A stretch of DNA of 64,000 bases from Pedobacter ghigonis (GTDB taxonomy: Bacteria; Bacteroidota; Bacteroidia; Sphingobacteriales; Sphingobacteriaceae). The notes beneath the pieces were generated by a model. That model had not been told where the DNA came from and did no database searches. It saw nothing but the letters and a program-made list of their open reading frames with translations. Positions 1-64,000 of the stretch are shown piece after piece (positions within the stretch are counted from its first letter, which is position 1; every line of letters begins with the position of its first letter). The position numbers and the translations under genes are program-made. The stretch covers positions 124,001-188,000 of the forward strand of contig NZ_CAESCM010000004.1 of NCBI RefSeq assembly GCF_903166585.1, written 5' to 3'.

Positions 1-1164
1 TGAGAAGATGCCTACAGTAACAAAAACTAAAACAAAATCTTTCCACTTCAACCCTATAGGATAAGCATTTACCAAGGTTTTATTCTCTTCACCCATTTTA
101 ATAAAGCCATAGGTGTGTTGGAAATAGTAGAAAATAAGTCCGATTATTAAGCCAAGCACGCAGCCCGACATGGTAATCATCATCCCTTCGAATAAAAATA
201 TACGTTTTATTAACTTTTTTCCGGCACCCAGGCTACTCAAAATGGCTACATCTTTTACCTTATCAATTACCAACATGGTTAACGACCCGATGATATTAAA
301 TATAGCAATAATCAGGATAAAAGTAAGAATAATATATACTGCCCATTTTTCGGTGTTTAGAATGTGATAGAGCGATTTATTCTGCTCTGCCTGGTTCCTC
401 ACCTCATAATCTTTTCCGACCTTTTCAATCACTTCTTTTTGAAAGCGGTCTACATCCGTGCCCGGCTGCAGATTGATCTCAATAGCCGATACTTTTTTAT
501 CTTCGCCAAGCAACTCACGGGCAAAATCGAGCGGAACAATAATACCATTATCGAAATCCTGCTGCACTTCAAAAACCCCGCTTACACGGATACTTTTTGC
601 TACAAAATCGTCGGCTGGGTTGATATTGTTCACCGAAATATCTTTTTTAGGAGAATAAATTTCCAGTTCGGTAAAGGGGTCGACAGTATTAACGGCGAGA
701 TAGCTCTGCAAAGCCGAGCCAATTACTGCGCTGGCTCCACTGCTATTGTGCAAAACAAAACGGCCTTCTTTTATCGTACTATCGAGTTTGCTGTTTTTCA
801 AATAATCTAAGCTCACGCCCTTAACCATCCCCACAGCCTGCTTATTGTTGTATTTTAACAAGGCATTTTCCTGCAATACCTCGGTAAAAGCATAAACGGC
901 TTTATTTTCCCTCAAATGGTTAAAATAGGAAGTGTTGGGGTCGAAGGTCTTTCCTTTAGCCGGTGTAATGGCAATTTGAGGGGTAATGGTATCGAACATA
1001 CTCAGTACTACCGTTTCCAAACCATTAAAAACCGATAAAATGATAATTAGCGCAGCACTGCCCACCATTACGCCCACCATCGATATGCCCGAAATCAGGT
1101 TGATGGCATTGGTAGATTTTTTGGCAAAAAGATACCTCTTGGCGATATAGAAGGATGTGTTCAC
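1..1164 (-). CDS. LolC/LolE-type ABC transporter permease (FtsX family), partial
   Basis: Inner-membrane permease of the lipoprotein-releasing or MacB-like ABC class. 388 codons are visible; the C-terminus lies beyond base 1. The GTG start at 1164 gives an N-terminus beginning NTSFYIAKRYLF, then a first membrane segment around residues 22-46 (NLISGISMVGVMVGSAAL), a long periplasmic domain, and at least two further hydrophobic segments (about 275-300 and 320-345) in the classic FtsX arrangement. No ATG fits better, because the next one lies inside the first membrane segment. In Gram-negatives this family moves lipoproteins to the outer-membrane pathway; that role is inferred. The ATPase partner is not in the window. 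Confidence 0.85.
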   Translation of the reverse strand, partial: MNTSFYIAKRYLFAKKSTNAINLISGISMVGVMVGSAALIIILSVFNGLETVVLSMFDTITPQIAITPAKGKTFDPNTSYFNHLRENKAVYAFTEVLQENALLKYNNKQAVGMVKGVSLDYLKNSKLDSTIKEGRFVLHNSSGASAVIGSALQSYLAVNTVDPFTELEIYSPKKDISVNNINPADDFVAKSIRVSGVFEVQQDFDNGIIVPLDFARELLGEDKKVSAIEINLQPGTDVDRFQKEVIEKVGKDYEVRNQAEQNKSLYHILNTEKWAVYIILTFILIIAIFNIIGSLTMLVIDKVKDVAILSSLGAGKKLIKRIFLFEGMMITMSGCVLGLIIGLIFYYFQHTYGFIKMGEENKTLVNAYPIGLKWKDFVLVFVTVGIFS

Positions 1165-1196
1165 TGCGGTAAAGATAGTTAAAATGGATGATGTGA

Positions 1197-1282
1197 GATG
1201 GAAGATGGATGATGTAAAATGTATAGTTCTATCAACCCTTTTCCATCTTCCATTTTACATTTTACATTTTACATTTTACATT
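1197..1282. repeat. Dyad plus 7-bp tandem repeat between two minus-strand genes
   Basis: ATGGAAGATGG (1198-1208) is inverted at 1243-1253, and the right arm runs into four tandem copies of CATTTTA (1251 to about 1282). The tract ends on the stop codon of the MBL-fold gene. It could fold as a hairpin downstream of that gene; no clean terminator T-run is present. Confidence 0.6.
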
Positions 1283-1919
1283 AAAAAAACGGATTATGTT
1301 GCTTTTCAAAACCTATGCTGGTAGCCGGTCCGTGGCCGGGGTAAACTTTGGTTTCATCTGGTAAGACAAAAAGTTTATCGGTAATGTTTTGAATTAATTG
1401 CTGATGGTTGCCGCCTGGTAAATCGGTTCTGCCGATGCTGCCATAAAAAAGCACATCACCTCCCATTAAAATATGATCTGGGGCATTGTAAAAGCACAAA
1501 TGGGCAGGCGAATGGCCCGGAGCGAAAATTAAACTCAGTGTGCTGTTACCAAAACTAATGGTTCCAGTTTCAGGCAGAAAAGTATCTGGCTCCGGCGAAA
1601 GTTCGTAATGGTTAAAACCCATTTGCGGCGCATAGCCTGGCACAGCTTGTAATATCGGCAATTCGCCCCTGTTAAACTGCGGCTTTAAACCATAGGTATC
1701 GAACACAAATTTATTACCAAAAACATGGTCTAAATGGCAATGCGTGTTGAGCAACAAAACAGGTTTAAGGTTATTTTCTTTAATAAATGAAACCAATTCA
1801 TTCTGCTCGTAGCCTTCGTACATTCCCGGATCGATAATTACGCATTCTCCGGTTTCATCGTATAAAACGTACGTATTTTCGCTATACGCATTAAAAGTTA
1901 ATGTTTTTACTGTAATCAT
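1281..1919 (-). CDS. MBL-fold metallo-hydrolase (glyoxalase II-like)
   Basis: A 212-residue metallo-beta-lactamase-fold hydrolase. The zinc motif THCHLDH lies at residues 59-65 (H60, H62, D64, H65). The later ligands are visible as FAPGHSPAH near 130, the GGDVLF stretch near 150 and YPGHGP close to the C-terminus. The length and motif set resemble the hydroxyacylglutathione hydrolase-like group; the substrate cannot be told. A longer reading from 1964 would overlap gldD, so I chose the ATG at 1919, which starts 7 bases after the gldD stop. This suggests co-transcription with gldD. Confidence 0.85.
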   Translation of the reverse strand: MITVKTLTFNAYSENTYVLYDETGECVIIDPGMYEGYEQNELVSFIKENNLKPVLLLNTHCHLDHVFGNKFVFDTYGLKPQFNRGELPILQAVPGYAPQMGFNHYELSPEPDTFLPETGTISFGNSTLSLIFAPGHSPAHLCFYNAPDHILMGGDVLFYGSIGRTDLPGGNHQQLIQNITDKLFVLPDETKVYPGHGPATSIGFEKQHNPFF

Positions 1920-1926
1920 ATTGTTG

Positions 1927-2514
1927 TTAATTTTTCCATCTAAAGGTGGAAATAAGTTTATCAATATCTTTTTTAATGAAATTGATTACGGGCGCAATCG
2001 AGTCGTACTGCGGACGTTCGTTGAAATATAATGCCCCCCTGAAATAATGTTTTGCACTATCGGTTAAAAAAAACTGAACCGATGAGGCAGTATTTCCTTC
2101 AATGGCATAATAGATTCCATATACCTTGTGATCGGGATAGTTGATGAGCTTCTGATCTATTGCACTTGCCTTGATGGTGTGTTTAAAGGCGAGCTCGCGG
2201 GTATATTCCAAGAGCCTGTCGTATTCTGGTTTTCCGGCTACTCCATGATAGGTGAGGTGAATGTATCCATTAAATTGAGGGAAATGCAAGTTATACCAAA
2301 AAGGCTGCGCATCTCTTCCAGTATAGGTTTCAATTTTAGCATAAACCGGATAATCAAAGCTAAACGGTGCATTCGTGGCAAATTTTTGATAGGCCCTTGC
2401 TGGATAATAAATTCGAAAATAACTTTTTGGTTTCGGACTATAATCGTGGTTTTGGCAGGCTGTTATACATAAAAGCAGTGCAAAGGGTAAAAAAATCAGC
2501 AGTTTTAGTTTCAT
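1927..2514 (-). CDS. gldD: Gliding motility lipoprotein GldD
   Basis: A 195-residue lipoprotein matching the GldD family of Bacteroidota. It has a lipoprotein signal with the lipobox ending at CITAC-Q (cysteine about residue 20), followed by the family-typical SPKPKSYFRI segment and a globular domain. In Flavobacterium, GldD is needed for gliding and type IX secretion; here that role is inferred from homology. It lies 46 bases downstream of aroE and 7 bases upstream of the MBL hydrolase, so these three probably form one transcript. A TATCTTTA box about 30 bases upstream of the ATG could be a private promoter. Confidence 0.85.
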   Translation of the reverse strand: MKLKLLIFLPFALLLCITACQNHDYSPKPKSYFRIYYPARAYQKFATNAPFSFDYPVYAKIETYTGRDAQPFWYNLHFPQFNGYIHLTYHGVAGKPEYDRLLEYTRELAFKHTIKASAIDQKLINYPDHKVYGIYYAIEGNTASSVQFFLTDSAKHYFRGALYFNERPQYDSIAPVINFIKKDIDKLISTFRWKN

Positions 2515-2560
2515 TCCTCAGAAGATTGCTTAATGGTTAACAGCATAAAGATAAACCAAA

Positions 2561-3304
2561 TTATTTATTCCAGATAGCCCAGGCTTTTTCGGCTTGCTGA
2601 TGTAGCATTTCCAGCCCGTTTTTAACTTTTGCCCCATTAGCTGCAGCTTTAATCAAAAATGCTGTTTCGAGCGGATTGTAAACCAGATCGTAAGCCAAAT
2701 GGTTAGCTCCAACCAAACTGTAATCGATATCAGGAAAGGTATCTACATTTGGCGACATGCCTAGTGGAGTAGTATTGATTAATAATTGATGTGAGGTTAA
2801 AATTTCAGGTGTGATATCCGAATACAAAATGGCCCCTTCAGCTGCTTTCCGTACAACTACCTGATATTCGATATTCAACTTTTCTAAAACATATTTTACT
2901 GCCTTAGCTGCGCCACCATCGCCAAAAACCAATGCTTTGGTATGTTGCGGTTCCAATAAAGGTGTTAATGATGCTTCAAAACCATAGGCATCGGTATTAT
3001 AGCCCTTTAAATAGTTTTTGTCTTCAAAACTTTTAATAGAAATGCAGTTTACCGCGCCAATTTTATCGGCAGCTTCATCTACCTCGTTTAAATAGCAAAG
3101 TACATTTACCTTATGCGGGATCGTTACATTTAAGCCACAAAGCGTAGGGTTTGCACTCAACAAATCGGGTAAGGATTTAATATCTTCGATAGGAAAAAGT
3201 TCGTATTGATGATCGGCAATCCCCTCGTTTAAAAACTTCTCGGTAAAATATTTTTTAGAAAATGAATGAGAGAGCGGATATCCGATTAAGCCGTAAGTTT
3301 TCAT
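2561..3304 (-). CDS. aroE: Shikimate dehydrogenase
   Basis: A 247-residue NADPH-dependent reductase of 3-dehydroshikimate in aromatic amino-acid biosynthesis. The substrate site shows SHS (residues 12-14), NVTIPHK with catalytic K65, and NTDAYGF with catalytic D105. The nucleotide-binding loop reads GDGGAAKA, followed by NTTPLGM and C-terminal NGLEML. An upstream in-frame ATG at 3319 would add five residues inside a palindromic spacer, so the ATG at 3304 is preferred. It sits between the ComA-like gene and gldD on the same strand. Confidence 0.93.
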   Translation of the reverse strand: MKTYGLIGYPLSHSFSKKYFTEKFLNEGIADHQYELFPIEDIKSLPDLLSANPTLCGLNVTIPHKVNVLCYLNEVDEAADKIGAVNCISIKSFEDKNYLKGYNTDAYGFEASLTPLLEPQHTKALVFGDGGAAKAVKYVLEKLNIEYQVVVRKAAEGAILYSDITPEILTSHQLLINTTPLGMSPNVDTFPDIDYSLVGANHLAYDLVYNPLETAFLIKAAANGAKVKNGLEMLHQQAEKAWAIWNK

Positions 3305-3320
3305 AAGCATTATATACATT

Positions 3321-3369
3321 CATTGCGAGACAGTACTTCCCCAAACAGGGTAAGCCATGCCTCGCAATG
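3321..3369. repeat. Degenerate copy of the CATTGCGAG palindrome
   Basis: CATTGCGAG (3321-3329) is inverted as CTCGCAATG (3361-3369) in the spacer between the ComA-like gene and aroE. The arm core matches that of the perfect 25-bp palindrome at 32677-32760, so this is a decayed member of the same dispersed family. Confidence 0.7.
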
Positions 3370-3383
3370 CAGAAATTTTTATA

Positions 3384-4151
3384 TTATTTACCTAAGTTTA
3401 AGAAATGATCGAAAGTATCGCCTCTTAATCCCAAACGGATGGTTTCCAACGGAATAACTTCGGCTGGTGCAATATTACCCAGGTTTACATTTGCTCCAAT
3501 CAGCTTGATAAACCAAACCTGTTGCTCTTTTTGGGGTGCTTCCCAGATGATGGTTTCTTCTGGTATCTGTGTCAGGATTTCATCTACCAATCCTTCGCGT
3601 ACCTCGCCGCTTCCACGGTAAATACCTACATTACCACCTTCGCGTGCTTCGGCAATAACTTTCCATGAACCGGCTTCAATTTCAGCCTGCATCAGTTTAA
3701 TCCACTTGTATGGTGCAAATATTTTGGCAGCGTCTTTACTACCCACTTCCGAAATCACGGTTACCTGTTTGGCCAGTTCGCTAATGTAGGCACACTTTTT
3801 ATCGTGCTCAATATCAATAGAACCATCCGAAACTTCGGCATACTCCATTCCATACTGATCGAGTACCCGTTGGTAATCTGAAAACTGATTACGGATAATA
3901 AATGCTTCAAATAGTGTTCCGCCAAAATAAGTCGGAATACCTGCACTTTTGTATAAAGCTAATTTCTCTTTAAGGTTCGGTGTTACGTGTGAGGTAGCCC
4001 AACCCAATTTTACGATATCTGTATGTACGCCTGCAACGTCAATAAAATCTTCAACCTGGCGCAGGCTTAATCCCTTATCCATAACCATTGTTAAGCCTTT
4101 CTGGCGTGGTTTAGATGGACGTTCGGGAACGTTTAATAATGGATAATTCAT
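3384..4151 (-). CDS. comA: Phosphosulfolactate synthase (ComA family)
   Basis: A 255-residue protein of the ComA family, which adds sulfite to phosphoenolpyruvate to form phosphosulfolactate. It has the TIM-barrel features of the family: MVMDKGLS near 22, DIVKLGWATS near 45, TYFGGTLFE near 75, EVSDGSI near 107, EVGSKD near 135 and REGG near 170. The family is best known from coenzyme M synthesis in methanogens and sulfolactate production in spore formers. A bacterium of this type makes neither, so the product may feed a sulfonate such as a sulfonolipid head group; that is inference. It lies 79 bases upstream of aroE on the same strand. Confidence 0.85.
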   Translation of the reverse strand: MNYPLLNVPERPSKPRQKGLTMVMDKGLSLRQVEDFIDVAGVHTDIVKLGWATSHVTPNLKEKLALYKSAGIPTYFGGTLFEAFIIRNQFSDYQRVLDQYGMEYAEVSDGSIDIEHDKKCAYISELAKQVTVISEVGSKDAAKIFAPYKWIKLMQAEIEAGSWKVIAEAREGGNVGIYRGSGEVREGLVDEILTQIPEETIIWEAPQKEQQVWFIKLIGANVNLGNIAPAEVIPLETIRLGLRGDTFDHFLNLGK

Positions 4152-4211
4152 ATGGGTACAAAAGTGAAAAAAATTTTGAGATTTATTTGTTAAATTTTTC
4201 TCACAAGGTCG

Positions 4212-5615
4212 TTACCTGATATAGCGGTTTATAACGTTCAAAATGGCACTATTATCTTGTAATTGTGGCAAATATTCGAATAAGATATAGTGCTTTTCAG
4301 GATCAGTTGTTAAAGCGGTTTCTAAATATCCTAATGCATCTGCATAGCTGCCCAGGGCAAAAAGGTAGGCTACCATGCGGTAATACAACTCGGCTGCTTC
4401 CGGATTGTTTTTAATGGCCTCGGCCATAGTTTCCGATGCTTCCAGTAGTTTACCCTGCTCGTACAATACGGTGCTAAAATCTAACCAGGCTTCAATATCG
4501 AGCGGATTAAATTCTAAAACCTTCTCGTAAGCTTCTATTGATTCATCAATCTGGTTCAGTTTGTAATACGCATCGGCCAGTGCAAACCAGAAATCGGCAT
4601 TTTCGGCCTCCAAATCGATTGCTTTTTTATAAAAATGAAGCGATTCGAAATAACGCTCCTCAAAATTCAGCGTAACACCAATTCCAAACCAGGCATCAGC
4701 CATTTTAGGATCCATTTTTACCGATTTTTTGTAATAAGAACGGGCTTCGTCCATTTTCTCGAGCTTCTCGTAACATTCGCCAATGGCACAATAGGTATCG
4801 GCATTGGGTGGTTCGTACTCAAAAGTCTGTTTGTAAACGTCAATGGCCTCGGTATACTTATCTAACTGAACCAGCGCATTGCCTTTGTTAAAGTATGCCG
4901 AACTGAAATCTTCTTTAATCAGAATGGCATAATCGTAAGCATCAATGGCCTTTTCGAAAAGATTTAGTTTATGAAAACTATTGCCCAAGTTGTACCATGC
5001 CGCATACGAATACGGATCGGTATCGATATATTGCTGATAAAACTTAATGCTTTCTTCCTGCTTATCCAGTACATCGTAACAGAAAGCCAGCTCGTATAAT
5101 CCGTCCTGGTTTTCCATATTCTGCTCTAAACTAAGCTTGATGTAGGTAATGGCATTTTCGTAATCAGACATGCTCTGGTAAACGTAAGCCATTTGCAGTA
5201 AAATTTCGTCGGTACTTTCGGCAAGGCCCAAAGCTTTTTCATAATTCTCTAAAGCTTCGTCAAAGCGCTCGGTATTCTGAAAAATATTACCACGAAGCAA
5301 ATAAATATCCGGTTCTGATGGTTCCAGTAGTTCGGCTTTTTGCAAAGCGATAAAAGCCTGTTCATGGTTGTTGGTTAAAATGTACAGGTGAGCCTGTTTA
5401 ATTAAAAAAACAGTTGCGTAAGGATGCTGACTAATTGCAAAATCAACTACCTGCAAAGCTTTGACCGGATCATTTTTCTCAATGTAGAAATCTACAATGT
5501 ATTCAAAAGCGCCTGCATCGAAGAAATATTGGTCCTGATTGCGGAGCATTTCTTCGTAACGTTCTACTGAGCGTTGTGCGTCTTCGTTGGATTCAAAAAA
5601 GAATTCTTCTTCCAT
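4212..5615 (-). CDS. Tetratricopeptide-repeat protein
   Basis: A 467-residue protein made almost entirely of TPR units. At least ten 34-residue repeats with the usual W/Y-A-G-Y-A-P pattern are visible, for example AWYNLGNSFHKLNLFEKAIDAYDYAI and AYFNKGNALVQLDKYTEAIDVYKQ regions. No signal peptide or membrane segment is visible, and the N-terminus is acidic (EEEFFFES), which suggests a cytoplasmic scaffold. It lies 60 bases upstream of the ComA-like gene on the same strand and may head that transcript. Partners are unknown. Confidence 0.8.
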   Translation of the reverse strand: MEEEFFFESNEDAQRSVERYEEMLRNQDQYFFDAGAFEYIVDFYIEKNDPVKALQVVDFAISQHPYATVFLIKQAHLYILTNNHEQAFIALQKAELLEPSEPDIYLLRGNIFQNTERFDEALENYEKALGLAESTDEILLQMAYVYQSMSDYENAITYIKLSLEQNMENQDGLYELAFCYDVLDKQEESIKFYQQYIDTDPYSYAAWYNLGNSFHKLNLFEKAIDAYDYAILIKEDFSSAYFNKGNALVQLDKYTEAIDVYKQTFEYEPPNADTYCAIGECYEKLEKMDEARSYYKKSVKMDPKMADAWFGIGVTLNFEERYFESLHFYKKAIDLEAENADFWFALADAYYKLNQIDESIEAYEKVLEFNPLDIEAWLDFSTVLYEQGKLLEASETMAEAIKNNPEAAELYYRMVAYLFALGSYADALGYLETALTTDPEKHYILFEYLPQLQDNSAILNVINRYIR

Positions 5616-5864
5616 ATATTATACTATTAAAGAACCGTGCCAATTAGCAGAAAAACACATTATAATTTTACTATTTTTAATTATCCGTTTTTAAAATAAT
5701 TATTAACATCAACCATTCAAAATGATGTAAATAGCTGACTATAAAGCTTATTAAGTGTGATTAAGATGTGTGGATAATCAATAGATTTTTGCAACATCGC
5801 GGTTCCTTTTCCCTTCTTTCACAAAAATACTATAAATTTATGACACAAACGTAATGAAGAAGTC

Positions 5865-6323
5865 ATGAAAGGATCAGTCATTTTTGCCCTGCTTTGGATC
5901 TGCTTTGGCCTACAGGCCTTTGCGCAAAACGATGAGGAAAGCGCTGTTAAAAAAGCAGTAAATAATCTTTTTATCGGCATGAGAACCAGCGATAGCACCT
6001 TAACGCGTACGGCTTTTGCTACTGGCGCAGTAATGCAAACCATTGTTAATAAAGATGGAAAAGTGAGTGTACGAACCGAATCGGTTAATAATTTCATCAA
6101 GTTAATTGGCACTCCACATGCAGAACAGTATGATGAACGGATTGTATTTACCAAAATACTAATTGACGGCCCGCTGGCTTCGGTTTGGACGGATTACAAA
6201 TTTTACCTGGGCGATAAATTTAGCCACTGCGGTGTAAATTCCTTTCAGCTGGTAAAGGGCGATAAAGGCTGGCAGATTGTTCATATTATTGATACGAGAA
6301 GAAAGGAAGATTGCAAAGATTAA
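5865..6323 (+). CDS. Exported NTF2-like (SnoaL/DUF4440-type) protein
   Basis: A 152-residue protein with a signal peptide cleaved after FAQ (about residue 21). The mature part has the NTF2-like cone-fold layout: helix (EESAVKKAVNNLF), hairpin strands (ASVWTDYKFYLGD) and a C-terminal strand pair ending in KGWQIVHIIDTRR. Such proteins are common small periplasmic binders in this phylum, often of unknown ligand. It converges on the next minus-strand gene with only nine bases between stops. A 249-base spacer separates it from the divergent TPR gene; no clear promoter consensus is visible there. Confidence 0.75.
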   Translation: MKGSVIFALLWICFGLQAFAQNDEESAVKKAVNNLFIGMRTSDSTLTRTAFATGAVMQTIVNKDGKVSVRTESVNNFIKLIGTPHAEQYDERIVFTKILIDGPLASVWTDYKFYLGDKFSHCGVNSFQLVKGDKGWQIVHIIDTRRKEDCKD

Positions 6324-6332
6324 ATGGCAGGC

Positions 6333-6980
6333 TTAATTTAAGCTGTTGTAATATTCAAATATTTTAATCAGGTCTTGATCCTCCTTTGGCTCTAATTGCT
6401 CGTTTTTGATATAAGCCAATATCTGATCTTTTTTGCTTACCAGAGCATTCGCAACATTCTTTGCAGATGGGATTAATTTTTGAAATGTACCGTTTTTACC
6501 CGCAGAGTAACTAATATACATTCCCAATTTAGTTACCTTCTTTTTTGTGTACCAGTCTTCAGCCACATCTTTTTTTATCACATACTGTTTTAACAGCATT
6601 ATGTTGCCACTAACGGCAACTTCGTAAAATCCTTCTGCATTATCGATTTTCATTTTGGCAAAATGATGGGCATTACCTAACGAATCGGGTACTATAAAAG
6701 ATTGTACCGAATCTTGAACAGTATAAACGTTATTATTTTCAGAATACTCGAGCTGTTGGGTTTCGATATTATACCGTAAAACTTTTAGGGTAAATTCTTC
6801 TTGGTTAGCTGTTTTTATTTTACAAGCAGCATAGGCCTCATTAAAATAAGCACTTCCTTCTATATTGTTTTTCACTACAGATACCCGAAGTGGTTTCCCC
6901 GCAGTCCCAACCGTAACATTTTGCGCATAGGAAGAAACGAAAATACAAACCAGAAACAGCAATAAAAAGATTTTTTTCAT
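6333..6980 (-). CDS. Hypothetical exported protein
   Basis: A 215-residue protein that I cannot assign to a family. It has a strong signal peptide (MKKIFLLLFLVCIFVSSYAQ). The mature part is mixed alpha/beta with no catalytic signature, and its C-terminal half is lysine-rich (KKKVTKL, VSKKDQIL). The ATG at 6980 is used rather than the codon at 7004 because it starts exactly at the signal peptide. It is convergent with the NTF2-like gene and divergent from the SusC operon; 279 bases separate it from susC, in which I see nothing but AT-rich sequence. Confidence 0.7.
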   Translation of the reverse strand: MKKIFLLLFLVCIFVSSYAQNVTVGTAGKPLRVSVVKNNIEGSAYFNEAYAACKIKTANQEEFTLKVLRYNIETQQLEYSENNNVYTVQDSVQSFIVPDSLGNAHHFAKMKIDNAEGFYEVAVSGNIMLLKQYVIKKDVAEDWYTKKKVTKLGMYISYSAGKNGTFQKLIPSAKNVANALVSKKDQILAYIKNEQLEPKEDQDLIKIFEYYNSLN

Positions 6981-7259
6981 GAGAATAATTGATTTCAAAA
7001 CCATAAAACTTACTCCATCTGTTTATTTCATTTAGAAATAAGATAATTCGAAAATAAAAAACAAAACAAACCAAAGAAAACAACTAAAAACACAAGAACT
7101 AGCATGGCTTAACTTAACAAAAGTTAATATACTAAAACATTTTAGCAGATATTTAAAAGCAATTTATAACATTTTTAACATAAATCTCTTTTTTTTTGAT
7201 TTAGTGGCAAAAAAGAAGGTACTTCGCGCAATTTATTAACTTAACTAAGATTAAAAACC

Positions 7260-10200
7260 ATGAAAAAACTCGTACTGTGTTTATTCATATTTTTATTTTG
7301 CAGCATTGTGCAAGTAAATGCCCAAAGTAAAAGTATTACCGGAAAAATAGTCGCATCAAACGATGGACTTCCCCTTCCAGGAGTGAGTATCCGTATTAAA
7401 GACACAAAAAAAGCCACAACTACTGGCTCAGATGGAAAATTTACCATCAGCGTTAACCCGAATGAAGTGCTTCAATTCTCTTACATCGGATTTGTTGCCA
7501 AAGAAATTACTGTTGGTACGCAAACAAACCTCAGCATTAGCCTGGAGCCCGATTCGAAAAGCCTGAGTGAAGTAACCATTTCTACCGCATTGGGTATTAA
7601 ACGTAAGCCAAAAGAAATTGGTTATGCTACACAACAGGTAACAGGCAAAGCTTTAACTTCCAGCAGACCAACCAATTTAGCAACCGGTTTATCAGGAAAA
7701 GTGGCTGGATTACAGATTAACCAGGCCAATAACCAAATTGATGCCGGAGACCAGGTAAGGGTAGTATTGCGTGGTAACAGGTCGTTTACCGGAAATAACC
7801 AAGCACTTTTGGTATTAGACGGGATTATTGTCCCCTTAAGCCAGTTAAATTCGATTAACCCGAATGACATCGAAAATGTAAACATTTTAAAAGGTGCAAA
7901 TGCGGCGGCATTATACGGATCGGATGCGTCCAATGGGGTAATGATTGTAAGTACCAAGCGGGGATCTGCTGATGGAGGTACCATCACTTATACTAATTCC
8001 ACTTTACTAAATCGTTTAAGCTACTTCCCAAAGATGCAAACAGAATTTGGAGGTGGTACTACTCAGGATGATTTCGGATTTGGATTATACACACCTTTCG
8101 AAAACCAGACCTTTGGTGAACGCTTTGATGGAAGCGTAAGACCTTTAGGACGTATTTTAGAAGACGGAAGCTACCAAATGGTACCTTATACCTATAAAGA
8201 CGGCGAAAAAGAAAGTTTCTTCGAAACAGGTATAGATGAGCAGAACGACATTGCCTACTCAGGTGGAAATGAAAACGGAACTACGTATATCAACCTTCAA
8301 CGTGTAAACAGTAAAGGTTATGTACCGGGCGATAAATCAAACAGAACAGCAATCCGCGTTAACGGAACACGCAAAATCAACAAGTTCTTAGCCGATTATT
8401 CATTTAACTACACGCAAAGAAATTACGATAAAAGTACCAACCAGGTATATAACAACGTAATTAATACACCAGGTAACGTGCCATTAACGGAGTATAGTGA
8501 TGTAACTTCCAAATACGGTAACCCTAACGATTATTACAACGATTACTACCAAAGTCCTTATTTTGGTTTACAACAAAACCGTAACAACGAAAGAAGAGAC
8601 GATTTGTTGGGTAATGTATCTTTCACCTATAAACCACTAGATTGGATTAGCTTAATGGCAAGGGGTGGGTTAAGTACAAAAAATACGCAAGGTAAAAACA
8701 AAAACTACGCGTATACCTATTCTGATTTTGCACACGACTCAGGCAAAGGTACTGCTGCCACGCAATACATCAAATCATCAGTAGGCGATTACAATGAATT
8801 TGAAAGCAGATATACCGGAGATTTTCTTGCAACGGCTACTAAAACGTTTAAGCAATTTAAGTTCACCGTAATTGGTGGTGCACAGGTGATCCAAAAAAAC
8901 TATAAATACATGACTCAGTCGGGGTCTAACCTTGTAGTTGATAACTTGTTTAACATTAATAACCGTACAGGTGAAATTGTAGGCTCTGAAACAGAACGCA
9001 ACTCGCGTCAAATGGCTGTTTTTGGAGATATCACCGCAACTTATCATGACTACTTAACGATCCACATCTCGGGCAGAAATGACTGGGATTCGAGATTGGC
9101 AAAACGCAACCGCTCATTCTTCTACCCGGCCATTGATGCAGCCATAACGCTTACAGATGCAATTCCTGCATTAAAAGAAAGCAGAGTGATCAGCAACTTA
9201 AAAATCCGCGGGGGTATATCTAAAGTTTATGCTGTACAGATAGATCCGTACAAATTAGTTTCTACCATCAATCCAGCAAGTAATTTCCCTTACGGAAGTA
9301 CTGCCGGTTACTCTATTGATAATGTTGTATACGATCCGAACTTAAAACCAGAGCAAACCATCTCCAAAGAGGTAGGCTTCGATATTGGTTTCTTAAATAA
9401 CCGCATTACCTTAGAAACTTCGGCATACCTTCAAAACACAAAAGATCAGGAGATCATTAATGGTATAGATTTATCTGGTACAACCGGCTACACCAATGCC
9501 ATTATCAACACAGGTGAAGGCCAGAATAAAGGGATTGAGTTTAGCTTAAATGCTGCTCCGGTTATTGGCCTTGCCAACGGTTTCAGATGGAATGTTGGTG
9601 TAAATTACTCTTATAACACCAATAAAGTATTATCGTTATACCAGGGACAAAACCAATTGGGTATTGGCGATAACAACTACATTGTAGTTGGCCAAAGCTT
9701 CCCATCTTTACAGGTAAGTACTTACCAAACAGATCCACAAGGACGTGTTATTGTAGATGCGAACACTGGTTTACCGCTTTCGAGCCCAATTAATAAAGAT
9801 TTTGGTCAAACTAACCCAAGCAGTGTTTTAGGTATCAACACGAGTTTCACCTTTAAAAACTTTACCTTATCAGGAGTAGCAGAGTACCGCAGTGGTAACG
9901 TTTTCTATAATAGTTTTGCCAGCACCCTCGATTTTGCTGGTATCAGTTATACATCTGCTCAGGCAGGCCGTGAGCGTTTTGTTTATCCGAACTCAGTTAT
10001 CCAAACTTCTCCGGGCGTATTTGTACCGAATACAAACACAACTACAATAAATGGTAATGGATCGTTTTGGGCTGATGGAATCCGCAACAATACCGCTTCA
10101 AACTATGTAATGAGTGCTGCTTTCTGGAAAATCAGAGAGCTTTCTCTGGCCTACCAGGTGCCTACCCAATGGTTACAGAGCAGAGCGAAATTTATTAAAA

Positions 10201-10370
10201 ACGCGAGTATAGCCCTGATAGGAAGAAATTTATTTATGTTCAGACCGAGTGACAACATTTACACTGATCCGGAGATTAACGTGGGTACTGGTAATGCGCA
10301 AGGTGTTAATAACTTAAACCAAACACCGCCTACTCGTATTTATGGTTTTACTGCAACAATCGGCTTTTAA
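7260..10370 (+). CDS. SusC/RagA-family TonB-linked outer-membrane protein
   Basis: A 1036-residue outer-membrane importer. In order: signal peptide ending near NAQ (22), a carboxypeptidase-like CNA-B domain (about 25-100, SITGKIVASNDGLPLPG), the SusC signature region and plug (about 110-225, with ALYGSDASNGVMIVSTKRG), and a long beta-barrel ending in the aromatic TATIGF. It is full length for the family. It opens a three-gene operon with a SusD-like lipoprotein and a DUF1735 lipoprotein. The glycan or other substrate is unknown: no glycoside hydrolase is adjacent, and the pectin island starts 12 kb away. Confidence 0.92.
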   Translation: MKKLVLCLFIFLFCSIVQVNAQSKSITGKIVASNDGLPLPGVSIRIKDTKKATTTGSDGKFTISVNPNEVLQFSYIGFVAKEITVGTQTNLSISLEPDSKSLSEVTISTALGIKRKPKEIGYATQQVTGKALTSSRPTNLATGLSGKVAGLQINQANNQIDAGDQVRVVLRGNRSFTGNNQALLVLDGIIVPLSQLNSINPNDIENVNILKGANAAALYGSDASNGVMIVSTKRGSADGGTITYTNSTLLNRLSYFPKMQTEFGGGTTQDDFGFGLYTPFENQTFGERFDGSVRPLGRILEDGSYQMVPYTYKDGEKESFFETGIDEQNDIAYSGGNENGTTYINLQRVNSKGYVPGDKSNRTAIRVNGTRKINKFLADYSFNYTQRNYDKSTNQVYNNVINTPGNVPLTEYSDVTSKYGNPNDYYNDYYQSPYFGLQQNRNNERRDDLLGNVSFTYKPLDWISLMARGGLSTKNTQGKNKNYAYTYSDFAHDSGKGTAATQYIKSSVGDYNEFESRYTGDFLATATKTFKQFKFTVIGGAQVIQKNYKYMTQSGSNLVVDNLFNINNRTGEIVGSETERNSRQMAVFGDITATYHDYLTIHISGRNDWDSRLAKRNRSFFYPAIDAAITLTDAIPALKESRVISNLKIRGGISKVYAVQIDPYKLVSTINPASNFPYGSTAGYSIDNVVYDPNLKPEQTISKEVGFDIGFLNNRITLETSAYLQNTKDQEIINGIDLSGTTGYTNAIINTGEGQNKGIEFSLNAAPVIGLANGFRWNVGVNYSYNTNKVLSLYQGQNQLGIGDNNYIVVGQSFPSLQVSTYQTDPQGRVIVDANTGLPLSSPINKDFGQTNPSSVLGINTSFTFKNFTLSGVAEYRSGNVFYNSFASTLDFAGISYTSAQAGRERFVYPNSVIQTSPGVFVPNTNTTTINGNGSFWADGIRNNTASNYVMSAAFWKIRELSLAYQVPTQWLQSRAKFIKNASIALIGRNLFMFRPSDNIYTDPEINVGTGNAQGVNNLNQTPPTRIYGFTATIGF

Positions 10371-10386
10371 TAATTAACGAAAAGAC

Positions 10387-11892
10387 ATGAAAAAGAAATT
10401 GATATACATGTTTACAGTGTCGGCAGTATTATTGCTTGGCGCATGTAAAAAAGGATTTTTAGATATTAACGATAATCCGAATAATGCTACCGTAGTTAAG
10501 CCTGCGTTGGTTTTAACAGGTGCTTTAAACAATACAGCTGCCTATACTACCGGTGGTTCTATTTTTTACAGCTTTGCCGCTTTATGGATGAACTACTGGA
10601 TGACACCAGGTGGTGTTTCTGGCTGGTACGAAGAACGTTCTTATAACTTTACCACCAACTGGAGTGGCTCTACAACACTTTGGGCTAATCTTTACGACAA
10701 TGTAAACGATTACACTTACTTAGAAACACAGAGTAAAGCATCAGGACAAAACTTTTATGTTGCTATTGCCAAAACAATGAAAGCATGGGATTACCAGTAT
10801 CTGGTAGATTTCTATGGTAACGTACCTTATACACAAGCATCAAAATCGGTTGCTTTCCTTAATCCAAAATATGATAAAGCGCAGGCGATTTATGAAGATC
10901 TGGCCAAACAACTGGATACTGCAGCAAACTTATTTAAAACCGCAGCAGTTTCTCCTGCCGATGCATCAGCAGATATTTATGCTAAGGGAGACCTAAAAAA
11001 ATGGGGAAGGTTTGCCAACACTTTAAAATTAAGGATCCTATTGCGCCAATCGGAAATACCAGGCAGAGCACAATATATTAAAGATGAGATTGCAAAAATT
11101 AATGCAAATGGGTTCGGATATATTGGAAAAGGCGAAGGAATTGCCAACAACCCGGGTTATTTAAACACAGCCGGTAAACAAAACCCTTTCTGGGCAGTTT
11201 ATGGCTATGGTGTTGATGGCACAAAAACCGCTTCGCACGGTTACATGTTGGCCAGCACTTATGGATTAGACTTTCTTCAGGATAATGATGATCCCAGATT
11301 AGGTAAATTCTACACTACCGTTAACGACGGTGCAGGCAGTACTTACGTAAGTTTGGTTTGGGGACAGGATGTTAATTTCGATCAAACCCTAACAACAGTA
11401 TCGGGTATCGGTAAAGGAATACTAAAATCATATGATCAATCGCAACCGATTATGACCGATTTTGAGAGTTTATTCTTACAGGCCGAAGCTGCACAAAGAG
11501 GATACCTTACCAGCAGTGCAGAAACCAATTATAAAGCAGCCGTTACGGCTAACTTCGTTTACCTTGGCTTGACTGAGGCTGATGCAACAACTTATCTTAC
11601 CGATCAGGCTGTGGCAAAATGGACTGGTACCGACGAAGAAAAAATGGCCTTGATTATTAAGCAAAAGTGGGCGGCCATGAACGGTACCAACGACATTGAG
11701 CCCTGGACAGATTACAGACGTTTAGAGCTTCCTGCAGATATGCCAATCTCTATTGCTTCAACAGTAACTACCAAAAAAATACCGGTAAGAATGTTATATC
11801 CACAAAGAGAATACAATACCAACTCTGCCAATGTAATTGCAGAAGGTACAATTAACCAATTTACTTCCAGAATTTTTTGGGACGTTAAATAA
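10387..11892 (+). CDS. SusD/RagB-family surface lipoprotein
   Basis: A 501-residue lipoprotein of the SusD-like type 2 group. The lipobox LLGAC places the acylated cysteine near residue 20, followed by KKGFLDINDNPNN, a common start of this family. The rest is helical with TPR-like segments (NFYVAIAKTMKAWDYQYLVDFYG, ESLFLQAEAAQRGYL). It would act as the substrate-binding lid over the SusC barrel. It lies 16 bases downstream of the SusC gene and 13 bases upstream of the DUF1735 gene. Confidence 0.92.
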   Translation: MKKKLIYMFTVSAVLLLGACKKGFLDINDNPNNATVVKPALVLTGALNNTAAYTTGGSIFYSFAALWMNYWMTPGGVSGWYEERSYNFTTNWSGSTTLWANLYDNVNDYTYLETQSKASGQNFYVAIAKTMKAWDYQYLVDFYGNVPYTQASKSVAFLNPKYDKAQAIYEDLAKQLDTAANLFKTAAVSPADASADIYAKGDLKKWGRFANTLKLRILLRQSEIPGRAQYIKDEIAKINANGFGYIGKGEGIANNPGYLNTAGKQNPFWAVYGYGVDGTKTASHGYMLASTYGLDFLQDNDDPRLGKFYTTVNDGAGSTYVSLVWGQDVNFDQTLTTVSGIGKGILKSYDQSQPIMTDFESLFLQAEAAQRGYLTSSAETNYKAAVTANFVYLGLTEADATTYLTDQAVAKWTGTDEEKMALIIKQKWAAMNGTNDIEPWTDYRRLELPADMPISIASTVTTKKIPVRMLYPQREYNTNSANVIAEGTINQFTSRIFWDVK

Positions 11893-11905
11893 ATCAATTA
11901 AAACG

Positions 11906-12799
11906 ATGAAAAATAAAAACATATTTAACGGACTTATTGCAGCAATATGCGCAATAAGTTTATCTTCTTGTTTAAAAAACAAAAACGAGCAACCCGATTT
12001 TTCGGCTACAACTCCTGTGGTAGAAATTCCGGTTGGTTCGCCGGTTGGAGATGGCAGTGTAAATTCTTTAACTACCTCACTTATTCAACAGGATGTACCA
12101 AGCGATTACTTTTTTTACATTAATTATGCTGCATCAAGCACCAAAGCAACTGATATTAAGGTAACGCTGTCAATCGATCCGGCAGCGCTTACTGCTTATA
12201 ATGCTGCACATACTTCAGATCCGGCATTAACCCAGGTGCCTTCGGCGGCATTTACAATGCCAACAACGATTACTATTCCCGCCAATCAGCGTAGGGTACA
12301 GGTTCCGGTTAAATTTGTAAGCACAGCGCTCGATCCTGCAATAGCTTATGGTTTACCTGTTACCATTACAGATGCTTCGGGAGAAGTGATTAGTAAAAAA
12401 TTCGGTTCGGTAGTGGTTAAAGTAGCTGTAAGAAACAGATATGACGGAAAATATAGCTTCAAAGGTTATGTTTTTAGAGAAGGCGACCCTATTTTAACCG
12501 GAAACTTTAAAGGTTTAACCAAAGATTTACCGAGTAATGGTGCAAACGCTGTAGATTTTGGCCAGGTTTGGTCGAACGGTAGTGGTGTTGGTGGTATTGA
12601 TGGCTTAACTATAAATGTTAACCCTGTAACCAACAAGGTAACCATGAAAAGTACAGCCAATGCAACTTTGATTAACGATCCGGCATACGATAGCCGCTAT
12701 GACCCGGCGACTAAAACTTTCTATATCTCATTTAAATGGGGTACCAGTCCAAGTAGCCGATCAGCAACAGATACGTTAACGTATCAATCAGCCAGATAA
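11906..12799 (+). CDS. DUF1735-domain lipoprotein
   Basis: A 297-residue lipoprotein with lipobox SLSSC (cysteine about 22). It has a DUF1735-like beta domain (VEIPVGSPVGDGSVNS, then SIDPAALTAYN and VPVKFVSTALD segments) and a C-terminal region like those of surface glycan-binding proteins. Proteins of this type are the usual third gene after SusCD and help capture ligand at the cell surface; the ligand is unknown. I use the ATG at 11906 because the longer reading from 11837 runs back into the SusD gene. A strong bidirectional hairpin follows 28 bases after its stop. Confidence 0.85.
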   Translation: MKNKNIFNGLIAAICAISLSSCLKNKNEQPDFSATTPVVEIPVGSPVGDGSVNSLTTSLIQQDVPSDYFFYINYAASSTKATDIKVTLSIDPAALTAYNAAHTSDPALTQVPSAAFTMPTTITIPANQRRVQVPVKFVSTALDPAIAYGLPVTITDASGEVISKKFGSVVVKVAVRNRYDGKYSFKGYVFREGDPILTGNFKGLTKDLPSNGANAVDFGQVWSNGSGVGGIDGLTINVNPVTNKVTMKSTANATLINDPAYDSRYDPATKTFYISFKWGTSPSSRSATDTLTYQSAR

Positions 12800-12826
12800 A
12801 TTATGCTGATTAAATAGTGTTTTATA

Positions 12827-12861
12827 AAGAAGGCCTGTTGATTAAATCGACAGGCCTTCTT
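12827..12861. terminator. Bidirectional intrinsic terminator
   Basis: AAGAAGGCCTGT (12827-12838) is perfectly inverted as ACAGGCCTTCTT (12850-12861). The stem can extend two more pairs, and A/T runs lie on both sides. It separates the convergent SusCD-DUF1735 operon and M1 peptidase gene. Confidence 0.85.
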
Positions 12862-12899
12862 GTTACCACAAAGTTTTATTGGCTTATAACCCGTTTATG

Positions 12900-15410
12900 C
12901 TATTTTTCAGTTAAATCTGCAGCACCTTTTTTAAACAATTCGGCCTGTTTGTTCAGGTTATCTTTAGCGGCACCTGTGGCCGCAGCAGCCTGTTTTTGCT
13001 TAGCCTGTACGGTTGCAGTATAAGCACCTGCCAATTGTTTGTTTAAATAAGCCTGTAGTTTCAATCTTTCAATTGCACCACCAATGTTTTTGATTCCTTT
13101 TTCGGTAACCTCAGGGTTAGTGTTAGCTCTTAAATACTGAAAATATTGGCCAATGGTGGCAAAAATTTTGCTTCTGTCGCCGGTAGCCATAATATTCTCG
13201 TAAAAGGCCTGATGTTCATCTCTTGGATCGCTGATGTATAATGTTGCAACCGAACCGGCAATATGGTCTTTAGTCTCGGCATCTAAAGTTGCTAAAGCCG
13301 AAGTACTTTCCTGTGGTGCGAGTTTTGCCAAACCGCCAATTCCGGCAGCAATTACCTTGTATGAACGGTCTTTTAAACTTTCGTTCATTAAAGCTTTATA
13401 GGTTTGGTCGCCTGTTTCTGCCAGTTTGCTTATCGCTGCCGATCTTACTTCGGTATCTTTGTCGCTTTTGGCTAGTTGGAGCAAAATTGGCAAGGCCGTA
13501 GCTTTAATTTGGGCATCTTCTAAATTCAGGCCATCAATGCTCAGCGCACGTAAATCGGCCGATTTATCTTTTAGTGCCGCTAACAATACCTGCTGCCCGC
13601 TGTTGGCTTTGCTCTGCATAATAAATTGCAATGCTTCAATCCGGTTGGCATAGCTTGGGGCATTTTTATACTGGAAGTAATAATTCTCGGCTGTTTTATT
13701 GTCGTTGGTTTCGCCCACCACAATTTTATCCACGTCGAAATCGATCAAATCAGGTTTGCTGCTTACATCGAAACTAAAGTTCTGTTCACGGCTGTTAATC
13801 AGGATTTCTTTTCTGATTTTTTGTCCGCCGGCATAAATATCGATTTTAACCGGAAGGGTAAAAGTCTGCACGCTGGCATCTTGCGTTTGTTTAACTTTAA
13901 TGGTTGCTTTACCATTTTCGTAACCATAATCGATGCTTAAAACCGGGTGACCTCCATTGTAATACCATTGGTTAAAATAAGGGCTCCAGTCTTTACCGGT
14001 TACGTCTTCCATCGCCAGGCGTAACTGGTGTGTTTCGCCATTTTTAAAAGCATTGGTAGTTAAATAACGGTTAAGCGATTTGTAAAAAGCAGCATCGCCC
14101 ATCTGGTTTTTCAACGCATAAAGAATAATCGATCCTTTGGCATAGCTGATGTTATCGAACATATCTTCCTTATCGTTATAATAAAAGCGGGCCAACACCG
14201 GGCTTTCGCCTTTTTTAGTCGAACCAAGGTAAGATTGCAGTTTTTCGTAACGCGATTTATCTTCAGCATCCTGTCCGGCATCGTGGCCATGCCAGATTAC
14301 CTCGCCAAAAGTGGCAAAAGATTCGTTCATGGTTAAGTTAGACCATGATTCGGCTGTTACATAATCGCCAAACCACTGGTGGAAAAGCTCGTGTGCAATG
14401 GTACCTTCTTCATTTCCATCCAACAGCTCGCGGTCTGTTTTTTGTACGTGCTCACCATGTAGGGTAGCCGTGGTATTTTCCATTGCTCCCGAAACGTAAT
14501 CGCGACCCACAACCTGCGAATATTTATTCCATGGATAATCTACTCCCAGCAAATTGCTGTAAAACTGAATCATATCAGGTGTTTTACCAAAAATCTGCTT
14601 TGCATAAGGCGCGTATTTGGGCTCCAAGTAATAACTCACCTCTTTACCTTTATAGGCATCTTTAGTGATTTTAAACTCCCCTACGGCCATCATAAACAGG
14701 TAAGGTGAGTGTGGCAAATCCATTTTCCAGGTATCGGTTCTTGTACCATCGGTATTGGGTTTCTGGCTCACCAGTTTTCCGTTTGACAGGGTGGTGTATT
14801 TCGATTTTACCGTCATCGAAATTTCCTGTGTTGTTTTTTGGTCGGGTTTATCGATGGTTGGAAACCAGGCCGATGAAGATTCTGTTTCACCTTGCGTCCA
14901 GATTTGCGTTGGCTTATTTTTATCGGCACCATCCGGATTGATAAAGTACAAACCTTTGGCATCGGTTATGGCCGCGCTACCCTTCACCTTCAACTCATCG
15001 GGTTTGGCTGTGTAAGCAATGTACACAGTATATTTTTCGGTGTTGGTATATTTTTTATTTAAGTTGATATACAGCTTATTATCGTTGTAAGTGTATTTAA
15101 GTGGTGTATTCCCTTTTGGCCCAACCAGCGCAATGCTTTTAATATCCATCCCTTGCGCATCAAGCGTTAGCGAATCGGTAGCATAAAAATGAGGCTTTAA
15201 AGTTAGCCAGGCTTTGCCGTACAAATAGCGCTTTGCATAATCGAAAGAAACATCGAGTTTGGTATGTACCAGGTCGTTAACTTTGGTTGCGGTTACGCGG
15301 TAAACACTTAGGTTATTTGATTTTTCAGCAGTTTGTTCCTGTGCGAAAAGAGGATTGGCCATAAAAGCAGCAGCCAATATTACCCCACAGGCAATAAAAT
15401 TTTTATTCAT
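12900..15410 (-). CDS. M1-family metallo-aminopeptidase
   Basis: An 836-residue exported zinc aminopeptidase. Signal peptide ends at LFAQ (residue 24). The exopeptidase motif GAMEN is at 308-312 and the zinc motif HELFH at 340-344, with the third ligand E363 (HExxH-18-E). A helical C-terminal region from about 600 contains HEAT-like units (DLRALSIDGLN, EVRSAAISKLAETG). This length and layout are usual for periplasmic or surface M1 enzymes of Bacteroidota, which trim N-terminal residues from peptides. Upstream lies a 25-bp motif shared with the next minus-strand gene. Confidence 0.92.
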   Translation of the reverse strand: MNKNFIACGVILAAAFMANPLFAQEQTAEKSNNLSVYRVTATKVNDLVHTKLDVSFDYAKRYLYGKAWLTLKPHFYATDSLTLDAQGMDIKSIALVGPKGNTPLKYTYNDNKLYINLNKKYTNTEKYTVYIAYTAKPDELKVKGSAAITDAKGLYFINPDGADKNKPTQIWTQGETESSSAWFPTIDKPDQKTTQEISMTVKSKYTTLSNGKLVSQKPNTDGTRTDTWKMDLPHSPYLFMMAVGEFKITKDAYKGKEVSYYLEPKYAPYAKQIFGKTPDMIQFYSNLLGVDYPWNKYSQVVGRDYVSGAMENTTATLHGEHVQKTDRELLDGNEEGTIAHELFHQWFGDYVTAESWSNLTMNESFATFGEVIWHGHDAGQDAEDKSRYEKLQSYLGSTKKGESPVLARFYYNDKEDMFDNISYAKGSIILYALKNQMGDAAFYKSLNRYLTTNAFKNGETHQLRLAMEDVTGKDWSPYFNQWYYNGGHPVLSIDYGYENGKATIKVKQTQDASVQTFTLPVKIDIYAGGQKIRKEILINSREQNFSFDVSSKPDLIDFDVDKIVVGETNDNKTAENYYFQYKNAPSYANRIEALQFIMQSKANSGQQVLLAALKDKSADLRALSIDGLNLEDAQIKATALPILLQLAKSDKDTEVRSAAISKLAETGDQTYKALMNESLKDRSYKVIAAGIGGLAKLAPQESTSALATLDAETKDHIAGSVATLYISDPRDEHQAFYENIMATGDRSKIFATIGQYFQYLRANTNPEVTEKGIKNIGGAIERLKLQAYLNKQLAGAYTATVQAKQKQAAAATGAAKDNLNKQAELFKKGAADLTEK

Positions 15411-15442
15411 TTCTTAAGATTTAATAAGTCAGTAATCTTTGA

Positions 15443-15467
15443 GGCAAGGTATTAAGAATTGTGGTAA
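15443..15467 (-). promoter_or_regulatory. Promoter-like shared motif, copy 1
   Basis: Read on the minus strand this holds CACAATTCTTAATACCTTGC, 33 bases upstream of the M1 peptidase ATG. Its TACCTTGC part resembles the Bacteroidota -7 element. A copy with 23 of 25 identical bases lies at 16390-16414 before the TraB/GumN gene. Confidence 0.55.
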
Positions 15468-15484
15468 TTTAGTAATATTTAAAA

Positions 15485-16363
15485 CTAATTGGTTGCAACG
15501 GGTTTTAAAATGTAGCCTTTAGCAGCCAAGCCTTTGATCAGGCCTTCATCACCAACCAAATGGCCTGCACCAACGGCAATAAACAACGATTCTTTTTCCA
15601 TCAAAGCAGGCAGTAGGTCTAACCAGCGTTGGTTCCGGTTTTTGAGCATCTCGGTCATAAACTCCCTGGTTTCTTCATCCTGTGTTTTAAAGAAATCGCT
15701 TAATTTATCGATATCCTGAGCAAGGTAATAGGTGGTAAGTTCCTTTATTTTAAGCTTATTCTTATCCGATTCTCTAACAGATTTTAGTAAGGCTTTACGT
15801 TGTTTCTGTAAATCGCCATCAAATAAAAGTGCTCCCTGGTATTCGGCGGTCTCTAAACCATAAAGGGACTTTGCATTGCTTTTGGCATATTTTTGAAAGC
15901 TATCATCTATTCCATCGTTCACTTCCTTTATTTCGGGATTTTCGAGCAGCATAATCAATACACCAACCATGGCTGGCTTAAACCTGTTCATTTGTTTTAA
16001 ATTAATAGCCGGATTTTTGGTTTTCAGATAATCGTCAACTTCTTTATACTCTTCCGGTGTAAATAAACTATCGAGCGTATTGTTTTTCATCATTAAAAAC
16101 GGAGCCATTCTTCCCTGTACTGTGCTATCCATTACAATTTCGCCTACTACGCCATCAACTGATTTCAGTTTCTCCTGCAAAACCCGCATGGTATCGGCAA
16201 ACTTTCTGCTGGTAAAATGATGTGTTCCAAATAAATAAGATGGTTTCTTCAAGCCTTTTCCTGAAATTTCCCATAACAGGCTATTGGTGGCCTTTTTTGT
16301 TTGTGCATTAAGGCTAAGCCCAAAGCCCAGGAAAGCAATGAGTAATAATTTAATGTTTTTCAT
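15485..16363 (-). CDS. TraB/GumN-family protein
   Basis: A 292-residue protein of the TraB/GumN (ChaN-like, Tiki-related) family. It has a signal peptide ending near LNAQ (21) and the family N-terminal pattern LLWEISGKG, then SYLFGTHH, whose GTHH holds a conserved metal-site histidine pair. The C-terminal SLFIAVGAGHLVG matches the second conserved block with its GAGH. The family has metalloprotease members in animals, but the bacterial role is not settled. It lies 74 bases upstream of the M1 peptidase gene on the same strand and carries the same promoter-like motif. Confidence 0.85.
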   Translation of the reverse strand: MKNIKLLLIAFLGFGLSLNAQTKKATNSLLWEISGKGLKKPSYLFGTHHFTSRKFADTMRVLQEKLKSVDGVVGEIVMDSTVQGRMAPFLMMKNNTLDSLFTPEEYKEVDDYLKTKNPAINLKQMNRFKPAMVGVLIMLLENPEIKEVNDGIDDSFQKYAKSNAKSLYGLETAEYQGALLFDGDLQKQRKALLKSVRESDKNKLKIKELTTYYLAQDIDKLSDFFKTQDEETREFMTEMLKNRNQRWLDLLPALMEKESLFIAVGAGHLVGDEGLIKGLAAKGYILKPVATN

Positions 16364-16389
16364 TGAGTAGTCGTTTTAGTAAATGTTAG

Positions 16390-16414
16390 GGCAAGATATT
16401 AAGAATTGTGATAA
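16390..16414 (-). promoter_or_regulatory. Promoter-like shared motif, copy 2
   Basis: Minus-strand reading holds CACAATTCTTAATATCTTGC, 27 bases upstream of the TraB/GumN ATG, with TATCTTGC at the -7 position. It is nearly identical to 15443-15467, whereas the flanking sequence differs. Confidence 0.55.
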
Positions 16415-16480
16415 AGTTAAGCTCCAAATGTGTGCTGCTTTCCTTTATTTTTTTGTTGTTTTGTGTAAACCGATAGAGAT

Positions 16481-18022
16481 ATGATTACAGATATTCAATC
16501 CATTTTAAACAAATTGGGCATAAATGCCGATAATGCGGCATTTAGCACAGGGAGCCATTGGGGAGGAGCAGCAAATGCAAAAACATTGGAAAGTTTTTCG
16601 CCTGTAGATGGGAAACTGATTGCCTCGGCGAAAGTTGCCACCGGTTCTGATTATGAAACTGTGGTGCGCCAGGCGCAAACTGCGTTTACCGAATGGCGCA
16701 GCATCCCTGCACCAAAAAGAGGTGAAATTGTGCGACAGTTTGGCGATGCCCTACGCGAAAACAAATCGGATTTGGGTACGCTGGTTTCGTATGAAATGGG
16801 AAAAAGCTTACAGGAAGGGCTTGGCGAGGTACAGGAAATGATCGATATCTGCGATTTTGCTGTAGGTTTATCGCGCCAGCTATACGGCTTAACCATGCAT
16901 AGCGAGCGCCCCAACCACCGCATGTACGAGCAATGGCATCCGCTTGGTATTGTGGGCATTATTTCAGCATTTAACTTTCCGGTTGCGGTTTGGAGCTGGA
17001 ATGCAGCGCTGGCACTGGTTTGCGGTAATGTATGCATCTGGAAACCATCAGAAAAAACGCCTTTAACAGCTATTGCCTGCCAGCACATTATTGCACAGGT
17101 TTTCAAAGCAAATGCAATTTCAGAAGGCGTATGCAGTTTGATCTTAGGCGATAAGGAAGTTGGTGAGCTGATGACAAATGACGGCCGCATTCCTTTGGTT
17201 TCTGCTACAGGATCTACACGAATGGGTAAAGCCGTTGCCACTGCTATTGGTGCACGCCTGGGCAAGAGTTTACTCGAATTAGGTGGCAACAATGCCATTA
17301 TTATTTCAGCACATGCTGATTTAGATATGAGTTTAATTGGTGCGGTATTTGGCGCTGTTGGCACCGCCGGACAGCGATGTACCTCTACCCGCCGACTGAT
17401 TATACATGAAAGTGTTTACGATACCTTCGTCACAAAACTGGTTAATGCCTATGGGCAACTCCGCATTGGCAATCCTTTAGATCAAAACAATCATGTTGGT
17501 CCGCTGATTGATACCGATGCAGTTACTGCATACCTTGATTCGATTGAAAAATGTAAAGCAGAAGGCGGTCGTTTTGTTGTAGAAGGTGGCGTATTATCGG
17601 GCGAAGCTTACCAAAGTGGTTGTTATGTAAAACCATGCATAGCTGAAGTAAAAAACGATTTTAAAATTGTGCAGCACGAAACTTTTGCGCCAATTTTATA
17701 CTTGATCAAATACAAAACACTGGAGGAAGCCATTGCCTTGCAAAATGGTGTTCCACAAGGACTTTCATCTGCCATTATGACTTTAAACCTGAGGGAAGCG
17801 GAGCAATTCTTATCGGCCAGCGGATCGGATTGTGGTATAGCTAACGTAAATATCGGTACTTCAGGCGCCGAAATTGGCGGGGCATTTGGTGGCGAAAAAG
17901 AAACCGGTGGTGGTCGCGAAAGTGGATCGGATGCCTGGAAAGCCTATATGCGCAGACAAACCAACACGATAAATTATGCCAATACCCTGCCACTTGCACA
18001 GGGTATCAAATTTGATTTGTAG
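16481..18022 (+). CDS. ALDH7-type aldehyde dehydrogenase (aminoadipate semialdehyde/piperideine-6-carboxylate dehydrogenase-like)
   Basis: A 513-residue NAD(P)-dependent aldehyde dehydrogenase. The Rossmann/active-site landmarks are SAFNFPVAVWSWN near 162, WKPSEKTP near 187, GSTRMGK near 244, the general base in ELGGNNA (E266) and the nucleophile in AGQRCTSTRR (C300). The ELGGNN plus GQRCTSTRR combination is characteristic of the ALDH7 group, which oxidises alpha-aminoadipic semialdehyde in lysine breakdown; the exact substrate is inferred. It appears monocistronic, with divergent TraB upstream and a hairpin-rich trailer ending in a terminator downstream. Confidence 0.88.
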   Translation: MITDIQSILNKLGINADNAAFSTGSHWGGAANAKTLESFSPVDGKLIASAKVATGSDYETVVRQAQTAFTEWRSIPAPKRGEIVRQFGDALRENKSDLGTLVSYEMGKSLQEGLGEVQEMIDICDFAVGLSRQLYGLTMHSERPNHRMYEQWHPLGIVGIISAFNFPVAVWSWNAALALVCGNVCIWKPSEKTPLTAIACQHIIAQVFKANAISEGVCSLILGDKEVGELMTNDGRIPLVSATGSTRMGKAVATAIGARLGKSLLELGGNNAIIISAHADLDMSLIGAVFGAVGTAGQRCTSTRRLIIHESVYDTFVTKLVNAYGQLRIGNPLDQNNHVGPLIDTDAVTAYLDSIEKCKAEGGRFVVEGGVLSGEAYQSGCYVKPCIAEVKNDFKIVQHETFAPILYLIKYKTLEEAIALQNGVPQGLSSAIMTLNLREAEQFLSASGSDCGIANVNIGTSGAEIGGAFGGEKETGGGRESGSDAWKAYMRRQTNTINYANTLPLAQGIKFDL

Positions 18023-18029
18023 ATAATGT

Positions 18030-18115
18030 TGCATTACAAATGCAGTGCACACCGTTTGCAACGGAGACCGGTGAGACAAGCGATTTTATCGCTATTAAAA
18101 ATGCAGATCGCTGCA
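18030..18115. repeat. Run of four perfect mini-hairpins after the ALDH7 gene
   Basis: Four consecutive short inverted repeats: TGCATT-aca-AATGCA (18030-18044), CCGTT-tgc-AACGG (18052-18064), AGCGAT-ttt-ATCGCT (18079-18093) and TGCAG-atcg-CTGCA (18102-18115). Self-palindromes GTGCAC (18045-18050) and ACCGGT (18067-18072) lie between them. No open reading frame explains it. Confidence 0.65.
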
Positions 18116-18150
18116 ATTCTAATCGTAAACGAGGAACATATTCTTAAAAT

Positions 18151-18184
18151 AAAAAGGCCCTGGATAGAAATTCAGGGCCTTTTT
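18151..18184. terminator. Bidirectional intrinsic terminator
   Basis: AAAAAGGCCCTG (18151-18162) is perfectly inverted as CAGGGCCTTTTT (18173-18184). It lies between the convergent ALDH7 and GIN-domain genes. Confidence 0.88.
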
Positions 18185-18203
18185 GGTAAAATGTATGATG
18201 GAG

Positions 18204-18848
18204 TTAGAATAGTTTTTCTAATAAAGCTACATCTATATCACTATAGCGCGATAGCTTACTGTTGGCCAGTACAGCTGGTTTTACAGCTACCTGAATAGTA
18301 CTTTCAGCTGCAGTAAAATCTCCCATTTTAATTTTCGATTCTGACCCGATTACAGCAGTATGTTCTTCGGTAGAGCCAGACAATTTTAACGTTGCAGCAT
18401 CTTTAATCTCAGTCGATAAATTAACTGTATTGGCAGCTATGTCTGCCGAGGCCCTGTCGTTAAGCACAACGTTTAGGTTTAACAGGTTGAATTTGCCTGC
18501 TGTACTTACCGTTGCTGTGTTTGAAGCTTCGATTGTAGCCAAATTATTAACATGCGCGATAACCATTAAGGTATTTTTATCAAAAGAACTGATTCTTAAT
18601 TCAGCACCTTGTTGTTGCACCATCGCATTTTTGCCGTAGTATTGATCGTAAACCTCCACACTCTCTTTAGCATCCTGAACCAGGATTAATTTCACATTGC
18701 CCGATACCACAATCTTACTGATGTTTTTAACATTGGTTAAAGCGGTATAGCTGGCATTGTTTTCTGTGGCGTGAGCTGCCACTGTAGCGCTGCTTAAAGT
18801 AACCATTACCAATGCAGCTGCAAATAATTTTTGAATAGAATTTTTCAT
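18204..18848 (-). CDS. GIN-domain (DUF2807-like) exported protein
   Basis: A 214-residue exported protein with a signal peptide ending around AHA (27). The body is repetitive short beta-strands (KIVVSGNVKLILVQD, ATIEASNTATVSTAG, ADIAANTVNLSTEIKDAATLKLSGST) of the parallel right-handed kind seen in the GIN or putative auto-transporter adhesin head family. The opening VSGNVKLILVQ matches the typical first block of that family. Function is unknown. About 296 bases without a gene separate it from the next plus-strand gene; apart from the palindrome and promoter listed there I see nothing in them. Confidence 0.75.
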   Translation of the reverse strand: MKNSIQKLFAAALVMVTLSSATVAAHATENNASYTALTNVKNISKIVVSGNVKLILVQDAKESVEVYDQYYGKNAMVQQQGAELRISSFDKNTLMVIAHVNNLATIEASNTATVSTAGKFNLLNLNVVLNDRASADIAANTVNLSTEIKDAATLKLSGSTEEHTAVIGSESKIKMGDFTAAESTIQVAVKPAVLANSKLSRYSDIDVALLEKLF

Positions 18849-19094
18849 GATCTTAATATTTTATGTTGGATAAACCTTTTATTTTAAATCCCTTATTACC
18901 AGGTGTTTTTATGTAAATAAGACGGCCGATTATCCAAAACGTTTCAGGCAAAAAGACGCTATTATACCATGCCCATGTATTTATAGACGAACGCCCGAAT
19001 AACCTATACGAAATTGTTTTATGGCTTGGCCAAAAATTGTCAGGATAGGGTGCATTAAAGACAGTATGTTAAAAAAAGTTAAAACGTAACACAC

Positions 19095-19119
19095 AACTAA
19101 TATATTAGTTCTATATTCG
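19095..19119 (+). promoter_or_regulatory. 16-bp palindrome abutting a -7 box
   Basis: AACTAATATATTAGTT (19095-19110) is a perfect palindrome. It is followed after one base by TATATTCG (19112-19119), one mismatch from TAnnTTTG, 25 bases before the ATG of the outer-membrane barrel gene. The palindrome occupies the -7/-33 spacer, where a dimeric regulator could act. Confidence 0.45.
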
Positions 19120-19144
19120 TAAAAACAAAACAGATTCTTTCTAT

Positions 19145-21955
19145 ATGAAACGTTTATTACTCTCGCTGTGCTTTTTTGTTACCATTGCATCGTACACAAG
19201 AGCGCAGAGCCTGCATACCATTAAAGGCCGAACGGTTGATACCGCTTCGACAGCCATTTTATCGAGTGCTTCTATTGCAGTTTTAAATGCAAAAGACTCT
19301 ACTTTGGTAAAATTTACCAGAGCTGCAGAAAATGGCACTTTTGAGCTTACAGGCATTAAAAACGGCAAGTTTATCTTATTGGTTTCTTACCCCCAGTATG
19401 CCGACTTTGTAGATCATTTTACGCTCGATTCTACTTCACAGGTTAAAGATTACAGCAAAATAAACCTAACGGGGATGGCTAAAATCCTCTCAGATGTAAT
19501 TATTAAGGGAGAAAGAACAGCTATCAAGATTAAGGGAGATACGACCGAATTTAATGCATCAAGTTATAGTATACAGCCGAACGATAAGGTAGAAGATTTG
19601 TTAAAAAAGTTACCAGGCATTCAGGTTGATAAAGACGGTAAGATCACGGCACAAGGGAAAACAGTTCCGAAAGTATTGGTAGATGGTGAAGAATTTTTTG
19701 GCGATGACCCGACACTGGTGACCAAAAATTTAAGGGCTGATATGGTTGATAAAGTACAACTTTATGAAAAATCAAGTGATCAGGCTGCATTTACCGGAGT
19801 AGACGACGGGCAGAAAACACAGACCATCAATATTAAATTAAAAGAGGATAAAAAAAGTGGCTATTTCGGTAAGGTAGATTTAGGCTATGGTACCGACGAT
19901 TTTTATAAAGGCCAGGTTTTGTTTAACCGTTTTAAAGCCAAACAAAAATTCTCAGTTTATGGAACAGCCGGTAATAATGGTACAACCGGCTTGAGCTGGC
20001 AAGACAATAATAAACTAGGCACAAGCGGCGATAATATGCAAGTGAGCGACGATGGCAGTATGTGGTTTAGCTATGGCGGAGGTGATGAACTGGAAAGTGG
20101 CAGCTATTATGGCGAAGGTATACCCAGAGCTATAACAGGAGGTGCGCATTACGATAATAAGTGGAACGATGATAAAGAAACCATAAATACCAATTACAAA
20201 TTGGGTGCTTTAGGCATTAAAACCACTAAAAATACAATCAGCCAGAACAATTTACCAGATGGAATTATTAACACCAATACCGACGAAAACTCTGACCGGA
20301 ATGTATTCAGGCAAAAACTGGATGCTACCTATACCATTAAATTAGATACCACAAGCAACCTTAAAGTAATTGTTGACGGCACATTGAAAAATAGCGACAA
20401 TACCTCCAGCTCAAACAGTAAGGGTCGAAGAGGTGATGATTCTTTGCTAAACAGCAATGATCAAACAACCAGCAATGATGGTAAGGAGCAGAACTTTAAT
20501 ATATCTGCACTTTATACCAAAAAACTTAAAAAATTAGGCCGAAACTATTCGATTAGTGTTAGTCAAAAATTAAACCAGATTAACGGCACAGGTTTTCTGC
20601 ATTCGGATGTTAAATACTTCGATGCATTGGGAGCACAAACCAGTGGTGAAGTAACCGATCAGTACAAAACCAATAATACCCGAAGCGCCATTTTTAACAC
20701 CAATGTAACCTATAACGAACCAATTACTAAAGCAGTGGCTTTGGTACTCAACTATGGTTTCGTGCTTAACGATAGTCGCTCAGACCGCAGATCTTTCAAT
20801 CAGTCTACACCGGGAAATTACGATGTACTGGATACAGAGTTTAGTAACGACTTTAAAGCTACACAATACATCCATCAGGGTGGAGCAGTTTTTAACTACA
20901 GAAAACCCAAAACAACCATTAGTTTAGGTAGCAGGATCAGTGCAGTAAATTTCGATCAGATAGAACAGCTTTCGAACAAAACCTACAACAGAAGTTTTGT
21001 TAACTGGTTACCGCAAGCAAGCTACCTCTATAAATTCTCTGCCCAAAAATCTTTACGCATTGGCTATAACGGAAATACCACTCAACCTTCAGTTAGCCAG
21101 TTGCAACCAGTAAGGGTTAACGATAACCCACTATATCAACCTGAAGGTAATCCAGATCTGGCACCATCGTTTGATAGCCGTTTTAATGTTAATTATAACT
21201 CCTATAAAGTTTTAACACAACAGTCACTATATATCAGCGGTAGTTTTGGTTTCGTAAACAAAGCTATTGTAAGCAACACCCAAACCGATGCTGTTGGTAA
21301 AACAATCGCCAAATCGGTTAACTTAACCGATAAAACACCTATTAACTATAATTTTTATGGCGGTATTAGTAGAAAACTGAAGTTTTTATTTGATACAAAT
21401 ATTGGCCTCAATTTAAATGCAGGTGGCAATACCAGTTATAATTATGTAAAAAGCCAGTTAAGCGATGTTACCGAATTAAACGAAATAACAACCACCCGCT
21501 TCAGTCCGTCGATAAACATTAACCGTTATAAAGATAAGAGTGAAATTTATCTGAGTTTTGGCCCAAGCTACAATTCTCAGGTAACATCTTTACAAAAAGA
21601 CCGCGCCAACAAGGGATGGGGTATGCAGGGCTGGGGAGGCATGAGCTTTACCTTACCGAAGAAAATTAAACTTCAGGCCGATGGCGAATATACTTATACC
21701 CCAAGTTCGCAAGCTTTTGATACCAGTTTCGAGCAGATTGTGGTTAATGCTTCCATCACTAAATCTTTCTTTAAAAAGGAAGACCTGAAATTTACTATTC
21801 GCGGAAACGATTTGTTTAACCAGAACCGTGGCTTCAGAAGGTATGCTTATTCCAACATGATCACACAAACCAACTACAACAACATTAGCCGTTATTTTAT
21901 GTTCTCGCTGGTTTGGGATTTTAATAAAATGGGAGGTGGAGCACCTCAAAAATAA
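19145..21955 (+). CDS. Outer-membrane beta-barrel receptor (OMP_b-brl_3 / TonB-dependent type)
   Basis: A 936-residue outer-membrane protein. Signal peptide ends near TRAQ (21), followed by a CNA-B-like N-terminal domain (HTIKGRTVDTASTAILSSASI), a plug-like domain (about 115-230; DKVEDLLKKLPGIQVDKDG, KVLVDGEEFFGDDP) and a large barrel of the family that ends in FSLVWDFN before a short tail. This group typically pairs with a GLPGLI-family gene, as it does here 53 bases downstream. The substrate is unknown. Confidence 0.87.
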   Translation: MKRLLLSLCFFVTIASYTRAQSLHTIKGRTVDTASTAILSSASIAVLNAKDSTLVKFTRAAENGTFELTGIKNGKFILLVSYPQYADFVDHFTLDSTSQVKDYSKINLTGMAKILSDVIIKGERTAIKIKGDTTEFNASSYSIQPNDKVEDLLKKLPGIQVDKDGKITAQGKTVPKVLVDGEEFFGDDPTLVTKNLRADMVDKVQLYEKSSDQAAFTGVDDGQKTQTINIKLKEDKKSGYFGKVDLGYGTDDFYKGQVLFNRFKAKQKFSVYGTAGNNGTTGLSWQDNNKLGTSGDNMQVSDDGSMWFSYGGGDELESGSYYGEGIPRAITGGAHYDNKWNDDKETINTNYKLGALGIKTTKNTISQNNLPDGIINTNTDENSDRNVFRQKLDATYTIKLDTTSNLKVIVDGTLKNSDNTSSSNSKGRRGDDSLLNSNDQTTSNDGKEQNFNISALYTKKLKKLGRNYSISVSQKLNQINGTGFLHSDVKYFDALGAQTSGEVTDQYKTNNTRSAIFNTNVTYNEPITKAVALVLNYGFVLNDSRSDRRSFNQSTPGNYDVLDTEFSNDFKATQYIHQGGAVFNYRKPKTTISLGSRISAVNFDQIEQLSNKTYNRSFVNWLPQASYLYKFSAQKSLRIGYNGNTTQPSVSQLQPVRVNDNPLYQPEGNPDLAPSFDSRFNVNYNSYKVLTQQSLYISGSFGFVNKAIVSNTQTDAVGKTIAKSVNLTDKTPINYNFYGGISRKLKFLFDTNIGLNLNAGGNTSYNYVKSQLSDVTELNEITTTRFSPSININRYKDKSEIYLSFGPSYNSQVTSLQKDRANKGWGMQGWGGMSFTLPKKIKLQADGEYTYTPSSQAFDTSFEQIVVNASITKSFFKKEDLKFTIRGNDLFNQNRGFRRYAYSNMITQTNYNNISRYFMFSLVWDFNKMGGGAPQK

Positions 21956-22008
21956 TCAACCAAAAAAGACTAAATATTATATACCTGATCTTTTAAAATT
22001 ATTATAAA

Positions 22009-22782
22009 ATGAAATTAAGATATGCCATAATGATGCTTTTTTGCACGATAAATTATGCAATGGCACAACATGCAAGGTTTGTACACCAGGGTACGATTCA
22101 ATTCGAGAAAAAGATAAATATATACGCCTTGCTTAAAGACCAGATTAAGCGTTACCCCGATAATTTCTGGAGTGCGCAGGCCTTCGAACAGTATCAGAAA
22201 AATAATCCGCAGTTTAAAACTTTAAAAAGCGAACTTATTTTTAAAAATGATCAAACGTACTTTAATCCAATACCCGACGAAAGTGTTGGCAACAACTGGG
22301 CAAGTAATTTTGCCTCGGCCAAGCAGAGCAACATTATTTTAACCAATTTAAAAAACTCAACCAGTATCAATCAAAAATCGGTTTACGAGGAAACCTACCT
22401 GGTTAAAGATTCTGTACGTAAAATAAACTGGAAAATAACTGATGAATTCAGGGAAATTGCCGGTTATAATTGTCGCAGGGCAAATGCACTAATCATGGAT
22501 TCGATTTATGTTGTGGCCTTTTATACTGATTTAATTCCGGTTTCGGGCGGCCCTGAAACTTTTAGCGGATTACCAGGTATGATATTAGGAGTGGCTTTAC
22601 CGCGCGAGCATATTACCTGGTTTGCTACCGCAGTAAAAGATACAGAAGTAGCGACTACGCAGCTCAAAATGCCCGCTAAAGGTAAACCTGTCAGTAAAAA
22701 GCAGCTGAGCGATATTCTAAAAGGAGCTTTAAAAGATTGGGGCAACTATGCCAGCGATATTTTGAAAGCGGCAGATATGTAA
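22009..22782 (+). CDS. GLPGLI-family protein
   Basis: A 257-residue exported protein with a signal peptide ending at AMAQ (20). The family hallmark is visible as FSGLPGMILGV near residue 188, preceded by the conserved AFYTDLIPVSGGPETF. Proteins of this family are encoded beside OMP beta-barrel receptors in Bacteroidota and have no established activity; they are thought to be exported partners. The gene follows the barrel receptor by 53 bases on the same strand, which supports an operon. Confidence 0.88.
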   Translation: MKLRYAIMMLFCTINYAMAQHARFVHQGTIQFEKKINIYALLKDQIKRYPDNFWSAQAFEQYQKNNPQFKTLKSELIFKNDQTYFNPIPDESVGNNWASNFASAKQSNIILTNLKNSTSINQKSVYEETYLVKDSVRKINWKITDEFREIAGYNCRRANALIMDSIYVVAFYTDLIPVSGGPETFSGLPGMILGVALPREHITWFATAVKDTEVATTQLKMPAKGKPVSKKQLSDILKGALKDWGNYASDILKAADM

Positions 22783-22801
22783 GCCTGAATTATTATTAAT
22801 T

Positions 22802-22809
22802 TAGCTTTG
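22802..22809 (+). promoter_or_regulatory. Candidate -7 element of the Crp-like gene
   Basis: TAGCTTTG matches TAnnTTTG exactly, 10 bases before the ATG at 22820, which would make the leader very short. No -33 TTG lies at the usual spacing. Confidence 0.35.
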
Positions 22810-22819
22810 AAAATTAATA

Positions 22820-23395
22820 ATGTACAGCGCACTTTATAACCATATTAATAAATTTATAGATTTGAGTAACGATGAGCAGGAACTTCTTGCCTCATTACTC
22901 AAATCTTTTTCGGTTAAAAAGAAAGCTTTTTTATTGGAAGAAGGGCAAACCTGCAGGGCCAATTACTTTGTGGTAAAGGGTTGCCTCCGACTCTATTTTA
23001 TCGACATTAAAGGTGCCGAGCAAACCACACAATTTGCTATCGAAAACTGGTGGATTACCGACTTAACCAGCTTCCTCTTTCAAAAAACTTCAGAATTTTA
23101 TATTCAGGCAGCAGAAAATACCGAGATGATTGCCATTGAACATCATCATTACGACGAAATGTTCCATAAGTTACCTAAACTGGAAAGGTATTTCAGGCTG
23201 ATTTTACAAAAAAACCACCAGGCCTCCCAAATGCGGATCAGGTATCTGTACAGCCAAACTGCGGAGGAAAGATACCGCCACTTTAACCAGCTCTTCCCCG
23301 AATTTGTACAGCGGGTACCACAATACATGCTGGCTTCTTACCTTGGCTTTACGCCTGAGTTTTTGAGTAAGATCAGAGCGAAGAGATCAATTTAA
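22820..23395 (+). CDS. Crp/Fnr-family transcriptional regulator
   Basis: A 191-residue regulator. The N-terminal cyclic-nucleotide-binding-like beta-roll runs to about residue 115 (FSVKKKAFLLEEGQTCRANYFVVKGCLRLYF; ENWWITDLTSF). The C-terminal helix-turn-helix segment is seen as VPQYMLASYLGFTPEFLSKIRAK. No iron-sulfur cysteine cluster is visible. Short regulators of this subtype commonly sit beside small redox or AhpD-like genes, as here (216 bases upstream of one). The target is inferred to be that neighbour and is not shown. Confidence 0.87.
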   Translation: MYSALYNHINKFIDLSNDEQELLASLLKSFSVKKKAFLLEEGQTCRANYFVVKGCLRLYFIDIKGAEQTTQFAIENWWITDLTSFLFQKTSEFYIQAAENTEMIAIEHHHYDEMFHKLPKLERYFRLILQKNHQASQMRIRYLYSQTAEERYRHFNQLFPEFVQRVPQYMLASYLGFTPEFLSKIRAKRSI

Positions 23396-23456
23396 TTGAA
23401 AATAGGACGAGTGTTCATCCCTTAAGGAATTCTCTTTGAATTTTTAATCTAAATCC

Positions 23457-23522
23457 CGTCAACCTAAATTTATTTCAGGGTCTCTATTACCTGAGAGATA
23501 TTGAAATAAATTTAACATGACG
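23457..23522. repeat. Decayed GTCA...TGAC double-hairpin element
   Basis: The left arm begins CGTCAACCTAAATTTATTTC (23457) and the right arm ends TTTAACATGACG (to 23522). It matches the better-preserved element at 50308-50375 in arm sequence and spacing but has mismatches in both hairpins. It fills the spacer downstream of the Crp-like gene. Confidence 0.65.
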
Positions 23523-23610
23523 AAAACGAATGAAGCATTTCTTAAACTACATTAAGTTTTTTAAGGCTTAGGATGCGGAACTTTACATCGTAATCAAAAA
23601 CAATAAAAAA

Positions 23611-24045
23611 ATGGAAAGCAGAATTGATATCCCAAAAGTAGATCCGGCAGCATACCAGGCCATGTACGCTTTAGAAAAATATTTATCAGCCAGTAAAATC
23701 GATCCGATTCTTTCAGAGCTGATTAAAATGAGGGCATCGCAAATTAACGGCTGTGCATTTTGTTTAAACATGCACTCAGCCGATGCACGCAAAATTGGCG
23801 AAACCGAACAAAGGCTGTATTTGCTAAGCGCATGGAAAGAAACCACCCTGTTTACCGAAAAAGAAAAAGCGGTTATTGCTTTAACTGAAGAGGTAACTTT
23901 AATTAGCAACCATGTATCGGATGCTACCTATAACAAAGTGGCCAGTTTCTTTAGCGAAACTGAAATCACCAATATCATTATGGCCATTGTTACCATTAAC
24001 GCCTGGAACAGAATTGCCATTACCTCCAAAGTAATTGTTGGATAA
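23611..24045 (+). CDS. Carboxymuconolactone decarboxylase/AhpD-like protein
   Basis: A 144-residue all-helical protein. The redox CxxC motif with its following histidine is seen as CAFCLNMHSADARKIG (cysteines about residues 48 and 51), preceded by LIKMRASQINGC. This is the alkylhydroperoxidase D-like core, giving peroxidase or thiol-redox activity; the physiological substrate is unknown. It is full length for the single-domain family. The adjacent Crp-like gene is a plausible regulator. Its 3' end shares a terminator hairpin with the convergent acetylesterase gene. Confidence 0.88.
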   Translation: MESRIDIPKVDPAAYQAMYALEKYLSASKIDPILSELIKMRASQINGCAFCLNMHSADARKIGETEQRLYLLSAWKETTLFTEKEKAVIALTEEVTLISNHVSDATYNKVASFFSETEITNIIMAIVTINAWNRIAITSKVIVG

Positions 24046-24052
24046 AATTTCC

Positions 24053-24085
24053 AAACCTATCAGATTTTAAAAATCTGATAGGTTT
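24053..24085. terminator. Bidirectional terminator overlapping a coding end
   Basis: AAACCTATCAGATTT (24053-24067) is perfectly inverted at 24071-24085 around the 3-base loop TAA. Its right arm encodes the last residues (NLSDF) and stop of the minus-strand acetylesterase, so the hairpin serves both convergent genes and overlaps one. Confidence 0.85.
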
Positions 24086-24864
24086 TTAATCTTTTTTAGC
24101 TCCCCAAATACTAACCTTGCGACTTCCTTAGCACCTTCCGGCTGGAAATGGGTATTGTCTTTTTGCCCTTTCGGGTAAGCTTCATACCTGGCCGAATCTA
24201 AATTCATAAAGTAATTTTTACGCACATATTCCTGACCTTTTGTGGTAAAGAATCCGGCTGAAAGTGTGGTTAAATCAATAAGCGGCACATGCAATGCTTT
24301 GGCCACCTCTTTTACGGCTTGCGGGTATTCGCCATGAGCACTGCCCAACTTACCATCCTTCCAGGGGTAATTGCGTGTAACCGGTGTAATCAGGATGGGT
24401 AACGCACCTTTTGCCCGGGTTTCATTTACATACATTTTTAAAAAATCTTTGTAACCTGGTATATCTACATAGCGTTCTGGTTTATCTTTTGCGGCATCGT
24501 TGTGGCCGAACTGAATCAATACGAGATCGTTTTTCTGTAAACTATCTAAAACTTCTTTCCACCGGCCTTCTTCAAAAAAACTACGCGTGCTCCTGCCTCC
24601 TTTTGCCTTATCAACCACCAAAGCGCTATCACTTTTTATCAGTTGGCTTAATTTTTTCAGGCTATCTTTTTGCAGAAAGGATTGAAAAACCTGTCCCCAG
24701 CCGGTAAGCGGATATTTCTTTTGCAAGTACCCCTCATCTAAGGTATAATCTGCAACAGTCGAATCGCCAATTAAATAAACCTTAACGGGCCCAGGTTTGG
24801 TGATGAAAGACATCAGTAAAAAACCAGTAGCCACAACTGCAATAATAATTTTAGAGTGTTTCAT
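24067..24864 (-). CDS. Rhamnogalacturonan acetylesterase (SGNH/GDSL hydrolase, CE12-like)
   Basis: A 265-residue SGNH esterase. An N-terminal hydrophobic anchor or signal (IIIAVVATGFLLMSF) precedes block I GDSTVADY with nucleophile S35. Block II has GGRSTRSF, block III GHNDAAKDKPER, and block V DNTHFQPEGA carries the catalytic Asp/His. This set matches enzymes removing acetyl groups from rhamnogalacturonan. The ATG at 24864 is preferred over an upstream TTG at 24876. It lies 12 bases after the GH43 gene, so the two are probably co-transcribed and form the minus-strand arm of the pectin island. Confidence 0.88.
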   Translation of the reverse strand: MKHSKIIIAVVATGFLLMSFITKPGPVKVYLIGDSTVADYTLDEGYLQKKYPLTGWGQVFQSFLQKDSLKKLSQLIKSDSALVVDKAKGGRSTRSFFEEGRWKEVLDSLQKNDLVLIQFGHNDAAKDKPERYVDIPGYKDFLKMYVNETRAKGALPILITPVTRNYPWKDGKLGSAHGEYPQAVKEVAKALHVPLIDLTTLSAGFFTTKGQEYVRKNYFMNLDSARYEAYPKGQKDNTHFQPEGAKEVARLVFGELKKIKNLSDF

Positions 24865-24876
24865 TTTGCTGATCAA

Positions 24877-26532
24877 TTATTTAATTGGCTCCACCCTAAA
24901 CCAATCGTATTCGGCAATTCCCGAATCGTTTGTCTGTGTATCGCGTATGGCAAACAAGCCCATTTTTGCACCAATCCATTGCCCGGCTGTAGCCTGAAAC
25001 TCGTCGCCAACCAGATGAAAGGTAATACCATCTTCGCTGTAACTAAACCGGCATTTTGCTCCATTAACTACCTGCACCCTTAACTGCACCGATACCGATC
25101 CGACAGTTGTCGGATTTAATCTGGCAATTTCCATTTCATTTTCAGGCTTGCCTTTATCTGCACTTTGGCAAACACCATACATCAGGTATAAGCCATCCTT
25201 TTTACGCTTAACGCTAATCTGGGCATAGCTTCTCCCCATAATGACCAAGCCGGTGCTTTCATTTTCCAATTTAGGGTTGGGCTTAAAATTAAGTTTGGTG
25301 GTTACCCTAAACTCATCAGCAGGAAACTTCTGCATCAATAAATTGGGTACATCCCAAAGATTTTTAGCCTCATCAGGTATTTTAGATGTATATAATTTTA
25401 AAACTCCTTTGCTGGCATCGGTAAACCACCAGGTGGCTTGCGGGTTTGCCTGCCACTGCCATTGTAAGCCTAAATCAACTGTTCCAAATTCATCACTTTC
25501 AGCCGGATTTTCGATCGGATATACTTTACCCACATTCGGCTTTTTATAAACTGCAACCGGCTCGCCAATACCATCACCGTCTTTATCCACACCAATTACC
25601 GGCCAGTTATTAATCCATTTCATGGGTTGTAAGTGTACCACACGGCCATAGGCATCCTTATCCTGAAAGTGTAAAAACCAATCTTCGCCGGTTTGAGTAT
25701 TCACCCAGGCACCCTGGTGCGGGCCGTTAACGGTCGATTTACCCTGATCCATGGCTACTTTTCTTTCGTAAGGCCCGTAAACATTCTTACTTCGCAAAAT
25801 CAGCTGCCAGCCAGTAGAAACACCCCCTGCAGGTGCAAACAAATAGTAATAGCCGTTGCGTTTATAAAACTTAGGCCCTTCAATAGTGGGATCGAGCTCA
25901 TGTCCGTCGTAAACAATGCGACCTTTGGCTGTTGTTTTCATCCCATCGCTGCTTAGCGGCATAATGGCCAAAACACTTTTAATTCCAGCCCGGCTACCTG
26001 CATAGGCATAAGCGAGGTAAGTTTTTCCGTCTTCATCCCAAAAAGGGCAGGGATCTATTAAACCCTTACCGGCAGCAACCAATTGTGGTGCAGACCAATC
26101 GCCGGTAATCTTTTTGGCTTTGGTCACATAAATCCCGAAATCCGGATCAGGGTAATAAATGTAAAATTCGCCATTGTGGTAACGGATAGCAGGTGCCCAA
26201 ACCCCATTGCCATGTTGTGTTTTCTCAAAATGATCAAAAGGAGGCTGGCGCTTTAAGGCATGGCCAATAATTTTCCAGTTCACCAGATCTTTGGAATGCA
26301 AAATCGGCAAACCCGGAACAGCATCAAAGCTGGAGGCAATCGTATAAAAATCGTCGCCTACTCGAATAGCATCCGGATCGGAATAATCGGCGTTTACAAC
26401 CGGATTTTGATAAGTTCCGTTGCCCTGATCCGACACCCAAACTTTAGAAACATATTTATTTGACGGATTTTGCTGCGCAAATGTGCCAGCAACAAAACCT
26501 ATAATAAGGATCGAACTAAGGAAGTATTTCAT
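24877..26532 (-). CDS. Glycoside hydrolase family 43 with C-terminal sugar-binding domain
   Basis: A 551-residue exported enzyme. The signal peptide (MKYFLSSILIIGFVAGTFAQ) fixes the start at 26532; the codon at 26625 would add a non-signal extension. The five-bladed propeller begins at NADYSDPDAI (47-56), which holds the catalytic-base aspartate, and continues with DPTIEGPKFYKRNGYYYLF, which carries the general-acid glutamate. From about 340 to the end there is a concanavalin-like domain. Family members are arabinofuranosidases or xylosidases acting on hemicellulose and pectin side chains; the context favours pectin side chains. Confidence 0.88.
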   Translation of the reverse strand: MKYFLSSILIIGFVAGTFAQQNPSNKYVSKVWVSDQGNGTYQNPVVNADYSDPDAIRVGDDFYTIASSFDAVPGLPILHSKDLVNWKIIGHALKRQPPFDHFEKTQHGNGVWAPAIRYHNGEFYIYYPDPDFGIYVTKAKKITGDWSAPQLVAAGKGLIDPCPFWDEDGKTYLAYAYAGSRAGIKSVLAIMPLSSDGMKTTAKGRIVYDGHELDPTIEGPKFYKRNGYYYLFAPAGGVSTGWQLILRSKNVYGPYERKVAMDQGKSTVNGPHQGAWVNTQTGEDWFLHFQDKDAYGRVVHLQPMKWINNWPVIGVDKDGDGIGEPVAVYKKPNVGKVYPIENPAESDEFGTVDLGLQWQWQANPQATWWFTDASKGVLKLYTSKIPDEAKNLWDVPNLLMQKFPADEFRVTTKLNFKPNPKLENESTGLVIMGRSYAQISVKRKKDGLYLMYGVCQSADKGKPENEMEIARLNPTTVGSVSVQLRVQVVNGAKCRFSYSEDGITFHLVGDEFQATAGQWIGAKMGLFAIRDTQTNDSGIAEYDWFRVEPIK

Positions 26533-26739
26533 TTTACAATGCTGTTTTTCGTAATATTTGGCTAGCAATGGCTTACCAACAAGATTAAGCCTTTTTTTAT
26601 TCCAAGGCAAACAGATATTGTGCAATCGTTCCCGACATCGTTTGCATCTTTTAATTTCGCTAAAACTTCTTTCCGGCGGATATTAATGTTTAAAATTGTT
26701 CATCATATATTTTAAAACACGGCTGCGTGATGAAGTTCA

Positions 26740-26747
26740 TACTTTTG
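26740..26747 (+). promoter_or_regulatory. Candidate -7 element before the pectin methylesterase
   Basis: TACTTTTG matches TAnnTTTG exactly, 37 bases upstream of the ATG at 26784, in the divergent spacer with GH43. No TTG is seen at the -33 spacing, so an activator may be needed. Confidence 0.45.
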
Positions 26748-26783
26748 CGTGGCCGATTTTATTTTATACCTAACCAAATCGAT

Positions 26784-27740
26784 ATGAAAACAATTGCCTT
26801 ATTCTTTTTAATAGTCATTGCCCTTGCAGCACATGCAAAAGAGATTAAACCCGATTTTATTGTTGCTGCCGATGGGAGCGGGAATTTTAAAACGGTGCAG
26901 GAAGCCATCCATGCAGTACCCGATTTCCGAAATAAAACCACCGTAATTTTCATTAAAAAAGGCACTTACAAAGAAAAACTGATTTTAGCAGCATCGAAGA
27001 AAAATGTGAAACTGATTGGCGAAAGCCTTAACGAAACCATTTTAACTTACGATGATTATGCCCAAAAGAAAAACACCTTTGGCGAAGAAAAGGGCACCTC
27101 AGGTTCATCCAGCTTTTACATTTACGGCGAAAGCTTCTCGGCAGAGAACATCACTTTCGAAAATTCGTCAGGTCCGGTTGGACAGGCCGTAGCGGTTTGG
27201 GCCGGTGGCGATAAATCGGTTTTCATCAATTGCAGGTTTTTGGGCTTTCAGGATACGCTTTATACCTACGGCGGCAACAACCGCCAGTATTATAAAAACT
27301 GTTACATTGAAGGTACAGTCGATTTCATTTTTGGCGCAGCAACCGCCTGGTTCGAAAACTGTACGCTTTATTGCAAAAAGGCAGGTTACATTACAGCAGC
27401 ATCAACCGCCGATACTACCAAATTTGGGTATGTTTTTAACAAATGTACTGTTAAAGGCGATGCCCCGGCAAACAGCTTCTATTTAGGAAGGCCCTGGCGA
27501 CCTTATGCAAAAGTGGCTTATCTAAACTGCACATTACCCGATTTGATCCGCCCGGAAGGCTGGAACAATTGGGGCAAGACCAGCAATGAACAAACCGCCT
27601 ACTATGCTGAATACAAAAGTGTTGGAAAGGGCGCAGATCCAAATGCGAGGGCCAAATGGTCTCACCAATTAACGGATATTGAGTACAGTGCCTATATTTT
27701 GGAAAACGTTTTCCGAGGCTGGCTTCCGGAGGGCAAATAA
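26784..27740 (+). CDS. Pectin methylesterase (CE8)
   Basis: A 318-residue exported pectinesterase. It releases methanol from methylated homogalacturonan and exposes it to lyases and hydrolases. After the signal peptide (ending about AHA, 17) the beta-helix carries all family blocks: QAVA (134-137), QDTLY (156-160, D157), VDFIFG (179-184, D180) and LGRPW (234-238, R236). I use the ATG at 26784, which begins the signal peptide, rather than the in-frame codon at 26727. A terminator follows, so it may be transcribed separately from the GH28 gene. Confidence 0.93.
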   Translation: MKTIALFFLIVIALAAHAKEIKPDFIVAADGSGNFKTVQEAIHAVPDFRNKTTVIFIKKGTYKEKLILAASKKNVKLIGESLNETILTYDDYAQKKNTFGEEKGTSGSSSFYIYGESFSAENITFENSSGPVGQAVAVWAGGDKSVFINCRFLGFQDTLYTYGGNNRQYYKNCYIEGTVDFIFGAATAWFENCTLYCKKAGYITAASTADTTKFGYVFNKCTVKGDAPANSFYLGRPWRPYAKVAYLNCTLPDLIRPEGWNNWGKTSNEQTAYYAEYKSVGKGADPNARAKWSHQLTDIEYSAYILENVFRGWLPEGK

Positions 27741-27767
27741 ATCATTTAAATAACTGACAATCAAAAC

Positions 27768-27794
27768 AAAAGCACCTTAAACAAGGTGCTTTTT
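27768..27794 (+). terminator. Intrinsic terminator after the pectin methylesterase
   Basis: AAAAGCACCTT (27768-27778) is inverted as AAGGTGCTTTT (27783-27793) around loop AAAC and is followed by another T. Confidence 0.82.
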
Positions 27795-27899
27795 GCGTTT
27801 ATTTTCCGGCAACGATTGCATAGATTTCTCTTCTGTTTTAGGAGCAAACAACGTACACTTGTTATACGATTAACCAAATATAATTTAACAGCATCAACA

Positions 27900-29573
27900 A
27901 TGAAACAGATAACAGGTAGTTTCTGCCGGACAAAAATAGCGCTCACATGTATTTTAATATCAGCTGCATGTTCGGCTATTGCTCAACAAAAGCAAGCATT
28001 GCCCGTTATTCAGCAGGTTAAATTTAAAAACGACACCACCAGCATTACCAGCTTTGGTGCTAAAGGCGACGGGCTTTTTTTAAATACACAGAGCATTAAC
28101 AAAACCATTGAGGCTGTAAGTCAAAAAGGTGGCGGTGTGGTGTTAATCCCTTCCGGCCTATGGTTAACCGGACCAATTGAATTAAAAAGTAATGTAAATC
28201 TACATCTAAAACGCGATGCCATCTTACAGTTCACCGATGACTTTAACCAATATAAACTGGTTCAGGGAAACTGGGAAGGACAACCGGCCTGGCGTAACCA
28301 AAGCCCTATTTCGGGGGTTAACCTACAAAATATAGCCATTACCGGCGCAGGTATTATTGATGGAAACGGCGGTGCATGGCGCATGGTAAAAAAAGATAAG
28401 CTTACCGAAACCCAATGGAAAACACTGGTAGCCTCTGGTGGCGTGGTAAGGGCCGATGGCAAAATGTGGTACCCATCAGAAAAAACGGTTAAAGGCTCGA
28501 ACACCAAAAATGCCGGGGTAATTGAAGCGGGTAAAACTGCTGCCGATTATGAAGATATTAAAGACTTTCTCCGCCCTAACCTGGTGGTATTAACCGGTTG
28601 CAAAAAGGTGCTTTTAGAAGGTGTAACCTTTCAAAACTCACCCGCCTGGAACCTGCACCCCTTGCTTTGCGAAGACCTGACTTTGAGAAACCTGCAAGTT
28701 AAAAACCCATGGTTTGCACAAAACGGCGATGGTGTTGACGTAGAATCGTGCAAAAATGTATTGATTGAGGGCAGCACTTTTGATGTTGGCGATGATGGTA
28801 TCTGCATTAAATCTGGCAGGGACGAAGCTGGCCGCAAACGTGGTGTACCTACCGAAAATGTAATTATCAGAAACAATGTGGTTTACCACGCGCATGGTGG
28901 TTTCGTTATCGGAAGCGAAATGAGCGGCGGAGCCAAAAATATCTGGGTATACAACTGTTCTTTCATTGGCACCGATATTGGTCTGCGTTTTAAAACCACG
29001 CGTGGTCGCGGCGGTGTGGTCGAAAATATTTATGTAAACAACATTAACATGATCGATATCCCCGGTGAAGCTATTTTGTTCGACATGTATTATGCAGCTG
29101 TTGATCCGGTTCCTTTGGCAGGCGAAAAACGCGAAGCCATTAAAACCGTTACCGTTCCGGCTACCGAAGCAACTCCTCAGTTTAAAAATTTCTACATTAA
29201 GGATGTAGTAGCCAATGGTGCCGAAAAAGCAATCTTTTTCAGGGGTTTACCCGAAATGAACATCAAGGATATTCACCTCGAAAACGTAACCATTCAATCT
29301 AAAAAAGGCATTGAAATTATTGAGGCTTCGAATATTTTCCTTAAAAACGTTAAGGTTATTACCAAAGATACCAATCCGGTTGTGCACGTACAAAATGGCA
29401 GCAATATCAATATCAACGGGCTTCAGTATAAAAATGGTGCTGAACTTTTGTTCGACATTACTGGCGAAAAAACAAAAGCCCTAAAAATAACAGGAACCGA
29501 TGTTTCAAAAGCCAAAAAAACATCAGCTTTTGGCACCGAAGTAAATCAATCTGTATTGGAGATTTCAAAATAA
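27900..29573 (+). CDS. Glycoside hydrolase family 28 (polygalacturonase-like)
   Basis: A 557-residue exported beta-helix hydrolase of galacturonan-type chains. The signal peptide covers about the first 28 residues (SAACSAIAQ). Catalytic blocks are NGDGVD (about 275), GDDGI (about 297), HGGFVIGSEMSGG (about 330) and RFKTTRGRGG (about 362), which match NTD, DD, GHG and RIK of the family. The ATG at 27900 is used because it starts the signal peptide; the longer frame from 27786 runs into the terminator. Exo- versus endo-action cannot be told. The GH105 gene follows after 5 bases. Confidence 0.9.
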   Translation: MKQITGSFCRTKIALTCILISAACSAIAQQKQALPVIQQVKFKNDTTSITSFGAKGDGLFLNTQSINKTIEAVSQKGGGVVLIPSGLWLTGPIELKSNVNLHLKRDAILQFTDDFNQYKLVQGNWEGQPAWRNQSPISGVNLQNIAITGAGIIDGNGGAWRMVKKDKLTETQWKTLVASGGVVRADGKMWYPSEKTVKGSNTKNAGVIEAGKTAADYEDIKDFLRPNLVVLTGCKKVLLEGVTFQNSPAWNLHPLLCEDLTLRNLQVKNPWFAQNGDGVDVESCKNVLIEGSTFDVGDDGICIKSGRDEAGRKRGVPTENVIIRNNVVYHAHGGFVIGSEMSGGAKNIWVYNCSFIGTDIGLRFKTTRGRGGVVENIYVNNINMIDIPGEAILFDMYYAAVDPVPLAGEKREAIKTVTVPATEATPQFKNFYIKDVVANGAEKAIFFRGLPEMNIKDIHLENVTIQSKKGIEIIEASNIFLKNVKVITKDTNPVVHVQNGSNININGLQYKNGAELLFDITGEKTKALKITGTDVSKAKKTSAFGTEVNQSVLEISK

Positions 29574-29578
29574 TTAAG

Positions 29579-31510
29579 ATGAAGCGATCAATCATATACC
29601 TTACAGCAACCTTAGCGTTCCTTACTGTTTTCGTGCAAAATGGCTTGGCACAAAAGAAATTATCTGAACAGCTAACCTTAACGGCAATGGAAAAACTGTT
29701 TCAGGATACCACCTTACTTAAAGGCGCGAAAGGTCCGAAATGGACTTACGATATGGGCGTAGTTTTAGAAGGTGCAGCAGCGGTTTGGCGCAATACAGGC
29801 GAGGGAAAATATTTTAAATATGTGCAAAGCTCGATGGATGCCTATTTAGATAAAGAAGGCAACATTAGCACCTATAAAGCCGAAGATTTTAACATCGATA
29901 ACGTTAAAAACGGTCGCTCGTTGCTGTTGCTTTACAAAGTTACCGGACAGCAGAAATACCTGTTGGCGGCAACCAAACTTTATGATCAGTTACAGCAACA
30001 ACCGCGAACCAAAGCAGGTGGTTTCTGGCATAAGAAAATTTATCCGAACCAAATGTGGCTGGATGGATTGTACATGGGCGAGCCATTTTATGCAGAATAT
30101 GCCAAACTGATGAAAAAAGATGCTGCTTTTGACGATATCGCCAAACAGTTTATTTTAATGGAGCAAAACTCGCGCGACAATAAAACAGGCTTATTGTACC
30201 ATGGCTACGACGAAAGCAGGGCTGAGCAATGGGCCGATAAAACAACTGGTCGCTCACCCAATTTTTGGGCCAGAGCTATGGGCTGGTACATCATGGCATT
30301 GGTTGATGTGCTCGATAATTTCCCCGCCAATCATCCTAAAAGAGCTGAATTGTTAGCCATTCTAAACCGTACGGCAACTGCTGCTGTAAAATACCAGGAT
30401 CCTAAATCGGGTGTTTGGTTCGATATTTTAGATATGCCCACCAGAAAAGGAAATTACCTGGAAAGTTCGGCTTCGAGTATGTTTGTGTATGGCCTGGCCA
30501 AAGGCGTGCGCAAAGGTTGGTTAGCCTCATCTTTTATGGCTGCCGCTAATAAAGGATACGCGGGTTTAAAGAAAGAATTTGTTGAGCCTGCCGGCAACGA
30601 AAGGATCAACCTCACCAAAACCGTTTCCGTTTCCGGGCTTGGCGGCAAACCTAAATACCGTGATGGAAGTTTTGAATACTACATCAGCGAAAAAGTAATC
30701 ACCAACGATCCGAAAGGAGTTGGCGCTTTCATCTGTGCTTCGGCCGAAATGGAAATTGCAGCGTTGCCTAAAACCGGCAAGAGCTTAACCGTAACTGTCG
30801 ATAATTTCTTCAACAACGAATACATAACCGGGCCAACGGGCGATAAAATCCCGTTTCATTATGTTTGGGAAGAAGACGATAACAACGGATTCTCGCTTTT
30901 TGGTAAAATATTTAACGATGCAGGTGCAAAAACTACTACGCTTAAAGCCGCACCAACAGCCGCAAACTTAAAAGGAAGCGACATTTATATCATTGTAGAT
31001 CCGGATACCGAAAAAGAAACAGCCAATCCGAATTTCATGAATGCCGATTATGCTAAACAAATAGCGGCCTGGGTTAAAGCAGGTGGAGTTTTGGTCTTGC
31101 TGTTAAATGATGCGGGCAATTGCGAAATCAGCAAATTCAATGTACTGCCAGAAACTTTCGGGATTAAATTCAATGAAGACAGCCGCAATAAAGTGCAGGG
31201 TGCAAACTTCGAACAAGGGGCAGTAAAAATCCCTGAAGGAAATGCAATTTTTAAAACCGCTAAAAAAGTTTACATCAAAGAAATTTCGACAATCGTAGCT
31301 AAAGCGCCAGCCGTTTCAGCATTGACCGATAATGGCGATGTACTGATTGCTACTGCAAAATATGGTAAAGGAACAGTTTTCGCGGTTGGAGATCCCTGGT
31401 TTTACAACGAATACATTGATGGCAGAAAGTTACCTACAGATTTTGAAAACTTTAAAGCAACAAACGATCTGGTAAACTGGCTAACGAAGCAGGTTCCGGG
31501 CAAGAAATAA
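29579..31510 (+). CDS. GH105 unsaturated uronyl hydrolase fused to a DUF4350-like domain
   Basis: A 643-residue exported protein with two parts. Residues about 30-360 form an alpha/alpha barrel of the GH88/GH105 type (WTYDMGVVLEGAA, MWLDGLYMGEPFYAEYA, FWARAMGWYIMALVDVLD). That group removes the unsaturated galacturonyl residue left by pectate and rhamnogalacturonan lyases. Residues about 460-640 form a DUF4350-like Rossmann domain (DIYIIVDPDTEKE, AAWVKAGGVLVLLLND, GKGTVFAVGDPWFYNEY). The fusion is recurrent in this phylum, but the second domain has no established activity. Confidence 0.87.
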   Translation: MKRSIIYLTATLAFLTVFVQNGLAQKKLSEQLTLTAMEKLFQDTTLLKGAKGPKWTYDMGVVLEGAAAVWRNTGEGKYFKYVQSSMDAYLDKEGNISTYKAEDFNIDNVKNGRSLLLLYKVTGQQKYLLAATKLYDQLQQQPRTKAGGFWHKKIYPNQMWLDGLYMGEPFYAEYAKLMKKDAAFDDIAKQFILMEQNSRDNKTGLLYHGYDESRAEQWADKTTGRSPNFWARAMGWYIMALVDVLDNFPANHPKRAELLAILNRTATAAVKYQDPKSGVWFDILDMPTRKGNYLESSASSMFVYGLAKGVRKGWLASSFMAAANKGYAGLKKEFVEPAGNERINLTKTVSVSGLGGKPKYRDGSFEYYISEKVITNDPKGVGAFICASAEMEIAALPKTGKSLTVTVDNFFNNEYITGPTGDKIPFHYVWEEDDNNGFSLFGKIFNDAGAKTTTLKAAPTAANLKGSDIYIIVDPDTEKETANPNFMNADYAKQIAAWVKAGGVLVLLLNDAGNCEISKFNVLPETFGIKFNEDSRNKVQGANFEQGAVKIPEGNAIFKTAKKVYIKEISTIVAKAPAVSALTDNGDVLIATAKYGKGTVFAVGDPWFYNEYIDGRKLPTDFENFKATNDLVNWLTKQVPGKK

Positions 31511-31513
31511 ATG

Positions 31514-31537
31514 ATGGTTCGTGATGACACGAACCAT
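31514..31537. repeat. GTG-N4-CAC hairpin
   Basis: ATGGTTCGTG-atga-CACGAACCAT is a perfect 10-bp stem just after the GH105 stop. No T-run follows, so it is not a typical terminator. It shares the GTG-N4-CAC core with two hairpins in 35944-36015. Confidence 0.7.
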
Positions 31538-31634
31538 GGGCGCATGAAAAAGAAAAGCATTCCGTGTTAATCTGTGCCTCCATAGCAAACAGGCCCGGAT
31601 CAGGCATCCCTGGCAAAAACTAACAAACAAAAAA

Positions 31635-32663
31635 ATGAAAATAAAAATAGTATTAACCCTGATTTGTAGCACACTTATGCTGTCGTGCTTTGCGCAGCAG
31701 CCTACAGATTCGACCGCTGAAAAAATGTTGGTTTATCAGCTGGGTAATGGTGGCTGGCCAAAACAACTGGAAGATAAAAGTGTGGTTAACTATGGAGCAA
31801 GCTTAACGCCTGAGCTTTTGGCCAGGATAAAAGCCACTAAAGATTTACATGCCACCTTCGATAATAAAGCAACCAGCAGGGAGGTAGTTTATTTAGTTAA
31901 AGCGTATAAAAAAACACAGAACGCAAGCTATTTGAAGGCGGCTGAAAAAGGAATTGATTATATCCTGGAAGCACAGTATGCCAATGGTGGCTGGCCACAA
32001 TATTATCCGGATAAAGCACTTTACCGTTCAGAGATCACCTATAACGATGATGCCATGATTAATGTACTCGATATCCTCGAAGACATTGTAACCCAAAAAA
32101 ATGATTTTGAAGTCGTGAATGCGGCTTATATTCCAAAAGCGGAAAAAGCAGTTTCAAAAGGCATAAGCTGCATTTTAAAAACACAGGTTAAACAAAACGG
32201 GGCATTAACCATTTGGGCTGCACAATACGATAAAGACAGCCTGTTACCTGCAAAAGCACGGAATTTTGAGCCTGCATCTTTAAGCACAAGCGAATCGATG
32301 GGCATTACCCGTTTTTTAATGCGTTTTAAAAATCCTTCGCCCGAAATTAAAGCCGCCATAACCGCTGCCTACAATTGGTTTAATACCTACAAAATTGCAG
32401 GTTATCGTTTCGAAAGGGGCACCGACCCGAAAACCAAAGAAAAAAGTGCGGCACTGGTTGCCGATCAGTCATCAGTGGTTTGGGCGCGTTTTTACGACCT
32501 CGATAAAAACATCCCGATTTTCGGCGACAGGGACAACAGCATTAAGTTAAAACTGGAAGAGCTGATTCCCGAACGCAGAAACGGTTATGCCTGGTACGGT
32601 AGCTGGGCACAAAAATTTATAGAAAAAGAATATCCGAAGTGGTTAGCCACAAACGGGAAATAA
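31635..32663 (+). CDS. pelA: Pectate lyase family 10
   Basis: A 342-residue exported polygalacturonate lyase. Signal peptide or lipobox-like start (CSTLMLSCFAQ). The PL10 alpha/alpha toroid shows NGGWPKQLEDKS near 35, YILEAQYANGGWPQYYP near 110, SEITYNDDAMINVLD near 135 with the calcium-site aspartates, and RFERGTDP and the C-terminal RRNGYAWYGSWA. It cleaves demethylated homogalacturonan by beta-elimination; the products feed the neighbouring GH105. Spacers of 124 and 112 bases on either side contain hairpin elements. Confidence 0.9.
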   Translation: MKIKIVLTLICSTLMLSCFAQQPTDSTAEKMLVYQLGNGGWPKQLEDKSVVNYGASLTPELLARIKATKDLHATFDNKATSREVVYLVKAYKKTQNASYLKAAEKGIDYILEAQYANGGWPQYYPDKALYRSEITYNDDAMINVLDILEDIVTQKNDFEVVNAAYIPKAEKAVSKGISCILKTQVKQNGALTIWAAQYDKDSLLPAKARNFEPASLSTSESMGITRFLMRFKNPSPEIKAAITAAYNWFNTYKIAGYRFERGTDPKTKEKSAALVADQSSVVWARFYDLDKNIPIFGDRDNSIKLKLEELIPERRNGYAWYGSWAQKFIEKEYPKWLATNGK

Positions 32664-32676
32664 ACATTGTATAACT

Positions 32677-32760
32677 CGTCATTGCGAGGCACGAAGCAAT
32701 CCTACTACTATAGCTGGGCATCACTACCGCTTTAAGATTGCTTCGTGCCTCGCAATGACG
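32677..32760. repeat. Perfect 25-bp inverted repeat (CATTGCGAG family)
   Basis: The left arm 32677-32701 begins CGTCATTGCGAGGCACGAAG; the right arm 32736-32760 is its exact reverse complement. A 34-base loop separates them. It lies between pelA and uxaB, and the right arm ends 15 bases before the uxaB ATG. Confidence 0.85.
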
Positions 32761-32775
32761 GAAATTGGAAGACCA

Positions 32776-34287
32776 ATGATTTTAAACAAAGAAAATTTAA
32801 ACAGCATCAGCAGCGAAAAGGTTACCAAACCAGGCGCTGAAATTTTGGCATTACCAGAAAAAGTAATCCAGTTTGGTACAGGCGTTTTACTGCGTGGTTT
32901 ACCCGATTATTTCATCGATAAGGCCAACCGTCAGGGTATTTTTAATGGCCGCGTATTGGTTGTTAAATCGACCTCAAAAGGTGGTGCCGATGCTTTCTCA
33001 CAACAAGACAACCTGTATACCCTGTGTGTTAAAGGTATTGAAGATGGGGTTAACGTTGAGGAAAATACCATCAATTCATCAATCAGCCGTGTGCTATCGG
33101 CTACACAGGACTGGGCTGAAATTTTAAAAGCAGCACATCAGCCCGAAATGCAGGTGGTAATTTCGAATACTACCGAAGTGGGTATTGTTAAAAGTGAAGA
33201 TAAAATTACCGATAACCCACCACAATCTTACCCGGGCAAATTGCTTGCCTTTTTGCACGAACGTTACAAAGCCTTTAACGGTTCGGCAGAAAGCGGGATG
33301 GTAATCGTGCCAACCGAACTGATTAGCGATAATGCAGATAAACTAAAAGAGATTGTACTGAACCTGGCTATTCAGAACAAACTGGGCTGGGATTTCGAAA
33401 ACTGGTTAAAAACCGCCAATCATTTCTGCAAAACCCTGGTCGATCGGATTGTACCCGGAAAATTACCTGCAGCCGAGCAAAAAGCCATTGAAAGCGAATT
33501 GGGTTACGAAGATGAACTGATGATCATGGCAGAGCCTTTCAGACTTTGGGCCATCGAATCATCGAGCGAAAAAGTAAAAGAAATCTTATCGTTTGCCAAA
33601 GCTGATAAAGGGATTTTCATTGTTCCATCAATCGATAAATTTAAAGAATTAAAACTCCGTTTATTGAACGGAACCCACACCATTAGCTGTGGGCTGGCCA
33701 TTTTAGCCGGCTTTAATACGGTAAAAGAAGCCATGGCCAACGAAGAGTTTTCGGCCCACGTGCTAAAACTGATGCAGGATGAAATTGCCCCAGTTGTGGT
33801 AAACGAAGACATTACTTACGAAGAAGCCCTTGCTTTTGCAAAAAGTGTAATCGACCGTTTCAGTAACCCGGCATTAGAGCACAAGTGGCAGGCCATTACC
33901 TTAAACTACACTTCAAAATTGCAGATGCGCAACATGCCTTTAATCAGAAGGTACTACGCCTTAAAAAATGAGGTGCCTCAGCTTACTGCGCTGGGTGTAG
34001 CGGCCTACATCCTTTTCATGAATGTAGCTAAAGATGGCGATGCTTTTGTTGCAAACTTAAACGGAAAAACTTACCCTATTGACGATGAATTTGCCGGAAT
34101 TTTAAACGAATACTGGAAAAATCCTGAATCTGTGGTAGACAATACCCTTGGCGACAGACGTCTTTGGGATAAAAACTTAAACAATTACCCCGGCTTTAAC
34201 GCGGCCGTAAAATCGTACGTTGATTTATTACAAAATAAAGGTGCAAAAGAAACTTTAGGTAACTTGCATTCAGAAAGAACAATATAA
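32776..34287 (+). CDS. uxaB: Tagaturonate reductase
   Basis: A 503-residue NADH-dependent reductase converting tagaturonate to altronate in galacturonate use. The nucleotide-binding start is VIQFGTGVLLRGL near residue 30, and the family catalytic block KLRLLNGTHT lies near 295. A frame from 32755 would add seven residues encoded by the palindromic repeat, so the ATG at 32776, preceded by GGAAGACC, is preferred. One base separates its stop from the uxaA ATG, which indicates tight coupling. Confidence 0.93.
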   Translation: MILNKENLNSISSEKVTKPGAEILALPEKVIQFGTGVLLRGLPDYFIDKANRQGIFNGRVLVVKSTSKGGADAFSQQDNLYTLCVKGIEDGVNVEENTINSSISRVLSATQDWAEILKAAHQPEMQVVISNTTEVGIVKSEDKITDNPPQSYPGKLLAFLHERYKAFNGSAESGMVIVPTELISDNADKLKEIVLNLAIQNKLGWDFENWLKTANHFCKTLVDRIVPGKLPAAEQKAIESELGYEDELMIMAEPFRLWAIESSSEKVKEILSFAKADKGIFIVPSIDKFKELKLRLLNGTHTISCGLAILAGFNTVKEAMANEEFSAHVLKLMQDEIAPVVVNEDITYEEALAFAKSVIDRFSNPALEHKWQAITLNYTSKLQMRNMPLIRRYYALKNEVPQLTALGVAAYILFMNVAKDGDAFVANLNGKTYPIDDEFAGILNEYWKNPESVVDNTLGDRRLWDKNLNNYPGFNAAVKSYVDLLQNKGAKETLGNLHSERTI

Positions 34288-34288
34288 A

Positions 34289-35935
34289 ATGGTTACGAGA
34301 ATTTTAAAAATCCATCCTAACGATAATGTCTTGGTTGCGCTTCAAAACCTGGCAAAAGGCGAAACTGTTATCCACGATGGGCAGGACTATATTTTACAGG
34401 ATGACATTCCGGCCAAGCATAAATTTTTTATGCAGGATATGAACCAGGGCGACCACATTATTATGTATGGTGTGTTGGTTGGAAAGGCACAGCATTTCAT
34501 CCTAAAAGGTGGCTTAATGGATACCGAAAATACCAAACATGCGTCTGATCCTTTCGAATTCCGTCCGTACCATTACGAATGGCAGGCACCTGATGTTTCT
34601 AAATTTGAAGGCCGTACATTTAATGGTTATGTCCGCAGCGATGGCCGCGTGGGAACAGCCAATTACTGGTTATTCATCCCAACTGTTTTTTGCGAAAACC
34701 GTAACCTTGATGTAATTCGCGAAGCTTTACATAACGAACTGGGGTATGCTGTAACCGACAAATACAAATCGTACGCACACCAGCTGGTAGAAGCTTATAA
34801 AAACGGCGAAATTTTAGCAGAGGCTGATCCCGCATCCATCGGGCAGGCCAATCCATCAGCCAACCGTGTTTTTAAAAATGTTGATGGTATAAAGTTCTTA
34901 AATCACCAGGGTGGTTGTGGTGGTACCCGTCAGGATGCTGCCGTTTTGAGCAAGTTATTGGCGGCTTATGCCGATCACCCCAATGTGGCCGGTGTTACCG
35001 TTTTAAGTCTGGGCTGCCAGAATCTGCAGGTGCATGATTTTATGGAAGACCTGAAACACCGCAGCCCTAATTTCGATAAACCATTATTTGTTTTCGAACA
35101 GCAGCAATCGCAAAGTGAAGAACAACTGGTTAAAGAAGCCATTAGAAAAACTTTTATCGGCTTAACCGAAATCAATAAAATAGAACGCCAGCCAGCACCA
35201 TTAAACAAATTGGTATTGGGCGTTAAATGTGGCGGTAGCGATGGTTTTAGTGGCATTAGCGCTAACCCTGCGGTGGGTTATACCTCCGATTTATTAGTAG
35301 CTTTAGGCGGAACAGTACTGCTGGCTGAGTTCCCTGAGCTATGCGGCGCGGAACAACAGCTAATCGACCGTACTAAAGACGAAACTGCTGCTCGTAAGTT
35401 TATCCAGTTAATGACAGCTTACAACCAATCGGCCGAAAATGTAGGTTCGGGCTTTTTCATGAACCCCTCACCAGGCAACATTAAAGATGGCTTAATTACC
35501 GATGCGATAAAAAGCACCGGTGCTGCAAAGAAAGGTGGTACATCGCCGGTTGAAGATGTTTTGGATTATACCGAACCTGCAACCAAACCAGGCCTCAATT
35601 TAGTTTGTACACCCGGTAACGATGTAGAAGCCACTACAGGTAAAGCGGCATCGGGCGCAACCCTCATTTTATTTACCACCGGCCTGGGTACACCTACCGG
35701 AAATCCCGTTTGCCCAACCATTAAAGTATCGACCAACAATGCCCTAACCAAACGTATGGGCGATATTATCGATATCAATTGTGGTCCGGTTATCGAAGGC
35801 GAAAAAACCATCGAACAAATGGGCGAGGATATTTTGGAATACTGCATTAAAGCCGCAAGCGGCGAGGTGATTCCAAAGGCCGTCTTATTAAATCAAGACG
35901 ATTTTATTCCGTGGAAACGCGGTGTGAGCCTTTAA
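34289..35935 (+). CDS. uxaA: Altronate dehydratase
   Basis: A 548-residue dehydratase converting altronate to 2-keto-3-deoxygluconate. The N-terminal SAF-like domain (about 1-95, ILKIHPNDNVLVALQNL) is followed by the large UxaA domain, with GRVGTANYW near 115, HQGGCGGT near 210, VKCGGSDGFSGI near 310 and CPTIKVSTN near 475. It is somewhat longer than the enterobacterial enzyme but complete. The 142-base gap after it, before uxaC, contains three consecutive hairpins. Confidence 0.93.
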   Translation: MVTRILKIHPNDNVLVALQNLAKGETVIHDGQDYILQDDIPAKHKFFMQDMNQGDHIIMYGVLVGKAQHFILKGGLMDTENTKHASDPFEFRPYHYEWQAPDVSKFEGRTFNGYVRSDGRVGTANYWLFIPTVFCENRNLDVIREALHNELGYAVTDKYKSYAHQLVEAYKNGEILAEADPASIGQANPSANRVFKNVDGIKFLNHQGGCGGTRQDAAVLSKLLAAYADHPNVAGVTVLSLGCQNLQVHDFMEDLKHRSPNFDKPLFVFEQQQSQSEEQLVKEAIRKTFIGLTEINKIERQPAPLNKLVLGVKCGGSDGFSGISANPAVGYTSDLLVALGGTVLLAEFPELCGAEQQLIDRTKDETAARKFIQLMTAYNQSAENVGSGFFMNPSPGNIKDGLITDAIKSTGAAKKGGTSPVEDVLDYTEPATKPGLNLVCTPGNDVEATTGKAASGATLILFTTGLGTPTGNPVCPTIKVSTNNALTKRMGDIIDINCGPVIEGEKTIEQMGEDILEYCIKAASGEVIPKAVLLNQDDFIPWKRGVSL

Positions 35936-35943
35936 TTGCGCCA

Positions 35944-36015
35944 TGGTCAGTGTCCGCACTGACCACAAAGATTAAACTTAATCTTAATTCCGGCTTGTGG
36001 AGACACAAGCCGGAA
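35944..36015. repeat. Three consecutive hairpins in the uxaA-uxaC gap
   Basis: TGGTCAGTG-tccg-CACTGACCA (35944-35965), AAGATTAA-ac-TTAATCTT (35968-35985) and TTCCGGCTTGTG-gaga-CACAAGCCGGAA (35988-36015) are all perfect. The first and third share a GTG-N4-CAC core. No T-run follows, so complete termination is unlikely; RNA processing, stability or partial polarity is possible. Confidence 0.8.
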
Positions 36016-36077
36016 CAAACAGAAATATTAACCAGATATGACCAGAACAACATTCATATCGTACATCTAACCATAGC

Positions 36078-37478
36078 ATGAAACCTTTTTTAGACGAAAA
36101 TTTTCTTTTGGAAAGCAAAACTGCGGAGAAACTTTACCACAATTTTGCCAAACCATTACCCATTATAGATTACCACAATCACCTCATCCCGGAGCAAATT
36201 GCCAACAACACACAATTTGCCAATATGAGCCAGGTTTGGCTGGCCGGCGACCATTACAAATGGCGGGCCATGCGTGCCAATGGCGTGGATGAAAAATATA
36301 TCACTGGCGCAGGTTCAGATTTTGAAAAGTTCGAGAAATGGGCAGAAACCGTCCCTTACACTTTGCGTAACCCTTTATACCATTGGACACATCTAGAACT
36401 TCAGCGTTATTTCGGCATTACTGATTTACTTTCGGGCAAAACCGCACAGAAAATTTACGAGGAATGCGCTGCTAAACTGCAAACACCCGAATATTCGGTA
36501 CGTGGCTTATTGGCAAAAATGAATGTAGAATCGGTTTGCACTACCGACGATCCTTTAGATAGCCTGAACTTTCACCAGCAATTGGCGAGAGAAGGTGCAA
36601 ACCTTAAAATGTTACCTGCTTTTCGTCCAGATAAGGCCATGAACAGCGATGATATTGAAGGTTTAAACGAATACATTGATAAACTGGAAAGCGTAGTGGA
36701 TAAAACCATCAGCAGTTTTCAGGATTATATCGATGCGTTGAAAAGCCGTCACGATTACTTTGCAGCTAATGGCTGTTCGGTATCTGATCATGGTTTAGAG
36801 CAAATTTATGCCGAAGATTATACCGAAGCCGAAATCAGCGCTATTTTTGATAAAATCCGTGGTAAAAAAGGAATTTCTTACGAAGAGAACCTGAAATTCA
36901 AATCAGCCATGCTGGTTTATTTTGCCGAATGGGACCACGAAAAAGGCTGGGTACAGCAATACCATTTAGGTGCACTACGCAACAACAATGCCCGCATGTT
37001 AAGGCAATTAGGCCCTGATACCGGCTGGGATTCGATTGGCGATTTTAGCCAGGCGCGTATGCTTTCTAAATTCTTAAACCGTTTAGACAATCAGGATAAA
37101 CTGGCCAAAACCATCATCTATAACCTTAATCCTGCCGATAACGAATTAATTGCCACCATGATTGGCAATTTTAACGATGGCTCGGTAGCTGGCAAAGTAC
37201 AGTTTGGATCGGCCTGGTGGTTTTTAGATCAAAAAGACGGTATGATTAAACAATTAAATGCACTATCGAACATGGGACTTTTAAGTCGCCTGGTGGGTAT
37301 GCTTACCGATTCGCGCAGTTTCCTTTCTTTCCCACGTCACGAATATTTCAGAAGGATTGTTTGTAACCTGTTTGGCACCGACATTGAAAACGGAGAATTG
37401 CCTAACGACCTGGAGTGGGTTGGTAAAATTGTGCAGGATATTTCGTACTTTAACGCAAAAAATTACTTTAAATTTTAA
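36078..37478 (+). CDS. uxaC: Glucuronate/galacturonate isomerase
   Basis: A 466-residue isomerase turning galacturonate into tagaturonate (and glucuronate into fructuronate). The metal-site start IDYHNHL (H33, H35) is typical, as are WAGDHYKWRAMRANG near 55 and LTDSRSFLSFPRHEYFRR near 420. Length is normal for the family. It is the first step of the pathway, and the genes for the next two steps lie immediately upstream on the same strand. Confidence 0.94.
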   Translation: MKPFLDENFLLESKTAEKLYHNFAKPLPIIDYHNHLIPEQIANNTQFANMSQVWLAGDHYKWRAMRANGVDEKYITGAGSDFEKFEKWAETVPYTLRNPLYHWTHLELQRYFGITDLLSGKTAQKIYEECAAKLQTPEYSVRGLLAKMNVESVCTTDDPLDSLNFHQQLAREGANLKMLPAFRPDKAMNSDDIEGLNEYIDKLESVVDKTISSFQDYIDALKSRHDYFAANGCSVSDHGLEQIYAEDYTEAEISAIFDKIRGKKGISYEENLKFKSAMLVYFAEWDHEKGWVQQYHLGALRNNNARMLRQLGPDTGWDSIGDFSQARMLSKFLNRLDNQDKLAKTIIYNLNPADNELIATMIGNFNDGSVAGKVQFGSAWWFLDQKDGMIKQLNALSNMGLLSRLVGMLTDSRSFLSFPRHEYFRRIVCNLFGTDIENGELPNDLEWVGKIVQDISYFNAKNYFKF

Positions 37479-37592
37479 CCAAAATCAGGCTTTAACGAAG
37501 AATTTCATTGGATTCAACGCATTTCAAACGTTTTACTTCCATTTTCATACCGTTGCAGAAAACAGCATGAAAAAAGCCGATTATCTACAAAA

Positions 37593-38639
37593 ATGAGTAC
37601 CCAAATATTCGATTCATCAAAAAAAGGAAAAAAAGTTTTAAGCTTTGGTGAAATACTTTTACGCATCTGTCCGGATATGGATGGCCAATGGTTAAAAGAA
37701 AACAAACTGCCGTTTTATGTGGGAGGTGCCGAACTTAATGTGGCCACCGCCTTAGCCTTGTGGAATGTACCTTCGGCTTACTTGTCGGCTGTGCCCGATA
37801 ACTCTGTAACCCGCGAAATTGTGGAATATCTTAATGTCCGCAATATCGATACTACGCCAATGGTTTACGATGGCGAGCGTTTGGGCCTCTACTATTTACC
37901 AAAAGGAAAAGACCTTAAAAATGCTGGTGTAATTTACGATCGGGCCAATTCGGCCTATGCGGGTTTAAAAGTTGGACAAATTAACTGGGACGAAGTTTTT
38001 GAAGATGTAGCCTGGTTCCATTTCAGCGCCATCTGCCCAGCCATTAACCAAAATATTGCCGATGTATGCCTGGAAGCACTTAAAGCCGCCAGTGCTAAAA
38101 ACATTACCATCTCTTTAGATTTAAACTACCGCGCCAAGCTTTGGAAATACGGCAAAGAGCCAATCGATATTTTACCTGAGCTGGCTAAATATTGTACCTT
38201 AATTATGGGCAATGTTTGGGCTGCAAATAAGATGCTGGGTACAGCACTCCACCCCGATTTGCTGCCAACCGAAGGTTATGCAAAAGAAACGTTACTGCAA
38301 CAAGCAACTGATACTTCTAAAGAAATATTAAGTTTGTTTCCGGCATGTAAAGCTGTAGCCAATACCTTCAGGTTCGATCACGGCAAAGGCATCCGTTATT
38401 ATACCGCCATTTATACCAACAACGAACTAACCGTTTCAGAAGAATATGTTTCGGAAGAAATTTTAGACAAGGTGGGTAGCGGCGATTGCTTTATGGGCGG
38501 ATTGATTTATGGTTTCTACAACGGTTTACCGGCTAAAGAAACCTTAAATTTTGCTACCGCAGCCGCATACGATAAATTATACATTGCAAGTGATGCCACA
38601 ACCAGCACCGTGGCCGATATAGAAAAACGAATTATATAA
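37593..38639 (+). CDS. kdgK: 2-keto-3-deoxygluconate kinase (PfkB family)
   Basis: A 348-residue sugar kinase. N-terminal VLSFGEILLRICPD and the substrate block YVGGAELNVATALA are typical of PfkB kinases acting on 2-keto-3-deoxygluconate. The C-terminal GSGDCFMGGLIYGF holds the anion hole and catalytic aspartate (about 297). It phosphorylates KDG made by UxaA; the KDPG aldolase gene starts two bases after its stop. A 114-base spacer to uxaC shows nothing notable. Confidence 0.9.
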   Translation: MSTQIFDSSKKGKKVLSFGEILLRICPDMDGQWLKENKLPFYVGGAELNVATALALWNVPSAYLSAVPDNSVTREIVEYLNVRNIDTTPMVYDGERLGLYYLPKGKDLKNAGVIYDRANSAYAGLKVGQINWDEVFEDVAWFHFSAICPAINQNIADVCLEALKAASAKNITISLDLNYRAKLWKYGKEPIDILPELAKYCTLIMGNVWAANKMLGTALHPDLLPTEGYAKETLLQQATDTSKEILSLFPACKAVANTFRFDHGKGIRYYTAIYTNNELTVSEEYVSEEILDKVGSGDCFMGGLIYGFYNGLPAKETLNFATAAAYDKLYIASDATTSTVADIEKRII

Positions 38640-38641
38640 CC

Positions 38642-39304
38642 ATGATCAGTAACAAGCACAAAATTTTAGATGCCATTTTAGAGCAAGGCATGCTACCCCT
38701 TTTTTATCAGGATAGCGAAGTAGGAAGTGTAGAAATATTGCGTACCCTGTATAAAGCCGGTGTTCGTGTTTTCGAATACACCAACCGCGGTAAATCAGCC
38801 TTGCCTAATTTTAAAAAGCTAAAAGAAATCCGCGATGCAGAAATGCCCGACCTTTATTTGGGTATTGGTACCATTAAAACCCCTGCTGATGCGAATGCTT
38901 TTATTGAGGCCGGAACCGATTTTATTGTTGCGCCGATTATCAATCCGGCTGTTGCCGAAATTGCCAACAAAATAGGCATGCTATGGATTCCGGGTTGTAT
39001 GACCCCAACCGAAATTAGCGTGGCACAAGAACACAAAGCCATGCTGATTAAAATTTTCCCCGCTAATATTTTAGGCCCCGAATTTATTTCTTCAATTAAA
39101 GATTTATTTGCCGGGCAGCTATTTATGCCAACCGGAGGTGTAGAAATTGATGCCGATAACTTAAAAACCTGGTTTAAAGCTGGTGTTTGCGCAGTTGGTA
39201 TGGGCAGTAAACTAATCAGTAAAGATGTGATGAGCAAAGGTCTTTACGATGAACTGTACGAAAATACCCAACTGGCACTCAACCTCATTAAACAAAGTAA
39301 ATAA
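38642..39304 (+). CDS. eda: 2-keto-3-deoxy-6-phosphogluconate aldolase
   Basis: A 220-residue class I aldolase splitting KDPG into pyruvate and glyceraldehyde 3-phosphate. The family blocks are VFEYTNRGK near 41 (catalytic glutamate), IPGCMTPTE near 120 and LIKIFPANILGP with the Schiff-base lysine near 137, followed by MPTGGV near 160. The start codon lies two bases after kdgK. Its C3 product is the substrate expected for the downstream GapN-like enzyme. Confidence 0.92.
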   Translation: MISNKHKILDAILEQGMLPLFYQDSEVGSVEILRTLYKAGVRVFEYTNRGKSALPNFKKLKEIRDAEMPDLYLGIGTIKTPADANAFIEAGTDFIVAPIINPAVAEIANKIGMLWIPGCMTPTEISVAQEHKAMLIKIFPANILGPEFISSIKDLFAGQLFMPTGGVEIDADNLKTWFKAGVCAVGMGSKLISKDVMSKGLYDELYENTQLALNLIKQSK

Positions 39305-39332
39305 CCCCAATCCCTAACCACACACAACCGAA

Positions 39333-40778
39333 ATGAGCCAAACAAAAATGAGCAAATACAGATGGACGATATGTACACTGTTATTTGTTGCAACCACCAT
39401 TAACTATTTAGATCGACAGGTACTCTCACTTACATGGAAAGACTATTTTGTTCCCGAATTTCATTGGACAGATAGCGACTATGGAACCATTACGGCACTG
39501 TTCTCTCTTTTTTATGCTGGATCGATGTTGGTTGCAGGACGTTTTGTTGACTGGATGGATACCAAAAAAGGTTTCCTCTGGGCCATCGGAATCTGGTCGG
39601 TAGGTGCATGTATCCACGCTTTTTGTGGTATTGCCACTTCAGGCATTATTACGGGTACCTGGGCCATGAGTTTTGCAGGAGCAAAGCAGGCACTTTCTAC
39701 CGTTGGTAATACGACCTTAATTTTATCAACCAGCCTTTCGCTGTTCATTTTTGCCCGTTTTGTACTGGCCCTGGGCGAGGCAGGAAACTTTCCGGCAGCC
39801 ATTAAAGCTACCGCAGAGTATTTCCCTAAAAAAGACCGTGCATTTGCCACCAGTATCTTTAATGCGGGTGCAACTGTTGGTGCTTTGGCCGCTCCTGTTA
39901 CCATACCGTACATTGCCGAGGCTTATGGCTGGGAAATGTCATTCATTATCATTGGTGCCTTAGGTTTTATCTGGATGTTCTTCTGGATTATACTTTATGG
40001 CAAGCCAGAAAACCACCCACGTGTAAGCAAAACTGAGCTGGCTTATATCCAGCAGGATATTGTTGCGCATGAGCAAGTGAGCGAAACGGTTACTGCAGCA
40101 TCGCCAACAAAGAAATTATCATTTACCGATTGCCTTAAGTTTAAACAAACCTGGGCCTTTGCTTTTGGTAAGTTCATGACTGATGGTGTTTGGTGGTTCT
40201 ACCTGTTCTGGTCGCCGGCTTACCTGAAAGATATTTACAAAATGAGCGGTACTGAAAGTGCTTTCCCACTATTTATATTGTACGTAATTACCTTGTTATC
40301 GATTATCGGAGGCTGGTTGCCATCTTATTTTATCGGTAAGAAAAACATGAACCCTTACGATGGAAGGATGAAATCGATGTTAATTTTTGCTTTCTTCCCA
40401 TTATTGGCCTTAATGGCTCAACCTTTAGGACATTACACCTACTGGTTACCGGTAATTATCATCGGTATTGCAGGTGCTGCACACCAGGCCTGGTCGGCAA
40501 ATATATTTACTACCGTAAGTGATATGTTTCCTCGTCAGGCCATTGCTACCGTAACCGGAATTGGCGGTATGGCCGGAGGCTTAGGATCATTTTTCATCAA
40601 CAAAGGCTCAGGCGTACTGTTTACCTATGCCGGCGATACCCAAATGACTTTTATGGGTTTCCAGGGTAAAGAGGCAGGTTATTTTATCGTTTTCTCTTTC
40701 TGTGCTATTGCTTATTTAATTGGATGGACAGTGATGAAAGCACTTGTTCCGAAATATAAAGTGATAGAAGTTAAATAA
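39333..40778 (+). CDS. MFS hexuronate transporter (ExuT-like, anion:cation symporter family)
   Basis: A 481-residue inner-membrane carrier with about 12 hydrophobic segments. The start WTICTLLFVATTINYLDRQVLSL and the loop FVDWMDTKKGF match the anion:cation symporter group that contains ExuT. GEAGNFPAAIKATAEYFPKKDRA marks the conserved signature between segments 4 and 5. Its place at the end of the uronate operon suggests uptake of galacturonate or short products. A 12-bp stem terminator follows. Confidence 0.87.
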   Translation: MSQTKMSKYRWTICTLLFVATTINYLDRQVLSLTWKDYFVPEFHWTDSDYGTITALFSLFYAGSMLVAGRFVDWMDTKKGFLWAIGIWSVGACIHAFCGIATSGIITGTWAMSFAGAKQALSTVGNTTLILSTSLSLFIFARFVLALGEAGNFPAAIKATAEYFPKKDRAFATSIFNAGATVGALAAPVTIPYIAEAYGWEMSFIIIGALGFIWMFFWIILYGKPENHPRVSKTELAYIQQDIVAHEQVSETVTAASPTKKLSFTDCLKFKQTWAFAFGKFMTDGVWWFYLFWSPAYLKDIYKMSGTESAFPLFILYVITLLSIIGGWLPSYFIGKKNMNPYDGRMKSMLIFAFFPLLALMAQPLGHYTYWLPVIIIGIAGAAHQAWSANIFTTVSDMFPRQAIATVTGIGGMAGGLGSFFINKGSGVLFTYAGDTQMTFMGFQGKEAGYFIVFSFCAIAYLIGWTVMKALVPKYKVIEVK

Positions 40779-40788
40779 TTCAAAACAA

Positions 40789-40835
40789 AAGATTTAGGCA
40801 TCATAACAAGTGCCTAAATCTTAATACTTTTTTTA
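40789..40835 (+). terminator. Hairpin terminator after the transporter gene
   Basis: AAGATTTAGGCA (40789-40800) is perfectly inverted as TGCCTAAATCTT (40811-40822), with a run of T's starting a few bases later. This suggests that the GapN-like gene has its own promoter. Confidence 0.7.
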
Positions 40836-40898
40836 AAAACGTTAATCTATACTTAAACTATAGACTAACAATTATAAACCCTAACAACCAAACCAAAA

Positions 40899-42524
40899 TT
40901 GAGTACACCGCTAAACCTCGAAAGTATTTTCGTTGAAGAGAGCCAGATTCCAGATGAATTTAGGCTCAAGGAAGAAATCAATCAGAAAGAATTCCTTTCC
41001 AATGGTGAAATGAAACCCTGGAACGGACCTTTTAACGAAGTTTTTTCTCCCGTATGTATTAAAACTCCAGAAGGTTTAAAACGAAAACGGATTGGAAGTT
41101 TCCCGGTATGTACCGAAAAGGAATCGACAGAAGCTTTAGATGCTGCAGTGGCGGCTTACGACAATGGTCGTGGCCAGTGGCCAACCATGAGCGTTGCCGA
41201 TCGTATTGCCTGCGTAGAAAACTTTACCCATAAAATGATTGAGCAAAAAGAGATTGTTGCCAAACTGATTATGTGGGAAATCGGTAAATCCTATGCCGAT
41301 TCGGTAAAAGAGTTCGACCGTACGGTTGAATATATCTATGCTACCATTGATGCGTTAAAAGATATCGACAGACAATCTTCGCGTTTTGAAATAGAGCAGG
41401 GTATTGTGGCCCAGGTGCGTCGTTCGCCGCTTGGGGTAGTACTTTGTATGGGGCCGTTTAATTATCCTTTAAACGAAACCTTTACCACTTTAATTCCGGC
41501 TTTGATTATGGGCAACACGCTTTTATTCAAACCACCTAAACACGGTACTTTATTGCACTACCCTTTATTAGAGGCTTTTCGCTCTAGTTTTCCGAAGGGA
41601 GTGGTAAATACCATTTACGGCCGAGGTAATACTATTGTTCCGGGTTTAATGAAATCAGGGAAAATTAATGTACTTACGCTGATCGGTTCGAGCAAGGTGG
41701 CCAACGAGCTGAAAAAACTACACCCTAAAGTAAACCGTTTAAGGGCCATTTTAGGCCTTGATGCCAAGAATGCAGCCATTATAACCAAAGATGCAGATCT
41801 TGATCTGGCAGTTTCTGAAACCGTATTGGGTTCGCTTTCTTTTAACGGACAGCGTTGTACCGCAATTAAAATTGTTTATGTACACCGCAGCCTGGCGCAG
41901 GAGTTCTTAAAACGTTTATCGGCCGAGGTAGAAAAATTAAAATTCGGTATGCCATGGGAAAAAGGCGTAAACCTTACCCCCTTGCCAGAATTAAATAAAC
42001 CCGAATATTTAAAAGATTGTATCGATGATGCTGTTGTACACGGTGCCAAGGTAATTAACAAAAACGGCGGACAAACCCTCGAAACCTTTGTTTATCCTGC
42101 CATTGTTTATCCGGTTAACAGCAATATGAAACTTTACCGCGAAGAGCAGTTTGGCCCGATTGTACCTGTGGTACCTTTTGATGATTTAGAAGAACCAATA
42201 GAGTACTTAATCGGTTCGCCACACGGCCAGCAGGTGAGTATTTTCAGTAACAACGCAGCGGTTATTTCTTCGTTAATCGATCCTTTGGTTAACCAGGTGA
42301 GCCGCGTAAACATCAACTGCCAGTGCCAGCGTGGCCCGGATGTGTTTCCGTTTACCGGCCGTAAAGATAGTGCCGAAGGTACACTCTCGGTTGTAGATGC
42401 GTTGCGTTCGTTCTCGATCAGATCACTGGTAGCCACTAAGTTTACCGATAGCAATAAAAAACTTTTGAACGAGATTGTTAAAGGAGATGATTCGAACTTC
42501 TTAAGTACGAAGTATATTTTCTAG
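40899..42524 (+). CDS. GapN-like NADP-dependent aldehyde dehydrogenase lacking the catalytic glutamate
   Basis: A 541-residue member of the aldehyde dehydrogenase superfamily, closest by eye to non-phosphorylating glyceraldehyde-3-phosphate dehydrogenases (GPFNYPLNETFTTL near 185, FKPPKHGTLLH near 210). The nucleophile is present in NGQRCTAIK (C320). The block that should read ELGGK reads GLDAK, so the general base is replaced by G286 in exact register (34 residues before the cysteine). It starts with TTG at 40899; no nearer ATG fits. The context after KDPG aldolase suggests glyceraldehyde 3-phosphate as substrate, but activity is doubtful without the glutamate. Confidence 0.8.
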   Translation: MSTPLNLESIFVEESQIPDEFRLKEEINQKEFLSNGEMKPWNGPFNEVFSPVCIKTPEGLKRKRIGSFPVCTEKESTEALDAAVAAYDNGRGQWPTMSVADRIACVENFTHKMIEQKEIVAKLIMWEIGKSYADSVKEFDRTVEYIYATIDALKDIDRQSSRFEIEQGIVAQVRRSPLGVVLCMGPFNYPLNETFTTLIPALIMGNTLLFKPPKHGTLLHYPLLEAFRSSFPKGVVNTIYGRGNTIVPGLMKSGKINVLTLIGSSKVANELKKLHPKVNRLRAILGLDAKNAAIITKDADLDLAVSETVLGSLSFNGQRCTAIKIVYVHRSLAQEFLKRLSAEVEKLKFGMPWEKGVNLTPLPELNKPEYLKDCIDDAVVHGAKVINKNGGQTLETFVYPAIVYPVNSNMKLYREEQFGPIVPVVPFDDLEEPIEYLIGSPHGQQVSIFSNNAAVISSLIDPLVNQVSRVNINCQCQRGPDVFPFTGRKDSAEGTLSVVDALRSFSIRSLVATKFTDSNKKLLNEIVKGDDSNFLSTKYIF

Positions 42525-42528
42525 TTTC

Positions 42529-42556
42529 TGTCATTCTGAACATAGTGAAGAATCTG
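42529..42556. repeat. Single arm of a GTCATTCTGAAC element
   Basis: TGTCATTCTGAACATAGTGA starts five bases after the GapN-like stop. It looks like one arm of another GTCAT-ended family; the partner arm is missing. Confidence 0.45.
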
Positions 42557-42564
42557 TTTAAGAG

Positions 42565-42593
42565 GAGTCAGCTGTTACCAGCTGACTCTTTTT
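42565..42593 (+). terminator. Intrinsic terminator after the GapN-like gene
   Basis: GAGTCAGCTG (42565-42574), loop TTAC, CAGCTGACTC (42579-42588), then TTTTT (42589-42593). Confidence 0.88.
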
Positions 42594-42647
42594 ATATCTG
42601 GTTTAATTGCTATACCCCATTCTTGAAAGATTACAACATAGCCATGG

Positions 42648-42753
42648 TCGTCATTTCGAGCGGAGTGCAACGAAGTCGAGAACCATGTAGTGCTCAGCAA
42701 AGCTAATCTTAAAACTTATGCATTACGATTCCCAATCAAGTTGGGAATGACGG
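42648..42753. repeat. Composite GTCATTTCGAG...GGGAATGACG element
   Basis: The left part starts GTCGTCATTTCGAGCGGAGT (42648). The right part is the hairpin ATTCCCAA-tcaag-TTGGGAAT followed by GACG, ending near 42753. The two ends are not complementary to each other, as if arms of two families had been joined. It lies between convergent genes. Confidence 0.5.
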
Positions 42754-42791
42754 ATTGCCTATAGCCGTTAATGACGAACCCCGTAGGCTCC

Positions 42792-43928
42792 TTAATAATT
42801 ATTATAATAATAGCCAATATCATCAACCAGCTGGTTATAAATCGGCTTGGTAAACTCCAGAAACAAAGTACTTGGTGGCGGTGGAAGCAGCTCCCTGCGT
42901 TTTGTCATGGCCAGTTGCTGTTTGCTTAATGCCCGGTCGTCGCCTTTATAACTCGCCCAACTGTCTCTCCATACATAAGTTCCCGGAAATTTTTGCTGGC
43001 GCACCAGTTTTTTAGTATTCCAGTCCATAATACTCATATCCAGCAAGCCTGAAGATGAAATATTCTTTTCAAAAATACTGAGCGTGGCCTTAACCGTGCC
43101 GTAAATGGGTTTTCTTTCCCGTGTTTCGCCAATTACTACACTATCGCGTTTGAGCTTTTCCACGCGTTCTTTCACGTAAGTCTGCCCAACTACAAAATTA
43201 TCGAAATTTAGGCTCAATACCTGGTCGGGAACAATTTTCTGCTCAGTAGCCTGCTGCTCTCCATAAAAAATCACAAATTTATTGCGCGCATATTTACCAA
43301 TAAACTGATCGATTTGCTGTTGAAAATAATCGGCACTTAATTTATACAGGCTGCTGTTTACAATAATGGGTTGCACCACTACACGGGTAACCGCGGCCCA
43401 ATAGGCATCTTCCATTTTTGCTTTCGCATCCTTGTAATTCGGTTGCAGGTTCAGTGTTTTTTCGAACTCGTAATAAGCTTTTTTTGCTGCCAAACGGTTA
43501 TTTTCCCTTAAGTAACCTAAGCCTGAGTTGTATCTCGCTCCCGCAGCCATGTATTTACTATCTGCAAGCTCATTGATATATTTCGAAGGGCTGGGCACTA
43601 TAGCCAAACAAGCCGGACAGCTGTTGATATCATCGGCCAGCTGGTTTATTTTCTGGTAATCGTACATAATCGATTCCCATCTGAACAAGTCGTTCGATAA
43701 TTTGGCCTCATCAATTCTCCGCAAATGACTCTGCAAGGCCAAATCATAAGCAGTTTTAAGCACCTGCATCGCTTCGGTGTTTTTAGGCGAGTTTTGCAAC
43801 CTGCTAACCGCCTTATTTACCGACGCATCGTAGTCGCCTTTTTGCAGCGCATTCTTTCCTGTGGTACATCCTCCAATAATTATTAAGGATAAATAAATAA
43901 AATACCGTAATCTTGAAACGTTTTCCAT
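42792..43928 (-). CDS. Hypothetical lipoprotein with TPR-like region
   Basis: A 378-residue lipoprotein of unknown function. Lipobox IIIGGC (cysteine about 21) is followed by TTGKNALQKGDYDASVNKAVSRLQ, a TPR-like helical pair, and a second at YYEFEKTLNLQPNYKDAKAKMEDAY. The C-terminal half is beta-rich (KATLSIFEKNISSSGLLDMSIMDW) and ends in tyrosines. The ATG at 43928 begins the signal peptide; an ATG at 43955 would lie inside the promoter. It diverges from the dipeptide epimerase gene with overlapping -7 boxes. Confidence 0.75.
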   Translation of the reverse strand: MENVSRLRYFIYLSLIIIGGCTTGKNALQKGDYDASVNKAVSRLQNSPKNTEAMQVLKTAYDLALQSHLRRIDEAKLSNDLFRWESIMYDYQKINQLADDINSCPACLAIVPSPSKYINELADSKYMAAGARYNSGLGYLRENNRLAAKKAYYEFEKTLNLQPNYKDAKAKMEDAYWAAVTRVVVQPIIVNSSLYKLSADYFQQQIDQFIGKYARNKFVIFYGEQQATEQKIVPDQVLSLNFDNFVVGQTYVKERVEKLKRDSVVIGETRERKPIYGTVKATLSIFEKNISSSGLLDMSIMDWNTKKLVRQQKFPGTYVWRDSWASYKGDDRALSKQQLAMTKRRELLPPPPSTLFLEFTKPIYNQLVDDIGYYYNNY

Positions 43929-43952
43929 GGCAGAGGTTTTTGCGTTAATAAA

Positions 43953-43966
43953 CAAATATACTTTTG
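43953..43966. promoter_or_regulatory. Overlapping divergent promoters
   Basis: CAAATATACTTTTG contains TACTTTTG on the plus strand (43959-43966) and TATATTTG on the minus strand (43953-43960). Both match TAnnTTTG exactly and they share the central TA. The boxes are 42 bases before the epimerase ATG and 25 before the lipoprotein ATG. No -33 TTG at 19-base spacing is seen for either. Confidence 0.6.
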
Positions 43967-44007
43967 TAAGGCAATAATTTCCCTATTTATTTAGAAGACG
44001 ATTGATC

Positions 44008-45042
44008 ATGAAGATTAGTTACAAAGAATTTGAATTAGCATTAAAGCACCCGTTCTCGATATCCAAATTTACCCGAACCAGCACACCTTTAATGCTGCTT
44101 AAAATAACTTACGAGGGAATTACAGGTTACGGAGAGGCCTCAATGGTGCCTTACATGGGCGAAAGTTACGAAACGGCTTCAAGCTTTTTAAAACAGGTAG
44201 ATTTAAGCGCGTTTAAACATCCTTTCAATTTTGGGGAGATTATTAGCTATCTCGATAGCATTGCGCCCGGACAGCCCGCTATAAAAGCTGCTATCGACAT
44301 TGCATTGAACGATATACAAGGGAAAATTTTAAATAAACCCTGCTATGAAATTTATGGGGCAACCCCCACCCAAATGCCTGTTACCTCTTATACCGTTGGT
44401 ATTGATACGCCCGAAGTTATCCGCGAAAAACTGAAAGATGCCAGTGCCTTTAAGGTAATCAAAGTTAAACTGGGCAGAGATAACGATCAGGAGATTATCG
44501 AAACCATCCGTAGCATGACTCAGGTGCCTCTATATGTTGATGCCAACCAGGGTTGGAAAGACCGCATTAAGGCCATTGATCTGATTTACTGGCTGCATAA
44601 CAATGGTGTGGTTCTAATTGAACAGCCTATGGATAAAAATGATTTGGCTGGTAACGCCTGGTTAACCGAACGCAGCCCGATTCCGCTACTGGCCGATGAA
44701 GCAGTACAGCGTTTAGCCGATATGGACAAGTTGAAAGGCGCTTACCACGGGATTAATGTAAAACTGATGAAAAGCTGTGGCATGTACGAAGGCCATCAGA
44801 TGATTTTGAAAGCCCGTGCTTTTGGAATGAAGGTTTTAATTGGCTGCATGAGCGAAACCAGCTGTGCAACATTAGCTGCAGCCGCGTTAGCACCATTGTG
44901 CAACTGGGCAGATTTAGATGGTCCATGGTTAACCAAAAACAATCCTTTTACCGCTCCGGCTTTCGAAAATGGAAGATATATTTTAAAAGATTTACCCGGA
45001 TTAGGACTTGAAGGTGTTAATGAGCTGATGTGGAATGAATAG
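44008..45042 (+). CDS. Dipeptide epimerase (enolase superfamily; L-Ala-D/L-Glu epimerase-like)
   Basis: A 344-residue enolase-superfamily enzyme. The capping domain is followed by a barrel with the catalytic lysine pair KVIKVKLG (about 155), the metal ligands in YVDANQGW (about 180), VLIEQPM (about 205) and LLADEAV (about 230), and the second catalytic lysine in GINVKLMKSCG (about 254). This arrangement and the C-terminal IGCMSETSC match epimerases of Ala-Glu-type dipeptides from murein turnover; exact specificity is inferred. The ATG at 44008 is chosen over a TTG six bases earlier. Confidence 0.88.
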   Translation: MKISYKEFELALKHPFSISKFTRTSTPLMLLKITYEGITGYGEASMVPYMGESYETASSFLKQVDLSAFKHPFNFGEIISYLDSIAPGQPAIKAAIDIALNDIQGKILNKPCYEIYGATPTQMPVTSYTVGIDTPEVIREKLKDASAFKVIKVKLGRDNDQEIIETIRSMTQVPLYVDANQGWKDRIKAIDLIYWLHNNGVVLIEQPMDKNDLAGNAWLTERSPIPLLADEAVQRLADMDKLKGAYHGINVKLMKSCGMYEGHQMILKARAFGMKVLIGCMSETSCATLAAAALAPLCNWADLDGPWLTKNNPFTAPAFENGRYILKDLPGLGLEGVNELMWNE

Positions 45043-45048
45043 CCAAAA

Positions 45049-45080
45049 TGCACATTCAATCATTCAGTCATTCAACAATT
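45049..45080. repeat. ATTCA-rich imperfect tandem repeat
   Basis: CATTCAATCATTCAGTCATT and following bases repeat an ATTCA(N) unit about five times between the epimerase stop and the end of the small membrane protein gene. A related inverted tract (AATGAATGATTAAATGAG, near 45296) lies on the other side of that gene. Confidence 0.5.
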
Positions 45081-45088
45081 CAATCCTT

Positions 45089-45289
45089 TTATAATTTTGG
45101 ATCTTTTTCCTTAAAGCTTTTCCTGATGTCTTTGGTAAGCTGATACTTGAAATAAAACAAGCAGCAGGTTACCCCCACTAAAAATCCTGCAGGAAGATAT
45201 TTCGCGTTGTTGTAACACCAAACCAATCCAAAAATAGAAAGGATAATGGCCAGGTTATAGAAGATATTTAAAGCAAATTTTTTACCCAC
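45089..45289 (-). CDS. Small membrane protein
   Basis: A 66-residue protein with two hydrophobic segments (LAIILSIFGLVWCY about 13-26, and AGFLVGVTCCLFYF about 34-47) and a basic, charged tail (KDIRKSFKEKDPKL). It looks like a small conserved membrane protein of Sphingobacteriaceae, perhaps the DUF6358 group; I am not certain of the family name. The start is GTG at 45289. It is flanked by ATTCA-rich repeats in opposite orientation. Function unknown. Confidence 0.6.
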   Translation of the reverse strand: MGKKFALNIFYNLAIILSIFGLVWCYNNAKYLPAGFLVGVTCCLFYFKYQLTKDIRKSFKEKDPKL

Positions 45290-45316
45290 GTGGAAATGAA
45301 TGATTAAATGAGAAAA

Positions 45317-45367
45317 TTTTTAATGAGCGAATGTCGGCTTATTACCTGAGCATTCACTCATTAAAAA
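45317..45367. repeat. 17-bp inverted repeat after the rhodanese gene
   Basis: TTTTTAATGAGCGAATG (45317-45333) is inverted with one mismatch as CATTCACTCATTAAAAA (45351-45367), 15 bases beyond the rhodanese stop. It could end that minus-strand transcript. Confidence 0.55.
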
Positions 45368-45381
45368 CTCAATAATTATAT

Positions 45382-45699
45382 TTAGTAAACCGGCATATTC
45401 GGATCGTAAGCCTCTTGCCAGGCCAAAATCCCGCCTTTTAAATTGTAAAGGTTATCTAATCCGTATTGTTGTTCTAACTGCATTACAGCTGCAGCACTTC
45501 TTTTACCACTACGGCACTGAATAATTACTGGTTTATCTTTCGCAACCTTATCAGCCTCAATTAAAATTCCACCCAACGGAATATTTTCACCGTTTAGATT
45601 AGAAACTTCATATTCGAATGTTTCACGAACATCAATTAATTGAAAATCTTCATTGTTGTCGATTTTCTCTTTTAGTTCTTGTACCGATATTTCTTTCAT
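45382..45699 (-). CDS. Rhodanese-like domain protein
   Basis: A 105-residue single rhodanese domain. The active-site loop CRSGKRS (C62) follows PVIIQ, the expected strand, and LIDVRETFEY near residue 21 is the conserved first block. It is cytoplasmic with no signal peptide. Such proteins carry a persulfide sulfur on the cysteine; the acceptor is unknown. A perfect TATATTTG box lies 20 bases upstream of the ATG. Confidence 0.9.
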   Translation of the reverse strand: MKEISVQELKEKIDNNEDFQLIDVRETFEYEVSNLNGENIPLGGILIEADKVAKDKPVIIQCRSGKRSAAAVMQLEQQYGLDNLYNLKGGILAWQEAYDPNMPVY

Positions 45700-45718
45700 T
45701 TTATTAAATGTATTTATG

Positions 45719-45726
45719 CAAATATA
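45719..45726 (-). promoter_or_regulatory. Candidate -7 element of the rhodanese gene
   Basis: Minus-strand TATATTTG matches TAnnTTTG exactly, 20 bases upstream of the ATG at 45699. Confidence 0.5.
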
Positions 45727-45827
45727 AGAAAATCAGCCTTACTGCCTCCATCAAAAAAATGCCATAAAATTTTGCTAAAAACTGTAACAACTTAAACCCT
45801 TAGGCGTTTAATTATAAATAGTTACAA

Positions 45828-46949
45828 ATGGACAAACTGAACCGTTTCTTTTGGTTTTGCTCTGGCGCTCATATCCCGACACTGGAAAAATATCCTTCAG
45901 AACAAAATAAATATACCGGCATTGGTGCCACCATCTTTTTTACAGGCTTATTTGCAGCCCTTTCAGGCGGTTATGCCATGTATTTTGTATTTAAAGGCGA
46001 TGATCTGGCGGTAATTTTTGCCATCATTTTCGGCTTTTTGTGGGGCGCTGCCATTTTTAATATGGACCGTTACATCGTATCCAGCATCAATAAAAGCGCA
46101 AGTACCAATAAGCAGCTGCTACAGGCAACGCCACGTATTTTACTCGCCATTATGATTGGGATGGTAATTTCGAGACCAATTGAGCTTAAAATTTTTGATA
46201 AAGAGATTAAAGAACGGTTAAAAGTGAGCTACCTGAATGGCCAGCGCGCTAAAATAGATACCCTGAATAAAGCTTTCGAGAAAAAATACCAGGTAGAATT
46301 TGGCCGTTTAAACCAGCAAAAAGCTACCCGCGATTCGCTCGAAAAAGGCATTAAATCCGACCGGCAAAAACTGAACTTTGAAATATTCGGGAATAAAACA
46401 ACCGAAACATCAGGTGTAATGGGTTATGGCCCTTATGCCAAACGCAAGGAAGCCGAAATTGCACAACGCACAGCAGAGCTCGATTCGCTCAAAGCAACCA
46501 TTAATAAATCGGAAACTTTTGTTGATAAACGCAAAGAATTTGATGGCCTGTTTACCGAAAAACTATACACCAAAAAGCAATTAGACAGCCTCGCCAACAT
46601 TGCAGGTTTTGCCGATCGTAACTGGGCACTTGGTCAGCTTAAATTTAACGTAGATGGCAGCCGCGACAATAACACCGCAATTGCAGTAACTTTTATTGGC
46701 CTGCTGTTTATCTTCTTCGAATGTTTGCCTGTATTTGTTAAACTGATGAGCGCCCGTGGCCCTTACGATTATGCCATTGCCGACGGAGATGAGGTTTCGA
46801 TCTACCATTCTAAAAAAGATAAAGATTTTCATTTTGAAGTCGCCGATAATATCCACGAAACCCGGGTCGATTCAGAATCATCCAAACGAAAGGAAATTAT
46901 TAAAGGAAAAGCCTACCGCGACCTGGAAAAATACGACTGGGACAGCTAG
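45828..46949 (+). CDS. DUF4407-domain membrane protein
   Basis: A 373-residue protein with the DUF4407 layout. A short N-terminal FFWFCSGA motif is followed by three hydrophobic segments (about 33-60, 62-82 and 100-120), then a long charged coiled-coil-like region (about 130-250, KRKEAEIAQRTAELDSLKATI), and a last membrane segment near 285-305 (AVTFIGLLFIFFECLPVFV). The cytosolic tail is highly charged. No activity is known for the family. It stands alone between the rhodanese gene and the M61 peptidase. Confidence 0.85.
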   Translation: MDKLNRFFWFCSGAHIPTLEKYPSEQNKYTGIGATIFFTGLFAALSGGYAMYFVFKGDDLAVIFAIIFGFLWGAAIFNMDRYIVSSINKSASTNKQLLQATPRILLAIMIGMVISRPIELKIFDKEIKERLKVSYLNGQRAKIDTLNKAFEKKYQVEFGRLNQQKATRDSLEKGIKSDRQKLNFEIFGNKTTETSGVMGYGPYAKRKEAEIAQRTAELDSLKATINKSETFVDKRKEFDGLFTEKLYTKKQLDSLANIAGFADRNWALGQLKFNVDGSRDNNTAIAVTFIGLLFIFFECLPVFVKLMSARGPYDYAIADGDEVSIYHSKKDKDFHFEVADNIHETRVDSESSKRKEIIKGKAYRDLEKYDWDS

Positions 46950-46981
46950 GTTTGAGGGAATAGGGAAAGTGAAAGGTTTAT

Positions 46982-47064
46982 CAATGGTTTATAGTTGATG
47001 GCTTATAGTCAACGGCCAGTTCCCGATCTAACCATTAACTATCGACCATTAGCCAAAAAAGGCT
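46982..47064. repeat. Low-complexity dyad-rich spacer
   Basis: GTTGA-tggcttatag-TCAAC near 46994-47012, an imperfect TATAGTT/AACTAT dyad across 46988-47042, and AGCC-aaaaaa-GGCT (47051-47064) lie in tandem before the M61 gene. No terminator or promoter consensus stands out. Confidence 0.4.
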
Positions 47065-47113
47065 AGCTTAAAATCTCCCATTTTTATTAAATTGCCCTCA
47101 TAATACCCTTTTT

Positions 47114-48955
47114 ATGAAGAATTTTCTAGGTACCGCAATCGGGAGCCTGCTCTCACTTGCAGCTTTTGCCCAAAACGAAATTAGTTATGCCGTTTCATTT
47201 CCAAATGCCATCCACCACGAGGCAGAAATCAGCATGCTAATTCCCAATGTCCCGGCAGGCACATTAAAGGTGCGCATGAGCCGATCATCGCCGGGCCGTT
47301 ATGCCACACACGAGTTTGGCAAAAACATATACCATTTAAAAGCTTTCGATGGTACAGGAAAAGCCTTAACGGTTAACCAGCCGGCAGGCGATGTTTACGA
47401 AATCCCCAGCCATGGCAACAGCGTTAAAATTACCTATACCATTTTCGGCAACTGGATTGACGGCACCTATGCCGGTTTCGACGAAACCCACGCCCACATG
47501 AATATTCCGGCAACCTTTGCTTTCCCCATTGGAATGGATAACCGCCCCAGAAAGGTAAAGTTTAACTATACCGGTAAGCAAAACTGGAAAGTGGCCACCC
47601 AGCTTAAACCTGAGGCCGATGGAAGTTATTTTGCACCCAACCTGCAATATTTTATGGATAGCCCCATTGAAATTGCAGACTATAAAACCGCAAGCTGGCA
47701 GGTTAAAAATACCGACGGCAAAGTGCAAACCATCCACCTCATTTCGCATTCAAATGATGATCAGCAAACGATCGATAATTATGCAGGCATGCTTAAAAAA
47801 ATGGTTGATGAGCATTTAGCGGTATGGGGCGAGTTCCCAACCTACGACTATGGTCATTATTACTTTTTAGAAGATGTTTACCCCGATAATGCCGGAGATG
47901 GGATGGAGCACCGGAATTCGACCTCCATTGTACAGCGTACGCCAAAAATTGCAGGTTATGAATCCAATTTGCTGGGCACATTTTCGCACGAATTTTTCCA
48001 CAGCTGGAATGTAGAGCGCTTACGCCCCAAAACCTTAGAGCCCTTTAATTTCGAACATGCCAACATGAGCAACGAACTTTGGCTCGCCGAAGGTTTTACC
48101 CAGTATTACGGCAACCTGCTGTTAACCCGTGCTGGTTTAAAAACAGAAGATAATGCCATCCAGACTTTTAATGGTTTAGCAAACGCGGTGCTGCTTTCGC
48201 CCGGAGCGCTCAACTTTTCGCCCATCGAAGCGAGCAGATACGCGGTATTTGCCGATGCCGGTGTAGCGATCGACCAAACCAACAAGGCCAATATTTTTAC
48301 CTCTTACTATACTTATGGGGCAGCAACTGCGCTGGCATTAGATCTCCGTTTAAGGGCAGAATTTAAGCTTACGCTCGATGATTACATGCGTGCACTGTGG
48401 AAAGCTTACGGAAAGCCGGAAATTGCCTATACCATTCCGGATTTAGAAAAAACTTTGGCAAGCTTAACCAAAAACCCAGCTTTTGCTTCCGGCTTCTTTA
48501 AAAAGTATATTTACGGCACCGAAAAAAATGATTATGCACAATTACTGCTCAATGCAGGATTGGTATTGCGTAAGACAAACCCAGGGCAAGCCTATACAGG
48601 TTTTGGAAATATTGGCGCAATAGACGACAAAATTATTTTATCGCAAACGCTGGCGGGAACACCGGCATATCAGGCAGGCCTGGATATTGGCGATATTTTA
48701 TTAACAATAGACGGCATAAAAGTGAAAAACGTGATGGAGGTAGTTAAAATTAACAGCGATCATAAACCCGGCGACATCCTCGATATTACTTACCAGCACC
48801 GGGGAATAGAAAAAACTACTAAATTAACATTGACCGAAAATCCGGCCATGGAAATTGTGAGCATTGAAAAAACAGGAGGAACCTTAACACCTGCCATGCA
48901 AAATTTCAGAACGAATTGGTTAGGCTCACAGGTTAAATCGAAAACAACTAATTAA
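47114..48955 (+). CDS. M61-family glycyl aminopeptidase with PDZ domain
   Basis: A 613-residue exported metallopeptidase. Signal peptide ends at FAQ (20). An N-terminal beta domain precedes the zinc motif HEFFH (292-296) and the third ligand in LAEGFTQ (E326). A C-terminal PDZ domain spans about 495-590 (AGLDIGDILLTIDGIKV). M61 enzymes cut after N-terminal glycine or alanine; this family is widespread in Bacteroidota. The M28 peptidase gene follows after 9 bases, so the two are probably co-expressed for peptide use in the periplasm. Confidence 0.9.
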   Translation: MKNFLGTAIGSLLSLAAFAQNEISYAVSFPNAIHHEAEISMLIPNVPAGTLKVRMSRSSPGRYATHEFGKNIYHLKAFDGTGKALTVNQPAGDVYEIPSHGNSVKITYTIFGNWIDGTYAGFDETHAHMNIPATFAFPIGMDNRPRKVKFNYTGKQNWKVATQLKPEADGSYFAPNLQYFMDSPIEIADYKTASWQVKNTDGKVQTIHLISHSNDDQQTIDNYAGMLKKMVDEHLAVWGEFPTYDYGHYYFLEDVYPDNAGDGMEHRNSTSIVQRTPKIAGYESNLLGTFSHEFFHSWNVERLRPKTLEPFNFEHANMSNELWLAEGFTQYYGNLLLTRAGLKTEDNAIQTFNGLANAVLLSPGALNFSPIEASRYAVFADAGVAIDQTNKANIFTSYYTYGAATALALDLRLRAEFKLTLDDYMRALWKAYGKPEIAYTIPDLEKTLASLTKNPAFASGFFKKYIYGTEKNDYAQLLLNAGLVLRKTNPGQAYTGFGNIGAIDDKIILSQTLAGTPAYQAGLDIGDILLTIDGIKVKNVMEVVKINSDHKPGDILDITYQHRGIEKTTKLTLTENPAMEIVSIEKTGGTLTPAMQNFRTNWLGSQVKSKTTN

Positions 48956-48964
48956 ACATAAAAA

Positions 48965-50272
48965 ATGAAGAAAATCGCCCTTTTTGCCTTAGTCGGGATG
49001 GCAGGTTTGCAGCTTAAAGCGCAAAACATCGATAAAATTATTACCCGCGAATATACCGACCACCTGATTAAAACTTTAAGTGCCGATGATATGCAGGGCA
49101 GGGCTACCTTTACCCCTGGTATTGATAAGGCCGCTACGTTTATCGAATCGGAGTTTAAAAAAATTGGCTTACAGCCTTTAACCGGCGAAAAAACTTTCCG
49201 TCAAACTTTCAATAAATACCGCGTAACCAACCAAAACACCAGTGTTAAAATTGATGGACAGGAGATTACTCCCGAAAACCTGATTATTTCTGGCGTAGTA
49301 ACGGAAAACGTTAGCCTCGATAAGTCGAATACTGCTGTAGTTAAATTAGATCCTGAAAAACCTTTTGTAGCTCAGCTTAGGGCAATGACAGAAGCAGGTA
49401 AGAACCAGATTGTTTTGGTTGACAGCAAGTTTGCCGATTTGTTTAAGCGTTACAGAAATTATTTCAGCAAACCTGCAACTGTTGATGAAAAAGACGTAAA
49501 AGCAACTACCAGTGCAGTACAGGTTTTTGTATTGGGTAAAGATGCAGCAAGCGATTTTTCGGCAACCATCAAAAGCAAAGTAGATAAAATGCCATTGTTT
49601 AATGTTGCGGGTGTAATTCCTGGCAAATCTAAAGCTAAAGAAATTGTAGTATTCTCGGGCCATTACGATCACCTGGGCTTTTTAAAACCAGTAGACGGCG
49701 ATAGTATTGCCAATGGAGCTGATGATGATGCTTCGGGTACAACAGCTATGATAGCTCTGGCTAAATATTATAAAGCGCAAAAGAACAACGAACGTACCTT
49801 GATTTTTGTGGCCTTTACTGCTGAAGAAATTGGCGGCTTTGGTGCAAAATATTTCTCAGAGAAATTAAATCCAGACGATGTTGTGGCCATGTTTAACATC
49901 GAAATGATTGGAAAAGATTCTAAATTCGGTAAAAACACCGCGTTTATTACGGGTTACGAAAGATCAGATTTCGGCAAGATTTTACAAAAAAACCTGGCAG
50001 GAACCGAATTTACCTTCCACCCGGATCCATATCCTGAGCAGAATTTATTTTACCGAAGCGACAACGCTACACTAGCGGCTTTGGGCGTTCCGGCACATAC
50101 CATCAGTACCGATAAAATTGATATCGATAAATTGTACCACTCGGTTAAAGACGAATACAGTTCTTTAGATGTAGAAAATATCTTATCAACCATTAAAGCA
50201 ATTGCGAAGAGTGCAACCAGCATTGTAAATGGTACTGATACGCCGACAAGAATACCGAAGCTGAAGCAATAA
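48965..50272 (+). CDS. M28-family metallopeptidase
   Basis: A 435-residue exported di-zinc peptidase. Signal peptide ends near LKAQ (20). Metal ligands are seen in SGHYDHLG (about 230), NGADDDASGT (about 254), TAEEIGGFGA (about 286, catalytic and ligand glutamates), NIEMIGKDS (about 312) and AHTISTD (about 378). An inserted domain (about 90-200) is typical of the PA-like type. Likely an aminopeptidase working with the adjacent M61 enzyme. Confidence 0.9.
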   Translation: MKKIALFALVGMAGLQLKAQNIDKIITREYTDHLIKTLSADDMQGRATFTPGIDKAATFIESEFKKIGLQPLTGEKTFRQTFNKYRVTNQNTSVKIDGQEITPENLIISGVVTENVSLDKSNTAVVKLDPEKPFVAQLRAMTEAGKNQIVLVDSKFADLFKRYRNYFSKPATVDEKDVKATTSAVQVFVLGKDAASDFSATIKSKVDKMPLFNVAGVIPGKSKAKEIVVFSGHYDHLGFLKPVDGDSIANGADDDASGTTAMIALAKYYKAQKNNERTLIFVAFTAEEIGGFGAKYFSEKLNPDDVVAMFNIEMIGKDSKFGKNTAFITGYERSDFGKILQKNLAGTEFTFHPDPYPEQNLFYRSDNATLAALGVPAHTISTDKIDIDKLYHSVKDEYSSLDVENILSTIKAIAKSATSIVNGTDTPTRIPKLKQ

Positions 50273-50307
50273 GACGAGTTGAACAGACCTCTCAGAGCTT
50301 ATAGGAC

Positions 50308-50375
50308 CGTCACCCTGAATTTATTTCAGGGTCTCAATAGTACAGGAGAGATGCTGAAATAAATTCAGCATGACG
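50308..50375. repeat. GTCA...TGAC double-hairpin element
   Basis: Left arm CGTCACCCTGAATTTATTTC... (50308-50334) and right arm ending TTCAGCATGACG (50349-50375). Each arm folds on itself: CCCTGAA-tttat-TTCAGGG and ATGCTGAA-ataaa-TTCAGCAT. Differences between arms are compensated within each arm. It lies between convergent genes. Confidence 0.8.
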
Positions 50376-50417
50376 ATGTGATAAAAAATATGATCGGTTG
50401 AGTAACTGCATAAAACA

Positions 50418-50451
50418 AAAAAGGCTTCTGATGTAAATCGGAAGCCTTTTT
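50418..50451. terminator. Bidirectional intrinsic terminator
   Basis: AAAAAGGCTTC (50418-50428) inverted as GAAGCCTTTTT (50441-50451), between the convergent M28 and carB genes. Confidence 0.87.
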
Positions 50452-50463
50452 CTGTTACTTTTA

Positions 50464-53301
50464 TTATTTGCTCAAATACATTGATTTGTCTTTGTAAAGC
50501 TTGCGGAAGTAAGGATCTTCCAGATCTTTAATGAAGCGGATCGCCTCACCAGTCGATTTCATTTCAGGGCCAAGCTCTTTAGTTACCTCAGGGAACTTCT
50601 CGTAAGAGAAAACCGGCTCTTTAATGGCATAACCTTTCAGTTTACGCTCGATGGTAAAATCTTTCAGCTTCGATACACCCAGCATAATTTTCGCTGCGAT
50701 GTTGATGTAAGGCACATCATAAGCTTTCGCGATAAACGGAACCGTACGCGATGCCCTTGGGTTCGCCTCGATTACATATACCTTTTCATCTTTAATGGCA
50801 AACTGGATGTTTAATAAACCACGTACATCTAAAGCTTTTGCAATTTTAACCGAGTATTCTTCCATTGCTTTAGTTACCGTTTCTGATAAGCTAAAGGTAG
50901 GCAATACAGCAAACGAATCGCCAGAGTGAATACCTGCAGGCTCGATGTGTTCCATCATACCTACAATGTGAACATCCTCACCATCAGAAATTGAATCCGA
51001 TTCTGCTTCTTCTGCTCTGTCTAAAAAGTGGTCGATCAGTACGCGGTTGCCCGGTAAATCGCCCAGCAATTTCACTACTGCTTTCTCCAGGTCTTCGTCG
51101 TTAATTACGATACTCATACCTTGTCCACCCAGTACATAACTCGGACGAACCAACACCGGATAACCTACCTCATTGGCTACAACAATAGCCTCTTCAGCAT
51201 TTTCGGCAACTCCGTATTTTGGATAAGGAATATTTAAATCTTTTAACAGATCAGAGAAACGGCCGCGATCTTCAGCGATATCCATGTTCTCGAAAGATGT
51301 TCCGATAATTTTGATACCCTTTTCAGTTAACTTTTCAGCCATTTTCAGGGCTGTTTGTCCACCAAGCTGAACAATTACACCTACTGGTTTTTCTAATTCG
51401 ATAATTTCGCGTACATGCTCCCAGAAAACCGGCTCGAAATAAAGTTTATCGGCCATGTTAAAGTCGGTAGAAACCGTTTCAGGGTTACAGTTAACCATGA
51501 TGGCTTCGAAACCTGATTCTTTTGCTGCCAGTAAACCGTGTACACAAGAGTAATCGAACTCAATACCCTGACCAATACGGTTAGGACCTGAACCCAATAC
51601 GATTACTTTTTTACGATCGGAAGAAACAGATTCGTTTTCCTCTTCGAAAGTTGAGTAGTAATATGGTGTTTGCGCCGGGAATTCCGCAGCACAGGTATCA
51701 ACCATTTTATATACCCTGCGAATACCCAGCTCTTTTCTGCGGTCATAAACTTCATCTTCGGTTACGTTACCCAATAACCAGGCAATCTGCACATCCGAAA
51801 ATCCTTTTTGTTTTAAGGTAAAGAAGAAATCGCGTGGGATATTATTTAATGAATATCTTTTTAACTCAGTTTCTAAAGCTACAAGCTCCTGAATCTGGTT
51901 TAAGAACCATTTATCGATTTTGGTTACCTTACGGATCGACTCCAAAGGAACGCCCATCGCCATGGCATCTTTTATTAAGAACAGACGGTTCCATGAAGCA
52001 TGCTCCAAACCATCCATAATTTCTTCAATGTTACGTACTTGTCTGCCATCTGCCCCTAAACCTGAGCGGCCAATTTCCAAACTCTGACAAGCTTTTTGTA
52101 AAGCTTCGATGAAAGTACGGCCAATTGCCATTACTTCACCTACCGATTTCATTTGTAAACCAAGCTCTTTGTTGGCTCCTTTAAATTTATCGAAGTTCCA
52201 GCGTGGTACTTTTACGATTACGTAATCTAAAGTAGGTTCGAAATATGCTGAAGTGGTTTTGGTAATCTGGTTTTCAATTTCATCCAGGTTGTAACCGATA
52301 GCCAGTTTAGCAGCAATTTTTGCAATCGGGTAACCGGTTGCTTTACTTGCCAAAGCTGATGAACGCGATACACGTGGGTTAATTTCGATTGCGATGATTT
52401 CGTCATCAGCCGGGTTAACCGAGAACTGAACGTTACAACCGCCGGCAAAGTTTCCGATGGCACGCATCATTTTAATCGCCTGGTTACGCATTTCCTGGTA
52501 ACAACGGTCAGATAAAGTCATGGCCGGTGCAACAGTAATCGAATCTCCGGTGTGGATACCCATAGGGTCGAAGTTTTCGATCGAACAGATAATGATTACG
52601 TTATCGTTGGTATCTCTTAACAACTCTAACTCATACTCTTTCCAGCCTAAAACTGCTTTCTCTACCAAAACCTCGTGCGTTGGCGAAGCTTCTAAACCAC
52701 GTTTAAGTGCAGCGTCGAATTCTTCTTTTCTGTGCACAAAACCACCACCAGAACCACCTAAGGTATATGATGGGCGTATTACCAATGGAAAACCAATTTC
52801 CTGAGCGGCTTCTTTACCTTCTAAGAATGAGTTGGCAATTTTCGATTGAGCAACACCTACGCCTATATCAACCATTAACTGGCGGAAGGCTTCACGGTTT
52901 TCTGTTTTCTCGATTGCATCAACATCAACCCCTACAACTTTAACCCCGTATTTTTCCCAAACACCGCGCTCTTCTGCTTCTTTACAAAGGTTTAGTGCAG
53001 TTTGGCCACCCATTGTTGGTAGTACAGCATCAATTTTAGGTAAATTTGCATCAGCAATGTGCTCTTGCAAAATCGCTTCGATCGAATCAACTGTTAACGG
53101 ACGCAGGTAAACATGGTCGCCGATAACTTTATCCGTCATAATAGTAGCCGGATTAGAGTTGATAATTGATACGGTAATCCCTTCTTCTTTTAAAGATAGG
53201 GCCGCTTGAGAACCCGAGTAATCAAATTCACAGGCTTGGCCAATAATAATTGGTCCAGATCCGATAATTAGTACTGAGCGAATGGAAGTGTCTTTAGGCA
53301 T
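50464..53301 (-). CDS. carB: Carbamoyl-phosphate synthase large subunit without the allosteric domain
   Basis: A 945-residue ligase making carbamoyl phosphate for pyrimidines and arginine. Both homologous halves are present: the first begins SVLIIGSGPIIIGQACEFDYSG, with its ATP-grasp domain at about 130-400; the second begins VIVLGSGPNRIGQGIEFDYS (about 565), with its ATP-grasp near 690-935. The protein stops at about the point where the MGS-like allosteric domain would begin in the roughly 1070-residue enterobacterial enzyme. The small subunit gene is not adjacent. A -7 box and a leader hairpin lie upstream. Confidence 0.95.
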   Translation of the reverse strand: MPKDTSIRSVLIIGSGPIIIGQACEFDYSGSQAALSLKEEGITVSIINSNPATIMTDKVIGDHVYLRPLTVDSIEAILQEHIADANLPKIDAVLPTMGGQTALNLCKEAEERGVWEKYGVKVVGVDVDAIEKTENREAFRQLMVDIGVGVAQSKIANSFLEGKEAAQEIGFPLVIRPSYTLGGSGGGFVHRKEEFDAALKRGLEASPTHEVLVEKAVLGWKEYELELLRDTNDNVIIICSIENFDPMGIHTGDSITVAPAMTLSDRCYQEMRNQAIKMMRAIGNFAGGCNVQFSVNPADDEIIAIEINPRVSRSSALASKATGYPIAKIAAKLAIGYNLDEIENQITKTTSAYFEPTLDYVIVKVPRWNFDKFKGANKELGLQMKSVGEVMAIGRTFIEALQKACQSLEIGRSGLGADGRQVRNIEEIMDGLEHASWNRLFLIKDAMAMGVPLESIRKVTKIDKWFLNQIQELVALETELKRYSLNNIPRDFFFTLKQKGFSDVQIAWLLGNVTEDEVYDRRKELGIRRVYKMVDTCAAEFPAQTPYYYSTFEEENESVSSDRKKVIVLGSGPNRIGQGIEFDYSCVHGLLAAKESGFEAIMVNCNPETVSTDFNMADKLYFEPVFWEHVREIIELEKPVGVIVQLGGQTALKMAEKLTEKGIKIIGTSFENMDIAEDRGRFSDLLKDLNIPYPKYGVAENAEEAIVVANEVGYPVLVRPSYVLGGQGMSIVINDEDLEKAVVKLLGDLPGNRVLIDHFLDRAEEAESDSISDGEDVHIVGMMEHIEPAGIHSGDSFAVLPTFSLSETVTKAMEEYSVKIAKALDVRGLLNIQFAIKDEKVYVIEANPRASRTVPFIAKAYDVPYINIAAKIMLGVSKLKDFTIERKLKGYAIKEPVFSYEKFPEVTKELGPEMKSTGEAIRFIKDLEDPYFRKLYKDKSMYLSK

Positions 53302-53393
53302 GATAAAGCTTAAACAATAATTAAAATTCTAAAGTATAGGTTCATTTAAGAACCTTAGAAAGCAACGAGATTTAGTGCTATTGCGAAGAAAAA

Positions 53394-53423
53394 TCCCAAC
53401 TGTTCTGTCGGGATGCAAAGATA
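53394..53423 (-). promoter_or_regulatory. carB promoter and leader hairpin
   Basis: Minus-strand TATCTTTG (53416-53423) matches TAnnTTTG exactly. Directly downstream is TCCCGAC-agaaca-GTTGGGA (53394-53413) followed by TTTTT, an intrinsic-terminator-like hairpin at the expected transcript start and about 90 bases before the carB ATG. Confidence 0.5.
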
Positions 53424-53461
53424 CATCTTTAGCGCGATTTTAAGCTGATTTTTTTAAAATA

Positions 53462-53490
53462 AAAAAGAGGCCTTAATTCTGCCTCTTTTT
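53462..53490. terminator. Intrinsic terminator after the small exported protein gene
   Basis: AAAAAGAGGC (53462-53471) inverted as GCCTCTTTTT (53481-53490). On the minus strand it ends the gene at 53514-53831 upstream of carB. Confidence 0.82.
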
Positions 53491-53513
53491 AATCTTTTCT
53501 TTTGCTAAAACAC

Positions 53514-53831
53514 TTACTGCTGTAATTTAATTTCGCCTAAATCTGTAGTAGCACTATCTTTCACTGCCACCTTTTCAATAATGGCATCTTTGTACGGTGC
53601 GTTGGCTTTTATCCAAACCGTATAAACGCCTTCTTTAAGGTTAGAAAAGGCGAAAACTCCCTCGCTTAACTGTGCCTTTAAGGTGTCTGTTCCAGCTACC
53701 AGCGAAACAGAAGCGGCGGCATCTGCAGGACTGATTTTACCAATAATTCCGCCTAACCTGGTATTGGTATAGGCAATTGCCCCGAGGGCAAATACAATGA
53801 GCAGCGCTAATATTGCACATAACTTTTTCAT
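53514..53831 (-). CDS. Small exported carboxypeptidase-regulatory-like protein
   Basis: A 105-residue protein with a hydrophobic N-terminus (MKKLCAILALLIVFALGAIAY), which is a signal peptide or anchor. It is followed by one CNA-B/carboxypeptidase-regulatory-like beta-sandwich (IIGKISPADAAASVSLVAGTDTLKAQ, then FAFSNLKEGVYTVWIKA), as seen at the front of TonB receptors but here free-standing. Function unknown. It has its own terminator before carB. Confidence 0.7.
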   Translation of the reverse strand: MKKLCAILALLIVFALGAIAYTNTRLGGIIGKISPADAAASVSLVAGTDTLKAQLSEGVFAFSNLKEGVYTVWIKANAPYKDAIIEKVAVKDSATTDLGEIKLQQ

Positions 53832-54184
53832 TGGTTTAGTTTTTAATATTCAACTGTCTAAAATAAGTAACACCAATTAGTACAAATAGTTTTAAATAAT
53901 GAACAGGCGAAATTTAAAACGTACTAATAATTATACACAATAGTAGTGCCGAAATATACAATTGTAATCTGAATGTTAATAAGTGTTAAAATAACACTAA
54001 GAAACTGCGCCCAGAAGTCAGAATTAAGTCACGAAGTTGTGATGTTCGCATTATTGGCAATAATGTTGTAATAAGCACAACATATATGCTTTTTGTATAT
54101 ACTTTAGACAATGATCTAAAGCTTCCCCCGCGGATTATTTCCCCGCCATGAGGATTTCTTCATAAATAGTTTGTTTGGTTTATT
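53832..54184. other. Gene-free stretch with three short perfect dyads
   Basis: I see no coding frame here. It holds AGTGTTA-aaa-TAACACT (53982-53998), TCAC-gaagtt-GTGA (54029-54042) and CATTATTG-g-CAATAATG (54049-54065). These are followed by a TACTTTAG box (54100-54107), one mismatch from TAnnTTTG, that could start a short RNA ending at the terminator at 54185-54220. Confidence 0.4.
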
Positions 54185-54220
54185 ATCCGGTTAGAGGAGC
54201 CCTCCTCAACCGGATTTTTT
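54185..54220 (+). terminator. Strong intrinsic terminator, possible end of a small RNA
   Basis: ATCCGGTT-a-GAGGAG (54185-54199) pairs with CTCCTCAACCGGAT (54202-54215) with one bulged A, followed by a run of T's. No plus-strand gene ends nearby, so it probably ends a short untranslated RNA starting near 54110, or acts in the leader of the next gene. Confidence 0.75.
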
Positions 54221-54269
54221 CTTTTAGGGCATTTTCCACTACATTTGAACCTTGTCAGCATACATTTAC

Positions 54270-54800
54270 GTGAATAAAAATATTAAAAAGATCGCCGTTG
54301 TTGGTCCCGAGAGTACAGGTAAATCAACCCTGTCGCAATTATTGGCCAGGCACTACAAAGTTTCGTGGGTTCCTGAATACGCCCGCTACTATTGCGAAAA
54401 CCTGGTTACAGATTATACTTTACAAGACGAAGAAAACATGTTTTATGGTCAGGTGGCCCTCGAAGATGCGATCCTTGCCGTAACAGAAAGCGATTTTATT
54501 ATTTGCGATACCACTTTTGTAACCGTTAAAATCTGGAGCGACGAAGTGCTGGGCGTAACCCCGCAACCGGTTTTAGATACTCTACCTAAAAGACCATACG
54601 ATTTATACCTGTTAATGGATATCGATTTGCCCTGGCAAGACGACCCATTGCGTGATTTCCCTGATAAACGCGAATACTTTATGGAAGTCTGGCACAAAGA
54701 ACTAAAAGCACTCCATGCAAATTATGTAGTAATTAGTGGCCTGGGAGATGATCGGGTGGCCAATGCTAAAAAAACGGTTGATGATTTTTTAGGTCATTAG
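54270..54800 (+). CDS. NadR-like P-loop ATPase/kinase
   Basis: A 176-residue P-loop protein of the NadR C-terminal (ribosylnicotinamide kinase-like, AAA_28) type. The Walker A is GPESTGKST near residue 12, followed by VPEYARYYCEN and the family block CDTTFVTVKIW near 80. YDLYLLMDIDLPWQDDPLRDFPDKRE gives the lid and substrate region. The NadR adenylyltransferase half is absent. The GTG at 54270 is chosen; a TTG at 54252 is possible. It lies upstream of the thiamine locus, where Bacteroidota sometimes place small vitamin kinases; substrate unknown. Confidence 0.8.
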   Translation: MNKNIKKIAVVGPESTGKSTLSQLLARHYKVSWVPEYARYYCENLVTDYTLQDEENMFYGQVALEDAILAVTESDFIICDTTFVTVKIWSDEVLGVTPQPVLDTLPKRPYDLYLLMDIDLPWQDDPLRDFPDKREYFMEVWHKELKALHANYVVISGLGDDRVANAKKTVDDFLGH

Positions 54801-54840
54801 GTAATCAACTTTTATTCATTTGAAAATGATTGTCAGTACC

Positions 54841-55083
54841 TTTTGGCAACCAGTAGCCCCGCCATCCGCTATAGCCCTCATGAAAAATTCGGGTCCGCCG
54901 CTGCTGCCGGGTTTAAGAACCCAGGCTTTTTAGCGTGATGCCTACAACAGATAATAGCTGTATCTGCCTGGCCACCTAAACCCGGTAGAACGTAAAGCAC
55001 GGAACAAGGTACGAGTGAGGACCTGAAGGGATAGCGGGACTAAAGATGCCAAGCACACAGAACCGTCAGTTTTCCAGCCAAAA
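54841..55083 (+). ncRNA. Unassigned rod-like structured RNA
   Basis: No coding frame. Nested helices read by eye: outer TTTTGGC/GCCAAAA (54841-54847/55077-55083) or TTGGCA/TGCCAA; CCGCTAT/ATAGCGG (54866-54872/55031-55037) continued by CCCT/AGGG; TTCGGGTCC/GGACCTGAA (54888-54896/55019-55027); CTGCCGGGTTTA/TAAACCCGGTAG (54904-54915/54977-54988); CCAGGC/GCCTGG (54921-54926/54966-54971); and CAGATA/TATCTG. Two helices contain G-U pairs, which favours RNA folding. A 30-base bulge lies on the 3' side (54989-55018). The core is about 180 bases, and a TACCTTTT box at 54837 could be its promoter. The rod with one large internal loop resembles 6S RNA in outline, but I cannot confirm the family; a dispersed structured repeat is also possible. 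The strand is uncertain. Confidence 0.5.
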
Positions 55084-55181
55084 AGAGCAATAAATTCTAT
55101 AAATTAAACGATTAAGGTGTCATTTCCCTAAATTTAGCATCACAACACCTCTCTTTAAATGAGAATTGCCAAATAATTCCC

Positions 55182-55189
55182 TACATTTG
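55182..55189 (+). promoter_or_regulatory. Candidate -7 element of the TPP-riboswitch transcript
   Basis: TACATTTG matches TAnnTTTG exactly and lies 11 bases before the first base of the riboswitch, so transcription would start at the aptamer. No good -33 TTG at the standard spacing is visible. Confidence 0.5.
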
Positions 55190-55199
55190 CCCCATCATT

Positions 55200-55370
55200 A
55201 GGGGTGCCTTGTTTAAATAAACACAAAAACAGGCTGAGAACATACCCATTTTGAAGCATAAAGCCAGTAGCATAAAGCCTAAAGCGCTGATAAATCATCA
55301 AGCTTTAATCTTTTAGCTTTCAGCCTTAAGCTTCAAATGCACCTGATCCGGGTAATGCCGGCGTAGGGAT
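55200..55370 (+). promoter_or_regulatory. TPP riboswitch (THI element) with an inserted hairpin
   Basis: The conserved parts are present in order: AGGGGTGCC (55200-55208), GGCTGAGA (55232-55239), ATACCC (55242-55247), ACCTGATCC (55341-55349), GGGTAATGCC and GGCGTAGGGA (to 55369). Between ATACCC and ACCTGATC, where the THI consensus has only a few bases, about 93 bases are inserted (55248-55340). The aptamer arms themselves look intact. A short terminator follows at 55398, suggesting transcriptional control of the TonB-dependent receptor by thiamine pyrophosphate. Confidence 0.88.
55251..55336. repeat. Quasi-palindromic insertion inside the TPP aptamer
   Basis: The arm starting TTGAAGCATAAAGCC (55251) is matched imperfectly by the inverted arm ending GGCTGAAAG/CTTAAGCTTCAA on the opposite sense (to 55336), each about 35 bases. 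The sequence is built from AAAGC(C/T)-type units like those in the low-complexity tract at 57889-57920. Confidence 0.7.
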
Positions 55371-55397
55371 TGGAGTTATGGAAGTTTAACTAAAAAT

Positions 55398-55414
55398 CGG
55401 GGAAACCCCTTTTT
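55398..55414 (+). terminator. Riboswitch-associated terminator
   Basis: GGGG-aaa-CCCC followed by TTTTT (55399-55414), 29 bases after the aptamer. It is bracketed by exact 13-base direct repeats GTTTAACTAAAAA (55384-55396 and 55422-55434). Confidence 0.65.
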
Positions 55415-55442
55415 CCGGTTGGTTTAACTAAAAACAAGAACA

Positions 55443-57887
55443 TTGAAAAATTTACTATTTGCAGCGCTTGTTGCAATGTTGCCTTTCTTTGCATCGGCAC
55501 AATTTGCTGTTACCGGTAAGGTAACGGATCAAAACCGTAATGCCCTGCCTGGGGCCACCGTTAAAATAAAAAACAAGAAAACCATTGTACTGAGCGATGC
55601 AGGTGGAAATTTCACCTTATCAAACCTTGCTAACGGAAAATACACCTTTGTAGTGAGCTATGTGGGCTATAAAACTGAAGAGAAAACAGTAAGCCTTTCG
55701 CAAAACAGCACGATAGATTTCTCTTTAACTGCACAGAATTTCCTGGCCGATGAAGTGATTGTAAGGGCAACACGGGCCAACGAGAAATCGGCAACTACCT
55801 ATAAGAATATCGGCAAGGAAGAAATCCAGCAAAATAACTTTGGTCAGGATTTACCTTTTATTTTACAGAATACGCCGGGCGTAGTGGTTAATTCGGATGC
55901 AGGTGCAGGCGTTGGTTATACCGGAATCCGCATACGGGGTAGCGACAATAGCCGCATAAACGTAACGGTTAACGGCATTCCAATTAATGATAGCGAGAGC
56001 CAGGGAACATTTTACGTAAACATGCCCGATTTTGCTTCATCTGTAGATAATGTTCAGATTCAGCGTGGTGTAGGTACTTCAACCAATGGTGCCGGTGCAT
56101 TTGGTGCCAGTTTAAATATCCAGACTACTGCAAGCGAAACCGAACCTTATGCAGAAATAAACAGCACTTACGGTAGTTTCGATACCTGGAAAAACACCGT
56201 AAAAGTTGGAACGGGCTTAATTAATAACCGTTTTAGTTTCGATGGCCGTTTATCGAGAATCAGCTCTGATGGTTATGTAGACCGGGGTTCATCTTTACTT
56301 AAATCTTATTTCTTATCAGGTGCTTACCACGGCAACAAAGATTTATTGCGCGTAAATGTTTTCTCGGGCAACGAAAAAACTTATCAATCATGGAATGGTA
56401 TTCCGCAATCGCGTTTAGAAAATGATGTGGCTGGTATGAATGCTTATATAGCCCGGAACGAACTTAGTGCGGAAGATGCAGCCAACCTGTTAAACTCTGG
56501 AAGAAGATATAACAGTTTCTTGTACAATAACCAAACTGATAATTATGTTCAAAACCATTATCAGTTAATCTACGCCCGTCAGTTTTCTGATCAGTTCTCG
56601 TTTAACGGTGCTTTGCATTATACCCAGGGCTCAGGTTACTATGAAGAGTACCGCGTGCAGAATAAACTGGCTGATTATGGCTTAAATCCGATTGCCATTC
56701 CCGGAGGTACACCAATTACCAAAACAGACCTGATTCGCCGCCGCTGGTTAGATAACGATTTTTATGGCGTTACCTATGCATTTAACTACGTGCCGCAAAA
56801 GAACCTTAACTTTACGCTTGGTGGTGCTTATAACGAGTATAAAGGTGCGCACTTCGGACAGGTTATCTGGTCACAATATGCATCAAATGGCAATATAGAC
56901 AGGCATTACTATGATAACGATGGTTTTAAAACTGATTTCAATACCTACGGTAAGGTTAACTACAGCCCGATCGAATCGTTAAGCTTGTTCGCTGATTTAC
57001 AATACCGCCGCGTTTATTACGATATTGCCGGAACTGAAAACAAACTGAATACACTGGCCATCAACAAAACTTTAAATTTCTTTAATCCTAAGTTTGGCGC
57101 TACTTACTTCATCAATCCTGAAAGCAACGTGTATGCTTCATTCAGCGTAGCCAACAAAGAGCCAAACCGCGATGACTATACCGATGCAGCAACGGGTGCG
57201 ACTCCTAAGCCTGAAAGATTGAACGATTTAGAACTGGGTTACCGTTTTAAAAACGAAAAATTAAACATCGGTGCCAATGCCTACGGAATGTTCTATAAAA
57301 ACCAATTGGTGGTTACGGGCAAAATAAATGATGTGGGTGGCAATTTCCGCCAAAATGTAGACCGGAGTTACCGTCTGGGTATTGAGCTGGATGGTGCCTA
57401 CACCATTAGCAAGCAGTTTATCTTAAATGCCAATGCCGCTTTAAGTCGTAACAAAATCAAAAACTTTACCGAGTATTACGATGATTACGACAACGGCGGT
57501 CAGGTGGTAAATAACTATCAGCTTACCGATATTTCGTACTCGCCCCGTGCCGTACTTTTTGGCGAACTGGTTTACAAGCCGGTTAGTGGTTTTGCGGTAG
57601 CCTTACAAAGCAAATATGTAAGCAAGCAGTATTTAGATAACACCCAAAATAACGACCGTACCATAAATGGTTATTGGGTAAGCAATGCACGTTTAGGTTA
57701 CGATTTCAAATTTGCCGGCGTGAAGAACATTAATTTAGGCTTATTAGTTAATAATATCTTCGATAAGCGTTATGAAAACAACGGCTATACTTATGGTTAC
57801 CAGCTAGGCGGCAGCAGGGTTACCGAAAACTTCTTTTATCCACAGGCAGGAACTAACTTTTTGTTAAGCCTGAATGTGAAGTTTTAA
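55443..57887 (+). CDS. TonB-dependent receptor under TPP control (probable thiamine-compound importer)
   Basis: An 814-residue outer-membrane receptor. Signal peptide ends at ASAQ (20), then a CNA-B-like domain (AVTGKVTDQNRNALPGATV, to about 95), a TonB plug (about 115-230: LPFILQNTPGVVV, TGIRIRGSDNSRINVTVNGIPIND) and a 22-strand-type barrel ending FLLSLNVKF. The start is TTG at 55443; it begins the signal peptide exactly. The upstream TPP riboswitch is the basis for inferring thiamine or a precursor as substrate, as found for other TPP-regulated receptors of this phylum. A strong terminator follows. Confidence 0.9.
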   Translation: MKNLLFAALVAMLPFFASAQFAVTGKVTDQNRNALPGATVKIKNKKTIVLSDAGGNFTLSNLANGKYTFVVSYVGYKTEEKTVSLSQNSTIDFSLTAQNFLADEVIVRATRANEKSATTYKNIGKEEIQQNNFGQDLPFILQNTPGVVVNSDAGAGVGYTGIRIRGSDNSRINVTVNGIPINDSESQGTFYVNMPDFASSVDNVQIQRGVGTSTNGAGAFGASLNIQTTASETEPYAEINSTYGSFDTWKNTVKVGTGLINNRFSFDGRLSRISSDGYVDRGSSLLKSYFLSGAYHGNKDLLRVNVFSGNEKTYQSWNGIPQSRLENDVAGMNAYIARNELSAEDAANLLNSGRRYNSFLYNNQTDNYVQNHYQLIYARQFSDQFSFNGALHYTQGSGYYEEYRVQNKLADYGLNPIAIPGGTPITKTDLIRRRWLDNDFYGVTYAFNYVPQKNLNFTLGGAYNEYKGAHFGQVIWSQYASNGNIDRHYYDNDGFKTDFNTYGKVNYSPIESLSLFADLQYRRVYYDIAGTENKLNTLAINKTLNFFNPKFGATYFINPESNVYASFSVANKEPNRDDYTDAATGATPKPERLNDLELGYRFKNEKLNIGANAYGMFYKNQLVVTGKINDVGGNFRQNVDRSYRLGIELDGAYTISKQFILNANAALSRNKIKNFTEYYDDYDNGGQVVNNYQLTDISYSPRAVLFGELVYKPVSGFAVALQSKYVSKQYLDNTQNNDRTINGYWVSNARLGYDFKFAGVKNINLGLLVNNIFDKRYENNGYTYGYQLGGSRVTENFFYPQAGTNFLLSLNVKF

Positions 57888-57888
57888 G

Positions 57889-57920
57889 AAAGCTGAAAGA
57901 CTAAAGCTAAAAGCTGAAAG
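57889..57920. repeat. AAAGCT/GAAAG low-complexity tract
   Basis: AGCTGAAAGACTAAAGCTAA continuing to AAGCTGAAAG right after the receptor stop. The same words appear inside the TPP riboswitch insertion on either strand. Confidence 0.6.
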
Positions 57921-57968
57921 ATCGCCATTGCTTAAGGAACAACATCTCCTTAGGCAATGGCGATTTTG
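57921..57968 (+). terminator. Terminator after the TPP-controlled receptor
   Basis: ATCGCCATTGCTTAAGGA (57921-57938) pairs with TCCTTAGGCAATGGCGAT (57947-57964) as an 18-bp stem with one G-U pair, followed by TTTG. Confidence 0.82.
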
Positions 57969-58005
57969 TTTATATTGCAATCCCGATCCAGAACAATAGT
58001 TTAAT

Positions 58006-58650
58006 ATGAAATACATCGAAAAGCTCCACTACATTACACACGACATCCCAAACCTTTCGCACGTAGAGCAGGCGCAGTTTGCATGCGAAGCAGGGGCGAA
58101 GTGGATACAATACCGTTGTTTGAGCAAAACCGATGAAACACTTCTGGCTGATATAAATGCCATTGCCGAAACCTGCGATGATTGGGGCACTACGCTAATC
58201 GTTACCGATCATGTTCATTTAAATGGCAAAGCCGATATTCAGGGTTTTCATATTGAGGATATGGATGCCGATTTCACAGCTATCCGCAACAAGGTGGGCA
58301 ACGATATTACTTTAGGTGGTTCGGCAAATACGATAGAAAACTTAATCCGTTTAGCTAAGCAAGGTGCAGATTATGTGGGCTTTGGGCCATTTGCTACAAC
58401 CGAAACCAAAGCCAACAATTTCCCCCTGTTAGGAATCGACGGATATTACGAAGCAATGCAAGAACTTAAGGCGGCAAATATTCAACTACCCGTTTTAGCG
58501 GTAGGCGGCATTAAAATTTACGATGTAGAAGCCCTAATGCAAAGCGGTATTTATGGCATCGCCGTTTCGGGAGCCATTAACTTTGCCGATGATTTTATAG
58601 CTGCTTATCAGGATTTTTACACAATGATTAAAGAAAGTGCTGTTAATTAA
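58006..58650 (+). CDS. thiE: Thiamine-phosphate synthase
   Basis: A 214-residue ThiE/TenI-family barrel. The enzyme joins hydroxymethylpyrimidine diphosphate and thiazole phosphate. Family blocks are WIQYRCLSK near 33, LIVTDHVHLNGKADIQGFHI near 63-83, GGSANTIE near 104, YVGFGPFATTETK near 125-137 and PVLAVGGI near 165. The pyrimidine-binding QYR replaces the more usual QLR. A TATATTGC box lies 28 bases upstream of the ATG, so it may have its own promoter after the receptor terminator. No other thiamine synthesis gene is in the window. Confidence 0.88.
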   Translation: MKYIEKLHYITHDIPNLSHVEQAQFACEAGAKWIQYRCLSKTDETLLADINAIAETCDDWGTTLIVTDHVHLNGKADIQGFHIEDMDADFTAIRNKVGNDITLGGSANTIENLIRLAKQGADYVGFGPFATTETKANNFPLLGIDGYYEAMQELKAANIQLPVLAVGGIKIYDVEALMQSGIYGIAVSGAINFADDFIAAYQDFYTMIKESAVN

Positions 58651-58661
58651 CACTTTATAGT

Positions 58662-58691
58662 TTGAAGCCCGTTGGATATTTTTTAGTTTTG
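58662..58691 (+). promoter_or_regulatory. Near-consensus Bacteroidota promoter
   Basis: TTG (58662-58664) and TAGTTTTG (58684-58691) with a 19-base spacer match TTG-N19-TAnnTTTG. The box ends 18 bases before the ATG at 58710. This is the best promoter match in the window. Confidence 0.7.
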
Positions 58692-58709
58692 GGATAAACC
58701 CTAACTACT

Positions 58710-60002
58710 ATGTCGGAAAACGCTCTTCAAACCAACGCACCCTGGAATCTTTATAAAAAAATAGCTTTCAGGTTCTTCTTTATCCTGCTACCCCTTTTTA
58801 TCATCCTGAATAATAACGGCGCTTTCACTTTCCTCTCACGTTTTCTGCAGCTACCCGGGTTAGTGTTGCACCACTTTATTCCGTGGTTTGCTAAACATAT
58901 TATACATTACAATTACGATTTCACCATCTATACCAATGGGAGTGGCGATACTTCATATGATTGGGTACTGCTGCTTTGTATGTTTATTGTATCGGTAGCA
59001 GGCTGCATTATATGGTCGGTTTTAGACCGCAAACGCAAAAGCTACAATGCTGCCCATTATTGGCTCGTGGTGCTGGTAAGGTTTTACCTGGCCTTTACCC
59101 TGGTACTCTATGGTTTAATAAAGGTAATTAAGCTTCAGTTTCCCGATCCTTCTTTAACCAGACTGCTTCAACCCTTTGGTGATGCCTCTCCAATGGGCCT
59201 GGCCTGGACTTTTCTTGGTTTTTCTAAAGGCTACAACATTTTTATGGGAATTGTAGAAGTTTCGGCCATTTTACTCTTATTCCGCAGAACAGTAATTGTT
59301 GGTGCTTTTTTATCGCTTGCCGCAACTGGCCATGTAATGTCTATGAATTATTTTTTCGATGTGCCGGTAAAATTGCTCTCTACGGCGCTGGTGGTGATGA
59401 GTCTATTTATTTTAGCCCCACATTTTTTAAAACTATATCGCTTTTTTATCAAGTATGAAAACCAGCAGCTCGATAAAATGTACCGTCCAACCTTTAAGAA
59501 GCGATGGCTTTATATTTCGGCCTACAGCTTAAAGTATTTATACATCACTGCTTCTGTTGGTTACCTGTTGTATTCTTTTCTCCAGCAAACCAAAATTTAT
59601 GGCAGTGCCGCACCCAAACCATTTTTGTACGGCATTTATAATGTAGAAAACATGACACTAAAGGGAAAAACGCTGGCACCATTAACAACAGATAGCATCC
59701 GGTGGAAACAAATGGTTATTAGTTATGCGGGTTATGCAAGGGTAAAAACGATGAACGACAGTACGTATAATTTCTCAACAGTTTTTAATACTAAAAAGAA
59801 GGAACTCACACTGGGCTCACTAGATAAAGAATCGATTAAATATACTTTAACTTACCGCATTACCGGGAAAGACAATCTGATTCTTTCTGGCCTGAAAGGA
59901 AAAGATTCCATTACAGTAAGCTTTAAAAAGAAGGACCTCAAAGATTTCAGGCTAATTAACCGGGGCTTTCATTGGGTGAACGAACATCCGTACAATCGCT
60001 AA
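58710..60002 (+). CDS. DoxX-like integral membrane protein
   Basis: A 430-residue protein with about eight hydrophobic segments in its first 300 residues, including WVLLLCMFIVSVAGCIIWSV (about 85-104) and a DoxX-like core at about 120-245 (VLYGLIKVIKLQFPDPSLTRLLQPFGDASPMGLAWTFLG). The C-terminal 130 residues form a soluble beta-rich domain (KELTLGSLDKESIKYTLTYRITGKDNLILSGLKGKDSITVSF). No catalytic signature is seen and function is unknown. It is driven by a near-consensus promoter. The TPK-like and GNAT genes follow. Confidence 0.75.
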   Translation: MSENALQTNAPWNLYKKIAFRFFFILLPLFIILNNNGAFTFLSRFLQLPGLVLHHFIPWFAKHIIHYNYDFTIYTNGSGDTSYDWVLLLCMFIVSVAGCIIWSVLDRKRKSYNAAHYWLVVLVRFYLAFTLVLYGLIKVIKLQFPDPSLTRLLQPFGDASPMGLAWTFLGFSKGYNIFMGIVEVSAILLLFRRTVIVGAFLSLAATGHVMSMNYFFDVPVKLLSTALVVMSLFILAPHFLKLYRFFIKYENQQLDKMYRPTFKKRWLYISAYSLKYLYITASVGYLLYSFLQQTKIYGSAAPKPFLYGIYNVENMTLKGKTLAPLTTDSIRWKQMVISYAGYARVKTMNDSTYNFSTVFNTKKKELTLGSLDKESIKYTLTYRITGKDNLILSGLKGKDSITVSFKKKDLKDFRLINRGFHWVNEHPYNR

Positions 60003-60065
60003 TCATTTTACCCCCAACTGATTCTTCCTGCACTATACTTTGTGCGATTTTTTTATATTCGCAAC

Positions 60066-60626
60066 ATGTCATCACACCACATTGTAAAAGAAAAACAGGA
60101 ACCGGCTTTGTATATCGACGAGCTTGGTAATTTTAGCGAAGAGTTTTTGGGGCAGCTTTTAGAATGGAGCCCAACACTTTTGGTTAACGGCAATAATTAT
60201 GAAAAGATTATTTCGCTGGGACTGAAAGTAGATGTGCTGGTAAACGGCACCAATCAGGATGTTCAGGAAGATACCAAAACGATTCAGGGACCGGTTGATG
60301 CTTTGATGGTGGCCATTAACTTTTTATTTGAGGAAAAATATCCTGCAGTTAATGTAATTGCCAAAAAGTTCGATCTGGAAAAATTTGCCGGATTTGAAGA
60401 TAAAATTAACCTGGTGGTATTTACCGAACGTGCCAAGCATTACCCCATTAAATCGGGTTTTTCGGTTTGGAAACCAGCTGGCAGCGAATTTTTAATTCAT
60501 GGTAACCGTTATCTGGAAGTAACCAACCTGATGCAAACCGAAGAAGAAATTTTTGAAGTAGTAAACGATGGCTTTGTTGAATTTACCTTTTCTGGTCAAC
60601 CTATTTTTATAAGCGAACCGATATGA
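60066..60626 (+). CDS. Thiamine-pyrophosphokinase-like protein lacking catalytic motifs
   Basis: A 186-residue protein whose N-terminus (SSHHIVKEKQEPALYI, then LGQLLEWSP) is that of Bacteroidota thiamine diphosphokinases. At the position of the DGA motif it reads NGN; at GDFD it reads VNGTN; at DKTDLE it reads GPVDAL; and the RxDHT block is absent. The frame is open throughout, so it is a maintained but probably inactive relative. The ATG at 60066 is preferred over a GTG at 60042. Its stop overlaps the start of the GNAT gene (ATGA). A ligand-binding or sensing role is possible but unproven. Confidence 0.65.
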   Translation: MSSHHIVKEKQEPALYIDELGNFSEEFLGQLLEWSPTLLVNGNNYEKIISLGLKVDVLVNGTNQDVQEDTKTIQGPVDALMVAINFLFEEKYPAVNVIAKKFDLEKFAGFEDKINLVVFTERAKHYPIKSGFSVWKPAGSEFLIHGNRYLEVTNLMQTEEEIFEVVNDGFVEFTFSGQPIFISEPI

Positions 60627-61117
60627 TTACCCTTAGAAAAGCAAAAGAACAGGATATAGAAATCATTAGGGATATTGCCGCAGCAACCTGGCCATCTACG
60701 TACCTCGATATTATTGGTCAGGCGCAGATTGATTATATGCTGGATAAAATGTACAATCAGGGCGAACTGCTGAAACAACTGATGGAAGGCCATATTTTTC
60801 TCATTGCCGAAGCAAATGAAGAACAATATGGTTTTGCAGGCTATTCTGTCATCGACCACGAAGCACGCATTTATAAACTGCATAAATTATATGTGCTGCC
60901 ATCTGCCCATGGTAAAGGCGTAGGTAAAATACTCATAAATGAAGTTTTTAACCAGGTAAAAGATGCCGGCGGAACAGCATTGCAGCTTAATGTTAACAAA
61001 CACAATAAGGCTAAAGATTTTTACTTAAAAGGTGGCTTTACCATAAAAGAATCGGTACAACTCGATATTGGCGAGGGCTATATTATGGATGATTATGTAA
61101 TGGAATATAAATTCTAG
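60623..61117 (+). CDS. GNAT-family N-acetyltransferase
   Basis: A 164-residue acetyltransferase. The acetyl-CoA loop is LYVLPSAHGKGVGKILI near residue 90, followed by ALQLNVNKHNKAKDFYLKGGF, the usual C-terminal block. N-terminal ITLRKAKEQDIEIIRDIA begins the fold. The substrate is unknown. Its ATG overlaps the stop of the TPK-like gene by four bases, implying translational coupling. Confidence 0.9.
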   Translation: MITLRKAKEQDIEIIRDIAAATWPSTYLDIIGQAQIDYMLDKMYNQGELLKQLMEGHIFLIAEANEEQYGFAGYSVIDHEARIYKLHKLYVLPSAHGKGVGKILINEVFNQVKDAGGTALQLNVNKHNKAKDFYLKGGFTIKESVQLDIGEGYIMDDYVMEYKF

Positions 61118-61118
61118 C

Positions 61119-61865
61119 TTATTTTTTCAAACCCAGGTAATACTCCCGTTCGCTTTTATCAAAATGTTCAATAGCGTAACGCAGCATGGTTCGCGGCATT
61201 GTTGCGGCATGCATTTCTAAAAAAGAAATTAACCTGCTCCTGCCTTTCGTACCGGTGTGCCTGAGCCAACCACCTGCAGCTTTGTGTATTAAATCTTCGG
61301 TATCGTTTAAAAGCAGTTCTGCAATACCAAAAGTAGGAGTTAAATCGCCTTTGCGGATAAAAAATGATGTACTTACAATAGCAGTGCGCCTGTGCCACAT
61401 ATTTTCTGACTGGGCAAGCTCATATAAAATATCCCTGGGTTTATCGAATAAGTAACTGCCTACAACAAAACAGGCTGAACGGTCAACCAGATCCCAACTG
61501 TTGATGCGGTCGTGCCGGTTAATGTAAAGCTCAAAAAGCGCTTTCTTAGTACCCTCACTTGTTTTTTTATCTCTGGCCTGAAAATCCATGATGCTTACAG
61601 CGCCAGCCCGGTGTTCGTGAACTGGGCTTTCCAGCAGCCTTTCGATCTCTGTAACCGGCATGGCTATAAATGCTTTGGCCATTTCGAAAACCTGCCCCAT
61701 CCTCACACCCATAAACTCATCTCCTGCACCATAATCGCCCGCTTCGGTTTTAAAATAACGGTAAATTTTTTCCAGCTCAGCATTTGATTGGAAAGCACTA
61801 AGTTGCTCGATAAAAGCAGCAGCGGTTAAATTAATTGTTTGCTTTGGAATTTTTACTAAAGCCAT
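61119..61865 (-). CDS. AlkD-like DNA alkylation repair protein
   Basis: A 248-residue HEAT-like repeat protein of the AlkC/AlkD DNA glycosylase superfamily, which removes alkylated bases. The family pattern is visible as INSWDLVDRSA near 120, ENMWHRRTAIVSTSFFI near 153 and LIHKAAGGWLRHTG near 195; the aspartate in WDLVD and the aromatic residues correspond to the lesion site. It converges on the GNAT gene with one base between stops. A TATATTTA box precedes its ATG. Confidence 0.87.
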   Translation of the reverse strand: MALVKIPKQTINLTAAAFIEQLSAFQSNAELEKIYRYFKTEAGDYGAGDEFMGVRMGQVFEMAKAFIAMPVTEIERLLESPVHEHRAGAVSIMDFQARDKKTSEGTKKALFELYINRHDRINSWDLVDRSACFVVGSYLFDKPRDILYELAQSENMWHRRTAIVSTSFFIRKGDLTPTFGIAELLLNDTEDLIHKAAGGWLRHTGTKGRSRLISFLEMHAATMPRTMLRYAIEHFDKSEREYYLGLKK

Positions 61866-61927
61866 TATCTGCAGGTTTTCTGCTTAAATATACAAAAAAC
61901 AGCAAGGCCAAGCACTTCATATATCAA

Positions 61928-61994
61928 TGTCATCCTTGAGCCCGTCGAAGGACTCGTTAGCTCCTAAAAGACTTTCGACAGGCTCAACATGACA
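61928..61994. repeat. GTCATCCTTGAG...CTCAACATGAC inverted repeat
   Basis: TGTCATCCTTGAGCCCGTCG... (61928-61951) is inverted with a few mismatches as CTTTCGACAGGCTCAACATGACA (61972-61994). It lies in the 163-base spacer between the AlkD-like gene and the 3' end of the receptor gene; this is a third GTCAT-ended family. Confidence 0.75.
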
Positions 61995-62028
61995 AACAGT
62001 ACTGAAAGATCTAATCCCCTGGCTTCAT

Positions 62029-64000
62029 TTAATTTTTCATCCTTCCCTGCTCTGCCTCAGTACCTGTAGCGCGGCGGCGTGCAGGCTTGATTTCGTTTTT
62101 ACCAAAGCGATAAGTAAAACTGATCCGTCCAACACGGGTTTCATTTTTTTGATGTACAGTATAAGTTAAGCCAGGATATGCGCTTGATAAATTATTCTCC
62201 GACATATTGAAGATATCAGACAGCGCCAGTTTTAAACTTGCTTTTTTCTTAAACAACGTTTTGCTCAAACCTGCATCAATAGAATAGCGCGCCTTTAAGC
62301 TAAGCGTACCATAATCAAGTGGCGATTCGTAATTACCGTTTAACTCGGCCGTAAAGCCATTTACGATGGTAAAGGTTTGCTGCGATTTAAACTGGAAAGA
62401 TGTTTTTCCGGTTTTCAGCGCGCTTCCCGCTAAATCCGGAGCCTCAAAGCTCAGATAGAAAACATTTAAATTGTTATTGGTTTGCCACCATTTGGTAATT
62501 TGAACAGGCACATTTAAGTTGGCATTGTAACTGATATTGGTAGCAATGTTGGCATTTGTTTGGTAAAGTGCTTTATTAGCCGCATCAGGTAAAATCACTT
62601 CGGCAATTACATCATTTACCCTGCTATAGCCGATAGATAAGATGTATTTCTGCAATAGTGTATAGCTCAGCTCAAAATTATGGGTGTACTGCGGATTTAA
62701 GAAAGGATTTCCTTTGCTGTAAGTATATTGATCGAGATAATAAATAAACGGATTTAAAGCATCGTAACTTGGGCGATCAATCCTCCGGCTGTAAGAAAAG
62801 CCCAGCTGATTGTTCTTAGAAAGGTTTTGTTGCACAAACAGGGTTGGAAAAAAATCCCAATAGCTCCGTTTTACCACAGTATTGGTCGTAATTAAGTTTC
62901 CTTTCGAGTTGGTTTGCTCCATCCTTAAACCAAGCTGTACACTGGTATTTTTAAACTGTTTGTTAATATTGGTGTAAGCGGCATTAACATTCTCGTCGTA
63001 AACGAACTGGTTACTACGACGTACATCGTTTTGCCAGTTGTTATTTACAAATTCTTCAGCCTGCAAATCGTTATCGGTTTTAACCCAACTGCTTTTAACA
63101 CCTGCCTCCAGTTTAACAGTTTTGCTTAACGATACATTGTAATCTATCTTAAAGGCTTTAATATCTATAATAGAAGGGGTACTGTTCCTGATGTAACTGA
63201 TGGGACGAATACGGTTACCATTGGCGAACAAATAATCGTTTGCATAATCAGAACCATCGTTTCCATTGTATTTCGAATAATCTATATCAGCCGAAATTTC
63301 TGAACCTGCTGTATCTAAAACAGATTTATAGTTTAAATTATATGAAATGTTGTTGTATTTGTTGGTTTGCAGGCTGTTCGAAATTAATGTAGAATCTACT
63401 TTTTGAAAAGACGGACCGATTAAAGTATTGTTCCCTGCAGCTTCGGTACCATGGTTAAAATAACCGTTTACCAGTACACCAATGGTGTTTTTCTTATCGA
63501 TAAAATAATCTAAGCCTGCCTTAAAGTTATTGTTGTATTGTTTTCTGTTACTCTCGCCAACCTGCATAAAGTAAGTATCGGGTGTTCCGTTCGAAATACG
63601 ATCAATAGCGATCAGGTTATCGCGTTCAAACTTACCATAGTTGTAGTTGCCAAAAAGATTCAGTTTTTGCGTGCGGTGGTTCAGGTTTATACCTGCATTT
63701 GCCCTCAGGTTTTTACCGTAACCCAACGAACCATTTACACTACCATTCGTGCCGCCGTTTTTATTCTTTTTGGTTTTAATGTTAATAATTCCTGAATTAC
63801 CCGATGCATCATATTTAGAAGATGGGTTGGTAATCAGTTCGATGCTTTCAATGTCAGAACTCTGCATATTACGGAGCAAATTAGCTACATCGGCGCTGCT
63901 CATGTAAGTTTGTTTTCCATCAAGCTGAATCAGCACACCTTGTTTACCCATCATCGAAATTTTGTCATTCTGATCAACCGTTACTCCCGGTGCTTTCTGT
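62029..64000 (-). CDS. Outer-membrane beta-barrel receptor (OMP_b-brl_3 type), partial
   Basis: The C-terminal 656 residues of an outer-membrane receptor; the N-terminus lies beyond base 64000, and the frame stays open to the edge, so the ATG at 63954 is internal. The visible part begins in the plug (KAPGVTVDQNDKIS, GVLIQLDGKQTYMSS, ESIELITNPSSKYDASG) and continues as a barrel ending in ISFTYRFGKNE plus a basic tail (PARRRATGTE). The same family occurs at 19145-21955. Substrate unknown. Confidence 0.87.
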   Translation of the reverse strand, partial: QKAPGVTVDQNDKISMMGKQGVLIQLDGKQTYMSSADVANLLRNMQSSDIESIELITNPSSKYDASGNSGIINIKTKKNKNGGTNGSVNGSLGYGKNLRANAGINLNHRTQKLNLFGNYNYGKFERDNLIAIDRISNGTPDTYFMQVGESNRKQYNNNFKAGLDYFIDKKNTIGVLVNGYFNHGTEAAGNNTLIGPSFQKVDSTLISNSLQTNKYNNISYNLNYKSVLDTAGSEISADIDYSKYNGNDGSDYANDYLFANGNRIRPISYIRNSTPSIIDIKAFKIDYNVSLSKTVKLEAGVKSSWVKTDNDLQAEEFVNNNWQNDVRRSNQFVYDENVNAAYTNINKQFKNTSVQLGLRMEQTNSKGNLITTNTVVKRSYWDFFPTLFVQQNLSKNNQLGFSYSRRIDRPSYDALNPFIYYLDQYTYSKGNPFLNPQYTHNFELSYTLLQKYILSIGYSRVNDVIAEVILPDAANKALYQTNANIATNISYNANLNVPVQITKWWQTNNNLNVFYLSFEAPDLAGSALKTGKTSFQFKSQQTFTIVNGFTAELNGNYESPLDYGTLSLKARYSIDAGLSKTLFKKKASLKLALSDIFNMSENNLSSAYPGLTYTVHQKNETRVGRISFTYRFGKNEIKPARRRATGTEAEQGRMKN

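Follow-up and report, generated by a model that had tools for sequence, protein, structure and literature searches.

The window, a stretch of 64,000 nucleotides from a Pedobacter ghigonis contig, carries at 55443 to 57887 a gene for a TonB-dependent outer membrane receptor (Pfam Plug, TonB barrel and CarbopepD_reg_2), probably a thiamin receptor, and upstream of it, at 55200 to 55370, the conserved blocks of a TPP riboswitch; the receptor gene, the parts of the riboswitch and its leader, and the thiE-like gene lie on the forward strand. The apparent TTG start of the receptor gene at 55443 is kept in nearly all receptor orthologues seen, and is ATG in one (L131). The receptor is followed by a thiE/tenI-like thiamine phosphate synthase gene (58006 to 58650; Pfam TMP-TENI, E = 4e-39, with NCBIfam thiE below its cut-off), and paralogous riboswitches precede pnuC and thiD elsewhere in the genome; the genomic context is thus one of thiamin genes. 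Two further codirectional genes downstream (58710-60002 and 60042-60626) have no Pfam or NCBIfam match; by eye, the second resembles a thiamin pyrophosphokinase relative.

The THI core residues GGGGTGC, CTGAGA, ACCC, ACCTGAT, TAAT and CGTAGG are all found at the locus, and each of the conserved blocks announced by the sequence-only reading could be assigned coordinates. P1 joins CCATCATT (55192-55199) to AGTTATGG (55374-55381), the latter kept in orthologues, with seven of eight pairs formed. The block AGGGGTGCC (55200-55208) represents the 5' strand of P2 and the beginning of P3, and P2 pairs 55202-55206 with 55243-55247. A variable region corresponding to the P3 loop or P3a (55209-55231) is homologous in orthologues and leads into 55232-55247, where GGCTGAGA (55232-55239) and ATACCC (55242-55247) supply the 3' strand of P3, the conserved UGAGA bulge of the pyrimidine site and the 3' strand of P2; the region 55232-55247 is invariant in our aptamer alignment. 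The P4/P5 arm on the pyrophosphate-binding side, running from ACCTGATCCGG to CGTAGGGA, was located at 55341-55369 in covariance-model alignments, both with Rfam and with the model R1 described below; the conserved stretch in full is ACCTGATCCGGGTAATGCCGGCGTAGGGA, and the blocks recognised here are ACCTGATCCGGGTAATGCCGGCG (55341-55363) and TAGGGA. As P2, P3, P4 and P5 are all standard, the five helices P1-P5 are all able to form.

Between ATACCC and ACCTGATCC lie exactly 93 bases (55248-55340), in agreement with the sequence-only reading of about 93, at a position where the canonical joint J2/4 has the five bases UUUGA. These 93 bases are a low-complexity quasi-palindrome whose arms, identified from sequence alone as an inverted repeat (55250-55285 and 55302-55337), are 72% complementary. 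The expectation that the insert folds back on itself was borne out: as RNA it forms a single long imperfect hairpin of -26.6 kcal/mol, compared with a mean of -15.5 kcal/mol (sd 2.9) for dinucleotide shuffles (z = -3.8), and one of 200 shuffles folded as well. The helix (55250-55337) is flanked by AU and UGC, so that the joint in the window reads AU^UGC. The same register is found in the usual inserts of the genus, in which the helix begins two nucleotides past P2 (AU) and ends three short of ACCTGAT (UGC or UGA); the two flanks add up to an ordinary five-base J2/4, with the helix placed between joint bases 2 and 3. Identity with the optional stem P3a was ruled out, as the helix lies between the 3' strand of P2 (55247) and the 5' strand of P4 (55342), on the other side of P2. 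Words of the insert had also been noted after the receptor gene, at 57889-57920; this match is real (AAAGCTGAAAGACTAAAGCTAAAAGC) but comprises only one purine-rich arm, followed by an unrelated hairpin (57918-57967) rather than by a second copy of the palindrome.

With the Rfam model RF00059 the match is confined to the 3' half of the element (55326-55387), and P1 is paired wrongly with part of the insert; the score, 38.6 bits, is below the gathering score of 54.3, which is a detection threshold and not a biological feature. We built a covariance model with a fourth helix, R1, from 34 short-insert aptamers, excluding the window and all long inserts. With R1 the element in the window gives a full-length match of 96.3 bits (E = 2.7e-21), which attributes the shortfall under RF00059 to the J2/4 insert. 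The conserved blocks, the helices P1-P5 and this full-length match together uphold the earlier identification of a TPP riboswitch with its core kept. The paralogues before pnuC and thiD score 56 and 80 bits with R1, and the plain riboswitch of the genome 39 bits. R1 also matches ordinary TPP riboswitches in a phylum sample, and R1 matches alone are thus no proof of the helix. At its own cut-off, RF00059 recovered only one riboswitch when tested on a mixed set of 14 sources, that of Pantoea with a 38-nt insert, which shows that it tolerates some J2/4 inserts.

Four TPP matches of note were found in the window's own genome, and three of them, before the receptor gene, pnuC and thiD, carry a self-complementary insert (93, 85 and 84 nt, respectively) at the same spot; the best-scoring match has a plain five-nucleotide joint, TTTGA. 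Across 60 Pedobacter-like genomes, 49 of the matches listed lie above the Rfam cut-off and roughly 100 or more below it. All 60 of the sub-threshold matches examined have an insert at J2/4, of 23-98 nt; the 30 plain riboswitches that were parsed came from the top-scoring matches, so that their plainness is partly a matter of selection. A homologue of the window's leader is retained in 143 of 145 genomes of the genus, and throughout the genus the core residues stay the same while the insert varies.

We assessed the pairing of the inserts on 62 distinct examples from the genus, which share the register of the window. Their first seven pairs are standard in 96.1% of cases and Watson-Crick in 89%, and when the right arms were re-dealt among the sequences 2000 times the proportion of standard pairs averaged 60% and never exceeded 70%. 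Sliding the register by a single base reduced pairing from 0.97 to about 0.5, and the observed register is a sharp optimum in the genus, family and all-bacteria sets, none of which was pre-filtered for pairing. For the re-dealing of arms we prefer the fixed-register test given first, as the genus arm-shuffle with free register is weak (the arms are cut short). In the alignment of the 34 short-insert aptamers, changes on both sides are seen at all seven outer pairs; these aptamers were chosen for good pairing and thus document the variety of pair types and not an unbiased paired fraction, for which the figures from arm re-dealing and register sliding should be used. The sequence of the helix is nearly free, and its closing seven to eight pairs, which in the window join 55250-55257 to 55330-55337, are maintained.

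In the two closest orthologues of the window's riboswitch (L331 and L333) the insert is homologous and likewise 93 nt long, and is therefore not recent. Eight of eight outer pairs are kept, three compensations on both sides are seen, and the inner helix is partly eroded (eight broken cells); constraint on the helix looks to be limited to its outer part. Other orthologues have quite different palindromes in the identical register. For one receptor insert, from genome G041, identity with the thiD insert in the window's own genome is 92%, and three further genomes have receptor or thiD inserts that match it at 86-95%, which suggests that gene conversion may have copied inserts between paralogous riboswitches.

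Within the family Sphingobacteriaceae, the J2/4 insert pattern was found in 85 of 201 genomes and in 15 of 25 genera, and the reversed pattern in none; as the pattern accepts only inserts of 16-76 nt, and most Pedobacter inserts are longer and were not counted, the number of genera is at least 15. The J2/4 hairpin is thus common among the uptake riboswitches of this family. In a phylum sample the pattern was found in six of 395 genomes. When GTDB genomes were scanned for inserts of 18-48 nt, at least 120 stretches were obtained, the named matches including Sphingobacterium, Algoriphagus, Empedobacter, Chitinophagaceae, many Treponema and other Spirochaetes, Pantoea and a few Bacillota. Among the matches listed, nearly all of these inserts fold as hairpins, and the J2/4 hairpin is therefore a recurrent option of TPP aptamers. 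Overall, insert length ranges from about 19 to 98 nt, and both sequence and length vary freely while the arms stay complementary.

Quasi-palindromes of the kind seen in the insert also occur away from riboswitches. In the 1.26 Mb of the genome scanned we found 22 candidates of low complexity, which are 60-100 nt long and have a period of 6-9, for example L295:1350-1442 (also 93 nt), L293:4518-4590 and 1180-1278 of the window; when complexity is disregarded, there are 87 quasi-palindromes of comparable score, compared with 27 in shuffled sequence. The one at 1180-1278 (ATGGATGATGT.. / ..CATCTTCCATTTTA) is of the insert's type and is made of other words. These dispersed elements share neither ends nor sequence with the insert, which elsewhere in the genome has partial low-complexity matches of 31-38 nt at 84-94% identity. 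Two inserts from related genomes proved unique within those genomes by whole-genome BLAST, and a third had copies of 86-95% identity only inside other TPP riboswitches, with partial matches elsewhere; a multicopy element was rejected on the grounds that, within the genomes searched, nothing close to these three inserts was seen outside TPP riboswitches. The ends of the dispersed quasi-palindromes vary, and no target duplication is visible by eye at 55248/55340, although an old event could have erased one. To our knowledge, no name exists for these low-complexity quasi-palindromes, which are dispersed in the intergenic DNA of Bacteroidota. A further set of dispersed palindromes (32677-32760, 23457-23522, 50299-50384, L299:2752-2839 and L295:15535-15615) start with CGTCATTGCGAGG or CGTCATCTCGACTGGAGCG or contain TTTATTTCAGGGTCTC, and are REP-like in appearance.

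On the position, register, pairing, conservation and distribution of the helix, together with the full-length match to a four-helix model, the locus is very probably a complete TPP riboswitch controlling the TonB-dependent receptor, belonging to a lineage-wide variant whose accessory J2/4 helix turns the P1/P2/P4 three-way junction into a four-way junction. In Pedobacter this helix is usually long and of the low-complexity quasi-palindromic type that occurs elsewhere in the genome. The RNA would bind TPP, and the structure would either tolerate the helix or be stabilised by it. Because the hairpin would bring its own ends together, the P2/P3 and P4/P5 arms would stay linked with the number of unpaired joint bases unchanged, and could therefore still grip the ligand. 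The unliganded minimum-free-energy fold of the window, which favours pairing of AGGGG with an upstream CCCC, counts against this reading.

The sequence-only reading had proposed instead that a dispersed palindromic element inserted once, at this locus, into a working aptamer. Quasi-palindromes of 60-100 nt, one of them of exactly 93 nt, are indeed dispersed in the genome, and the insert has its partial matches there, so that the type of sequence was correctly recognised. A fresh invasion is nevertheless very unlikely: position and register are common to the pnuC and thiD paralogues, to orthologues and to at least 15 genera, including riboswitches with ordinary hairpins of 19-45 nt, the dispersed members share neither ends nor sequence with the insert, and the homologous insert is present in L331 and L333. 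What the orthologues reveal is a conserved helix with compensatory changes, though not P3a, at a site where the helix has been lengthened or replaced; the idea of a one-off event was thus largely overturned by the comparison that had been proposed as its check. That the aptamer was broken by the insert and that the locus is decaying would fit the sub-threshold Rfam score and the length of an insert in the ligand-gripping junction, but we consider it very improbable given the 96-bit R1 score, the invariance of the core across the genus despite the variable insert, and the near-universal retention of the leader. We give equally little credence to a hairpin that is a separate functional RNA element hosted by the riboswitch, such as a protein or RNase site or a second sensor; the inserts are unusually variable and reach 98 nt, and those of receptor and thiD riboswitches can be 86-95% alike between genomes, but they have no conserved loop or bulge sequence, and only pairing and position are kept.

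Downstream of the aptamer, a hairpin with the stem AATCGG/CCGGTT and a CCCC loop at 55406-55409 (55395-55420) is flanked by repeats of GTTTAACT (55384-55391 and 55422-55429) and is a putative expression platform. A CCCC-loop hairpin lies downstream of 57 of 69 genus riboswitches with a J2/4 helix, against 5.1 expected in shuffles; its stems differ in sequence yet keep their pairing, and the hairpin is conserved in the orthologous leaders L330-L359. The loop could pair with GGGG at 55201-55204 in P2, to which it is complementary. It may be a platform of the Bacteroidota type: in the absence of TPP the CCCC loop would take the 5' strand of P2, and in its presence P2 would be locked, which offers a concrete hypothesis on how Bacteroidota riboswitches act. 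An intrinsic terminator, GGGGAAACCCCTTTTT (55399-55414), was rejected as the conserved platform, as its G-run and U-run are lost in many orthologues and only the CCCC loop and stem are kept.

In its conserved blocks, its helices P1-P5 and its thiamin gene context the element agrees with the TPP riboswitch or THI element of RF00059, from which it differs by the additional paired helix in J2/4. Rodionov's 2002 work on the THI element reportedly mentions a 'facultative stem-loop'; the J2/4 helix resembles it in being a non-conserved stem-loop that leaves the core undisturbed. The same likeness holds for the non-conserved stem-loops described in general as 'variable insertions' of riboswitches, along with low-scoring matches having insertions at unusual positions (PMC2258182), whereas the J2/4 helix uses one site throughout a lineage, at a fixed 2-nt/3-nt offset and with quantified pairing. 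Like P3a, the optional stem-loop at the P2-P3 junction of TPP aptamers (Barrick and Breaker 2007, PMC2258182), it is an optional and variable addition, but it stands between P2 and P4, on the opposite side of P2. With the dispersed Bacteroidota quasi-palindromes the insert shares its length, a period of 7-8, a purine-rich left arm and imperfect pairing; it copies none of them, and its ends are set by the riboswitch register. Our literature search, with the 2002 THI-element paper outside its scope, found no description of a P2-P4 helix as a lineage-wide TPP feature.

Because of this helix, Rfam-based annotation overlooks most thiamin-uptake riboswitches of the Sphingobacteriaceae, a large soil and freshwater family, and a model with one additional helix recovers them at high scores. 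J2/4 is a site in the best-studied aptamer that accepts an arbitrary hairpin of 19-98 nt, which should be useful for engineering. We tentatively propose, as a possibility somewhat short of even, that TPP riboswitches have at J2/4 a hot spot where a hypervariable helix can be exchanged. In the Sphingobacteriaceae this helix would be ancestral to the riboswitches of thiamin uptake, and its body may have been replaced repeatedly (by low-complexity quasi-palindromes, by unrelated palindromes or by copying between receptor and thiD riboswitches), with selection acting on nothing but its closing pairs and the spacing of 2 nt and 3 nt; these riboswitches would then form a four-way-junction subclass with a natural 'plug-in' arm. 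In Treponema and related Spirochaetes (L169, L189, L191, L215 and L236) the J2/4 hairpin is 23-27 nt long, with a loop that often resembles UGCAUG or CGUAUG, and looks like an independent and more uniform version of the arm; two of these riboswitches (L169 and L191) lie directly before a gene for a solute-binding protein.
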